From: an uncultured Patescibacteria group bacterium
GTDB lineage: Bacteria > Patescibacteriota > Microgenomatia > UBA10105 > UBA927
Reading direction: 5' to 3'
Length of the DNA stretch: 38,830 nucleotides
NCBI GenBank assembly: GCA_937921305.1
Contig: CAKZSU010000003.1
Span: 1-38,830, forward strand
A model generated the notes under the pieces. That model did no database searches, was not told the DNA's origin, and saw only the letters and a program-made list of their open reading frames with translations. Both the position numbers and the translations under genes were made by a program. Of the stretch, positions 1 to 38,830 are shown in pieces (position 1 is the stretch's first letter; every line of letters begins with the position of its first letter).

Positions 1-458
1 TCTCCTTCCATCGTTGGGTTTGTGGCAAGGATGATTTCTTCAATTGGCTGGTTGCTTTGTTTTACTCGTTGGATAAGATGAGCAAGGTAGAGTTCGTCTG
101 GCCCGATATTATTCAACGGATCAAGCGCGCCGTGCAAGACATGATACACGCCGTGGAATGCGCCGGTCTTTTCGACCGATATCAAATCCGTGGATTGCTC
201 CACGACGCAGATTCGTCGTTTGTCCCTTGTTGGATTTGCGCAGATATTACAGATTGGCTCTTCTGTGATATGTTTGCAGAAAGAACAAAGCGTAGTAGCT
301 TGTTTAAGTTCGATAATACATTTTCCAATTTCTCTTGTTTCGTGATCAGGCATTCTTAAAAGATAAAATGCAAGTCGTTGCGCAGTTTTTGGTCCAATGC
401 CTGGCAACTTTTCAAACGATTCTATGACTCGAACAAGCGATGTTGGAAGAATATTCAT
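1..458 (-). CDS. recR: Recombination protein RecR (3' end truncated by window edge)
   Basis: Reverse-strand translation MNILPTSLVRVIESFEKLPGIGPKTAQRLAFYLLRMPDHE...CSFCKHITEEPICNICANPTRDKRRICVVEQSTDLISVEKTGAFHGVYHVLHGALDPLNNIGPDEL: HhH, C4 zinc motif and Toprim start typical of RecR. Absent from the ORF track because the stop lies outside the window. Confidence 0.97.
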   Translation of the reverse strand, partial: MNILPTSLVRVIESFEKLPGIGPKTAQRLAFYLLRMPDHETREIGKCIIELKQATTLCSFCKHITEEPICNICANPTRDKRRICVVEQSTDLISVEKTGAFHGVYHVLHGALDPLNNIGPDELYLAHLIQRVKQSNQPIEEIILATNPTMEG

Positions 459-1363
459 GCGTGTTGAGCGATGACGCGTATCGTGTCAGCAAGGGAAGAC
501 GCGAGGGACGCGATGACATATTTTTTACTTGGGAATGCTTTTCTAGCAATAGAATCGGTTACAACAATAGTATCAATTTGTGCTTGTTCTAGGAGTTCAA
601 ATGCATGACCAGTAAATAATCCATGGCTTATGGTCACAAGAACGCGTTTCGCCCCTGCTTCTTTTAATGCTGTCGCTGCGTTTGCTATGGTTCCTCCGGT
701 AGAGATGATATCATCAACGATTACTGTGGTTTTTCCCGATACATTACCAATGATTTGGACAGTCTCGCTTACATCTTTCGCATCAAGATTTCGTCGTTTT
801 TCCATCACAACAAGTGGAAGGTCCATTTGAGATGCAAGTTTTCTTGCTCGTTTCACACCTCCAACATCGGGAGAGACAATAACAGTGTCTCCTTCAAGAT
901 ACTGAGGAAGTATGCGAGCGAATAATGGAAGTGCAGATTTATGGATAACCGGAATGCGGAAAAATCCGACAATTGCGTCATTATGAAGGTCAACAGTGAT
1001 CACTTCTTGATATGGGGCAACCTCGATAAGTTTTGCGATAATACGGGCAGACACCGGTTCTCCCATGCGATGCTGTTTGTCTTGTCTTGCATAGCCAAAA
1101 TATGGAATGATACCAATCATGCGTTTCGGCGCGCCGCGTCGAATTGCATCACCCATGAGGATGCACTCCATAATATGGTCGTTCATCGGCGGAGCAAACG
1201 ATTGAAGGACAAAGACGATTTTATCTCGCACATCATCTTTGATCCACGGTCGAATCTCTCCGTCAGAGAATCGTTCTAAATCAACATTTCCGAGTGGAAT
1301 ATTAAGATGATCGGCGATTGCTTTTGCAAGCAGTTGATTACTTGATCCCGAAAAGAGTATCAT
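455..1363 (-). CDS. prs: Ribose-phosphate pyrophosphokinase
   Basis: MILFSGSSNQLLAKAIADHLNIPLGNVDLERFSDGEIRPWIKDDVR...VDDIISTGGTIANAA. Start re-assigned to M43 of the 344-aa ORF because the N-terminal extension reads through a tRNA-Leu gene. Confidence 0.96.
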   Translation of the reverse strand: MILFSGSSNQLLAKAIADHLNIPLGNVDLERFSDGEIRPWIKDDVRDKIVFVLQSFAPPMNDHIMECILMGDAIRRGAPKRMIGIIPYFGYARQDKQHRMGEPVSARIIAKLIEVAPYQEVITVDLHNDAIVGFFRIPVIHKSALPLFARILPQYLEGDTVIVSPDVGGVKRARKLASQMDLPLVVMEKRRNLDAKDVSETVQIIGNVSGKTTVIVDDIISTGGTIANAATALKEAGAKRVLVTISHGLFTGHAFELLEQAQIDTIVVTDSIARKAFPSKKYVIASLASSLADTIRVIAQHA

Positions 1364-1412
1364 ACTTCGTATCGTATCATGATTATTTTTGTTTTCTAGA
1401 GGTTTCTTTTTG

Positions 1413-1495
1413 TGCTGCGGAGAGGACTCGAACCTCCATGGGTTTCCCCATAGGCTCCTAGGGCCTACGTGTCTACCAAATTTCACCACCGCAGC
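1413..1495 (-). tRNA. tRNA-Leu (anticodon TAG)
   Basis: GCTGCGG TG GTGAAATTTGGTAGACAC, anticodon stem TAGGC-CCTAGGA-GCCTA, long variable arm TGGGGAAACCCA, T-arm GGAGG TTCGAGT CCTCT, acceptor CCGCAGC-A. CCA not encoded. Confidence 0.95.
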
Positions 1496-1543
1496 AAATC
1501 TTTTTGTATTATTATACTAAACGCTAACGCATGATACGATAGG

Positions 1544-2707
1544 ATGATGAAGAAAAATATAAAGCAACAAACGAAAAAAACGTTTAAAACGTCTCTCTCT
1601 TTTAATCGATCCAAGCGGTCATGGATTATTCCAATATGTGGGTTGCTTGCCGGATTTCTTGCCGCGTTTCTTTATGTTTCATTTATTCGCAAATCGCCAG
1701 CTCCTCCGACGGTTTCCGACGTGCTTTCTTCTCCCACGTCAACGCCCATTCCAACGCCTATTTCTCTTGTGTTGCTCGGTTATGGCGGACCAACGCACGA
1801 TGGCGGGTATTTAACAGATAGCATTATTCAAATAGTGATTGATCCACAGGAACGCCGCGTGTTGATGATTCATGTCCCTCGCGATATTGCAGTAAAGATT
1901 CCTGTTTCCGATACAGAAATTCGAGAAAATAAAATTAATGCAGCGTTTGCAATAGGGATCGATGATGTGCGATACCCCAATAAACCAAAAGAATTTCAGG
2001 CATCCACGAATCCCGGCGCGCTTGTAAAAAAACTTATCAGCGAGATTACGGGGATTCCTGTTTCGCATTTTATCGCGGTGAGTTTTGATGGATTTGTAAA
2101 AGCGATTGATACGCTTGGTGGGATTGAGGTTGTGTTTGATCAACCATTTAGCGATGAGCGATATCCGATTAGAGGGAAAGAAACAGATCTATGTGGAAAA
2201 ACAGAAGAGGAGGTGGCGTTTCTTTCTTCTACGCTTAAAGGAGACGCGTTAGAACAACAATTTTCGTGTCGGTATGAGCATCTCTACATTCCACAGGGGC
2301 GTCAACGATTGGACGGCGAGCTTGCCTTGAAAGTTGCTCGATCTCGACATAGCACGAGCGATTTTGATCGATCGCGGCGTCAACGATTGATTCTTGATGC
2401 GGTAAAGGAGAAAGTATTTCAGATAGGATTTCTGCCCAAAGCGATTCCATTTTTTGTTTCATTAGGCAAAGATGTGAAAACAGATATGGATCTTGAATTG
2501 ATCGCTGCGTTGTTGCGAAGCGCCAACGAGATGAGATCGTACACGCTTGTTCCTATCGAACTTTCTGATGAGAATGTGTTGACATCGGGATACAACGCGA
2601 TTGGACAGTTTGTGTTACAGTCAAGGCAAGGCAATGATTGGTCGTTTATTCATGAGTTCATTCAATTAGAATCGACAAAAAGCGCGGCGATCGAAAAACA
2701 GGAGTAA
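1544..2707 (+). CDS. LytR-CpsA-Psr (LCP) family protein
   Basis: N-terminal TM segment, then GYGGPTHDGGYLTDSIIQIVIDPQERRVLMIHVPRDI...INAAFAIG...GGIEV...LDGELALKVARSRHSTSDFDRSRRQR, the LCP catalytic core. Confidence 0.93.
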   Translation: MMKKNIKQQTKKTFKTSLSFNRSKRSWIIPICGLLAGFLAAFLYVSFIRKSPAPPTVSDVLSSPTSTPIPTPISLVLLGYGGPTHDGGYLTDSIIQIVIDPQERRVLMIHVPRDIAVKIPVSDTEIRENKINAAFAIGIDDVRYPNKPKEFQASTNPGALVKKLISEITGIPVSHFIAVSFDGFVKAIDTLGGIEVVFDQPFSDERYPIRGKETDLCGKTEEEVAFLSSTLKGDALEQQFSCRYEHLYIPQGRQRLDGELALKVARSRHSTSDFDRSRRQRLILDAVKEKVFQIGFLPKAIPFFVSLGKDVKTDMDLELIAALLRSANEMRSYTLVPIELSDENVLTSGYNAIGQFVLQSRQGNDWSFIHEFIQLESTKSAAIEKQE

Positions 2708-2717
2708 GCGAAACCTG

Positions 2718-3773
2718 TCATTGTCCAATTTTAAATTCCACAACATCGCCATCTCGTATCTCGTACTCTTTTCCTTCCATTCGGACTTTCCCTTGTTCTC
2801 TTGCCTTTTTCCATCCTCCGCACGAGACAAAGTCTTCGTAAGGAATAATATCTGCTTTAATAAAGTGTTTCTCAAAATCGCTATGAATAACGCCCGCGGC
2901 TTGGGGCGCTTTTGTTCCGTTTCGTATGGTCCATGCTTTAACCTCTTTGATACCGCAGGTAAGAAAAGAGATCAGTCCAAGTGTTTGGTATGCGGTTTTG
3001 ATCAGTCGGTCAAGCCCTGACTCTTGCCACCCGAGAGACGCTAAATATTCTCGTTGTTCGTCTTCTGTGAGCGACGAGAGTTCCGCTTCTATTTTTGCCG
3101 ATATAACGACCCCATCCGGATGGTCAATGTGTTGATGTTCTCCCGCATTGAGCACATGAATGACCGGTTTCATGGTTAAAAGACGTACGTCTTGGATGAT
3201 CGCTTTATCCTCATCATCGGCGATCACATCTCGCGCGCTCTTCCCTTCGTTCAGGGCTTTTTTAAGGATCTGAACGAGCTCCCATTTTCTTAACAATCGT
3301 TTATCTTTGGTATGCCGCGGTTCTTGCTGTTTTTCAAGTGTCTGCAGGTCGGCAAGGATAAGTTCGGTTTGAATAATTTGTCTGTCTCGTTCTGGATTGA
3401 CCTCTCCGGCGACATGAATGACATCCGCATCTTCGAAATATCGGGTCACATGACAAATCACATCCGCTTCGCGGATATGCGAAAGAAATTGATTGCCGAG
3501 CCCTTCTCCTTTTGAAGCGCCGGCAACCAGTCCGGCGATGTCTACAAATGTGACGGTCGCGGGAACAATTGGCGGACGTTTTCCTTCTTCTCGCTCAACG
3601 ATATCAGTGAGCGCTTGAAGCCGAGGGTCAGGCACGGGCACGATCCCCACATTCGGATTAATGGTGGCAAAGGGATAGTTTGCCGCGAGCGCTTGCTGTT
3701 TTTTCAATAGCGCGTTAAATAGTGTTGATTTTCCTGCGTTTGGAAGTCCGACAATTCCGACAGATAAACTCAT
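2718..3773 (-). CDS. ychF: Ribosome-binding ATPase YchF (Obg-like GTPase family)
   Basis: MSLSVGIVGLPNAGKSTLFNALLKKQQALAANYPFATINPNVGIVPVPDPRL; C-terminal TGS-like domain. SD AAGGA upstream. Confidence 0.97.
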   Translation of the reverse strand: MSLSVGIVGLPNAGKSTLFNALLKKQQALAANYPFATINPNVGIVPVPDPRLQALTDIVEREEGKRPPIVPATVTFVDIAGLVAGASKGEGLGNQFLSHIREADVICHVTRYFEDADVIHVAGEVNPERDRQIIQTELILADLQTLEKQQEPRHTKDKRLLRKWELVQILKKALNEGKSARDVIADDEDKAIIQDVRLLTMKPVIHVLNAGEHQHIDHPDGVVISAKIEAELSSLTEDEQREYLASLGWQESGLDRLIKTAYQTLGLISFLTCGIKEVKAWTIRNGTKAPQAAGVIHSDFEKHFIKADIIPYEDFVSCGGWKKAREQGKVRMEGKEYEIRDGDVVEFKIGQ

Positions 3774-4035
3774 CTGTAATCCTTTTTAGAAAGATTATTT
3801 TCTCCATTTTTATAAACTATATTATACTTCATAAAAATGTATAATGCTTTTTTGATGATATATGCGTAGGTATTATTTAAAACTGATCATTGTCTCACTT
3901 ATTATGAATATCTCTCTCGTTAGAGGCAAAATCATACGAAACGAAAAAACAAAAGCAATTCATTCATATGGATGTTTGAGAGTATAAGAGAAAAATGGAA
4001 TATCTCTCAATATGCTACATAATACCAAATAAAGT

Positions 4036-4941
4036 TTACTTCTCTTGTATTGCGTGGAAGCGTTCGAGTTGATAGACAAGGATTGTCCCAAGGATCGCCA
4101 ACGCTACCGCGAAGAAGACTGATATATCTAACGCAGAGGGAAGAATATTTTTTTCTACCAATGGAACCTCTACCCCATGGCTGTTAATGCGTGTAGCAAC
4201 AACTTCTTTCCATGGCCATAATTTTCGGATCGATCCAAGCATGAATCCAGAAAGAATTGCGATCGAGATATCGTGATAATGCTTAAAAAGCCAAGATAAA
4301 ACCCGAGAGAACAATGAGATACCAACGGCGCATCCCGCTGCAAAAATTGCAAGCATAACAATATTTCGCTCTGTCACTAATGCAAGCACTTGCTGATATT
4401 TTCCTAATAACAACAAGATAAAAGATCCAGAGATTCCCGGTAGAATCATGGCGCAGATCGCAATCATTCCACTGAGAAAAAACATCAGCGCGTTTGCGGG
4501 GGTTTCCACCGGCACCATGCCGACAAGAAGATATGCGCTAATCGTGGCAAGAGCAAACGAAAGCATACATGCGATATTCCATCGCTTCACCCGTTTCATC
4601 ACAATAATTGTGGACATGAACACGAGACCAAAAAAGAGTGCCCACACATAGGTAGGATAGGTTTTGAGCAGATACGAGAGGAGTTTTGCCAGGGTGAAGA
4701 TTGCCGTTCCTATTCCCAGTCCTAGTGGGAGCAAAAATCGAAATGGAATCTCTTTGATCCCCTGAGCGATTTTTCCGTGAAGAAAGAGTTTGATGACTGT
4801 TCCCGTTACTTTTTTTATCGAGAAAATTAGTTCTTCATAAATCCCTGAAATAAACGCAATAGTTCCTCCAGAAACGCCCGGTATAAGATCTGCGGTTCCC
4901 ATCGAAAATCCAGTGAAAAAGAGTCGTATCGTTTTTTCCAT
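4036..4941 (-). CDS. DUF368 family membrane protein (polyprenyl-phosphate transporter family)
   Basis: GFSMGTADLIPGVSGGTIAFISGIYEELI and AICAMILPGISGSFILLLLGKY, the duplicated PGxSGG/S motif of DUF368. Confidence 0.9.
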   Translation of the reverse strand: MEKTIRLFFTGFSMGTADLIPGVSGGTIAFISGIYEELIFSIKKVTGTVIKLFLHGKIAQGIKEIPFRFLLPLGLGIGTAIFTLAKLLSYLLKTYPTYVWALFFGLVFMSTIIVMKRVKRWNIACMLSFALATISAYLLVGMVPVETPANALMFFLSGMIAICAMILPGISGSFILLLLGKYQQVLALVTERNIVMLAIFAAGCAVGISLFSRVLSWLFKHYHDISIAILSGFMLGSIRKLWPWKEVVATRINSHGVEVPLVEKNILPSALDISVFFAVALAILGTILVYQLERFHAIQEK

Positions 4942-4993
4942 TCAATTATTGTAGCATAGATTTGGTTGGTTCACTTTTAGTTTGTTTTGTTTG

Positions 4994-5614
4994 TCAAAGC
5001 AGGCTTATGACTTCTTCATCCGTCATTTGATGAAAATCGATATACCACTTCCCTATTGCTTCAAGCGTCGCCGGCGTCTGTATGCAAACGATTTGTGAGA
5101 CTAAGGGCGAGAGTAGATCGTATGCGTATTGAGAACACACGGGAGCTGCTACGATGATGTTTTTCGGATTCAGTTTTTGTACCCCTTGTATCGCTGCTTG
5201 TATGGTAATTCCTGTCGCTATGCCGTCGTCAACAAGGATTACAGTATTATGTTCAATGTTCGGGAAGGGTTTTCCATTTCTATAGAGAGTGACGCGTCGC
5301 TGGAGCTCCCATGCTTCCTTATCTCGAATTTTTCGGATGTCATCATCGCGTAGCGATAATTCCTTTATGCGTTCTGCATCATACACTTCTACTCCATTTT
5401 CTCCGATAGCGCCGATGCCGAGTTCTCGCTGAATTGGTGAACCGATTTTTCTCACTATATACGCTATCATTGGTGTGTGAAGCATTATTGAAATTGGATA
5501 TCCCACCGAAATGCCTCCTCGCGGAATTGCAGTGATGATTGGATGATCGTTTGTATAAACAAGAAGCTTTTCTCCTAAAAGTGTTCCTGCGTGATATCTA
5601 TCTTGAAAGATCAT
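4994..5614 (-). CDS. Phosphoribosyltransferase family protein
   Basis: AIPRGGISVGYPI...NTVILVDDGIATGITIQAAIQGV, PRPP-binding motif. Confidence 0.9.
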   Translation of the reverse strand: MIFQDRYHAGTLLGEKLLVYTNDHPIITAIPRGGISVGYPISIMLHTPMIAYIVRKIGSPIQRELGIGAIGENGVEVYDAERIKELSLRDDDIRKIRDKEAWELQRRVTLYRNGKPFPNIEHNTVILVDDGIATGITIQAAIQGVQKLNPKNIIVAAPVCSQYAYDLLSPLVSQIVCIQTPATLEAIGKWYIDFHQMTDEEVISLL

Positions 5615-5784
5615 AAGATGTGTATCCTTGTAAAAATCACAATAAATAAATTATATAGTTTATAGTTTCACCTATTTACAATATGCTAGATATATGGTAA
5701 ATTTTTAATTTAACTAGGATAATATATGAAATATACGCATAAAAAACAAATTATTGTTATTAGTGGAGGGATCTTCCTTGAGGG

Positions 5785-5857
5785 GAGGGTTTTGACGTAG
5801 GCGATAGTTGCCATGTCCTTCGTCAAAACCTCTTCGACAACGAAGAGGTTTTTTATG
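5785..5857 (+). promoter_or_regulatory. Putative leader with competing hairpins (antiterminator/terminator or SD-sequestering)
   Basis: GGTTTTGACG (5788-5797) pairs CGTCAAAACC (5821-5830). Overlapping hairpin AACCTCTTCG (5827-5836) / CGAAGAGGTT (5841-5850) is followed by TTTT, then ATG at 5855. Confidence 0.55.
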
Positions 5858-7306
5858 GGAGAACGACTTCGGCATCATGAAATTTCCTTGGAAGAAGGGC
5901 TTAACCGTTTTGATCAAATAATTGCCGTTCCTTATGAGGTAGGTCTTGGACCAATCGGAGCGGTGCCGCATGTTACTTCGTTATCAAGAGGTGGTGAAGA
6001 TGGGGAAATTCGTCCAGAAATATTTCAAACTGTTGAGTATCGCGTTGAGTATCCGCAATCAGTAATAGAGGCGTTGTTTCACTTGTATAGGGAGTATAAT
6101 CAATCATTTTCATCATTGATTCAGCAGAATGCTGAGTGGGAGACAGATTATCAACACGCGTTCGTGAATGGAATACCAGTGAATCGATGGGTGCAAATTG
6201 ATATGGTGGGGTTGCCTGAATCATTTTTATGTGAAGCACAATTTTATCCAAAAGATGTCCTTGTTGAAGTCTTGCGGAGGCGAATATTTGAAATAGAAAA
6301 TTCTTTGGCAATGTATCAGTTGTTGCGAGAGATGTTTTCATCGAATGACCAAGATTCTCTATTTAAGAGAGAATTTGAGGCATCTCTTAATGCGCTGCGA
6401 CAAGAAACAGGCATGCCGATTGCGTTACTTGCTGTGACGCCGCAGAAGTACGAAGCAATGAAATTATCTGAATTCGGGAAGAGACCAGAAGAACCGTTGA
6501 CTAATGAAGAAGTGAGAGCATTAAGCGGATTTGATCGTTTTTTTGGTCCTGATGAGTTTGAAGAGTATGTCAGGAGCCGTCATGGTGACTGTGAGTATTT
6601 GCTATACGCTCGCACATCCGATCCTGTGGCAAAATTACGAGATCCACGAATTACAATTTCTGTTCCGCTATTGGAAAATCCACAGATGCGACAAATTATT
6701 CGATCTCGCGCGGTAACGTTTAATGTCGACGATCCAGCATGGCCTGTTGGTGACCCAAGAAGAATTAATGATACAAAAGCATGGATGCCATTGGTTAATA
6801 TGGGATTTATGGTGAGGCAACAATCTGATGTTTTCTATATTATGTGTATTCCCGAAAAAAACCAAAGTATTGCAGTTCCGTCTGAATTCTTAGTAAGTTT
6901 TTTGCGGACGAGAGGTGTATCGATTAATAATTTAGACCAAGCCGGATCTATCCGTTTGCGCGCCAAGCCTGCGCAGGGAAGCTATGGATGCTATGGTCAT
7001 CTTTCAGGAAGTGTTGCGAATAAAAAGTTTCGTTCTGAATTGAGACAGAATTTGCAAAGAAGAGGACCATATATCATTCAGCCAGAATTGCGCACGCCGA
7101 TTGTGACAGATATTCAAACAGATATTCAAACAGATATTCAAACAGGACAACAGTATGTTTATATAGATAGAAATTTTATGTGGACAGATGGAGAGACATA
7201 TCATTGGATGGGTGGATTTCGTTCCTACATGCCAATTGATTCACCTGAGGCGAAAAAAGGAAGAAATCACGGTTCTCGATTTACCCTGTGGGGGCAGATT
7301 GTGTAA
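5855..7306 (+). CDS. Uncharacterised protein, possibly a divergent ATP-grasp enzyme
   Basis: Long intact ORF. C-terminal half has ATP-grasp-like spacing: RLRAKPAQGSYGCYGHLSG, GPYIIQPELRTP, YVYIDRNFMWTDGETYHWMGGFRSYMP, NHGSRFTLWGQIV. Start placed at M15 (ATG 5855) behind SD GAAGAGG. Confidence 0.5.
   Translation: MGERLRHHEISLEEGLNRFDQIIAVPYEVGLGPIGAVPHVTSLSRGGEDGEIRPEIFQTVEYRVEYPQSVIEALFHLYREYNQSFSSLIQQNAEWETDYQHAFVNGIPVNRWVQIDMVGLPESFLCEAQFYPKDVLVEVLRRRIFEIENSLAMYQLLREMFSSNDQDSLFKREFEASLNALRQETGMPIALLAVTPQKYEAMKLSEFGKRPEEPLTNEEVRALSGFDRFFGPDEFEEYVRSRHGDCEYLLYARTSDPVAKLRDPRITISVPLLENPQMRQIIRSRAVTFNVDDPAWPVGDPRRINDTKAWMPLVNMGFMVRQQSDVFYIMCIPEKNQSIAVPSEFLVSFLRTRGVSINNLDQAGSIRLRAKPAQGSYGCYGHLSGSVANKKFRSELRQNLQRRGPYIIQPELRTPIVTDIQTDIQTDIQTGQQYVYIDRNFMWTDGETYHWMGGFRSYMPIDSPEAKKGRNHGSRFTLWGQIV
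7106..7145 (+). repeat. In-frame 12-nt tandem repeat (ACAGATATTCAA x3 plus partial)
   Basis: acagatattcaa acagatattcaa acagatattcaa acag; encodes TDIQ-TDIQ-TDIQ-T. Confidence 0.9.
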
Positions 7307-7315
7307 GATATAATT

Positions 7316-8392
7316 ATGAAAAATAGCATCGTAGATCTTGCATGTCAGTTCATTAGAATTCAATCCATAGAACATTCACCTGATGCGTTGCGTGAGGCGC
7401 TTCGAGTTGCCGTTGATGACCTTCAGGGATTTACTGTAGAGATGTTTGAGGATCACGGCATACAAAGCGCGCTGATTTATGCAGGAGAAAAACGACCAGA
7501 GCGATTTCGCGTTCTTCTTAATGCTCATCTTGATGTTGTTCCCGGTAAGAAAGAGGGGTATTCTCCATCGATTGACGGCGATAAACTCTCCGGTGTTGGC
7601 GCGTTAGACATGAAAGCAAGCGTAGCGTGTCTTATTCATATCTTTCGTGATATGGCAAAACAAGTCTCCTACCCTCTCGGTCTTCAGTTAGTAACAGATG
7701 AAGAAGTGGGTGGATTTCATGGGACAAAATGGCAAATCGAACAAGGTGTTCGAGCAGATTTTGTGATCTGCGGCGAGCCAACAAATTTTGATATTGTCAA
7801 TAAAGCAAAAGGAATTCTTTGGGTAGATGTAGTGATATGTGGCGTGACGGCGCATGGCGCATATCCGTGGCGAGGAAAGAACGCGATATTGTTAACGCAA
7901 GATTTTCTCGGAAGACTTATGTATCGCTTTCCCATTCCTCAAGAAGAATCGTGGGTCACAACGGTTAATGTCGCAAAAATGTCAACATCAAATTCTGCAT
8001 ATAATAAAATTCCTGATGAATGCTCGGTAAGTCTTGATATCCGATTTGTTCCAGAAGATAAAGACCGTGTGCTTAAGTTTCTTCACGAGATTCTTCCGAA
8101 AGAATCAACGATGCATATTGTTGTTCATGAGCCATCGTTATATACCGATGAACAGAATGAAATCCTTCAATCACTTAAAAAATCTTCAGAAAGAGCATTA
8201 GGTCATTCTCTCGTTGTTCGAGGTGCAAATGGATCATCTGACGCACGTCACTATATGACAGTAGGATGTCCTGGTATTGAATTTGGTCCTATTGGTGGAG
8301 ACATCGGGGGAGATACCGAATGGGTAAGCGTGTCAAGTTTAAATAAATACTATCACATGCTTTGTACATTTCTTCAAGATATTGATAAATAA
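7316..8392 (+). CDS. M20 family metallo-hydrolase (ArgE/DapE/CPG2-like)
   Basis: LLNAHLDVVPGKKEGYSPSIDGDKLSGVGALDMKASVACL...TDEEVGGFHGT...VICGEPTNFDIVNKAKGILWVDV, metal ligands of M20 peptidases. Confidence 0.92.
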   Translation: MKNSIVDLACQFIRIQSIEHSPDALREALRVAVDDLQGFTVEMFEDHGIQSALIYAGEKRPERFRVLLNAHLDVVPGKKEGYSPSIDGDKLSGVGALDMKASVACLIHIFRDMAKQVSYPLGLQLVTDEEVGGFHGTKWQIEQGVRADFVICGEPTNFDIVNKAKGILWVDVVICGVTAHGAYPWRGKNAILLTQDFLGRLMYRFPIPQEESWVTTVNVAKMSTSNSAYNKIPDECSVSLDIRFVPEDKDRVLKFLHEILPKESTMHIVVHEPSLYTDEQNEILQSLKKSSERALGHSLVVRGANGSSDARHYMTVGCPGIEFGPIGGDIGGDTEWVSVSSLNKYYHMLCTFLQDIDK

Positions 8393-8396
8393 ATCG

Positions 8397-8882
8397 TTAT
8401 GCCCGTTGAAGAATGTTGTATGTTAGATAATACCCAGTTGATGAGTGTTCTGTTTTATGTTCAATTTTTTTTGTGAACATTGAGTAATCAGGAAAGAAGG
8501 TGTCTGCGTCAGCCTCCGCGTCCACGATCGTGAGATATAAGCGATGTGCGATGGATATTGCTTCTGCGTATATCTTTCCTCCTCCAATGATAAAAATTTC
8601 TTCTGCTCCGTCACAGCCTTTGGCTTTCGTTAAGGCATCTTGTAACGATGAAGCGATAAGAATGCCTTCTGAAGGATAATGAGAATTTCTTGTGATAACA
8701 ATATTTGTTCGTTGTGAAAGTGGTTTGCCGATCGATTCAAATGTTTTTCGTCCCATGATGACTGGGTGTCCTATAGTTATTGCTTTAAATCGTTTCATGT
8801 CTTCTGGGGTATGCCATAAAAGTTTATTATTTTTCCCCAACTCTCTTTTTTTCCCAATTGCGGCGATGATGGAAATCATCAA
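8397..8882 (-). CDS. folA: Dihydrofolate reductase
   Basis: MISIIAAIGKKRELGKNNKLLWHTPEDMKRFKAITIGHPVIMGRKTFESIGKPL...FIIGGGKIYAEAI. Confidence 0.97.
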   Translation of the reverse strand: MMISIIAAIGKKRELGKNNKLLWHTPEDMKRFKAITIGHPVIMGRKTFESIGKPLSQRTNIVITRNSHYPSEGILIASSLQDALTKAKGCDGAEEIFIIGGGKIYAEAISIAHRLYLTIVDAEADADTFFPDYSMFTKKIEHKTEHSSTGYYLTYNILQRA

Positions 8883-9850
8883 AATCCTCCTACAACAGTA
8901 ATATCTCCTTTAATGGCAGGGTGAGGATCGTATCCTTCAAGGGTAAAATCTTCATATACAAAATCATCAATATTCTTTTTCGCGGGATTGAGTTTCATGG
9001 TGGGCAATGGACGAGGTTCTCGCGAGAGTTGTTCCTTGCACTGTTCAAAGTGATTTTCGTAGATATGCACATCGCCAAATACATGGATAAACTCTCCTGG
9101 TTTATACCCCGTGACTTGTGCGATCATGAGCGTTAATAAGGCATATGAGGCAATGTTAAACGGCACGCCCAAGAAAAGATCTGCGCTTCGCTGGTATAAG
9201 AGAAGCGAGAGTTTATCATCGGTGATATTGATATGAAACATCGTGTGACACGGCGCGATCACCATAGACGCATCGTGACTTCCTGACATTTCATAAATGC
9301 ACCCCGCGTTCCACGCGGAAATTATATAATGTTTTTTCATCGGGTATTTTTTGATTTTTTCTATCGCCCACCCGAGCTGATCGACAGTTTTTTCTTTTCC
9401 GACGGGCCATTTTCTCCATTGAACGCCGTATACTGGTCCAAGTTCTCCCCACTGTTTGACGAATGCTTCATCAGTTTTCATATGTTCCATAAATTCTTCA
9501 AACGATAAAAATAGCGCTTTGTGTTCCGCGACTGCCCATTCGTATTTTTTATACGCCCACTCATCCCAAATATGGACATTATTATCGAGAAGATATTTGA
9601 TATTACTTGATCCAGATAAAAACCATAATAGTTCATGAATAATGCCGCGAATAAAGACTTTTTTTGTTGTTAGAAGCGGAAATCCTTTCGATAAATCGTA
9701 TCGACACATTCTTCCAAAAACGCTTTTAAGTTTAACACCAGTCGAATGACTTACTTTCCATGTTCCATGATCCATAATCTCTTGCATAAGATTAAGATAT
9801 TGATACTCTGGATGATCGTGCGCTGGTTTTTTCGGCGTTTGTTGTTTCAT
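8879..9850 (-). CDS. thyA: Thymidylate synthase
   Basis: VFGRMCRYDLSKGFPLLTTKKV...PCHTMFHINI...LLYQRSADLFLGVPFNIASYALL...HVFGDVHIYENH. Confidence 0.98.
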   Translation of the reverse strand: MKQQTPKKPAHDHPEYQYLNLMQEIMDHGTWKVSHSTGVKLKSVFGRMCRYDLSKGFPLLTTKKVFIRGIIHELLWFLSGSSNIKYLLDNNVHIWDEWAYKKYEWAVAEHKALFLSFEEFMEHMKTDEAFVKQWGELGPVYGVQWRKWPVGKEKTVDQLGWAIEKIKKYPMKKHYIISAWNAGCIYEMSGSHDASMVIAPCHTMFHINITDDKLSLLLYQRSADLFLGVPFNIASYALLTLMIAQVTGYKPGEFIHVFGDVHIYENHFEQCKEQLSREPRPLPTMKLNPAKKNIDDFVYEDFTLEGYDPHPAIKGDITVVGGF

Positions 9851-10338
9851 AGCTCCTCCTTTATCCGTATGATTTCTTGTTCTGTGACAATAATATCCAT
9901 CACTATATCATGAGATTCGCATGGAAGCATAGTGAGCAGTTGAAAAGAAAACGCGAGCGCTATTTTAGGAGCTGCGACGCCGGAAAGAAGTTTATCGTAG
10001 TACCCTCCTCCCCGTCCAAGTCTATGTCCAGATCGGTCGAACGCGACGCCGGGAACGATAAAACACATCGCTAATTTTGCCTCTAGAGATTCAGGAACAA
10101 TCACCCGTTTCTTTTGTCTGAGACATTCTTCAATGATGAGCGTTGTGTCAACTTCGGAGGGAAACGATTGATAGACGCAAAGACACGATGATGTTTGAAC
10201 TTCCGGAAGCGATAAACACGCGCGCGTTATTGCTTCTGAAGCAATGTGTCGTTCCTGATCTGCCAACATTTTTCGTTGAGCAGTTAGTATCGTTCTCAAT
10301 CGCTCTTTTTCTTCACCAATGTTGTTTTTATTTATCAT
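9847..10338 (-). CDS. 5-formyltetrahydrofolate cyclo-ligase
   Basis: EKERLRTILTAQRKMLADQERHIASEAI...VPGVAFDRSGHRLGRGGGYYDKLL. Start assigned to M40 of the ORF (ATG 10338); 4-bp overlap with thyA. Confidence 0.92.
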   Translation of the reverse strand: MINKNNIGEEKERLRTILTAQRKMLADQERHIASEAITRACLSLPEVQTSSCLCVYQSFPSEVDTTLIIEECLRQKKRVIVPESLEAKLAMCFIVPGVAFDRSGHRLGRGGGYYDKLLSGVAAPKIALAFSFQLLTMLPCESHDIVMDIIVTEQEIIRIKEEL

Positions 10339-10356
10339 ATCGTCTATTATAAAAGT
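10322..10356. promoter_or_regulatory. Putative bidirectional promoter with overlapping -10 elements
   Basis: + strand TTGTTT (10322-10327) N17 TATTAT (10345-10350), ATG 7 nt downstream at 10357; - strand TATAAT (10351-10346), ATG at 10338. Confidence 0.55.
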
Positions 10357-10617
10357 ATGTTGCCGCAGGTTATTAAACGAGATGGATCTATTGAAAAATT
10401 TAGCGTAATTAATATCTCTCGAGTCGTTCAAGCTGCCGGTCTTACGCCTGACCAAGCAAAAGAATTTGCGGAAAAAATGGCGAAATGGGCAAAAGAACAG
10501 AATGTGTCGTCTCTTACTTCATTGCAAATACGAGACAAAGTGCTAGAAGAGCTTCGAATTGTGAATCAACACGCCGCGGATCTTTATGAGTGGTATCAAC
10601 AAACAAAAGAATTATAA
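10357..10617 (+). CDS. Stand-alone ATP-cone domain protein
   Basis: MLPQVIKRDGSIEKFSVINISRVVQAAGLTPDQAKEFAEKM...TSLQIRDKVLEELRIVNQHAADLYEWYQQ, ATP-cone as in NrdR/NrdA N-termini; nothing else in the ORF. Confidence 0.85.
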   Translation: MLPQVIKRDGSIEKFSVINISRVVQAAGLTPDQAKEFAEKMAKWAKEQNVSSLTSLQIRDKVLEELRIVNQHAADLYEWYQQTKEL

Positions 10618-11595
10618 GGAATCGCTCTGGGAAGAATCGTGATTCATTAAGAACTCCTCAATATACTTAATCATATCGCGAGCGGTATCATATATCATTA
10701 ATTGTTCTCGGATATCGCTGGCTTGCGGAAAGTCTGTAATATATATTTTAACATACTTTTTCATAACCGCGAAATGTTTTCGATTCCCCCAAACAGACGT
10801 AAACAGTTCAAGATGACGCTTGAGAAGATACATTCGTTCTTTTATAGTCGCTTTTTTCCATTGATCCGCGTTGCCAAAAAGATACGGATTTTTGAATATT
10901 CCTCGTCCAATCATGGCGCCGTCAACGCCGTAAAGATTGGATTTTTCTATCGCTTCCTCTTTTGAGGCCACATCGCCGTTGCCGATGATGAGCGTGGATT
11001 TTCTCATCGCGTTTCGTATTTTCACTGCTTTTCTTATTTCTTCCCAATGAGCGGGAACTTGAGAGAGTTCTTTTGCTGTTCTTCCGTGCACAGTCAGCGC
11101 GGCGATATCCTGAGAAAGGAGAAACGAAATCCAGTCTTCCGTTATGATCGTGTCAAATCCTATGCGTGTTTTGATACTTACCGGGAGTGTTCCTGCGCCT
11201 TCTTTTGTAGCAAGAATAATATCTATGGCTAAAGAACGGTTGTTGATTAATGCAGCACAGCAGCCATTTTTTATAACCGATGACTCTGGGCATCCCATGT
11301 TAATATCAATGCCGTCAAATCCCATTTGTGCCAATCGCTGTGCGGCGTGATAAAAATGCTCGGGATTTTTTCCCCAAATCTGCGCAATGAGCGGTTTTTC
11401 TTCTGAAGTAAACAACAATCGTTGTGCAACGATGTCGTTTCCCTTTGAAGCCAATCCATCGACATTGGTAAATTCTGTGAAAAAGAGATCAGGTCTTCCG
11501 CAGGAACAAATAATTCTTCGAAAGACCGTGTCTGTCACATCTTCCATCGGGGCGAGGATGAGGATTGGTTTTTGCAATGTCTCCCAAATTGTCAT
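10612..11595 (-). CDS. dus: tRNA-dihydrouridine synthase
   Basis: LAPMEDVTDTVFRRI...GFDGIDINMGCPESSVIKNGCCAALI...VSIKTRIGFD...LTVHGRTAKELSQ...IIGNGDV...GVDGAMIGRGIFKNPYLF. Confidence 0.96.
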   Translation of the reverse strand: MTIWETLQKPILILAPMEDVTDTVFRRIICSCGRPDLFFTEFTNVDGLASKGNDIVAQRLLFTSEEKPLIAQIWGKNPEHFYHAAQRLAQMGFDGIDINMGCPESSVIKNGCCAALINNRSLAIDIILATKEGAGTLPVSIKTRIGFDTIITEDWISFLLSQDIAALTVHGRTAKELSQVPAHWEEIRKAVKIRNAMRKSTLIIGNGDVASKEEAIEKSNLYGVDGAMIGRGIFKNPYLFGNADQWKKATIKERMYLLKRHLELFTSVWGNRKHFAVMKKYVKIYITDFPQASDIREQLMIYDTARDMIKYIEEFLMNHDSSQSDSL

Positions 11596-12371
11596 TCGTT
11601 CACTGGTTCAATGGTGAATTCTGATTCAATATCTGGTCGATCAAACTCTACCCATGCCGATAACCCTCGCAAAAAAAGTTCCATGAATGGATCGTCTGCT
11701 CCGGAGGAGCCGGGAGCAAAGGCAAGTTGTCCTTCGTGGACAGAAAATGTTCCATCGGTAAAGTAGGCAGTGCGTTTGATGCCGTTGAGCGTCACAAGCA
11801 TTGGCTGTCCAATTTCTAATGCGATCGATGATCGTCTTGTTGTTGTTTTAAGATTGCCATATCCATCAATCCATCCGATTCTATTTGGTGGAACATCGGG
11901 GATGATAGATACATCAACAGCCTCTCCGATAAAGGATTGATTTCCTCTTGCGAGGCTTGCGACTGCTTCTGGATAGAAGTCTCGTGATCGAAATTGTGAT
12001 CCTTTGTTTGCGACATTGACGGATCGAAATTCGTAGATATGAGGTTTAATAAATGAGAAACAGTATCCGGCGTTTACGCCAATTACCTGGACGCCATTAT
12101 GAAGTTTCGTATACATGAGTTTTTCTCCTTCATTTTTCTCGCGTGATTCTTTTTTGTCTTTTCTTGGCGCGGTGTTTGTGTAGATAATCATGTTTTGCAT
12201 TGGATTTACAAGCGCGTACTGAGCAGTCCAGAATCCTGTAGCGAGCGTGCTAAAAGACGGAACACTTGTCGGGTAAACCGTGATATCTTTTTCTAGTCCA
12301 ACAAGTTTTTGTATGACTTCTCCAAACGCGGGATCGTTAATTCCATAGTCTGCAATGAGATGAATAAACAT
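11592..12371 (-). CDS. SAM hydroxide adenosyltransferase (DUF62) family protein
   Basis: IHLIADYGINDPAFGEVI...SRDFYPEAVASLARG...IGWIDGYGNLKTTTR; fits the DUF62 layout but is divergent. Confidence 0.65.
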   Translation of the reverse strand: MFIHLIADYGINDPAFGEVIQKLVGLEKDITVYPTSVPSFSTLATGFWTAQYALVNPMQNMIIYTNTAPRKDKKESREKNEGEKLMYTKLHNGVQVIGVNAGYCFSFIKPHIYEFRSVNVANKGSQFRSRDFYPEAVASLARGNQSFIGEAVDVSIIPDVPPNRIGWIDGYGNLKTTTRRSSIALEIGQPMLVTLNGIKRTAYFTDGTFSVHEGQLAFAPGSSGADDPFMELFLRGLSAWVEFDRPDIESEFTIEPVNE

Positions 12372-12418
12372 AGATAGTGGTCTCCTTTGCTACTCAAAAT
12401 TATACCATACACGATTGA

Positions 12419-13108
12419 TTATTCAGAGAGAATATACGCAAGAACGCGAGGATCTTCTAGTGAATGAACAAGAAGATTTGGTTGATGCGGAAGAAGATCG
12501 TCTGAAGAGTAATTTCCTGTTGTCACCGCAATTGAATGCGCGTGTATCGCCTTCGCGCATTGAATATCTTTTGGCGTGTCTCCCACAATATAGATATCGT
12601 TTGGTTGAAATGGTTTACCAAAATGGTGTTTTGCCTTGTCGGGCGCGAGTCTCGCTAGCGCGATTCTATCGTCTCCTTCGTGACCAAACACGCCAAAGGT
12701 GAAATAGTGTCGCAACCCCACAAGTTCAAGTTTATGCCACCCCGTTTTTTCATAATTGCCGGAAAGGATGCCAAGATGCACTTTGGGAGCAAGATGTTCT
12801 AAAAGGTCTCGGACTCCCGGAAGTACTGATTCGTGAAACGCTTTTGGAATGTTTTGTTTGAAATATTCATAGCTTTGTTCAAACGCAAGCGGGAGTTTTT
12901 CGTAAATGTCTGAGGTTGGTACGCCGGCTTGTGTTAGCGTTGATACAAAAATGCTCGTGTCAATGTGGCCATGAAATTGTTCCCAATCGATAGTTACTGA
13001 TATGTCATAGACTTCTTGGATTGCAACTTCGAATCGTTTTCTATGTGATGAATCTTTGGAATAAAGAAGCGTTCCGTCGATGTCAAAAAGAACGAGTTTG
13101 TGTTTCAT
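12419..13108 (-). CDS. HAD family hydrolase (phosphoglycolate phosphatase-like)
   Basis: KLVLFDIDGTLLYSKDSSHRKRFE...LGILSGNYEKTG...YIVGDTPKDIQCAKA. Confidence 0.93.
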   Translation of the reverse strand: MKHKLVLFDIDGTLLYSKDSSHRKRFEVAIQEVYDISVTIDWEQFHGHIDTSIFVSTLTQAGVPTSDIYEKLPLAFEQSYEYFKQNIPKAFHESVLPGVRDLLEHLAPKVHLGILSGNYEKTGWHKLELVGLRHYFTFGVFGHEGDDRIALARLAPDKAKHHFGKPFQPNDIYIVGDTPKDIQCAKAIHAHSIAVTTGNYSSDDLLPHQPNLLVHSLEDPRVLAYILSE

Positions 13109-13335
13109 TCTGTGACTCTGATGATGATTGTTGGTTTAATTCCTTCAGTCACAATCACTGTTTCAGGCTCGCCATGATATGGAGAATGTTGATATATGAT
13201 TTGTCTTCCTTCAAATTCTGTTCCTTTCAAATCTTCTTTTGTAAGAAATCCATTAAACACATATGTTGTTCGGACAATTGGTCCGTCTCTGTTCTCTTGA
13301 ATTTGTCCATTAAGTATCAACTTTTCCTTTGTCAT
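13105..13335 (-). CDS. Small hypothetical protein
   Basis: 76-aa ORF with 4-bp overlap to the downstream HAD gene; no recognised domain. Confidence 0.6.
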   Translation of the reverse strand: MTKEKLILNGQIQENRDGPIVRTTYVFNGFLTKEDLKGTEFEGRQIIYQHSPYHGEPETVIVTEGIKPTIIIRVTE

Positions 13336-13340
13336 ACTTT

Positions 13341-14282
13341 TTAGAGGGATACGGTTGCATAATACTGCTCTTGGTATCGTTTTGTAAATGAGTCTTTTGT
13401 AAAGGTATGTGTTTGCGTTCCGTGGGATTCAATCGCATACAACGCAGCGATTGATCCCATTTTTCCGCAGACATCAAGTGGATAAGATCGTATATATCCA
13501 GTAAGAAATCCTGCAAGGTAAGCGTCTCCCGCTCCTCGTGTGTCCCGAATATATTTCGTTTTCGCCGCTGGTATGTGTATGCGATCTTTTGCTGTTTCAA
13601 TGATCGATCCTTGTTCGCCTAGTGTCGTGATGACTATAGGCACAATCGATATAAGGTCGTCATGAAATACATCAAGCGTTTCCTCCAGCGTTTGTATTTC
13701 TCTGTCATTTCCTATGAGTATAGACGTGTGTTTGATTCCTCGTATAAGATCGTTTTTTTCAATGGTTTTTGTAAGAAATGACGGTGTGTAGACATATGAG
13801 ATGTTTTTGTTACTACAGAAATCGACAGCATCGTTCATGAGAGAAGGATGTGTTGGCGCGATAACGGCAAACGATGCCTTTTCTTTGATTGCTTTGAACG
13901 AGATTGTCCGTTTCTTTGTTTTTCCGCTGTCATAGAATGCTCCGATGTAGTTATTTTTTCTATCTATAAGCGCGATATAGATATTGGTAGGCGTTTTTGA
14001 ATCTTCTGTGATATATTTGGTGGAGATGTGATATTCCTCTAAAAACTTCTTGTATTCTTGAATATCGTTTCCCGCGTCGGCAACAATCATCGGATGTTCG
14101 CCAAAAAGCGCGAGTGTGTACGCAATGTTTCCCGCCGTTCCTCCGTAATATTTATTACATGCGTTCGCCGAAAAGTACGCGGAAATGTGAGGAAGTGTCT
14201 CTTCATCGATGCGATCGGCAAATGATCCATCAATGGTAAAAAAATAATCGTACGCGAGAGAGCCAACAACAAGAATATTCAT
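13341..14282 (-). CDS. PfkB family carbohydrate/nucleoside kinase
   Basis: MNILVVGSLAYDYFFTIDG...YYGGTAGNIAYTLALFG...IRDTRGAGDAYLAGFLTGYIR. Confidence 0.93.
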   Translation of the reverse strand: MNILVVGSLAYDYFFTIDGSFADRIDEETLPHISAYFSANACNKYYGGTAGNIAYTLALFGEHPMIVADAGNDIQEYKKFLEEYHISTKYITEDSKTPTNIYIALIDRKNNYIGAFYDSGKTKKRTISFKAIKEKASFAVIAPTHPSLMNDAVDFCSNKNISYVYTPSFLTKTIEKNDLIRGIKHTSILIGNDREIQTLEETLDVFHDDLISIVPIVITTLGEQGSIIETAKDRIHIPAAKTKYIRDTRGAGDAYLAGFLTGYIRSYPLDVCGKMGSIAALYAIESHGTQTHTFTKDSFTKRYQEQYYATVSL

Positions 14283-14337
14283 AAAAATCGCTGGTTGCTG
14301 TCAGCAGTTTGTTGATAGCTGAGAGCTAATAGCTTTG

Positions 14338-14598
14338 TTACATCCCTTTTGCCAATTCTTGGAGTTTTCCCGCCGCCGCGTGTTGAGATTTTTTTATTGC
14401 TTCATTAAAGGCTCGTTCAAGATTCTGCTGTCGTTCTCCGTCTACTTCAACAAGTTTGACATTCTGATTCCCAGTGATGACAACGCGAACATTGCCAACG
14501 CTGACATCAAATTCTTCTTTTTCCAGCATCGATTGAATTTGCATTGCTTGTTTTCTCATGGCGTTTAGGTCGCCAAGCATTTTGAATGGATTTTGCAT
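14338..14598 (-). CDS. YbaB/EbfC family nucleoid-associated protein
   Basis: MQNPFKMLGDLNAMRKQAMQIQSMLEKEEFDVSVGNVRVVITGNQNVKLVEVDGE; immediately downstream of dnaX. Confidence 0.92.
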   Translation of the reverse strand: MQNPFKMLGDLNAMRKQAMQIQSMLEKEEFDVSVGNVRVVITGNQNVKLVEVDGERQQNLERAFNEAIKKSQHAAAGKLQELAKGM

Positions 14599-14600
14599 CG

Positions 14601-16010
14601 TTATACTCCTTTCTTTCCCAGCACAATATCAATTGTTGGTTGCTCGCCAAATAGTGTTTTTATCGTTCCCGCGATAGCGTCTTTCGCTTGCGGTTCATCC
14701 AATTTTTCTTTATGGAATTTATAAAACGCTTCGATCGTAACTATACCATGTTCCACGCTTTTTGGTCTAGTAGATCGCAAAACTGCGGATACAGAGTGAT
14801 TGCGCGATTTGACTTCTTGAATAACATCATTCCAATGTTCTGCGAGTTTTTCTAGTGAAAGCGATTGAAGTTTATCTTGTTGCGTTTTTTGAGTAGATTG
14901 TTTTTGAGAGGATTGTTGTTCGTCTTCCTGTTTTCTAGAAGATGAACGAGATAATGAAGAAGCATTTTGGGGGGGTGATGTTGTGGTTGTTATGTATTCC
15001 AATATCGCGAGTTCTAACGCTAAATCGGGAAAGACATTGCCTCGAATTGTTTGATGAAATCGAAGAAGCGTTTCGAGTAATCGTCGAAGGTCGTGGAGGT
15101 TCCACAATTGGTGATCCGATGTCATCACGCGCTCGATGAGCATCCGGTGAAGATACTTGATAAGTTGTTCATAGAAATCTTTAATATCCACGCCTTGTTT
15201 TTTGAGATCGTCTATTTGTTGTATGAGCTCCGGAGCATTCTGTTTTTGGATATATTGAATAAATGACAGCACTTGTTGATGTTCGGGAAGGGAGAGAATC
15301 TTTCGTACAGTTTCTTCCGTGATCTCTTGAGACTCAAGGCTTGCTTGTTCAAGAAGTTTTACTGCATCTCGAAATGAACCATCGGAGAATTCCGCAATGA
15401 TGTGGAGCGCGTCGTCTGTTGCTTGAAATCCTTCCCCTTTAACGATTCGCCGGAGCGAATCAAGCAGCTCTTTCATGGTCGGTTTTTTGAATTGTAGGAT
15501 AAGACATCGCGATTGGATGGTTTGCGGGACTTTGTGCGGGTCGGTCGTTGCCAGAATAAATACGGCGTGCTTCGGCGGTTCTTCAAGCGTCTTTAGTAGC
15601 GCGTTGAACGCGCCTATAGAGAGCATATGCACTTCATCGATAATATAAATTTTCCATTTCGCCTCAACAGGAGCGAGAAGGATTTTATCTTTTATGTCTC
15701 GGATATTATCTACACCGGTGTTGCTTGCCGCGTCGATTTCAAGCACATCAATCGCTTTTCCCTCTCCTATTTTTTTACACATGTCACAGTCCCCGCATGG
15801 TTCTCCAGTTTTTTTTGGTGTAACGCAATTAAACAGCTTGGCAATGATTCGAGCTGTGGTTGTTTTTCCTATTCCTCTCGGGCCGGTAAGGAAATACGCG
15901 TGCGGAAGGTCTTCCTTCTTCTTTGACAATAACGACGCGATGAGTTTTCTCACTTGTTCATTGTCGATTTCTTCAAGTGTTCTTGGTCGATAAGTGTTGT
16001 AAAAGCTCAT
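14601..16010 (-). CDS. dnaX: DNA polymerase III subunit gamma/tau
   Basis: YNTYRPRTLEEIDNEQVRKLI...FLTGPRGIGKTTTARIIAKLFNC...CGDCDMCKKI...EIDAASNTGVDNIRDI...IIDEVHMLSIGAFNALLKTLEEPP. Confidence 0.98.
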   Translation of the reverse strand: MSFYNTYRPRTLEEIDNEQVRKLIASLLSKKKEDLPHAYFLTGPRGIGKTTTARIIAKLFNCVTPKKTGEPCGDCDMCKKIGEGKAIDVLEIDAASNTGVDNIRDIKDKILLAPVEAKWKIYIIDEVHMLSIGAFNALLKTLEEPPKHAVFILATTDPHKVPQTIQSRCLILQFKKPTMKELLDSLRRIVKGEGFQATDDALHIIAEFSDGSFRDAVKLLEQASLESQEITEETVRKILSLPEHQQVLSFIQYIQKQNAPELIQQIDDLKKQGVDIKDFYEQLIKYLHRMLIERVMTSDHQLWNLHDLRRLLETLLRFHQTIRGNVFPDLALELAILEYITTTTSPPQNASSLSRSSSRKQEDEQQSSQKQSTQKTQQDKLQSLSLEKLAEHWNDVIQEVKSRNHSVSAVLRSTRPKSVEHGIVTIEAFYKFHKEKLDEPQAKDAIAGTIKTLFGEQPTIDIVLGKKGV

Positions 16011-16022
16011 ATGATGAAGGAT

Positions 16023-16418
16023 TTATTCATCATGATGGATTCCCATCAAATGATCAAGCCCATGAAGGACAAGTTGTTGTATTTTTTCGTCAATAAATGT
16101 GTGTTCTTCTGCGGCTTCCTTGACCGCTTGCGGATAAGAGACAACGATATCTCCGAGATATAGGACGTTGTTTGGCGGTTGAGGAAATGGCGGAGTGGGT
16201 TGCGTCGGATCGTTTTGAGGAAAGGATAGCACATCGGTTTTGTCGTTGATATTTCTATACATCGCGTTGAGCTTCTTCATTTGCCGGTCTCCGCAGATAA
16301 CAATGCTAACTTCGCATTCTTTGACTAATCGTTGTTTTAATACTCGTTCTACCGCTTCTTTAATCTTTTTTTTGTTTACCGGAAAATGCGTTGAAGTTTT
16401 AATAATAATCGAATACAT
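16023..16418 (-). CDS. ybeY: rRNA maturation RNase YbeY
   Basis: SIVICGDRQMKKLNAMYRNINDKTDVLSFPQND...YLGDIVVSYPQ...LVLHGLDHLMGIHHD (HGxxHLxGxDH-like zinc motif). Start at M18. Confidence 0.95.
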   Translation of the reverse strand: MYSIIIKTSTHFPVNKKKIKEAVERVLKQRLVKECEVSIVICGDRQMKKLNAMYRNINDKTDVLSFPQNDPTQPTPPFPQPPNNVLYLGDIVVSYPQAVKEAAEEHTFIDEKIQQLVLHGLDHLMGIHHDE

Positions 16419-16422
16419 AGCG

Positions 16423-16869
16423 CTATTGTTGTAATAATGATTGAAGGATAGTGGAAACGCGTTTCCCATCCGCTCTTCCCTGAACGAGTTGCATCGCTTG
16501 CTTCATGAGTGTTCCCATGTGTCTCTCTCCGTTTGCAAGAAGCGGTTCAAGCAATGCTTTCAATTCCTCATCGGAAAGGTCTTTTGGAAGAAATGATTGA
16601 AGAATTGCTCGTTCTTGTTCTTCTTTTTCCACAAGATCGGTTCTTCCAGCTTTTGAAAACGCTTCGATTGATTCTTGTCTCGTTTTTACCTGCTTTCTAA
16701 TGACATCAACAATGTCTTGATCAGTTATCTGCTTCTCTCCACGAGGGCCATATTTGGCAATGCCGACGTTTCGGATTGCGGAGAGCAAAAATCGCAATGT
16801 TTCGACTCGACGCGTATCGCGAGCTTTTAGCGCTTCTGTTGTCTGTTGTCTAATTTCATCAAGAAGCAT
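16423..16869 (-). CDS. GatB/YqeY domain-containing protein
   Basis: LLDEIRQQTTEALKARDTRRVETLRFLLSAIRNVGIAKYG...IVDVIRKQVKTRQESIEAFSKAGRTDLVEKEEQERAILQSFLP. Confidence 0.95.
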   Translation of the reverse strand: MLLDEIRQQTTEALKARDTRRVETLRFLLSAIRNVGIAKYGPRGEKQITDQDIVDVIRKQVKTRQESIEAFSKAGRTDLVEKEEQERAILQSFLPKDLSDEELKALLEPLLANGERHMGTLMKQAMQLVQGRADGKRVSTILQSLLQQ

Positions 16870-16878
16870 ACTGTTGGA

Positions 16879-17067
16879 TTATCCTCTTGTTCCTTGTCGG
16901 ATTTTTCTGGCAAGTTCTTTTTTCTTTTCCTTTCGTATTTCCGCTGGTTTTACATAAAATTCTTTTCGTTTGATGTCTTGGATAATTCCTTCTGTCAGTA
17001 CTTTTCGTGTAAACTTTCGAATCAATGTGTCTGATGTTTCCCCTGGTTGTGCTTTTACAACCACCAT
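16879..17067 (-). CDS. rpsU: 30S ribosomal protein bS21
   Basis: MVVVKAQPGETSDTLIRKFTRKVLTEGIIQDIKRKEFYVKPAEIRKEKKKE; start at M19 of the ORF. Confidence 0.9.
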   Translation of the reverse strand: MVVVKAQPGETSDTLIRKFTRKVLTEGIIQDIKRKEFYVKPAEIRKEKKKELARKIRQGTRG

Positions 17068-17164
17068 AAACAACCTACACCCCCTTTCACATAGTGTGAA
17101 AACACTTTCTATAGTATACAAGAAAATGGAAAATGAAGAAAGAAGTTAGCAATAAAAAGATTTC

Positions 17165-17491
17165 TTACAATCCTCTTTCTTTTTCTATACTTCCTAAAAT
17201 ATGAAGATGAAAATGATCGATCATCGCTGCGCCTTTGCCATTGTTGACTAGTCGATATGCCGCTATCTTTCGATTCGCGATGACTATTTTCGCTGTCTCG
17301 AGAATATGGAGAAGAAGATCGTTAGGCATCTCAAGAAATTCCGCGTAATGCGCTTTGGGAATGATGAGAAGATGGACCGGTGCTTGAGGGTGAATATCTG
17401 AAATAACGATGCAGGCGTCAGTTTCGTGAATTGGTTCACTTGGAATTTTTTTTCCGACAATATCGCAAAAAATGCACTGCACAATCTTCAT
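17165..17491 (-). CDS. HIT (histidine triad) family protein
   Basis: CIFCDIVGKKIPSEPIHETDACIVISDIHPQAPVHLLIIPKAHYAEF...IDHFHLHILG. Confidence 0.95.
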   Translation of the reverse strand: MKIVQCIFCDIVGKKIPSEPIHETDACIVISDIHPQAPVHLLIIPKAHYAEFLEMPNDLLLHILETAKIVIANRKIAAYRLVNNGKGAAMIDHFHLHILGSIEKERGL

Positions 17492-17492
17492 G

Positions 17493-18323
17493 TTACTGGA
17501 TTGCTTTCGTGAGATCAATGATTTCTTGTAAAGAAAGCTTGGTTGGTTTCATGGTTGGATTTTTTGTGCTTCCATTCAAAATCATATGCTTGCTTGCGTG
17601 CAAGAACCATGTTGCGTCGGGATCTCGTTCTTTGAGACGTTCATACAACGATGTTAAATCAATGGATGGAGTCGGGAGTGACTTAATGCGAACATACGAT
17701 TTTTTTGGATCCTTTCGAATCACGAGGTGGTACCCAGATTTTTGGGCAAGATGAATCACATCGTCATTTGTCGTTTCTGCGCCAAGCGTTTTTCCAAAGA
17801 TCGTTTCAAACGGTATTCCTTTTTCTGCAAGCTCTCGTTCTGCCCATATACGATTTTGGATTGTTTTATATACGCTGTCGAGCGCTTCCATGCCAAGAGA
17901 CATGATTTTCTGTGGATCATCGTGATATATAAGTCTCCATCCGTCAATGATTGCGGCGAGATGAAAATGCCAATAATCAGCGGTGGGGTTGGGATAAAAC
18001 ACTTCGGCAAAATGATCAACATCGTTTACTACGTTTACAAGTCGTTCGAGCGCCTTATCTTCGCCGTGGTATGATTTGACTTCTTCATATACAAGCATCG
18101 CGGCGCAAATATTTTCATTGGTTTGATGGTGATCGAATGTTCCAAATCCTGTATCGACATGAATAATATTCGGGTCGGCATCCGGCGGAGCGTTATGTAA
18201 TGTTGTTCCTGCAGGAACAAATGCGATTGTCGCTTCCTCCCAATTTGGAAAGAATGTCTTGATAAGCCAGACGCTTGCAATCGCGTCTAAGTCTGGTCCG
18301 ATATGTGTGACTATGGTTTTCAT
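17493..18323 (-). CDS. DHH-like phosphoesterase family protein
   Basis: MKTIVTHIGPDLDAIASVWLIKTFFP...NIIHVDTGFGTFDHHQTNEN, DxDAxxS and DHH motifs; start at M23. Confidence 0.75.
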   Translation of the reverse strand: MKTIVTHIGPDLDAIASVWLIKTFFPNWEEATIAFVPAGTTLHNAPPDADPNIIHVDTGFGTFDHHQTNENICAAMLVYEEVKSYHGEDKALERLVNVVNDVDHFAEVFYPNPTADYWHFHLAAIIDGWRLIYHDDPQKIMSLGMEALDSVYKTIQNRIWAERELAEKGIPFETIFGKTLGAETTNDDVIHLAQKSGYHLVIRKDPKKSYVRIKSLPTPSIDLTSLYERLKERDPDATWFLHASKHMILNGSTKNPTMKPTKLSLQEIIDLTKAIQ

Positions 18324-18331
18324 AGTATGCG

Positions 18332-19774
18332 TCAATATGCTTGCGCAAAGATCCACCGGCGTTTCGCTTCTTTTCCGCAAGAGACGCATGACCCAGATTC
18401 TTCCGGCGCGTCAAGAGGGAGACATCGCGTCGTCGCTTTTGTTTCTTCTTTGATTTTTTCTTCGCATATTGGAGATTCACACCAAAACGCGCGGATAAAC
18501 CCTCGTTTGTCGTTCATAATAGATTGAAATTCTTTATACGAAGACACATCTGTTGTATTCGCTTGTTGAAATACAAGAGCTTTCTCGTACAGATTTCGCT
18601 GTATAGCGCCTAAGAGTTCTTGTGTTTTAATAAGCATGTCCGATCGATCAATAACGATTTTTTCGCCAGTGTCTCGTCTGGCGATAGTAACGGTCCGATT
18701 CGCGGTTTCTTGAGATCCGACTTCATAGCGAAGCGGAACGCCTTTTACCTCCCATTCATTAAATCGTCGTCCAACGCTTGGTTCGTCTCTATCATCATAT
18801 ATTACTCGAACGCCGCCATTTTTCAGGGTTTCTTGAATATCTTGACAATACACATAAATAAGATTGGCATCGTCGCTTTTTTTATGAATAGGAATGATAA
18901 CAACTTGGATTGGCGCAATCTTTGGGGGAAGAATTAGTCCTTGATCATCTCCATGCGTAAGGAATAATCCGCCGAGGCTTCGCGTGGAAAATCCCCACGA
19001 AGTTTGATAGACATGTTCGCGTGTTCCTTCTTTTGTTTGAAATGTAATCTCAAACGCTGTAGAAAAGTTTTGTTCAAGGTTATGCGATGTGCACGCTTGC
19101 AACGCTTTTCCATCCGGCATGAGCGCTTCGACGGTATAAGTTTTTGCCGCGCCGGCGAATTTTTCTCTTTCGCTTTTTACTCCAGTAACAACAGGAATCG
19201 CGTAGTATTCTTCATACACGGTCTTGTACCAAGAGAGAGCGGTTTTCGCCATTGCTTCTGCTTCTTCATTTGTTGCGTGCGCGGTGTGTCCTTCTTGCCA
19301 AAGGAATTCGAGGGTTCGAAGAAAGAGATGAGTTCGTTTTTCCCATCGGACAACATTGTTCCATTGATTGATAAGGACCGGAAGATCTCTCCAGCTTTGA
19401 ATCCATTTTGCGTACATGACATACATAATCGTTTCTGATGTCGGACGCACAACCAGCGGATCGTCAAGGTCCTCTCCTCCTCCCTTTGTAACTACCGCAA
19501 GCTCCGGAGAAAATCCTTCCACATGTTCTTGTTCTTTTTCCAATAATGAGCATGGAAATAAAAGGGGAAAATACGCGTTTTGGACGCCGTAGTCTTTAAA
19601 TATGCCATCAAGGATGCCTTGAACACGTTCCCAAATCGCGTACCCATACGGGCGGATCACCATAGTTCCTCGAGCTGGTCCATAATCCGCGATTTCCGCT
19701 TTCAAAAGCACATCATTGTACCATTCGGAGATGTTCTGTGATTTCTTTTTGAGTTCTTTTTTTTCAAATATCAT
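18332..19774 (-). CDS. proS: Prolyl-tRNA synthetase
   Basis: GTMVIRPYGYAIWERVQGILDGIFKDYGVQNAYFPLLFP...VVRPTSETIMYVMYAKWIQSWRDLPVLINQWNNVVRWE...RTLEFLWQEGHTAHA. Confidence 0.98.
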   Translation of the reverse strand: MIFEKKELKKKSQNISEWYNDVLLKAEIADYGPARGTMVIRPYGYAIWERVQGILDGIFKDYGVQNAYFPLLFPCSLLEKEQEHVEGFSPELAVVTKGGGEDLDDPLVVRPTSETIMYVMYAKWIQSWRDLPVLINQWNNVVRWEKRTHLFLRTLEFLWQEGHTAHATNEEAEAMAKTALSWYKTVYEEYYAIPVVTGVKSEREKFAGAAKTYTVEALMPDGKALQACTSHNLEQNFSTAFEITFQTKEGTREHVYQTSWGFSTRSLGGLFLTHGDDQGLILPPKIAPIQVVIIPIHKKSDDANLIYVYCQDIQETLKNGGVRVIYDDRDEPSVGRRFNEWEVKGVPLRYEVGSQETANRTVTIARRDTGEKIVIDRSDMLIKTQELLGAIQRNLYEKALVFQQANTTDVSSYKEFQSIMNDKRGFIRAFWCESPICEEKIKEETKATTRCLPLDAPEESGSCVSCGKEAKRRWIFAQAY

Positions 19775-19792
19775 ATCTGTTGTATTATGTTG

Positions 19793-20926
19793 TTATCCTC
19801 GAGCGATGCGGGAGATATCATTAATGGTGACAAGCGCGATGAAACATAAAAGAATAAGCATGCCAATCTGATGCACATTGCGTTCCCACGATGGATGTAC
19901 TGGCCTTCCGATGACTGCTTCTATGACGATAAATAATAATCGTCCGCCGTCAAGCGCGGGAAATGGAAGAATATTGAGAAGGGCTAAACTGAGAGAAAGA
20001 ATACTTGTGAGATGAAGAACTGCGTTTAAACCAATTTTTGTCGCCTCTCCGGTAATTTGCGCGATTCCCACAGGTCCGGCAATCTCGTTACTAATATTTT
20101 GCCCTGTTAATGCTTTTCCGGGAAGCGACGCGATACCGATCAGCATGTCTCGAGCTCGTTCGATATTGAGTTTTACAGCGTAAAATGGCGCTTGATACCA
20201 CGGATATTGAATAGTTCGAATATCAAATCCGATGCGAATACCCATGGGCCCTTCGTTTTGCGGGTATTCTTTTCTCGGTGTTACAGGAATTCGTATTTCT
20301 TTCCCATCTCGTATTACGATAAGCTTGATTTCTTTTCCAAGGTGTTGGCGTGTTCCCTTAACGAGTTCTTCCGGCAGTCGCGTTGGAAGCGATCGTGTTT
20401 TTCCGTCGTCTGTTTTGTATTCAATTGCGTTGATTTTGTCTCCTGTTTGCAATCCCGCGAGTTGCGCCGGGGTTCCTGGAAGCACTTCTTCTACTGCGAC
20501 GCGAGGCGCTGGTTCTTTTATTCCTTGGGTGATAAGGTATGAAGTGATTCCCACGGCAAGGAGAAAATTCATCATCACGCCCGCGGCGAGAATCGCGACT
20601 CGTTCAAGTTTTGATCGAGCCCAGAAGAATTGTTTGATATTCTTCTCTTTGTATCGTTTTTTCGATTCTTCTATTGAATCTCCGAGTTCGTCCTCTCCGG
20701 CAAGCCGTACAAATCCTCCAATGGGGAGCCAGTTGAGCGACCATTCGTTCTCTGCCCATTTGAATTTTTTTCCAATGATTCTTGGAGGAAGTCCAAAGCC
20801 GAATTCTTCCACTGTTACGCCAATGAGTCGCGCGATAAGGTAATGACCGAGTTCATGAATGAGGACCAAGACGCTTAATACAAGAAAGAATACAATGCCT
20901 GTCTGAAGAAACGATAAAATATCCAT
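19793..20926 (-). CDS. rseP: RIP (site-2) metalloprotease RseP
   Basis: VLVLIHELGHYLIARLIGVTVEEFGFGLPPRI; PDZ region; NILPFPALDGGRLLFI. Confidence 0.96.
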   Translation of the reverse strand: MDILSFLQTGIVFFLVLSVLVLIHELGHYLIARLIGVTVEEFGFGLPPRIIGKKFKWAENEWSLNWLPIGGFVRLAGEDELGDSIEESKKRYKEKNIKQFFWARSKLERVAILAAGVMMNFLLAVGITSYLITQGIKEPAPRVAVEEVLPGTPAQLAGLQTGDKINAIEYKTDDGKTRSLPTRLPEELVKGTRQHLGKEIKLIVIRDGKEIRIPVTPRKEYPQNEGPMGIRIGFDIRTIQYPWYQAPFYAVKLNIERARDMLIGIASLPGKALTGQNISNEIAGPVGIAQITGEATKIGLNAVLHLTSILSLSLALLNILPFPALDGGRLLFIVIEAVIGRPVHPSWERNVHQIGMLILLCFIALVTINDISRIARG

Positions 20927-20992
20927 GTTCTTCTATTCTAAATATTCTTCGCGATATCGCAATAGTAAGAATCCAGTTAATGTAATGACGCG

Positions 20993-21556
20993 TTAAATTT
21001 GGAGGAGCTCCGCTTCTTTTCGTTGTCGAAGCGTCTCAAGTTCTTCCATATATCTGTCTGTAATATCTTGAATGTGTTTTTCCAACATCTTTTTTTGATC
21101 CTCGTTTAGTTCTTTTGCTTCTTCTCGTTTTTTAACATCGTGAAGCATTTCTTGACGAATTTGCCGAATCATGATTTTTCCGGCTTCAAGTTTTGCGTGT
21201 GCAAGTTTTATAAATTCTTTTCTTCGTTCTTCTGTTAGCGGAGGAATAGTAATGCGGACAACTTCTCCGTCAACGATTGGCGTGAGTCCGATATTTTCTT
21301 CTTGAATGCCTCTTGCGATGTCTTCAAGTGTTGATGGATCGAATGGTTGAATAATGAGGGTTTTTGCGTCACTGGTTGTTATTGTAGCAAGCTCCATGAT
21401 TTTCATTTTTGTCGAACCGTTATAGGCATTTATTATAACGTTTTCGACTAATGCTGGCGTCGCTCTTCCAGATCGAATTGTTCCTAGATCTTGCGTTGTC
21501 ACCTCTAGTGCTTTTTTCATTTTTTCTTGGGTGGTTTTGAGGATGTCATCAATCAT
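20993..21556 (-). CDS. frr: Ribosome recycling factor
   Basis: LGTIRSGRATPALVENVIINAYNGSTKMKIMELATITTSDAKTLIIQPFDPS...LTEERRKEFIKLAH. Confidence 0.98.
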   Translation of the reverse strand: MIDDILKTTQEKMKKALEVTTQDLGTIRSGRATPALVENVIINAYNGSTKMKIMELATITTSDAKTLIIQPFDPSTLEDIARGIQEENIGLTPIVDGEVVRITIPPLTEERRKEFIKLAHAKLEAGKIMIRQIRQEMLHDVKKREEAKELNEDQKKMLEKHIQDITDRYMEELETLRQRKEAELLQI

Positions 21557-21565
21557 AGGTATAGT

Positions 21566-22024
21566 TTACTGCCCCACTTCCATTCTGGCAAATCGCGCTA
21601 TGGTGATGTTCTCTCCAACTTTTGCAATGACGCTTTTGATTAGCTGTTCAATCGTTAGTTTTGGATCTCGAATATATTCAGATTGAAGCAACTCTTGAAT
21701 ATCTTTTGGATTCATTGCCGCGATTTGCATGCTTATTTCTTTTGCAAGATGTTTAAAATCATCGGTTCTTGCCACAAAATCTGTTTCACATCGAATATCT
21801 AAAAGAACGCCTACTTTATTAGTCGCATGAATATAAGCGTAGATAATGCCTTCTGCGGTTTCTTTTCCTTCTTTTTTCTTTGCTTTTTCTAACCCTCGTT
21901 CTTGAAGCAATTGTTTTGCTTTGTCATATTCGTTATTTGCGTCTTCCAACGCTTGTCGGCAATCTGCGATACCAGCCCCTGTTTCTTCACGAAGTTTTTT
22001 TAATAATTCAATCGGAACATTCAT
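21566..22024 (-). CDS. tsf: Elongation factor Ts (short form)
   Basis: IELLKKLREETGAGIADCRQALEDANNEYDKAKQLLQERGLEKAKKKEGKETAEGIIYAYIHATNKVGVLLDIRCETDFVARTD. Confidence 0.97.
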   Translation of the reverse strand: MNVPIELLKKLREETGAGIADCRQALEDANNEYDKAKQLLQERGLEKAKKKEGKETAEGIIYAYIHATNKVGVLLDIRCETDFVARTDDFKHLAKEISMQIAAMNPKDIQELLQSEYIRDPKLTIEQLIKSVIAKVGENITIARFARMEVGQ

Positions 22025-22824
22025 GCTGCCCCCTCCTCGTCTTGTTGTTCTTCTTGTTTTTTTGTTTGCTTTTTTTGCTTTGTTTTTTTTGTTTCTTCTT
22101 TTGGTTGAGTTTTGATTTTTTCTTTTTGTTCTTCTTTTTCTTGTTGTTCTTTTCCTTCTCGATACGCTTCTGTTAGCGCGTCAATGATGTATGTGATAGA
22201 TCCGATCGCATCGTCATTTGCTGGGATTGGATAGTCGACAAGAGATGGGTTAACATTTGTATCTACGATCGCGATAACAGTAACGCCGATTCGTTTTGCT
22301 TCTTTTATTGCCGCATCTTCCTTTTTTGCGTCTGTGATGCAAATCGCTCGTGGAAGATTTCCTAGTTTTAAGACTCCTTCGTATGTCGCTTTCAATCGTT
22401 CAAGGTGTTTTGTTAATCTTACTTGTTCATGTTTTGGAAATTTTTGCCATTCATTTGCGTCTTTTTCTTGTTGCATGCGATTTGCTTTTGCAACATTTTG
22501 TCTAATGCTTTCCCAATTTGTCAGAAATCCTCCGATCCACCGTTCAATAAGGTACGGCGCTCCAGCTTTCTGAGCGTATTCTTTTACAACGCTTTTTGCT
22601 TGCCGTTTTGTTCCAACAAACAGTATCTCATGACCTTCCATAGCGAATTGTTTTACCGCTTCTCGAGCTTCTTCAAGAGATTGTTTTGTTTTCGCAAGAT
22701 CGATGATATGAATGCCATCTTTAACGGTGTAAATGTATTCTTCCATTTTTGGATCCCATTTTTCCGCTTTGTGTCCGAAGTGGCATCCCGCTTGCAATAA
22801 ATCTTCAAGAGCAATTTGTTTCAT
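22021..22824 (-). CDS. rpsB: 30S ribosomal protein uS2
   Basis: MKQIALEDLLQAGCHFGHKAEKWDPKMEEYIYTVKDGIHIIDLAKT...IVDTNVNPSLVDYPIPANDDA; K/Q/E-rich tail. Start at M20 of the ORF. Confidence 0.97.
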   Translation of the reverse strand: MKQIALEDLLQAGCHFGHKAEKWDPKMEEYIYTVKDGIHIIDLAKTKQSLEEAREAVKQFAMEGHEILFVGTKRQAKSVVKEYAQKAGAPYLIERWIGGFLTNWESIRQNVAKANRMQQEKDANEWQKFPKHEQVRLTKHLERLKATYEGVLKLGNLPRAICITDAKKEDAAIKEAKRIGVTVIAIVDTNVNPSLVDYPIPANDDAIGSITYIIDALTEAYREGKEQQEKEEQKEKIKTQPKEETKKTKQKKQTKKQEEQQDEEGAA

Positions 22825-22988
22825 AGAATAAAAAATGCCGCGATACGCGGCGTTTCCTCCTTCGTATCTTCTTTTTATCACCCGCTTCCTACCTTAATTT
22901 TATTTTTAAATTTTAAGGAAAGAAGATAAAGGAAGCGTGATAAGATTTTATCTTATCTATTGTATCAAAGAGTAAACGCTAACGTCAA
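22825..22988 (-). promoter_or_regulatory. rpsB promoter and structured 5' leader
   Basis: TTGACG (22988-22983) N18 TACAAT (22964-22959), then stem CGCTTCCT/AGGAAGCG extended by TTATCA/TGATAA, alternative 10-bp pairing 22919-22928 with 22865-22874, SD GAAGGAGG, and GCCGCG-TAT-CGCGGC-ATTTTTT hairpin before the ATG at 22824. Confidence 0.6.
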
Positions 22989-23567
22989 TGGAGGAGATTC
23001 TTGTTCGATAAATTTTTGATAATGCGATTCGATCTGATTTATAAAATATTTCACGCGTTGCGCCCATGTTGGTGATGTCGCGTATCGTTTTCCAATTTGT
23101 TCTACCGTGAGGAATCCTTTATTGAGGTAGTGCTCCCGCAATCCTTTTGAGACACTTTCAATACCATGGTCCCAATTTTGGAATCGTATACCCGGTGAAT
23201 CTGGAGTGTAGACGCCCCACCCCCATGCGTTATAAGAACTTTGAGGGATACGTTTTCCAAACGATGATTCGAGTCCGGCGATCGCTGGAAGTAGCTTCCA
23301 ATCAAGGTTATACGTGTCCGCGTGTCGAACAAAATTTTCCGCAAATGGCTCCAATGGAGATTTTCGTAATGAAAGATAGTGACGAAGCGCCTCAACCCGT
23401 TTATCTGGTTGTTTTTCATTGTGTTTTTTTTGCGTTGAAGACTCAATGAAAAGGGAAAGTTTTGCGGTTTGACCTGCTTCAGGCGTTTTCACATTTGCAT
23501 GGTTTGCGCATATGGGGCAGAAAAAAAGAACTATAAGAAGCGCTGCGCTTGTAAGGGTTTTTTCCAT
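22965..23567 (-). CDS. Secreted lysozyme/glucosaminidase-like fold protein
   Basis: Signal-like N-terminus; NLDWKLLPAIAGLESSFGKRIPQSSYNAWGWGVYTPDSPGIRFQNWDHGIESVSKGL, catalytic-Glu and NAWGWG motifs of transglycosylase-like domains. Confidence 0.75.
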   Translation of the reverse strand: MEKTLTSAALLIVLFFCPICANHANVKTPEAGQTAKLSLFIESSTQKKHNEKQPDKRVEALRHYLSLRKSPLEPFAENFVRHADTYNLDWKLLPAIAGLESSFGKRIPQSSYNAWGWGVYTPDSPGIRFQNWDHGIESVSKGLREHYLNKGFLTVEQIGKRYATSPTWAQRVKYFINQIESHYQKFIEQESPPLTLAFTL

Positions 23568-23721
23568 AAAAAAACCCTAAAGCAGACATCGAATTCTACC
23601 TTAGGATCTGGAAAGGATTATATAATACTTTTATAAGCCTGTCAAGTACTATGGGATATAATAGTTAAAAACTATATCAAAAAAGATTATTAGAGATTAT
23701 AGCGGTGTACAGAGGAAGAGA

Positions 23722-24333
23722 TTAATAAATGCTTTGTTGGAAGGTTTCAACGCATTTGCTCCATGAGTGTCCTTTTTCTACCGATGGCGGGGCGTAGATA
23801 GCTCCGATCTCTCGCAAGGTATAAATTCCTCTGTCGATGTATCGTTCTTTTAAGTATCGTGATACCCATTCGATAGCATGTTCCCAATTGTTAAACACTT
23901 TTCCGCTTTGCATGCCGGTGTAAATCGCTATCCCCCACGCGTTGTAGGAATTTGGGGGCATTCGTTTTCCAAGATTGGATTCACACATGGCAATGGAGAC
24001 CACAAGGCGGAAATCAATACCATTTTTATCGGCTTCTTCGACGATTTTTGAAGCATAAGGTATTAACGGGGAATCATGTTGTTTCAGAAATTCTTCAAGC
24101 AGTTTCGTTCGAGCGTCAGCGGCGACAATTTTTGCGCCCAATACTTGTGAAGTTTGATATGACGCGTTAATCGATGATACAGCTCTATCGGCAAGCGGCG
24201 AAAGGAAGAGTGAATTGTCTGCAACTCCTGTTCTTGATGAGGAAAGAGAGTAAAGAAGGAAGATATTCGAAAAGAGAAGAATTGACGCTATGGGAAACCA
24301 TGTTAATGGCAATAAGATTTTTTTTCCGATCAT
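23722..24333 (-). CDS. Secreted lysozyme/glucosaminidase-like fold protein (paralogue)
   Basis: GIDFRLVVSIAMCESNLGKRMPPNSYNAWGIAIYTGMQSGKVFNNWEHAIEWVSRYLKERYIDRGIYTLREIGAIYA; collinear with the neighbouring ORF. Confidence 0.75.
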   Translation of the reverse strand: MIGKKILLPLTWFPIASILLFSNIFLLYSLSSSRTGVADNSLFLSPLADRAVSSINASYQTSQVLGAKIVAADARTKLLEEFLKQHDSPLIPYASKIVEEADKNGIDFRLVVSIAMCESNLGKRMPPNSYNAWGIAIYTGMQSGKVFNNWEHAIEWVSRYLKERYIDRGIYTLREIGAIYAPPSVEKGHSWSKCVETFQQSIY

Positions 24334-24384
24334 ACGGTCTTATGAATCATCCTTGCAGATTTTCTTATTTTCGTCAAGGATTTA

Positions 24385-24412
24385 TAGTGTGATTAATTTA
24401 TTAAACACACTA
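24385..24412. promoter_or_regulatory. Operator-like dyad between divergent units
   Basis: TAGTGTGATTAAT TT ATTAAACACACTA, 13-bp arms with one mismatch. Confidence 0.4.
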
Positions 24413-24460
24413 CTTGTAAATAATGAATATTCCCGAAATTTTCGCTATAATGCAGGAGAT

Positions 24461-24532
24461 GCCTCTGTAGCTCAATGGATAGAGCGCTTGTCTTCGGAAC
24501 AAGTGATGTGGGTTCGATTCCCTCCAGAGGCG
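24461..24532 (+). tRNA. tRNA-Arg (anticodon TCG)
   Basis: GCCTCTG TA GCTCAATGGATAGAGC, anticodon arm CTTGT-CTTCGGA-ACAAG, GGTTCGATTCC T-arm, CAGAGGC-G. Confidence 0.95.
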
Positions 24533-24540
24533 CAACGATT

Positions 24541-24613
24541 GGGTTGCTAGCTCAACTGGTAGAGCATCTCGCTCTTAACGAGACGGTTCAGGGTTCGAGT
24601 CCCTGGCAACTCA
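24541..24613 (+). tRNA. tRNA-Lys (anticodon CTT)
   Basis: GGGTTGC TA GCTCAACTGGTAGAGC, TCTCG-CTCTTAA-CGAGA, CAGGGTTCGAGTCCCTG, GCAACTC-A. Confidence 0.95.
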
Positions 24614-24616
24614 CAA

Positions 24617-26039
24617 GATTACTAAAAATATTCGTGTTTGCATTTCTTGGAATACTTCCCTTTTCTCCTATCGCGATGGTGATTTCTCTTGTGATTCTGT
24701 GTGGCGTTTCTTTTGTTTCGAATGTCATGTTTGCTCGATTGTTTGGCGCGATTCCCAATCATGATTCATTTCTTATATCAGCATTGATTTTGTTTTTTAT
24801 TCTTGATCCTCCAAGGAATGCGACTGATGTGATCATTCTTGCGATCGCGAGCGTTCTTGCTATGGCGTCAAAATTTGTGATTGCTATTCGAAAGACGCAC
24901 ATCGCGAACCTCATCGCTATCTCGTTAGTCATTCTTGGGGCATTCGGGGTTGGCAACGCGATATGGTTGGCAGGAAGCGCTGTATTGCTTCCATTCTTCG
25001 CGTTGTTTGATTTGCTTTTGGTAAGGAAAATACAACGGATTGATATGGTGATAACATTTCTCTGTTTCGCGCTTCTTATCAAAGTATTGACCTATGCGGG
25101 GAAAAACGCGTTTTCTCCTGAATTGCTGACAGAATTTTTTCTTTCGTGGCCGGTGATATTTTTTGGCACGATTATACTCACTGAACCGTTAACGACGCCG
25201 GGAAGGCGACATGAGAGGATAGCGTATGGCGCGTTTGTTGGCGTTTTTTGGGATCGCAGGTTTCTTTTGGACCATTTTTTGCTTCTCCAGAGCTTGCGCT
25301 TGTGATGGGGAATGTTGTTTCTTTTCTTATGGCAAACATTGTTATTACGTTTAAAAAACCAATCAAAAATCGGAAGCGACCTGCATGAATATATCTTTGA
25401 TCGTTCGAGATCATTTCAATTTCTTCCGGGGCAATATATGGAATGGCCTCCATGCGTTGCATTTGACGCGCGGGGTAATCGGCGATATTTGAGTTTGGCA
25501 TCTTTTCCTACGGAAGAGACGATATGTTTTGCTGTGAAGATTCCATCGTTTCGTCCAAGCGCATTTAAGCGGCGATTGATGAATATGGGTGTTTGCGATG
25601 TCATTGTGGCACATCATCTGCCTGGAGATTTTTTCTGCCAAGCGATGCGAAAACAAAGCTTGGATTTATCGCTGGAGGTATCGGAATCACGCCATTTCGA
25701 AACATAGTAAAGTATCTGATTGACACTCATCAGTCGCGGAATATCGTGTTGTTTCATATTGCAAACTCTCCAGAGGAATTCGCGCATCGAGATGTGTTTG
25801 ATCAAGCAAAAATATATGGCGTTGAGACGATTTATTCCATTACCGATGAACAATATGTGGGTGATTGGCAGGAGAAACGAGGAAGGCTCGACAAGATCAT
25901 GATTCAGACGCAATGTCCTGATTATAACAAAAGACTATGGTATGTGTCTGGACCGCATAACATGATCGATGCCAGCGTTGCTGTCTTGAAATCTCTTGGC
26001 GTTCGACGGATTATGAAAGATTACTTTCCAGGGTACTAA
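24617..26039 (+). pseudogene. NQR2/RnfD-like membrane domain fused to FAD/NAD ferredoxin-reductase domain, 5'-truncated and frameshifted
   Basis: Frame 1: FLGILPFSPIAMVISLVIL...IILTEPLTTPGRRHERIAYGAFVGVF; frame 3: FFASPELALVMGNVVSFLMANIVITFKKPIKNR; frame 1: SDLHEYIFDRSRSFQFLPGQYMEW...RRYLSLASFPTEE...HHLPGDFF; frame 3: KLGFIAGGIGITPFRNIVKYLI...LWYVSGPHNMIDA...DYFPGY. Confidence 0.85.
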
Positions 26040-26042
26040 TCA

Positions 26043-27707
26043 CTAGATGAGTTCGTCTTTTTTGCTTCGAATAAATCGAAACCACTCTTCAAGGAATTCA
26101 AAGATCACTTTCAACGGTGCTTCAAGAATAAAATCAAATACAAACATGAGGACATTTAATTTCGCGATTTCTCCGGAAAGCGTTCGTCCAACGCTTAAAA
26201 TCGGGATAAAAAAGAAATCGATGATCGGTGTTAGCACGCCTGTTCGCTCCACCACTTGATACTCTTTTGCTGATGATCGAATGCGGTAGGCGAAGAAGCT
26301 GACTAGTGTAACAAAAAAGATAAAGATTAATTGACTTGCGATATTAAAGTGGAGTTGGGTAAGAACAAAAGAAATGAGTCCGAAAGAAAGAAGAAACGCG
26401 AGGATATAGAGAATCGTGAATGCAGCGTTCATTGTCGGTTTTTTTATGACTGATTGTTGATCGATGCCGTCTGTCGCGTTCTTAAACCCGTCAAAGTCGT
26501 ATATGATTGTTTTTATTTTTTGTATGAGTTTTTTTGTGTTCTCTTCTCTCGGTATCTGAATGAATCCAGCGATCAGAAATAATAAGAAAGGCGGGAAAAG
26601 CACATTGATGCCAAGCGCAAGATAATCAATTCTTTTTGCGATGAGGAGATCTACCGGCGCTTCAAGCGCGAGAGCAAACAGCATTTTTGTTAAAAAGATA
26701 TAGATAATGCTTCGAATGACCATTCGCCGAATTTTTGTTCCCGTTTCTTGATATCGTTTCTTGGCTAAATCATGAAGGACGCGTTCAAATGACGATTCGT
26801 GTTCAATAATACCTCGCGCGTTCTTTCCTTGTTCAAGAAGAAAGTCTCTGAGAAGGAGAAATTGTGGATTATATTTTCGGACATATCGAAATAACTGATC
26901 GCTCAAAGGGTGTTTCAAAGCTTTTTGAATCATGACAATGTTGCTGAATAATTCTTCAATTTCTTGGGAGACCGTATGTGTGTTGGCGGATAACCATGAT
27001 GGTTGTAAAAATCTTATAAGATGAAAGGTGATCAGCGGGTCGTCTGACTGCGCGTACGCTCTTTCCACCGCTATGTAAAGCAGGATGTTCTTTGTTTTTT
27101 CATCAACCTGAGGAATCGTTGTTCGCGATTCTATCGCTTGAAAGTAAAAATTATTTAATGCCTCTCGTTTTTTCGCTGTAATGATTACTTCTTCAATTTC
27201 GGAAGCCAAGAGTCCTAGCAATGTTTCCCATGACACATGGTGGACGCGATTCTTTTTCTGAAATAATCCTTGTTTTACAATAAGATATTTATCAATGATG
27301 CGCTGTACGGTTGTAACAACAGAATCATCAATTTCGCTTGAATCAATATATCGCGCCCACAGAAGTTCTACGATAAGGTTTTCTCCAATGACATTCGTAT
27401 TTTCCCCAAGAAGCAATCGTCGTTTAATAATTCGTTCTATTGCCGCTCGACGAATGAGATGTTCTGCTTTAAATTCAATCGCGTTTCTCGCTTTTTCGTA
27501 CAACGCAGCGAGCAACGACACTGTTCTGCTTACTTGATATTTTGTTTCGTCTCTATAGATATGCGCGTCTTCTTCAAATATTCGCAACAATGCGTCAACG
27601 ATAGGAGCAATAATATGTTTCGCTTCTTCTTGTTTTTCGGTGTGGTGAGCATGAGGGTGATGAGACGATGATTCGTGATGTTTTTCTTCTGTATGTCCCT
27701 GGCTCAT
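26043..27707 (-). CDS. Hypothetical multi-pass membrane protein with His-rich N-terminus
   Basis: Intact 554-aa ORF; MSQGHTEEKHHESSSHHPHAHH; several hydrophobic segments in the C-terminal half. Confidence 0.8.
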   Translation of the reverse strand: MSQGHTEEKHHESSSHHPHAHHTEKQEEAKHIIAPIVDALLRIFEEDAHIYRDETKYQVSRTVSLLAALYEKARNAIEFKAEHLIRRAAIERIIKRRLLLGENTNVIGENLIVELLWARYIDSSEIDDSVVTTVQRIIDKYLIVKQGLFQKKNRVHHVSWETLLGLLASEIEEVIITAKKREALNNFYFQAIESRTTIPQVDEKTKNILLYIAVERAYAQSDDPLITFHLIRFLQPSWLSANTHTVSQEIEELFSNIVMIQKALKHPLSDQLFRYVRKYNPQFLLLRDFLLEQGKNARGIIEHESSFERVLHDLAKKRYQETGTKIRRMVIRSIIYIFLTKMLFALALEAPVDLLIAKRIDYLALGINVLFPPFLLFLIAGFIQIPREENTKKLIQKIKTIIYDFDGFKNATDGIDQQSVIKKPTMNAAFTILYILAFLLSFGLISFVLTQLHFNIASQLIFIFFVTLVSFFAYRIRSSAKEYQVVERTGVLTPIIDFFFIPILSVGRTLSGEIAKLNVLMFVFDFILEAPLKVIFEFLEEWFRFIRSKKDELI

Positions 27708-27733
27708 AAGAATAAAGACGAGTATACCATGTT

Positions 27734-28105
27734 TTATGATTCGGGAGAAAGATAGCCTTGTATTTTTTCTATTAGGATTTTTATATCCATTTCTGTTTTT
27801 ATGAAGTAATCACAGGCGCCGCATTCTAGGGCCATCTGTTTTTCTGAATCAAGGTTTGTCAAAATAATAATTGGGATATTTCGCCAGTGTTCATTTCGTC
27901 TTATCTGCTCTATTACATCAAATCCATTCATTTTTCCCGGGAGCATAATATCAAGAAGAATCATGTTAATAGATTTTAGTGAAAGGATTTCTATTGCTTT
28001 TGATCCTGTTGTTACAGTTTCCACAACATATCCATGCTTTTCAAGGGCGTTTTTATAAATTGCTTGAAGCGTTGGATCGTCTTCGACGATAAGAATGAAT
28101 GCCAT
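27734..28105 (-). CDS. Stand-alone response regulator receiver (CheY-like)
   Basis: FILIVEDDPTLQAIYKNALEKHGYVVETVTTGSKAIEIL...NMILLDIMLPGKMNGFDVIEQIR...PIIILTNLDSEKQ...DYFIKTEMDI. Confidence 0.96.
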   Translation of the reverse strand: MAFILIVEDDPTLQAIYKNALEKHGYVVETVTTGSKAIEILSLKSINMILLDIMLPGKMNGFDVIEQIRRNEHWRNIPIIILTNLDSEKQMALECGACDYFIKTEMDIKILIEKIQGYLSPES

Positions 28106-28171
28106 ATATGGTTATAGTATATAGGAAATATTCATGATGTGTAAGAGACGCATGGTTTGTTAGTGTTCTTT

Positions 28172-30241
28172 TTAAATAGGTGTAAATAAATAGTCAATCT
28201 GACAATGTCTTTCTGCAATTCTTTTTGCTTTTCGCGGATCAAGATTTGTTCCATAGTATGTTTTATACGGAACAGTTTTTGGATTTTCTCTTGTATCGAA
28301 TAATTGATAATATGCTGAAAGATTCTTTAAATCTACGGCAAATCTTTCTTGAAGTTCTTTAAGTACATTTCGCATCATGGCCTTAAATAAAAGAACTTCA
28401 CGCATGGAGTATAGTTCAAATTCATAGCGTGTTGTTTTATCGCGTTCAGGCGAGAAAAGCGGAGAGAGTTCCAGAGTGATTCTCGGTCTATCTTCTCGTT
28501 TTGGTTTTCCCGACACTCTTCGATAGAGTTCCTGTCTCGTTTCCTCTAGTCTTATTAGACTCTTTTGATAGAGAGTGTTTGCTTCTGGGTGACAAGACAG
28601 CGCTTCTTGTATGATACGTAGAGTATTTTTTGGAGAGTCGTTAGTGACGCTGATTGGAATGCTATATTTTCCTGCCAGTTTTTTCCCTATAACAATAGCT
28701 TCTTGAAGAAAGAATCCGTCAATTTGTTCTATTGTTTGTTTATTTGGTCTCATAAGTAATGGAATAATTTCTTTAAAGGTAATTGCGTAAAGTATTGCAG
28801 AATCTTTTGACACTTCTCGAAGATAAGGATCTACTTCTTCTGCCATATCGAATAATTCAAATATACTTCGTCTCGTGTCAGAATCAAGTGATGGAGGAAG
28901 ATTTGCTTCTTGACGGGAGATGAAGAGTGTTAATTGTGAAAGATCTTGTTCTCCTTCAAATCCATGTTCTTGGGCATATGTATGCATTTCTTGAATATCT
29001 CCTCCAAACAATAGCCGATGTTGACTATATTGTGTCATAAGTTTTCTTATTACCGCATGAAATCCTGGTGATAAAAATTCTGTTCGATCTGCTCGAAGCG
29101 CAACCATCGACATTTCTTGAAGCGCCATAAATGATTCATGATCCATATCAATTATTCCATGTGACGTTATTGGGAAAATAGATTCATTGCTTTGAGAAAG
29201 GATTTGTAAGCGATCTCCATACTCTTCTTCAAAGTCTGGATCGAGCCCAAATGTGGTATCTGCAAGAGGACTGGCATATCCTTCAGATTTTTTCTCGTTT
29301 GCATAAAATGTTTCTAATTCATATCGATAAAGAGCAAATATCTGTCGATATGATATGGTTCTTCTATCAACTGTTCCGTTTTTATATCGCTTATAGAGCG
29401 ACTCGATTGGTTCATCTTGTCGGGCTGGTTCAGTGCTTGTAATCGCTTGTTCGTATGTTTTTCGTTTTTCATCATGCCCCATACACATGAATGCGAATGC
29501 CGTGATTTGTTTTTTTGCTTCACTTTCTGTAATTCCTCTTGCTTTTGCATACTCTGGAACAAGTGTTAATAAAATAATTATCGCTTCCAGTTCATGTCCA
29601 ACTTTGACATGATACGGCAATTTTCCTTGTTGTTCTCGTAGGGTATTTCTTTGATATCGAAGAATTTGCGCTACATCGTGCCATTCAGGAAAAAGATATA
29701 ATCCATCAAGCCATTGTTGTGTATGTTTTGTTCGAAGATTGTCGATCATGACGATTTGATCATCAATATATCGTTCAACGCGTCGAAAATGATCTCTTCC
29801 GTGGTCAGACCAGAGATTGTTTTCCGCGCTTATGGTTCGGAAGAGTCCAAATCGACTTAAATTTCCATCAGGAAGCATAAGTAGATCTTCTTTGAAGCTA
29901 TTCGCTCCTCGTTTTGCCAATTCAATAGATGATGCGAACCAAATATCAGATTCTCGTATCCCTATCGGTGATGTGTATCCTTTTTCTCTTTTTCTTCTTA
30001 TAGCTTGTGAAACACGGAGGGCACCAAGAAAAAATAGTTGTTTTTCTGTAAGTTTTTCTTCAGGGAGTTTTTTAAGATATTGCAGAGTATTCATTGGATC
30101 CTCACTGAAAGCAATTTCGATGATACTCATTTTTTCAACAGTAGAGAGTTCTGTAGTTGAGGACAAAAATTCTCTTTCTTGAATGAAAATCAATTCTTTT
30201 CTCAAGTATTCTGGATTCATAATATAAAAAAAGAAGGACAT
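28172..30241 (-). CDS. Large hypothetical protein with a divergent HD-type metal-binding core
   Basis: 689 aa (alternative start M8 at 30220). SDHGRDHFRRVERY, LFPEWHDVAQI, KVGHELEAIIILLTLVP, AFMCMGHDEK gives an H...HD...H...HD arrangement. Confidence 0.6.
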   Translation of the reverse strand: MSFFFYIMNPEYLRKELIFIQEREFLSSTTELSTVEKMSIIEIAFSEDPMNTLQYLKKLPEEKLTEKQLFFLGALRVSQAIRRKREKGYTSPIGIRESDIWFASSIELAKRGANSFKEDLLMLPDGNLSRFGLFRTISAENNLWSDHGRDHFRRVERYIDDQIVMIDNLRTKHTQQWLDGLYLFPEWHDVAQILRYQRNTLREQQGKLPYHVKVGHELEAIIILLTLVPEYAKARGITESEAKKQITAFAFMCMGHDEKRKTYEQAITSTEPARQDEPIESLYKRYKNGTVDRRTISYRQIFALYRYELETFYANEKKSEGYASPLADTTFGLDPDFEEEYGDRLQILSQSNESIFPITSHGIIDMDHESFMALQEMSMVALRADRTEFLSPGFHAVIRKLMTQYSQHRLLFGGDIQEMHTYAQEHGFEGEQDLSQLTLFISRQEANLPPSLDSDTRRSIFELFDMAEEVDPYLREVSKDSAILYAITFKEIIPLLMRPNKQTIEQIDGFFLQEAIVIGKKLAGKYSIPISVTNDSPKNTLRIIQEALSCHPEANTLYQKSLIRLEETRQELYRRVSGKPKREDRPRITLELSPLFSPERDKTTRYEFELYSMREVLLFKAMMRNVLKELQERFAVDLKNLSAYYQLFDTRENPKTVPYKTYYGTNLDPRKAKRIAERHCQIDYLFTPI

Positions 30242-30547
30242 ATAGTATAGCCCTTCATGTTTCTTTATTATTTCCCTAAAAATTGCATATTATTATACCA
30301 TTTTTTTTATATTTTTCAATACTTTTGAAAAAAGATTGATATTTAATGAAATAGGCTTTTATCGTATTAGTTTCTTTAATTGTATTTTTAGAATCTTTTA
30401 AAGATGATCTTTTAAAGAAAAAAGATAGATTTTCAAATTTCACTCGTTACTCCAAAAGTGTTTTCTGACGGTGATGGCATATAAATCAATATCTTGCTTT
30501 TTGTGTTTGGTCGTTTAGAATAAAATTAGAATTATCATCCTATATAT

Positions 30548-31618
30548 ATGAAACGATCTTCATATCAAAGAGCTTCCCCCATGATAATTCAAATTGCTTC
30601 GTTTTTTCGACGATGTGATATTGATGACAAAAAAGATCTTTCATACCACCTCATATGGTGGAAAAAGATAGTGCGGGTAATCCAAATATTTGCATTGTTT
30701 TTTCCGATTTCTGTAGTGCTGTCTACGCTTATTGCTGTATTTGTTTCCAATATAATAGGTGCTCCTATTGAAACTCTCCATGAAACTGAGCAAGGAATGT
30801 ATCAAATTGTTTCTATCAATGAAGCAATACAAAACTCTTTAGAGCTTGCAGTTTTGGGAATTATAGCAGCACCGATATTTGAGGAGTTGCTTTTTCGATC
30901 TCCGTTGCGGTTCCGATTCAAGTGGCTATTTGGCATTGTTGGTTGGTTCATTTCGCAACGATTGATGGATATACACGTATATAGAAATTTTTGGTTATCA
31001 TTTGAATCGTCTTATCCATTGATAGTTCATATTGGTGCTCCATTGATTATTCCTCTTTTATTAATCGGTTTAGGTATATACATCGGAGATGTAATGGTAA
31101 AAAAAGTTTCAATATGCAAAGAATATGAATATCGAATAGGTGAATTTATTCGATCAAAACGGTCGATATTTATTATTCTTTCATCATTTCTTTTTGGTCT
31201 TATTCATGTAACGAAATTCATACTAGGTCCTGATGGTTTTGTGTCTATTCCCGCTTCTGTGATAGTGTTTTTACCTTTATTGCTTTTACCTCAAATTGTA
31301 TCAGGTTTTGAACTTGCGTTTGTCCGATTGAAGTATGGTTTACCAATGGCGATATTCTCCCATGCTCTTGCAAATGTTTTTGCAGCTTTACCCGCTTCAT
31401 TTATTGCTTTGATGCATGTTGTTCCTGAAAAAGCAGTAGATTTGTTTTTGGAACATCGACGAATTCCTGATGGCGTTGATCTTTATGCGATGTATATTGC
31501 CCTTACAGGATCTATTGTTTCAAGTAGTATTGTTTTGGGGATTATTGGTATTGTTATTATTGGATGGGTATATTCTATTGTTGAGTATGTGCAATATAAA
31601 AAGGTAATGAAAAAGTAA
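30548..31618 (+). CDS. CPBP family intramembrane metalloprotease
   Basis: PIFEELLFRSPLR (EExxxR), SSFLFGLIHVTKF (FxxxH), FSHALANVFAALP (HxxxN), multiple TM segments. Confidence 0.85.
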   Translation: MKRSSYQRASPMIIQIASFFRRCDIDDKKDLSYHLIWWKKIVRVIQIFALFFPISVVLSTLIAVFVSNIIGAPIETLHETEQGMYQIVSINEAIQNSLELAVLGIIAAPIFEELLFRSPLRFRFKWLFGIVGWFISQRLMDIHVYRNFWLSFESSYPLIVHIGAPLIIPLLLIGLGIYIGDVMVKKVSICKEYEYRIGEFIRSKRSIFIILSSFLFGLIHVTKFILGPDGFVSIPASVIVFLPLLLLPQIVSGFELAFVRLKYGLPMAIFSHALANVFAALPASFIALMHVVPEKAVDLFLEHRRIPDGVDLYAMYIALTGSIVSSSIVLGIIGIVIIGWVYSIVEYVQYKKVMKK

Positions 31619-31630
31619 TCCTTGCTTTGG

Positions 31631-31703
31631 GGTGGCTGACGGGATTCGAACCCGCAACACTCAGCTCCACAAGCTGACGCTCTACCGTTGAGCTACAGCC
31701 ACC
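31631..31703 (-). tRNA. tRNA-His (anticodon GTG)
   Basis: G(-1)GTGGCTG TA GCTCAACGGTAGAGC, TCAGC-TTGTGGA-GCTGA, GCGGGTTCGAATCCCGT, CAGCCAC-C; encoded G-1 opposite C73. Confidence 0.95.
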
Positions 31704-31771
31704 AATGCTTTTATTATAAAAAATTTTCTTCTCAAATACAAAAAAGAAAATTCGATACACAGCAGTGTATT

Positions 31772-33103
31772 TCATGAAGAAGATGTATGTTGTTTATGAA
31801 TCGAGGCATAGAGCGTTCTCGCGTATTTGCTTCGTTCGCGAAAAGAGACAATCGGTGGGTAGTAAGCGTCCGCGAAAATAGATTGCATTCGTTCTTCTGG
31901 ATCCATGAGTATAATATCGTTTTGGATAGTCCGCAGTTCTGGAATATATTTTTTTACGAATTCGCATGCTGGATCAAGTTCTTGAAGATTTTTTGTTGGA
32001 TTATAAATCCGAAATGGATGAATACCCGTGATACCGGATTGCATTTGCCATTGATAATAATTAATTGCTCGATCAGCGTCTGTAAGGTTATAAAACATTG
32101 CGTCAGCTCCATGTTTCCATGGTTGTTGAAGAATGTAGGTGTAAAATGACGCAATCATCGCCCGCATCCGAAAATTGATATACCCTGTCGTTGTCAGCGC
32201 GCGCATAGACGCATCCACGAGAGGGTATCCTGTCCTTCCTTCAAGCCATGCGTGATGAATATGCTTGTCTTCGTTATAAATTGAGCTATAATATTGTTCG
32301 ATATAGCGACAAATAGGTTTGTTATATAAAAACGGATATATAATCAATTTTTGAGTAAAATGCTCTCTCCAAAACAGTCTGCTGATGAAAAATTTTTTTC
32401 CCCAGTGAGAAACCTTGCTCGCTTCTTGGAACGCTTTTCGAGGAGAGAGAACGCCGAAAGAAAAATATGCTGATAGTCGCGATGTTCCATGTTCCGCTTG
32501 AAGCGGAGGAGAAATGCTTGAGGGATACGTGTTGATGGTACAGAGGAATTCCTGAAGTCTCGCGATTCCTTTTGTCTCTCCTCCTTCTTCATACGATGAC
32601 GTCATGAACGAAGAGAAAAAATGATGTATGTCGATATCAGATTGGATACGATGAGGGATTAGTCGTTCTGGCGTTATATATTGCGGACGAGAAAAATATT
32701 GCTTTGCATAGTCTTGCCATTCGTGTTTTCCTTGTCGTTGAATCGCGTCGTTATCCCATCCAATAAATCCGAGGGATATCGCGTGTTTATCTCTTTCATT
32801 TCCGTATGCTCCATTGGTGTCGTTATTGAAATAGACCGCGTCTGCTCCGATCATGGGAATCCGTTCTAACGGATTGCCAAAAAGTATGACCAACGATGAG
32901 CCAATCGATCGATATGACGCGTCAAGTGCAACAAGGCTATTATAAAGGAATGTATAGCGGGTTGGATGGTATCGTTGTGAGGTAAAAAAGTGAGGATCAA
33001 CGCAAAATACGGGGATAATGCGTCTTGTTTTTGTCGACGCTTCGTATAACGCTCTATTGTCATGGATGCGTAAATCTCGTCTATGCCAAACGACAATAAT
33101 CAT
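31772..33103 (-). CDS. Deoxyribodipyrimidine photolyase, class I/cryptochrome family
   Basis: IIVVWHRRDLRIHDNRALYEA...LSAYFSFGVLSPRKAF...WREHFTQ...WLEGRTGYPLVDASMRALTTTGYINFRMRAMIASFYT. Confidence 0.95.
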   Translation of the reverse strand: MIIVVWHRRDLRIHDNRALYEASTKTRRIIPVFCVDPHFFTSQRYHPTRYTFLYNSLVALDASYRSIGSSLVILFGNPLERIPMIGADAVYFNNDTNGAYGNERDKHAISLGFIGWDNDAIQRQGKHEWQDYAKQYFSRPQYITPERLIPHRIQSDIDIHHFFSSFMTSSYEEGGETKGIARLQEFLCTINTYPSSISPPLQAEHGTSRLSAYFSFGVLSPRKAFQEASKVSHWGKKFFISRLFWREHFTQKLIIYPFLYNKPICRYIEQYYSSIYNEDKHIHHAWLEGRTGYPLVDASMRALTTTGYINFRMRAMIASFYTYILQQPWKHGADAMFYNLTDADRAINYYQWQMQSGITGIHPFRIYNPTKNLQELDPACEFVKKYIPELRTIQNDIILMDPEERMQSIFADAYYPPIVSFRERSKYARTLYASIHKQHTSSS

Positions 33104-33117
33104 CGTACAATTCTAGC
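33104..33117. promoter_or_regulatory. Putative bidirectional promoter core with overlapping -10 elements
   Basis: + TACAAT (33106-33111) then 6 nt then ATG 33118; - TAGAAT (33115-33110) then 6 nt then ATG 33103. Confidence 0.5.
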
Positions 33118-33567
33118 ATGAAACGGATTTGGAACCGAAGCAACCCCGCTCTTTACAGCGTAAGCACAATCTCGTTTTCCGGTATTCCGAATATGAATAT
33201 TTGCTCTTGGGTAACAAAAATATCCATGAATCCGTCGTTTTTCCTTTTATCCATCGATACAGCGTCAAAAACATATGAAAATATCATGTATTCGAAGGAA
33301 TGTATTGTTCAATTGCTTTCACGAGACGCAAAAAAGTATGTTCGTCGATTGGGTTACACCTCTGGACATCGCGGCAATAAGCTTGCTGGTATAGCGATGA
33401 AGCGGTTTGGAAAGTTTTTTTATCTTCCTGAGTGTTTGGGATTTTTATGGTTTCGTGTCCATGATCAGTGTCAATTTGGTGATCATACCCAATTTATCTG
33501 CTGCTGTGTTCGTCATGTGACGATTCAAGATGGCGAGCCGCTTCGCTTGCGTGATGTTTTGCCATAA
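33118..33567 (+). CDS. Flavin reductase-like (FMN-binding split barrel) protein
   Basis: [53 protein letters not shown]...[27 protein letters not shown]. Confidence 0.7.
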
Positions 33568-33692
33568 CATCGTTTTCTGCAAGCTGACGAACAATAAACA
33601 ACGCGTTCCCACTGGTTTCGAATCTCCCACCGTTTTCTATTCTCAAATGGTCGTCCGCAGAAATGGCAAACTTTTCTTTCCTTTGGTTTCAT
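33525..33692 (-). CDS. DUF2256 zinc-ribbon protein (missing from ORF track)
   Basis: Reverse-strand reading [55 protein letters not shown]; CxxCGRPFxxRKxW...W..V.YCSxxCR matches DUF2256. Confidence 0.9.
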
Positions 33693-33698
33693 ACAGAA

Positions 33699-35438
33699 TT
33701 ATCTACCAATGAATCGTGGCAACACCGTTGCTGGTTTTTCCTTTAGAGCTGTTGCGATGTCGTCTAGATCAAATCGTTGATTTGCATTGAAATCAAATGG
33801 ATAGAATCGTTTATTCTTCACTACCGTCACGGGATCGTCGATTGGTTGAATAGCTTGTCGTGGAAGGTAGTATGGAATAAGCGTAACAATGCGATAACTC
33901 CGGTGGGGAATAATATTTAAGATTCCTGGGGTGACGATCTTTCCATTTTGAAGATGCAGTTGTTTGAATTCATGAAGCAATGTGTTTCCGTCATAAATGA
34001 GCACTGCCGCTTCTGACGCGATGCTTGTTTTTCTCCATCCTAATTGTGCTTCGATTCGCAGGGATGGCGGTGGAATTACCATTATTGTGAATGTTTTGAT
34101 ATCAATGGTTTTTTTCGGAGATTGCATTTGAAGTATGAGAGTATACGTGCCGTGTGTATCTGGCGTTCGAAGAGAAATGAATTGACGCGTTGATTGTTCG
34201 GGTTCAAGAATAGGGAGCGATTCCGCTGAAAACTCAAATTGTTGAGATGAATCAGAGAGTTTAAGTTTATGACCGTCTTTGGAAGAAATAATTGCTTGTC
34301 CTTCATTGATGATGTCAATATGAAATGGATAGAGCGATCCGGCGATCAGTTTTTCTGGAAATGGATTGTTCCGTATTGTGTATTGCTCTCGTTGGATCGG
34401 TTCGCCGGCTGTTTTAGGCAACGCTTGATATGCGAAATAATGAGCGTGAAACGCTTGCTCTTGTTGTTTTTTCCAAGAAAAAATATCGAATGGCTGTTGT
34501 TGATAATTAAATAAAAATGGGATGATGGCAAAGATTCGTCTGTCTCTCCACACGGTTTCTCCTGCTATTCTGATATAACTTGCGACGGTTTCCGTAGAAA
34601 GAAGGTGTGGTGTTTTCGCGATGCCATCTCGATGCGCCCATCCTGTTTCTCCGATAAGAATGGGATAGTCTTTGGTTACGCCAAGAGATCGAAGGAACTG
34701 GAGTTCCCATTCAAACGATCGAAGCGATCCCCTGCCGGATCCGGTGGGAGGAGCGGAAAACGCGGGGTTAGGATACGAATGAGAGTTCCATCCGTCAAAC
34801 ACATCGAAATATTCCGGGACATTTGCGTGAATGATTCGCAAGAACTCATCCACCCTCATGCTCTTGCCATCGTTTTGCGCAGAGACATCGAGTCCAGCCG
34901 GAAGAAGAAAATAATCGTTTGATGCATCTTTGAGTTTTTTGGCGAGATAAACGCTTTTTTTTGCGAAGTCTATTGGATCGATCTCTCTGCCCCACTCTCC
35001 CGCGTGGTTTGGTTCGTTAAATAAAATGACATACCGGTTTTGGACTGGCCACGAGAGACTATTCAGAAAGACCGGCCAATCATTCATTGAATCTTCTGTT
35101 GGTTTTTCCCAGCCATTGTCTCCCATTCTCGTTGCGATGCGAACAATAGGGATCAGTTTTCGTCGTCGCATTTCTCGAAATACGGTATTCCACTTGCCAG
35201 TATTTCGTTCTCCTTCTGTAATCACGAATTTTATATATCCCCATGACCCGCCGTTTGAATTCACGAGTTGTTCAACGCTGTCGATATCGGAAAAATCCAC
35301 AACATGAATGCCAAACTGATTGTTTGGAACGCTTCGAGGATCATAGATTGCTTGCGTTGGCAATCTAAAGATGTAAATGAACACGATAGCAAAGATCGTG
35401 AATATTGCATATCGTATGCCTTGAGGAATTGTTGTCAT
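33699..35438 (-). CDS. Secreted putative glycoside hydrolase with dockerin-like C-terminal motif
   Basis: N-terminal TM/signal; YVILFNEPNHAGEWG (acid/base-type NEP), DYPILIGETGWAHRDG (nucleophile-type ETGW), C-terminal FDFNANQRFDLDDIATAL. Confidence 0.75.
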   Translation of the reverse strand: MTTIPQGIRYAIFTIFAIVFIYIFRLPTQAIYDPRSVPNNQFGIHVVDFSDIDSVEQLVNSNGGSWGYIKFVITEGERNTGKWNTVFREMRRRKLIPIVRIATRMGDNGWEKPTEDSMNDWPVFLNSLSWPVQNRYVILFNEPNHAGEWGREIDPIDFAKKSVYLAKKLKDASNDYFLLPAGLDVSAQNDGKSMRVDEFLRIIHANVPEYFDVFDGWNSHSYPNPAFSAPPTGSGRGSLRSFEWELQFLRSLGVTKDYPILIGETGWAHRDGIAKTPHLLSTETVASYIRIAGETVWRDRRIFAIIPFLFNYQQQPFDIFSWKKQQEQAFHAHYFAYQALPKTAGEPIQREQYTIRNNPFPEKLIAGSLYPFHIDIINEGQAIISSKDGHKLKLSDSSQQFEFSAESLPILEPEQSTRQFISLRTPDTHGTYTLILQMQSPKKTIDIKTFTIMVIPPPSLRIEAQLGWRKTSIASEAAVLIYDGNTLLHEFKQLHLQNGKIVTPGILNIIPHRSYRIVTLIPYYLPRQAIQPIDDPVTVVKNKRFYPFDFNANQRFDLDDIATALKEKPATVLPRFIGR

Positions 35439-35451
35439 ACGAGGTATAATA
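35421..35451. promoter_or_regulatory. Putative bidirectional promoter: tRNA-Gly (+) and glycoside hydrolase (-)
   Basis: + TTGAGG (35421-35426) N18 TATAAT (35445-35450); - TATTAT (35451-35446), ATG at 35438. Confidence 0.55.
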
Positions 35452-35466
35452 TCATCAGATCGAATC

Positions 35467-35538
35467 GCGGCGGTAGTTCAGTGGTAGAATGTCTCCCTTC
35501 CAAGGAGAAGGTCGAGGGTTCAAATCCCTTCCGCCGCT
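35467..35538 (+). tRNA. tRNA-Gly (anticodon TCC)
   Basis: GCGGCGG TA GTTCAGTGGTAGAAT, TCTCC-CTTCCAA-GGAGA, GAGGGTTCAAATCCCTT, CCGCCGC-T. Confidence 0.95.
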
Positions 35539-35562
35539 CAAATATTGTACAAAGAATAGATT

Positions 35563-35636
35563 GTTTCCGTAGCTCAACTGGATAGAGCAACTCCCTTCTA
35601 AGGAGTAGGTTGTGGGTTCGATTCCCGCCGGAAACG
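35563..35636 (+). tRNA. tRNA-Arg (anticodon TCT)
   Basis: GTTTCCG TA GCTCAACTGGATAGAGC, ACTCC-CTTCTAA-GGAGT, GTGGGTTCGATTCCCGC, CGGAAAC-G. Confidence 0.95.
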
Positions 35637-35640
35637 CTTT

Positions 35641-36096
35641 TTATCGCTTCAGATACTCCACGCGGTCTCCGATTTGGATATTGAGGTCTTTTATGGTTCC
35701 CGCTCGAATTTCAAACACTCTATTAACAAGCGCTCTGGGCACGATATGGGCTGGATCTTCTCCTTTTTTCGGAGGCGGAACATTTTCAGTGAGATCTACC
35801 ACGGTATTGTCATCGATCCATATAAAATCAAGAGGAAATTTCATATTTTTCATCCAAAACTGGTAATAGCCTTTGTCTTGAAACACAAACAGCATACCAT
35901 GATATTGCGGAAGACTTTTTCTCCCGCTCAATCCTTTTTGCCGTTTTTCATCGGTGATCGCAATTTCGTAGGTGAATACATGATTGTTGATTCTCAGTTT
36001 TGGCGTTAGCGGATATTTGAGATAATAGATGCCATATCCAAACAAGATGATGGCAAGTGTTGCGAGAATAAATCGAATAGACCGTTTTATGTCCAT
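35641..36096 (-). CDS. DUF192 domain-containing protein
   Basis: YEIAITDEKRQKGLSGRKSLPQYHGMLFVFQDKGYYQFWMKNMKFPLDFIWIDDNTVVDLTENVPP. Confidence 0.94.
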   Translation of the reverse strand: MDIKRSIRFILATLAIILFGYGIYYLKYPLTPKLRINNHVFTYEIAITDEKRQKGLSGRKSLPQYHGMLFVFQDKGYYQFWMKNMKFPLDFIWIDDNTVVDLTENVPPPKKGEDPAHIVPRALVNRVFEIRAGTIKDLNIQIGDRVEYLKR

Positions 36097-37460
36097 TGTT
36101 TAATATATGATTGTACATCAAATTTTTGTTTGCATCCGTTATAACTCATATAGCGAATTTTCCCAAATATTGGTCGTTCAAACCATGGCCGATCATGCAC
36201 TCCGCCGATCGACCATGCGATTCCTGTGTACCCATTTGGATCCCTTCCGTCAAGCGAATAGTGATCGTTCATGTATATCGCGATTCGCATGGCATCTTCC
36301 GGAGTTTTTGTCCATTCAAGGATTTTTTTTGCCCAGTACATGCGCATGTATCCGTGCATTTTTCCCGTTTTTACCATTTGTCGTTGCGCGGCGTTCCACA
36401 ACGGGTCATGCGTTGTCCCTTCTTCAAACGTTTCAAGTGAATACACATAGTCTCGCGGGTCATGCCTATGGCGTTCGTGACTGTCTTTTGCCCATCCGGG
36501 AAATCCATCAACTGTATCGTAATTTGGGTTGTAGAAGCAAAAATTTTCTGCGAGTTCCTTTCGCACCACCAATTCTTCGATAAACGCTTGTTCGCTTGAC
36601 GATGTCGCTGAACCGTTGCGGTTTGGATCGATAATATCGTCAATATGGAGTCTTTTTGTTTCAAGAAGCGTGAGGACAATCTCTTGAGAAGAGATATGTC
36701 CAAAGTGAAGATACGGAGAAAGATTTGATTGTGATCCCTTGTTTGGATCGTTCCGCTCTTCCGCGTAGCGAGAAAGTCCACTTTCAAGAAATTGATTCAT
36801 CATTTTTCTTGCTTCTTTTTCTCCGGCGCGAATCCATGTGTACCCGTGGCGTGTTTTTTGAGGGATCGCTTGCGACTCGCCTTTCGGAAGAGAGATCGAT
36901 ATCTCTTGTTTTTGTAATGGCGGAAATGGATGAAGATAGGTTGAAAGCAATCGATGAATTTTTGGACGGATCGTGTATGCAGCGATCTCTTGCTTTGTTG
37001 ATGTGATCCATGTGGGAATGATGTTATGAGCGTCCACTTCGATCATGCGACATGGAATGCGTTTCGCGATGGCGTCTTTCCACGTTCTACTTATTTTCAA
37101 AGGAGAAAAATCCGTGATTATCGTTCCTGCTTTGATCGTATGAAGGAATCTTGGAATGGTATCGACAGGATCTCCGATGAAGAACACAAACGGGATGCGG
37201 TATGATTCCAATAGTGTTTGCGTTTCATGAAGTCCTTCGATCATGAACGAAAAATGATGCTCATTTGCTTGCAAAAATGAGGAAAGAAGATTGAACACGA
37301 CAACAAGAGGCTGGTTCATTGCGATCGCTTCTTCTTGCGCTTTGAGCATTGCCCAGTTATTCTTGACTCGTTGATCGCGAGACATCCAATACACGACAGG
37401 TCCAGGAATAATAGGACAATCGTTTAGCGATCGATATCGTGTTGGATGAACGGGTTTCAT
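36087..37460 (-). CDS. Deoxyribodipyrimidine photolyase, class II
   Basis: VVYWMSRDQRVKNNWAMLKAQEEAIA...LSPYLHFGHISSQEIVLTL...EELVVRKELAENFCFYNPNYDTVDGFPGWAKDSHERHRHDPRDYVYSLE...MHGYMRMYWAKKILEWT. Confidence 0.96.
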   Translation of the reverse strand: MKPVHPTRYRSLNDCPIIPGPVVYWMSRDQRVKNNWAMLKAQEEAIAMNQPLVVVFNLLSSFLQANEHHFSFMIEGLHETQTLLESYRIPFVFFIGDPVDTIPRFLHTIKAGTIITDFSPLKISRTWKDAIAKRIPCRMIEVDAHNIIPTWITSTKQEIAAYTIRPKIHRLLSTYLHPFPPLQKQEISISLPKGESQAIPQKTRHGYTWIRAGEKEARKMMNQFLESGLSRYAEERNDPNKGSQSNLSPYLHFGHISSQEIVLTLLETKRLHIDDIIDPNRNGSATSSSEQAFIEELVVRKELAENFCFYNPNYDTVDGFPGWAKDSHERHRHDPRDYVYSLETFEEGTTHDPLWNAAQRQMVKTGKMHGYMRMYWAKKILEWTKTPEDAMRIAIYMNDHYSLDGRDPNGYTGIAWSIGGVHDRPWFERPIFGKIRYMSYNGCKQKFDVQSYIKQWT

Positions 37461-37461
37461 A

Positions 37462-38502
37462 CTACTTTTCCCTCGAAAGGAGGAATGTTAAGATCTCTTC
37501 AAAAAATGTTGGAGATGGCGTCATGGCGATTTTTGATTGTGTGGTTTTCACAATATCGTTGATAATTTCTTGCAATGACGCGCGGATATTATATCGATCC
37601 ATAAGCTCAAGAATAGTGTCAAGGTCTTGACGCGTGAGCGATTTTTTTCCGAAAAGCGTTTGAAGGGTTCTTTTGTCAGCGTCATTTACTCGTTCTTGAA
37701 GAAGCACGGCGTACAAAGTTTTTTTGTTTTCTTCAATATCATTGCCGACAGTTTTGCCAACGACATCTTGATTGCCAACCAGCGTGAGCATGTCGTCAGT
37801 CAGTTGAAAGATGACGCCAAGATCCTCTCCAAGCAATTCAAGGGTACGACGAACCGTTTTATCTTGATGCGTGATGATGCACGCGAGAAGGAATGGAAGG
37901 GAGAATGTGTATCGGGCAGTTTTATATCGATACATTGTCATGACGCGATGAATACTCGGCGTTGTTTTTTCGTATGTGAGCTCGATATCGTCCATTTCTC
38001 CGTATCCCACGGTAAGAAATTCTTTTGAAATCGTTTGCAACAGTTGATCTTTCGTTGATGGATCGTATGATAAACGAGAAAGGAAAAGATACGCAGAGAA
38101 AATCGCCACATCGCCGAGACATAACGCGATACTCTGTCCGTATGCCTTCGGAGACCCGTAGCCCTGCTGCTTTGCGATTGCTTCATACTGTTTGTGCGCG
38201 CTTGGCTCTCCTCGTCTAAGCTCGTCGTGATCGATAAGATCGTCATGGATCAATAGTGCGCTATGGAGATATTCAAGCGCGGAAGCAAGAGAAATATCGT
38301 CATCAGACACATCGTTTTCAGATAACACTTCGATAGTTCCTAAGAGCAATGCGCTTCGCACGCCTTTTCCTTTTTTTATGAATGTCGGCAAGCGGGTTGA
38401 CGCGTCCTTCGCCCATGGCAATCCATGCATTTCAAGCACTTTCCCAAGCTCCTTTACCCTTTCATCAATCCTCGGTTTGTATTTTTTTAATATTGTATGC
38501 AT
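37462..38502 (-). CDS. Polyprenyl synthetase family protein
   Basis: ALEYLHSALLIHDDLIDHDELRRGEPSAHKQYE and VIFQLTDDMLTLVGNQDVVGKTVGNDIEENKKTL; first and second Asp-rich motifs. Confidence 0.93.
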   Translation of the reverse strand: MHTILKKYKPRIDERVKELGKVLEMHGLPWAKDASTRLPTFIKKGKGVRSALLLGTIEVLSENDVSDDDISLASALEYLHSALLIHDDLIDHDELRRGEPSAHKQYEAIAKQQGYGSPKAYGQSIALCLGDVAIFSAYLFLSRLSYDPSTKDQLLQTISKEFLTVGYGEMDDIELTYEKTTPSIHRVMTMYRYKTARYTFSLPFLLACIITHQDKTVRRTLELLGEDLGVIFQLTDDMLTLVGNQDVVGKTVGNDIEENKKTLYAVLLQERVNDADKRTLQTLFGKKSLTRQDLDTILELMDRYNIRASLQEIINDIVKTTQSKIAMTPSPTFFEEILTFLLSREK

Positions 38503-38609
38503 GATTTCTAGAAGTATAGCAGGAGTGGATAAAGAATTATATCACTGCAATAATTTCATTTTTTGAAAACTTAAAAAGCGTTTATTTATGTGATTTTATG
38601 AATTATTAT

Positions 38610-38636
38610 TCATCTATTGTTAATAACAATAGATGA
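38610..38636. promoter_or_regulatory. 27-bp perfect dyad, operator or cruciform candidate
   Basis: TCATCTATTGTTA A TAACAATAGATGA: 13-bp perfect arms with 1-nt centre. Confidence 0.5.
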
Positions 38637-38830
38637 GATCTAAGTATGTTTAGAATATTTAACTATAAAGCCAATTGAACTCAGTACTAATGTTTAGCAC
38701 ATTTTTAAATATGAGAGCGTTTTTAACATTTGCAGATAAATAGAAAGTATACTATTTCATGTTTGCATTTCTTTCTATTGATTCAATATGTAATTTCTTC
38801 TTTAGATTATGGAATAATGACTAAAGAAAA

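Follow-up and report, generated by a model that had tools for sequence, protein, structure and literature searches.

The stretch of DNA analysed here (the window, 38,830 nt) belongs to a genome of 970 kb, which we place in the Microgenomates group of Patescibacteria, and carries on its minus strand a structured leader followed, in order, by rpsB, a short tsf and frr. The ATG start codon of rpsB lies at 22824, and the coordinates of the genes and of the leader features upstream of this position are given in Table 1. In the Pfam EF_TS profile, the EF-Ts product matches approximately the initial third. Upstream of the leader, the gene previously described as lysozyme-like (22965–23567, minus strand) is accompanied by a second gene of this type at 23722–24333, also on the minus strand, and both of these adjacent small proteins are weakly glucosaminidase-like (PF01832, below cut-off). 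The −35 box of the rpsB promoter is situated inside the former gene, which is itself preceded by a perfect (12/12) sigma-70-type promoter, TTGACA-N17-TATAAT, at 23645–23617 of the same strand.

Table 1. Genes and leader features at the rpsB locus, with positions given in the window
Feature	Position	Strand	Evidence or remark
rpsB, ribosomal protein S2, 267 aa	22021–22824	−	Pfam Ribosomal_S2, E=1.2e-79
tsf, short EF-Ts, 152 aa, overlaps the end of rpsB	21566–22024	−	Pfam EF_TS, E=9.4e-21
Promoter, TTGACG (22988–22983), 18 nt, TACAAT (22964–22959)	22959–22988	−	10/12 consensus match
Invariant CA immediately 5' of P1	22938–22939	−	CA in 91/91 distinct leaders; also in E. coli t44
P1, 5' strand, CGCUUCCU	22930–22937	−	P1 paired and covarying in relatives
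Pseudoknot, 5' strand, UAUCUUCUUU	22919–22928	−	Pairs with 22874–22865
Variable hairpin in P1 loop, CCUUAA/UUAAGG in the window	22892–22918	−	Present in the window
P1, 3' strand, AGGAAGCG	22883–22890	−	As for the 5' strand of P1
Linker J2, GGUGAUAA, 8 nt	22875–22882	−	Consensus G-A/C-G-G-N-N-N-A; G1 and G4 invariant in 91/91 distinct leaders
Pseudoknot, 3' strand, AAAGAAGAUA, shared with antiterminator	22865–22874	−	Pairs with 22928–22919
Antiterminator, 5' strand, GAUACG, overlaps 3' strand of pseudoknot	22863–22868	−	6 bp with CGUAUC (22847–22842)
SD-like GAAGGAGG	22856–22863	−	From sequence; 31 nt from start codon, probably not a working SD
Terminator hairpin, GCCGCG-UAU-CGCGGC, contains 3' strand of antiterminator	22837–22851	−	Shape of the sequence
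U-run, AUUUUUUAUU	22827–22836	−	From sequence; ends 2 nt before rpsB start codon

The promoter-like sequence put forward in the initial annotation is indeed present, and is the sole site of this kind on the minus strand between 22988 and the start of rpsB; it places the predicted transcription start near 22952. The pairings proposed for the RNA are likewise all found on this strand: a 14-bp stem formed by TTATCACGCTTCCT (22943–22930) and AGGAAGCGGGTGATAA (22890–22875), an inner stem of CCTTAA (22918–22913) with TTAAGG (22897–22892), and a 10-bp helix (22928–22919/22874–22865) that crosses the long stem. The leader folds more stably than its dinucleotide shuffles (z −2.7, with 3 of 200 shuffles as good), and in the window alone the crossing helix surpasses those obtained with shuffled loops (p ~0.003). 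Overlooked at that stage was an intrinsic terminator, consisting of a hairpin (22851–22837) and a U-run, that lies between the supposed Shine–Dalgarno (SD) sequence and the ATG.

An S2 gene was found in 56 of the 59 genomes searched, and the regions upstream of these genes were read. Most of the leaders share a single architecture: CA, P1, the 5' strand of the pseudoknot, a variable hairpin, the 3' strand of P1, an 8-nt linker and the 3' strand of the pseudoknot. Several loci, for example L017, L019, L020, L021 and L026, had their stems assigned manually or did not enter the model. In a MAFFT alignment of 35 leader cores (A1), P1 was 97.1 % paired, 6 of 6 aligned pairs had changed on both sides, and covariation reached 0.80 versus 0.35 when shuffled, whilst slid registers were paired to 47 % at most. 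For 92 leaders found with a covariance model, in an alignment that leans towards the structure, these values were 99.6 % paired and 0.94 versus 0.32. The crossing helix was evaluated by pairing the loop of each leader with its own tail and with tails permuted among leaders, the register being re-optimized each time. Across 91 leaders the mean score was 17.7 for true partners, as compared with 11.8 ± 0.28 for permuted ones and a maximum of 12.7 in 300 permutations; the helix is a genuine pseudoknot. The initial annotation had made its reading hang on conservation and covariation in relatives, and the aligned rpsB leaders do keep both P1 and the pseudoknot.

These comparisons also revise the picture of the long stem. 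Its inner portion corresponds to P1, whereas the outer UUAUCA/UGAUAA pairing, which would complete the 14 bp, is specific to the window, and we rejected it as part of the conserved fold. In its place relatives retain a linker of 8 unpaired nucleotides, so that the pseudoknot is not strained, as had been supposed when a switch was favoured over it. The 3' strand of the pseudoknot begins 8 nt after P1 in 63 of 91 leaders, and the helix itself measures 6–11 bp in Microgenomates leaders. The linker of the window is off consensus at positions 2 and 3, and retains the invariant G1 and G4 together with the usual A8. The hairpin in the P1 loop varies freely in sequence and length among relatives. In five leaders (L017, L021, L023, L027 and L029) an extra hairpin is located within the linker, which thus tolerates insertions. 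At the 5' end, a TATAAT-like −10 element peaks 12–13 nt before the invariant CA in 50 of 92 relatives' leaders, indicating that these leaders begin almost at the 5' end of the transcript; in the window this distance is 19 nt.

With a covariance model of the element (R1), 85 of 382 class genomes gave a single match each, a lower bound in view of the strict filters used, as did 18 of 382 genomes of a phylum sample, some of which are shared with the class search. At every one of these matches (85/85 and 18/18) rpsB was found downstream on the same strand, mostly directly so; a small ORF intervenes in L031 and L117, and a longer spacer in some others. In several class genomes (e.g. L122, L123, L127, L132, L134, L137 and L138) the stretch read 5' of rpsB had no obvious leader, and the element is therefore common, not universal. 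When the window was excluded from the model, its leader site still ranked first within the window, with a marginal score (E=0.23, 15.8 bits); the same model did not recover the site in a search of the whole genome. As this score is weak, membership rests also on the position before rpsB, the 10-bp pseudoknot and the terminator pairing described below, by which we judge the window leader to be a divergent member of the Microgenomates leader group.

What follows the pseudoknot falls into two patterns. In the family of the window and a few others it is a terminator, and in 21 of 21 such leaders the 3' end of the pseudoknot, or the bases just after it, can form a third pairing of at least 6 bp with the terminator. 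This antiterminator is preserved through changes in sequence: the pairs read GAUACG/CGUAUC, GAUACAG/CUGUAUC, AACACGU/GCGUGUU, UGAGCC/GGCUCA and GAUACGCC/GGCGUAUC in different leaders. Compared with shuffled terminators, the helix has a combined p of ~2e-18 (19 of the 21 leaders used, not corrected for relatedness). At the level of sequence, the window leader thus has the layout of a transcription attenuator, with an intrinsic terminator between leader and gene and a mutually exclusive antiterminator. Many other Microgenomates families are without a terminator and instead carry AAGGAG or a similar sequence in the 3' strand of the pseudoknot just before the ATG; of 52 leaders in which the start codon is at most 15 nt away from the element, 45 show an SD-like sequence immediately before this codon.

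Alternatively, the hairpin might terminate transcription constitutively or function in translation, with no switching role, leaving the leader to repress translation only or to serve as a passive 5' UTR. In the window the terminator far exceeds the antiterminator in stability (−11.0 versus −5.2 kcal/mol), the latter having 6 bp only, and readthrough accordingly needs a kinetic or factor-assisted explanation; moreover, the U-run touches the ATG in some relatives (L009, L014 and L016). However, no promoter-like site exists between the terminator and the ATG, so that termination at all times would shut off an operon that is essential, and the retention of antiterminator complementarity in 21 terminator leaders further renders this reading improbable.

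Another reading is a translation switch, in which the long UUAUCACGCUUCCU stem frees GAAGGAGG as an SD and the alternative pairing, in which CUUCC/GGAGG prolongs the pseudoknot strands, conceals it. The minimum free energy fold of a 144-nt stretch does pair the region of the pseudoknot strand with this SD-like sequence, and in other families the same fold acts on the SD. In the window, however, GAAGGAGG is placed far from the start codon with the terminator hairpin between them, its position holds no SD-like sequence in relatives of the same, terminator-type layout, and the outer stem is not conserved. We rejected GAAGGAGG as a working SD because of its distance and lack of conservation, and regard a switch of this type as unlikely. 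The mutually exclusive pairings announced in the initial annotation are thus upheld in another arrangement: what is conserved is the pseudoknot, which would itself do the switching, in competition with the terminator.

Because its 3' strand holds either half of an antiterminator or an SD, the pseudoknot is expected to act as a switch, which once formed would bring about termination or a hidden SD. The formed pseudoknot would consequently be the OFF state, with two different outputs pointing in the same direction. We consider it likely that the rpsB leader is an autoregulatory S2 leader in which an excess of S2 causes early termination. P1 and the pseudoknot, joined by the G-rich 8-nt linker, would make up a putative S2-binding element, and free S2 in excess would stabilize both. 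With the 3' strand AAAGAAGAUA occupied, the downstream hairpin GCCGCGUAUCGCGGC would fold unopposed and RNA polymerase would halt in the U-run shortly before the ATG of rpsB. At low levels of S2, GAUACG at the end of this strand would be available for pairing with CGUAUC in the terminator, allowing readthrough into rpsB-tsf-frr. In many other Microgenomates, where the SD is in this strand, the same fold would block translation. Against this S2-leader reading stand the weakness of the window's antiterminator relative to its terminator, the marginal score from the model built without the window, the Rfam results given below, and the observation that the window alone has UUAUCA/UGAUAA, which would pair the linker away.

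Searches of the window and its relatives with Rfam, at gathering and at relaxed thresholds, gave no credible match, and the two models of known S2 leaders, RF00127 (t44) and RF01815 (rpsB motif), remained below their cut-offs in both. A sub-threshold RF00127 match of 18.4 bits was located on the rpsB leader of G001. We also rejected a match to Phe_leader in the window (30.8 bits, below the 55-bit cut-off), as it rests on a generic layout of hairpin plus terminator. Nevertheless, the element has the features of an S2 leader, being placed directly 5' of rpsB(-tsf) on the same strand and having a P1 with a loop-to-3'-extension pseudoknot and a CA-P1 ... P1'-GAGGNNNA core. A search with R1 of 308 kb comprising 52 rpsB loci, most of which came from other phyla, gave eight matches with E<5, all on the plus strand and at most ~120 nt upstream of rpsB. 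At four of these loci, themselves from other phyla (L075, L047, L104 and L098), RF00127 and/or RF01815 matched the R1 sites with E-values from 3e-5 to 1.2, and R1 and RF01815 coincided in Caldithrix, Calditrichia, Cyanobacteriota and Clostridia loci. For E. coli, R1 aligned in register at t44 with a non-significant 5.2 bits, and homology is for this reason argued through intermediate sequences.

The E. coli t44 leader reads CA-CACGUAUC ... GAUACGUG-GAGGCAUA-ACCCC. Like the Microgenomates leaders it stands upstream of rpsB-tsf, with the same order of elements, the CA and GAGGNNNA; its CA-P1 has GUGGAGG at the end of P1, a linker of 8–9 nt, GAGGCAUA(A), follows, and the 3' strand after P1 pairs back into the loop (PMC2704228). 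It differs in that the E. coli pseudoknot is short (~5 bp) and the ribosome-binding site is outside the operator (PMC10931766), whereas the Microgenomates helix is longer and has the SD or antiterminator in its 3' strand. The rpsB motif, likewise found ahead of rpsB, also combines P1 with a loop-to-3'-extension pseudoknot (Meyer et al. 2009, PMC2704228), but the group of the window is without P2 and has a variable loop hairpin, RF01815 does not match these leaders, and neither Microgenomates nor other Patescibacteria are among the lineages listed in PMC2704228. We therefore treat the window leader as part of the same broad S2-leader lineage, and not of RF00127 or RF01815 as modelled; apparently it represents a divergent, undescribed branch of a known family and not a wholly new kind of RNA. 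The opinion in the initial annotation that it resembled no leader that could be named is hence at odds with core nucleotides, topology and gene context held in common with t44 and the rpsB motif.

The initial annotation had left open whether the leader responds to S2 or to a metabolite. In SAM-II and preQ1-II riboswitches, the 3' strand of a pseudoknot carries the output sequence. The present leaders are alike in outline, and could represent a metabolite riboswitch of this H-type that happens to control rpsB, given their compact pseudoknot with a terminator or SD as output and the conserved bases of their linker. No Rfam riboswitch matched at threshold, however, and the core agrees with the known S2 leader; rather than metabolic genes, rpsB alone follows the element in every match checked, and the ligand is presumably a protein. 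A metabolite riboswitch is thus highly improbable, and S2 is the likely effector, with no metabolite needed.

The autoregulation of rpsB-tsf by S2 that the initial annotation cited is established in E. coli, where S2 represses the operon; a 2024 review calls the mechanism unclear, given that the operator does not include the ribosome-binding site (PMC10931766). Control of a ribosomal protein leader by transcription attenuation is known from Bacillus subtilis rplJL, whose L10(L12)4 leader concerns a different protein and gene (PMC4538822). Patescibacteria are named neither in a survey from 2020 that covers new ribosomal leaders (PMC7247131) nor in a 2024 survey (PMC11109978), and we found no described ribosomal protein leader for the Candidate Phyla Radiation in the literature searched. 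The leaders reported here would supply this group with a class of regulatory RNA and extend the S2 leader to a lineage missed by Rfam models. In addition, they make the output explicit, as the 3' strand of the pseudoknot contains the SD or half of the antiterminator, which suggests a simple and testable mechanism. More tentatively, the pseudoknot of S2 leaders could be a portable protein-sensing module with its 3' strand as a general output, coupled to a terminator in some Patescibacteria families and to an SD in others; stabilization by S2 might then be the mechanism of autoregulation everywhere, including E. coli, although we find this generalization somewhat doubtful.

Two variations in what adjoins the element were also seen. 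In L031 and L117/L214 (class family f13) the leader precedes a small ORF of ~70 codons that lies 5' of rpsB, and the pseudoknot strand is positioned over the SD of this ORF. In L128, L135, L174, L178 and L203 the start codon adjoining the leader would add a Lys/Ala-rich N-terminal extension to S2, a feature not shared by the S2 of the window.
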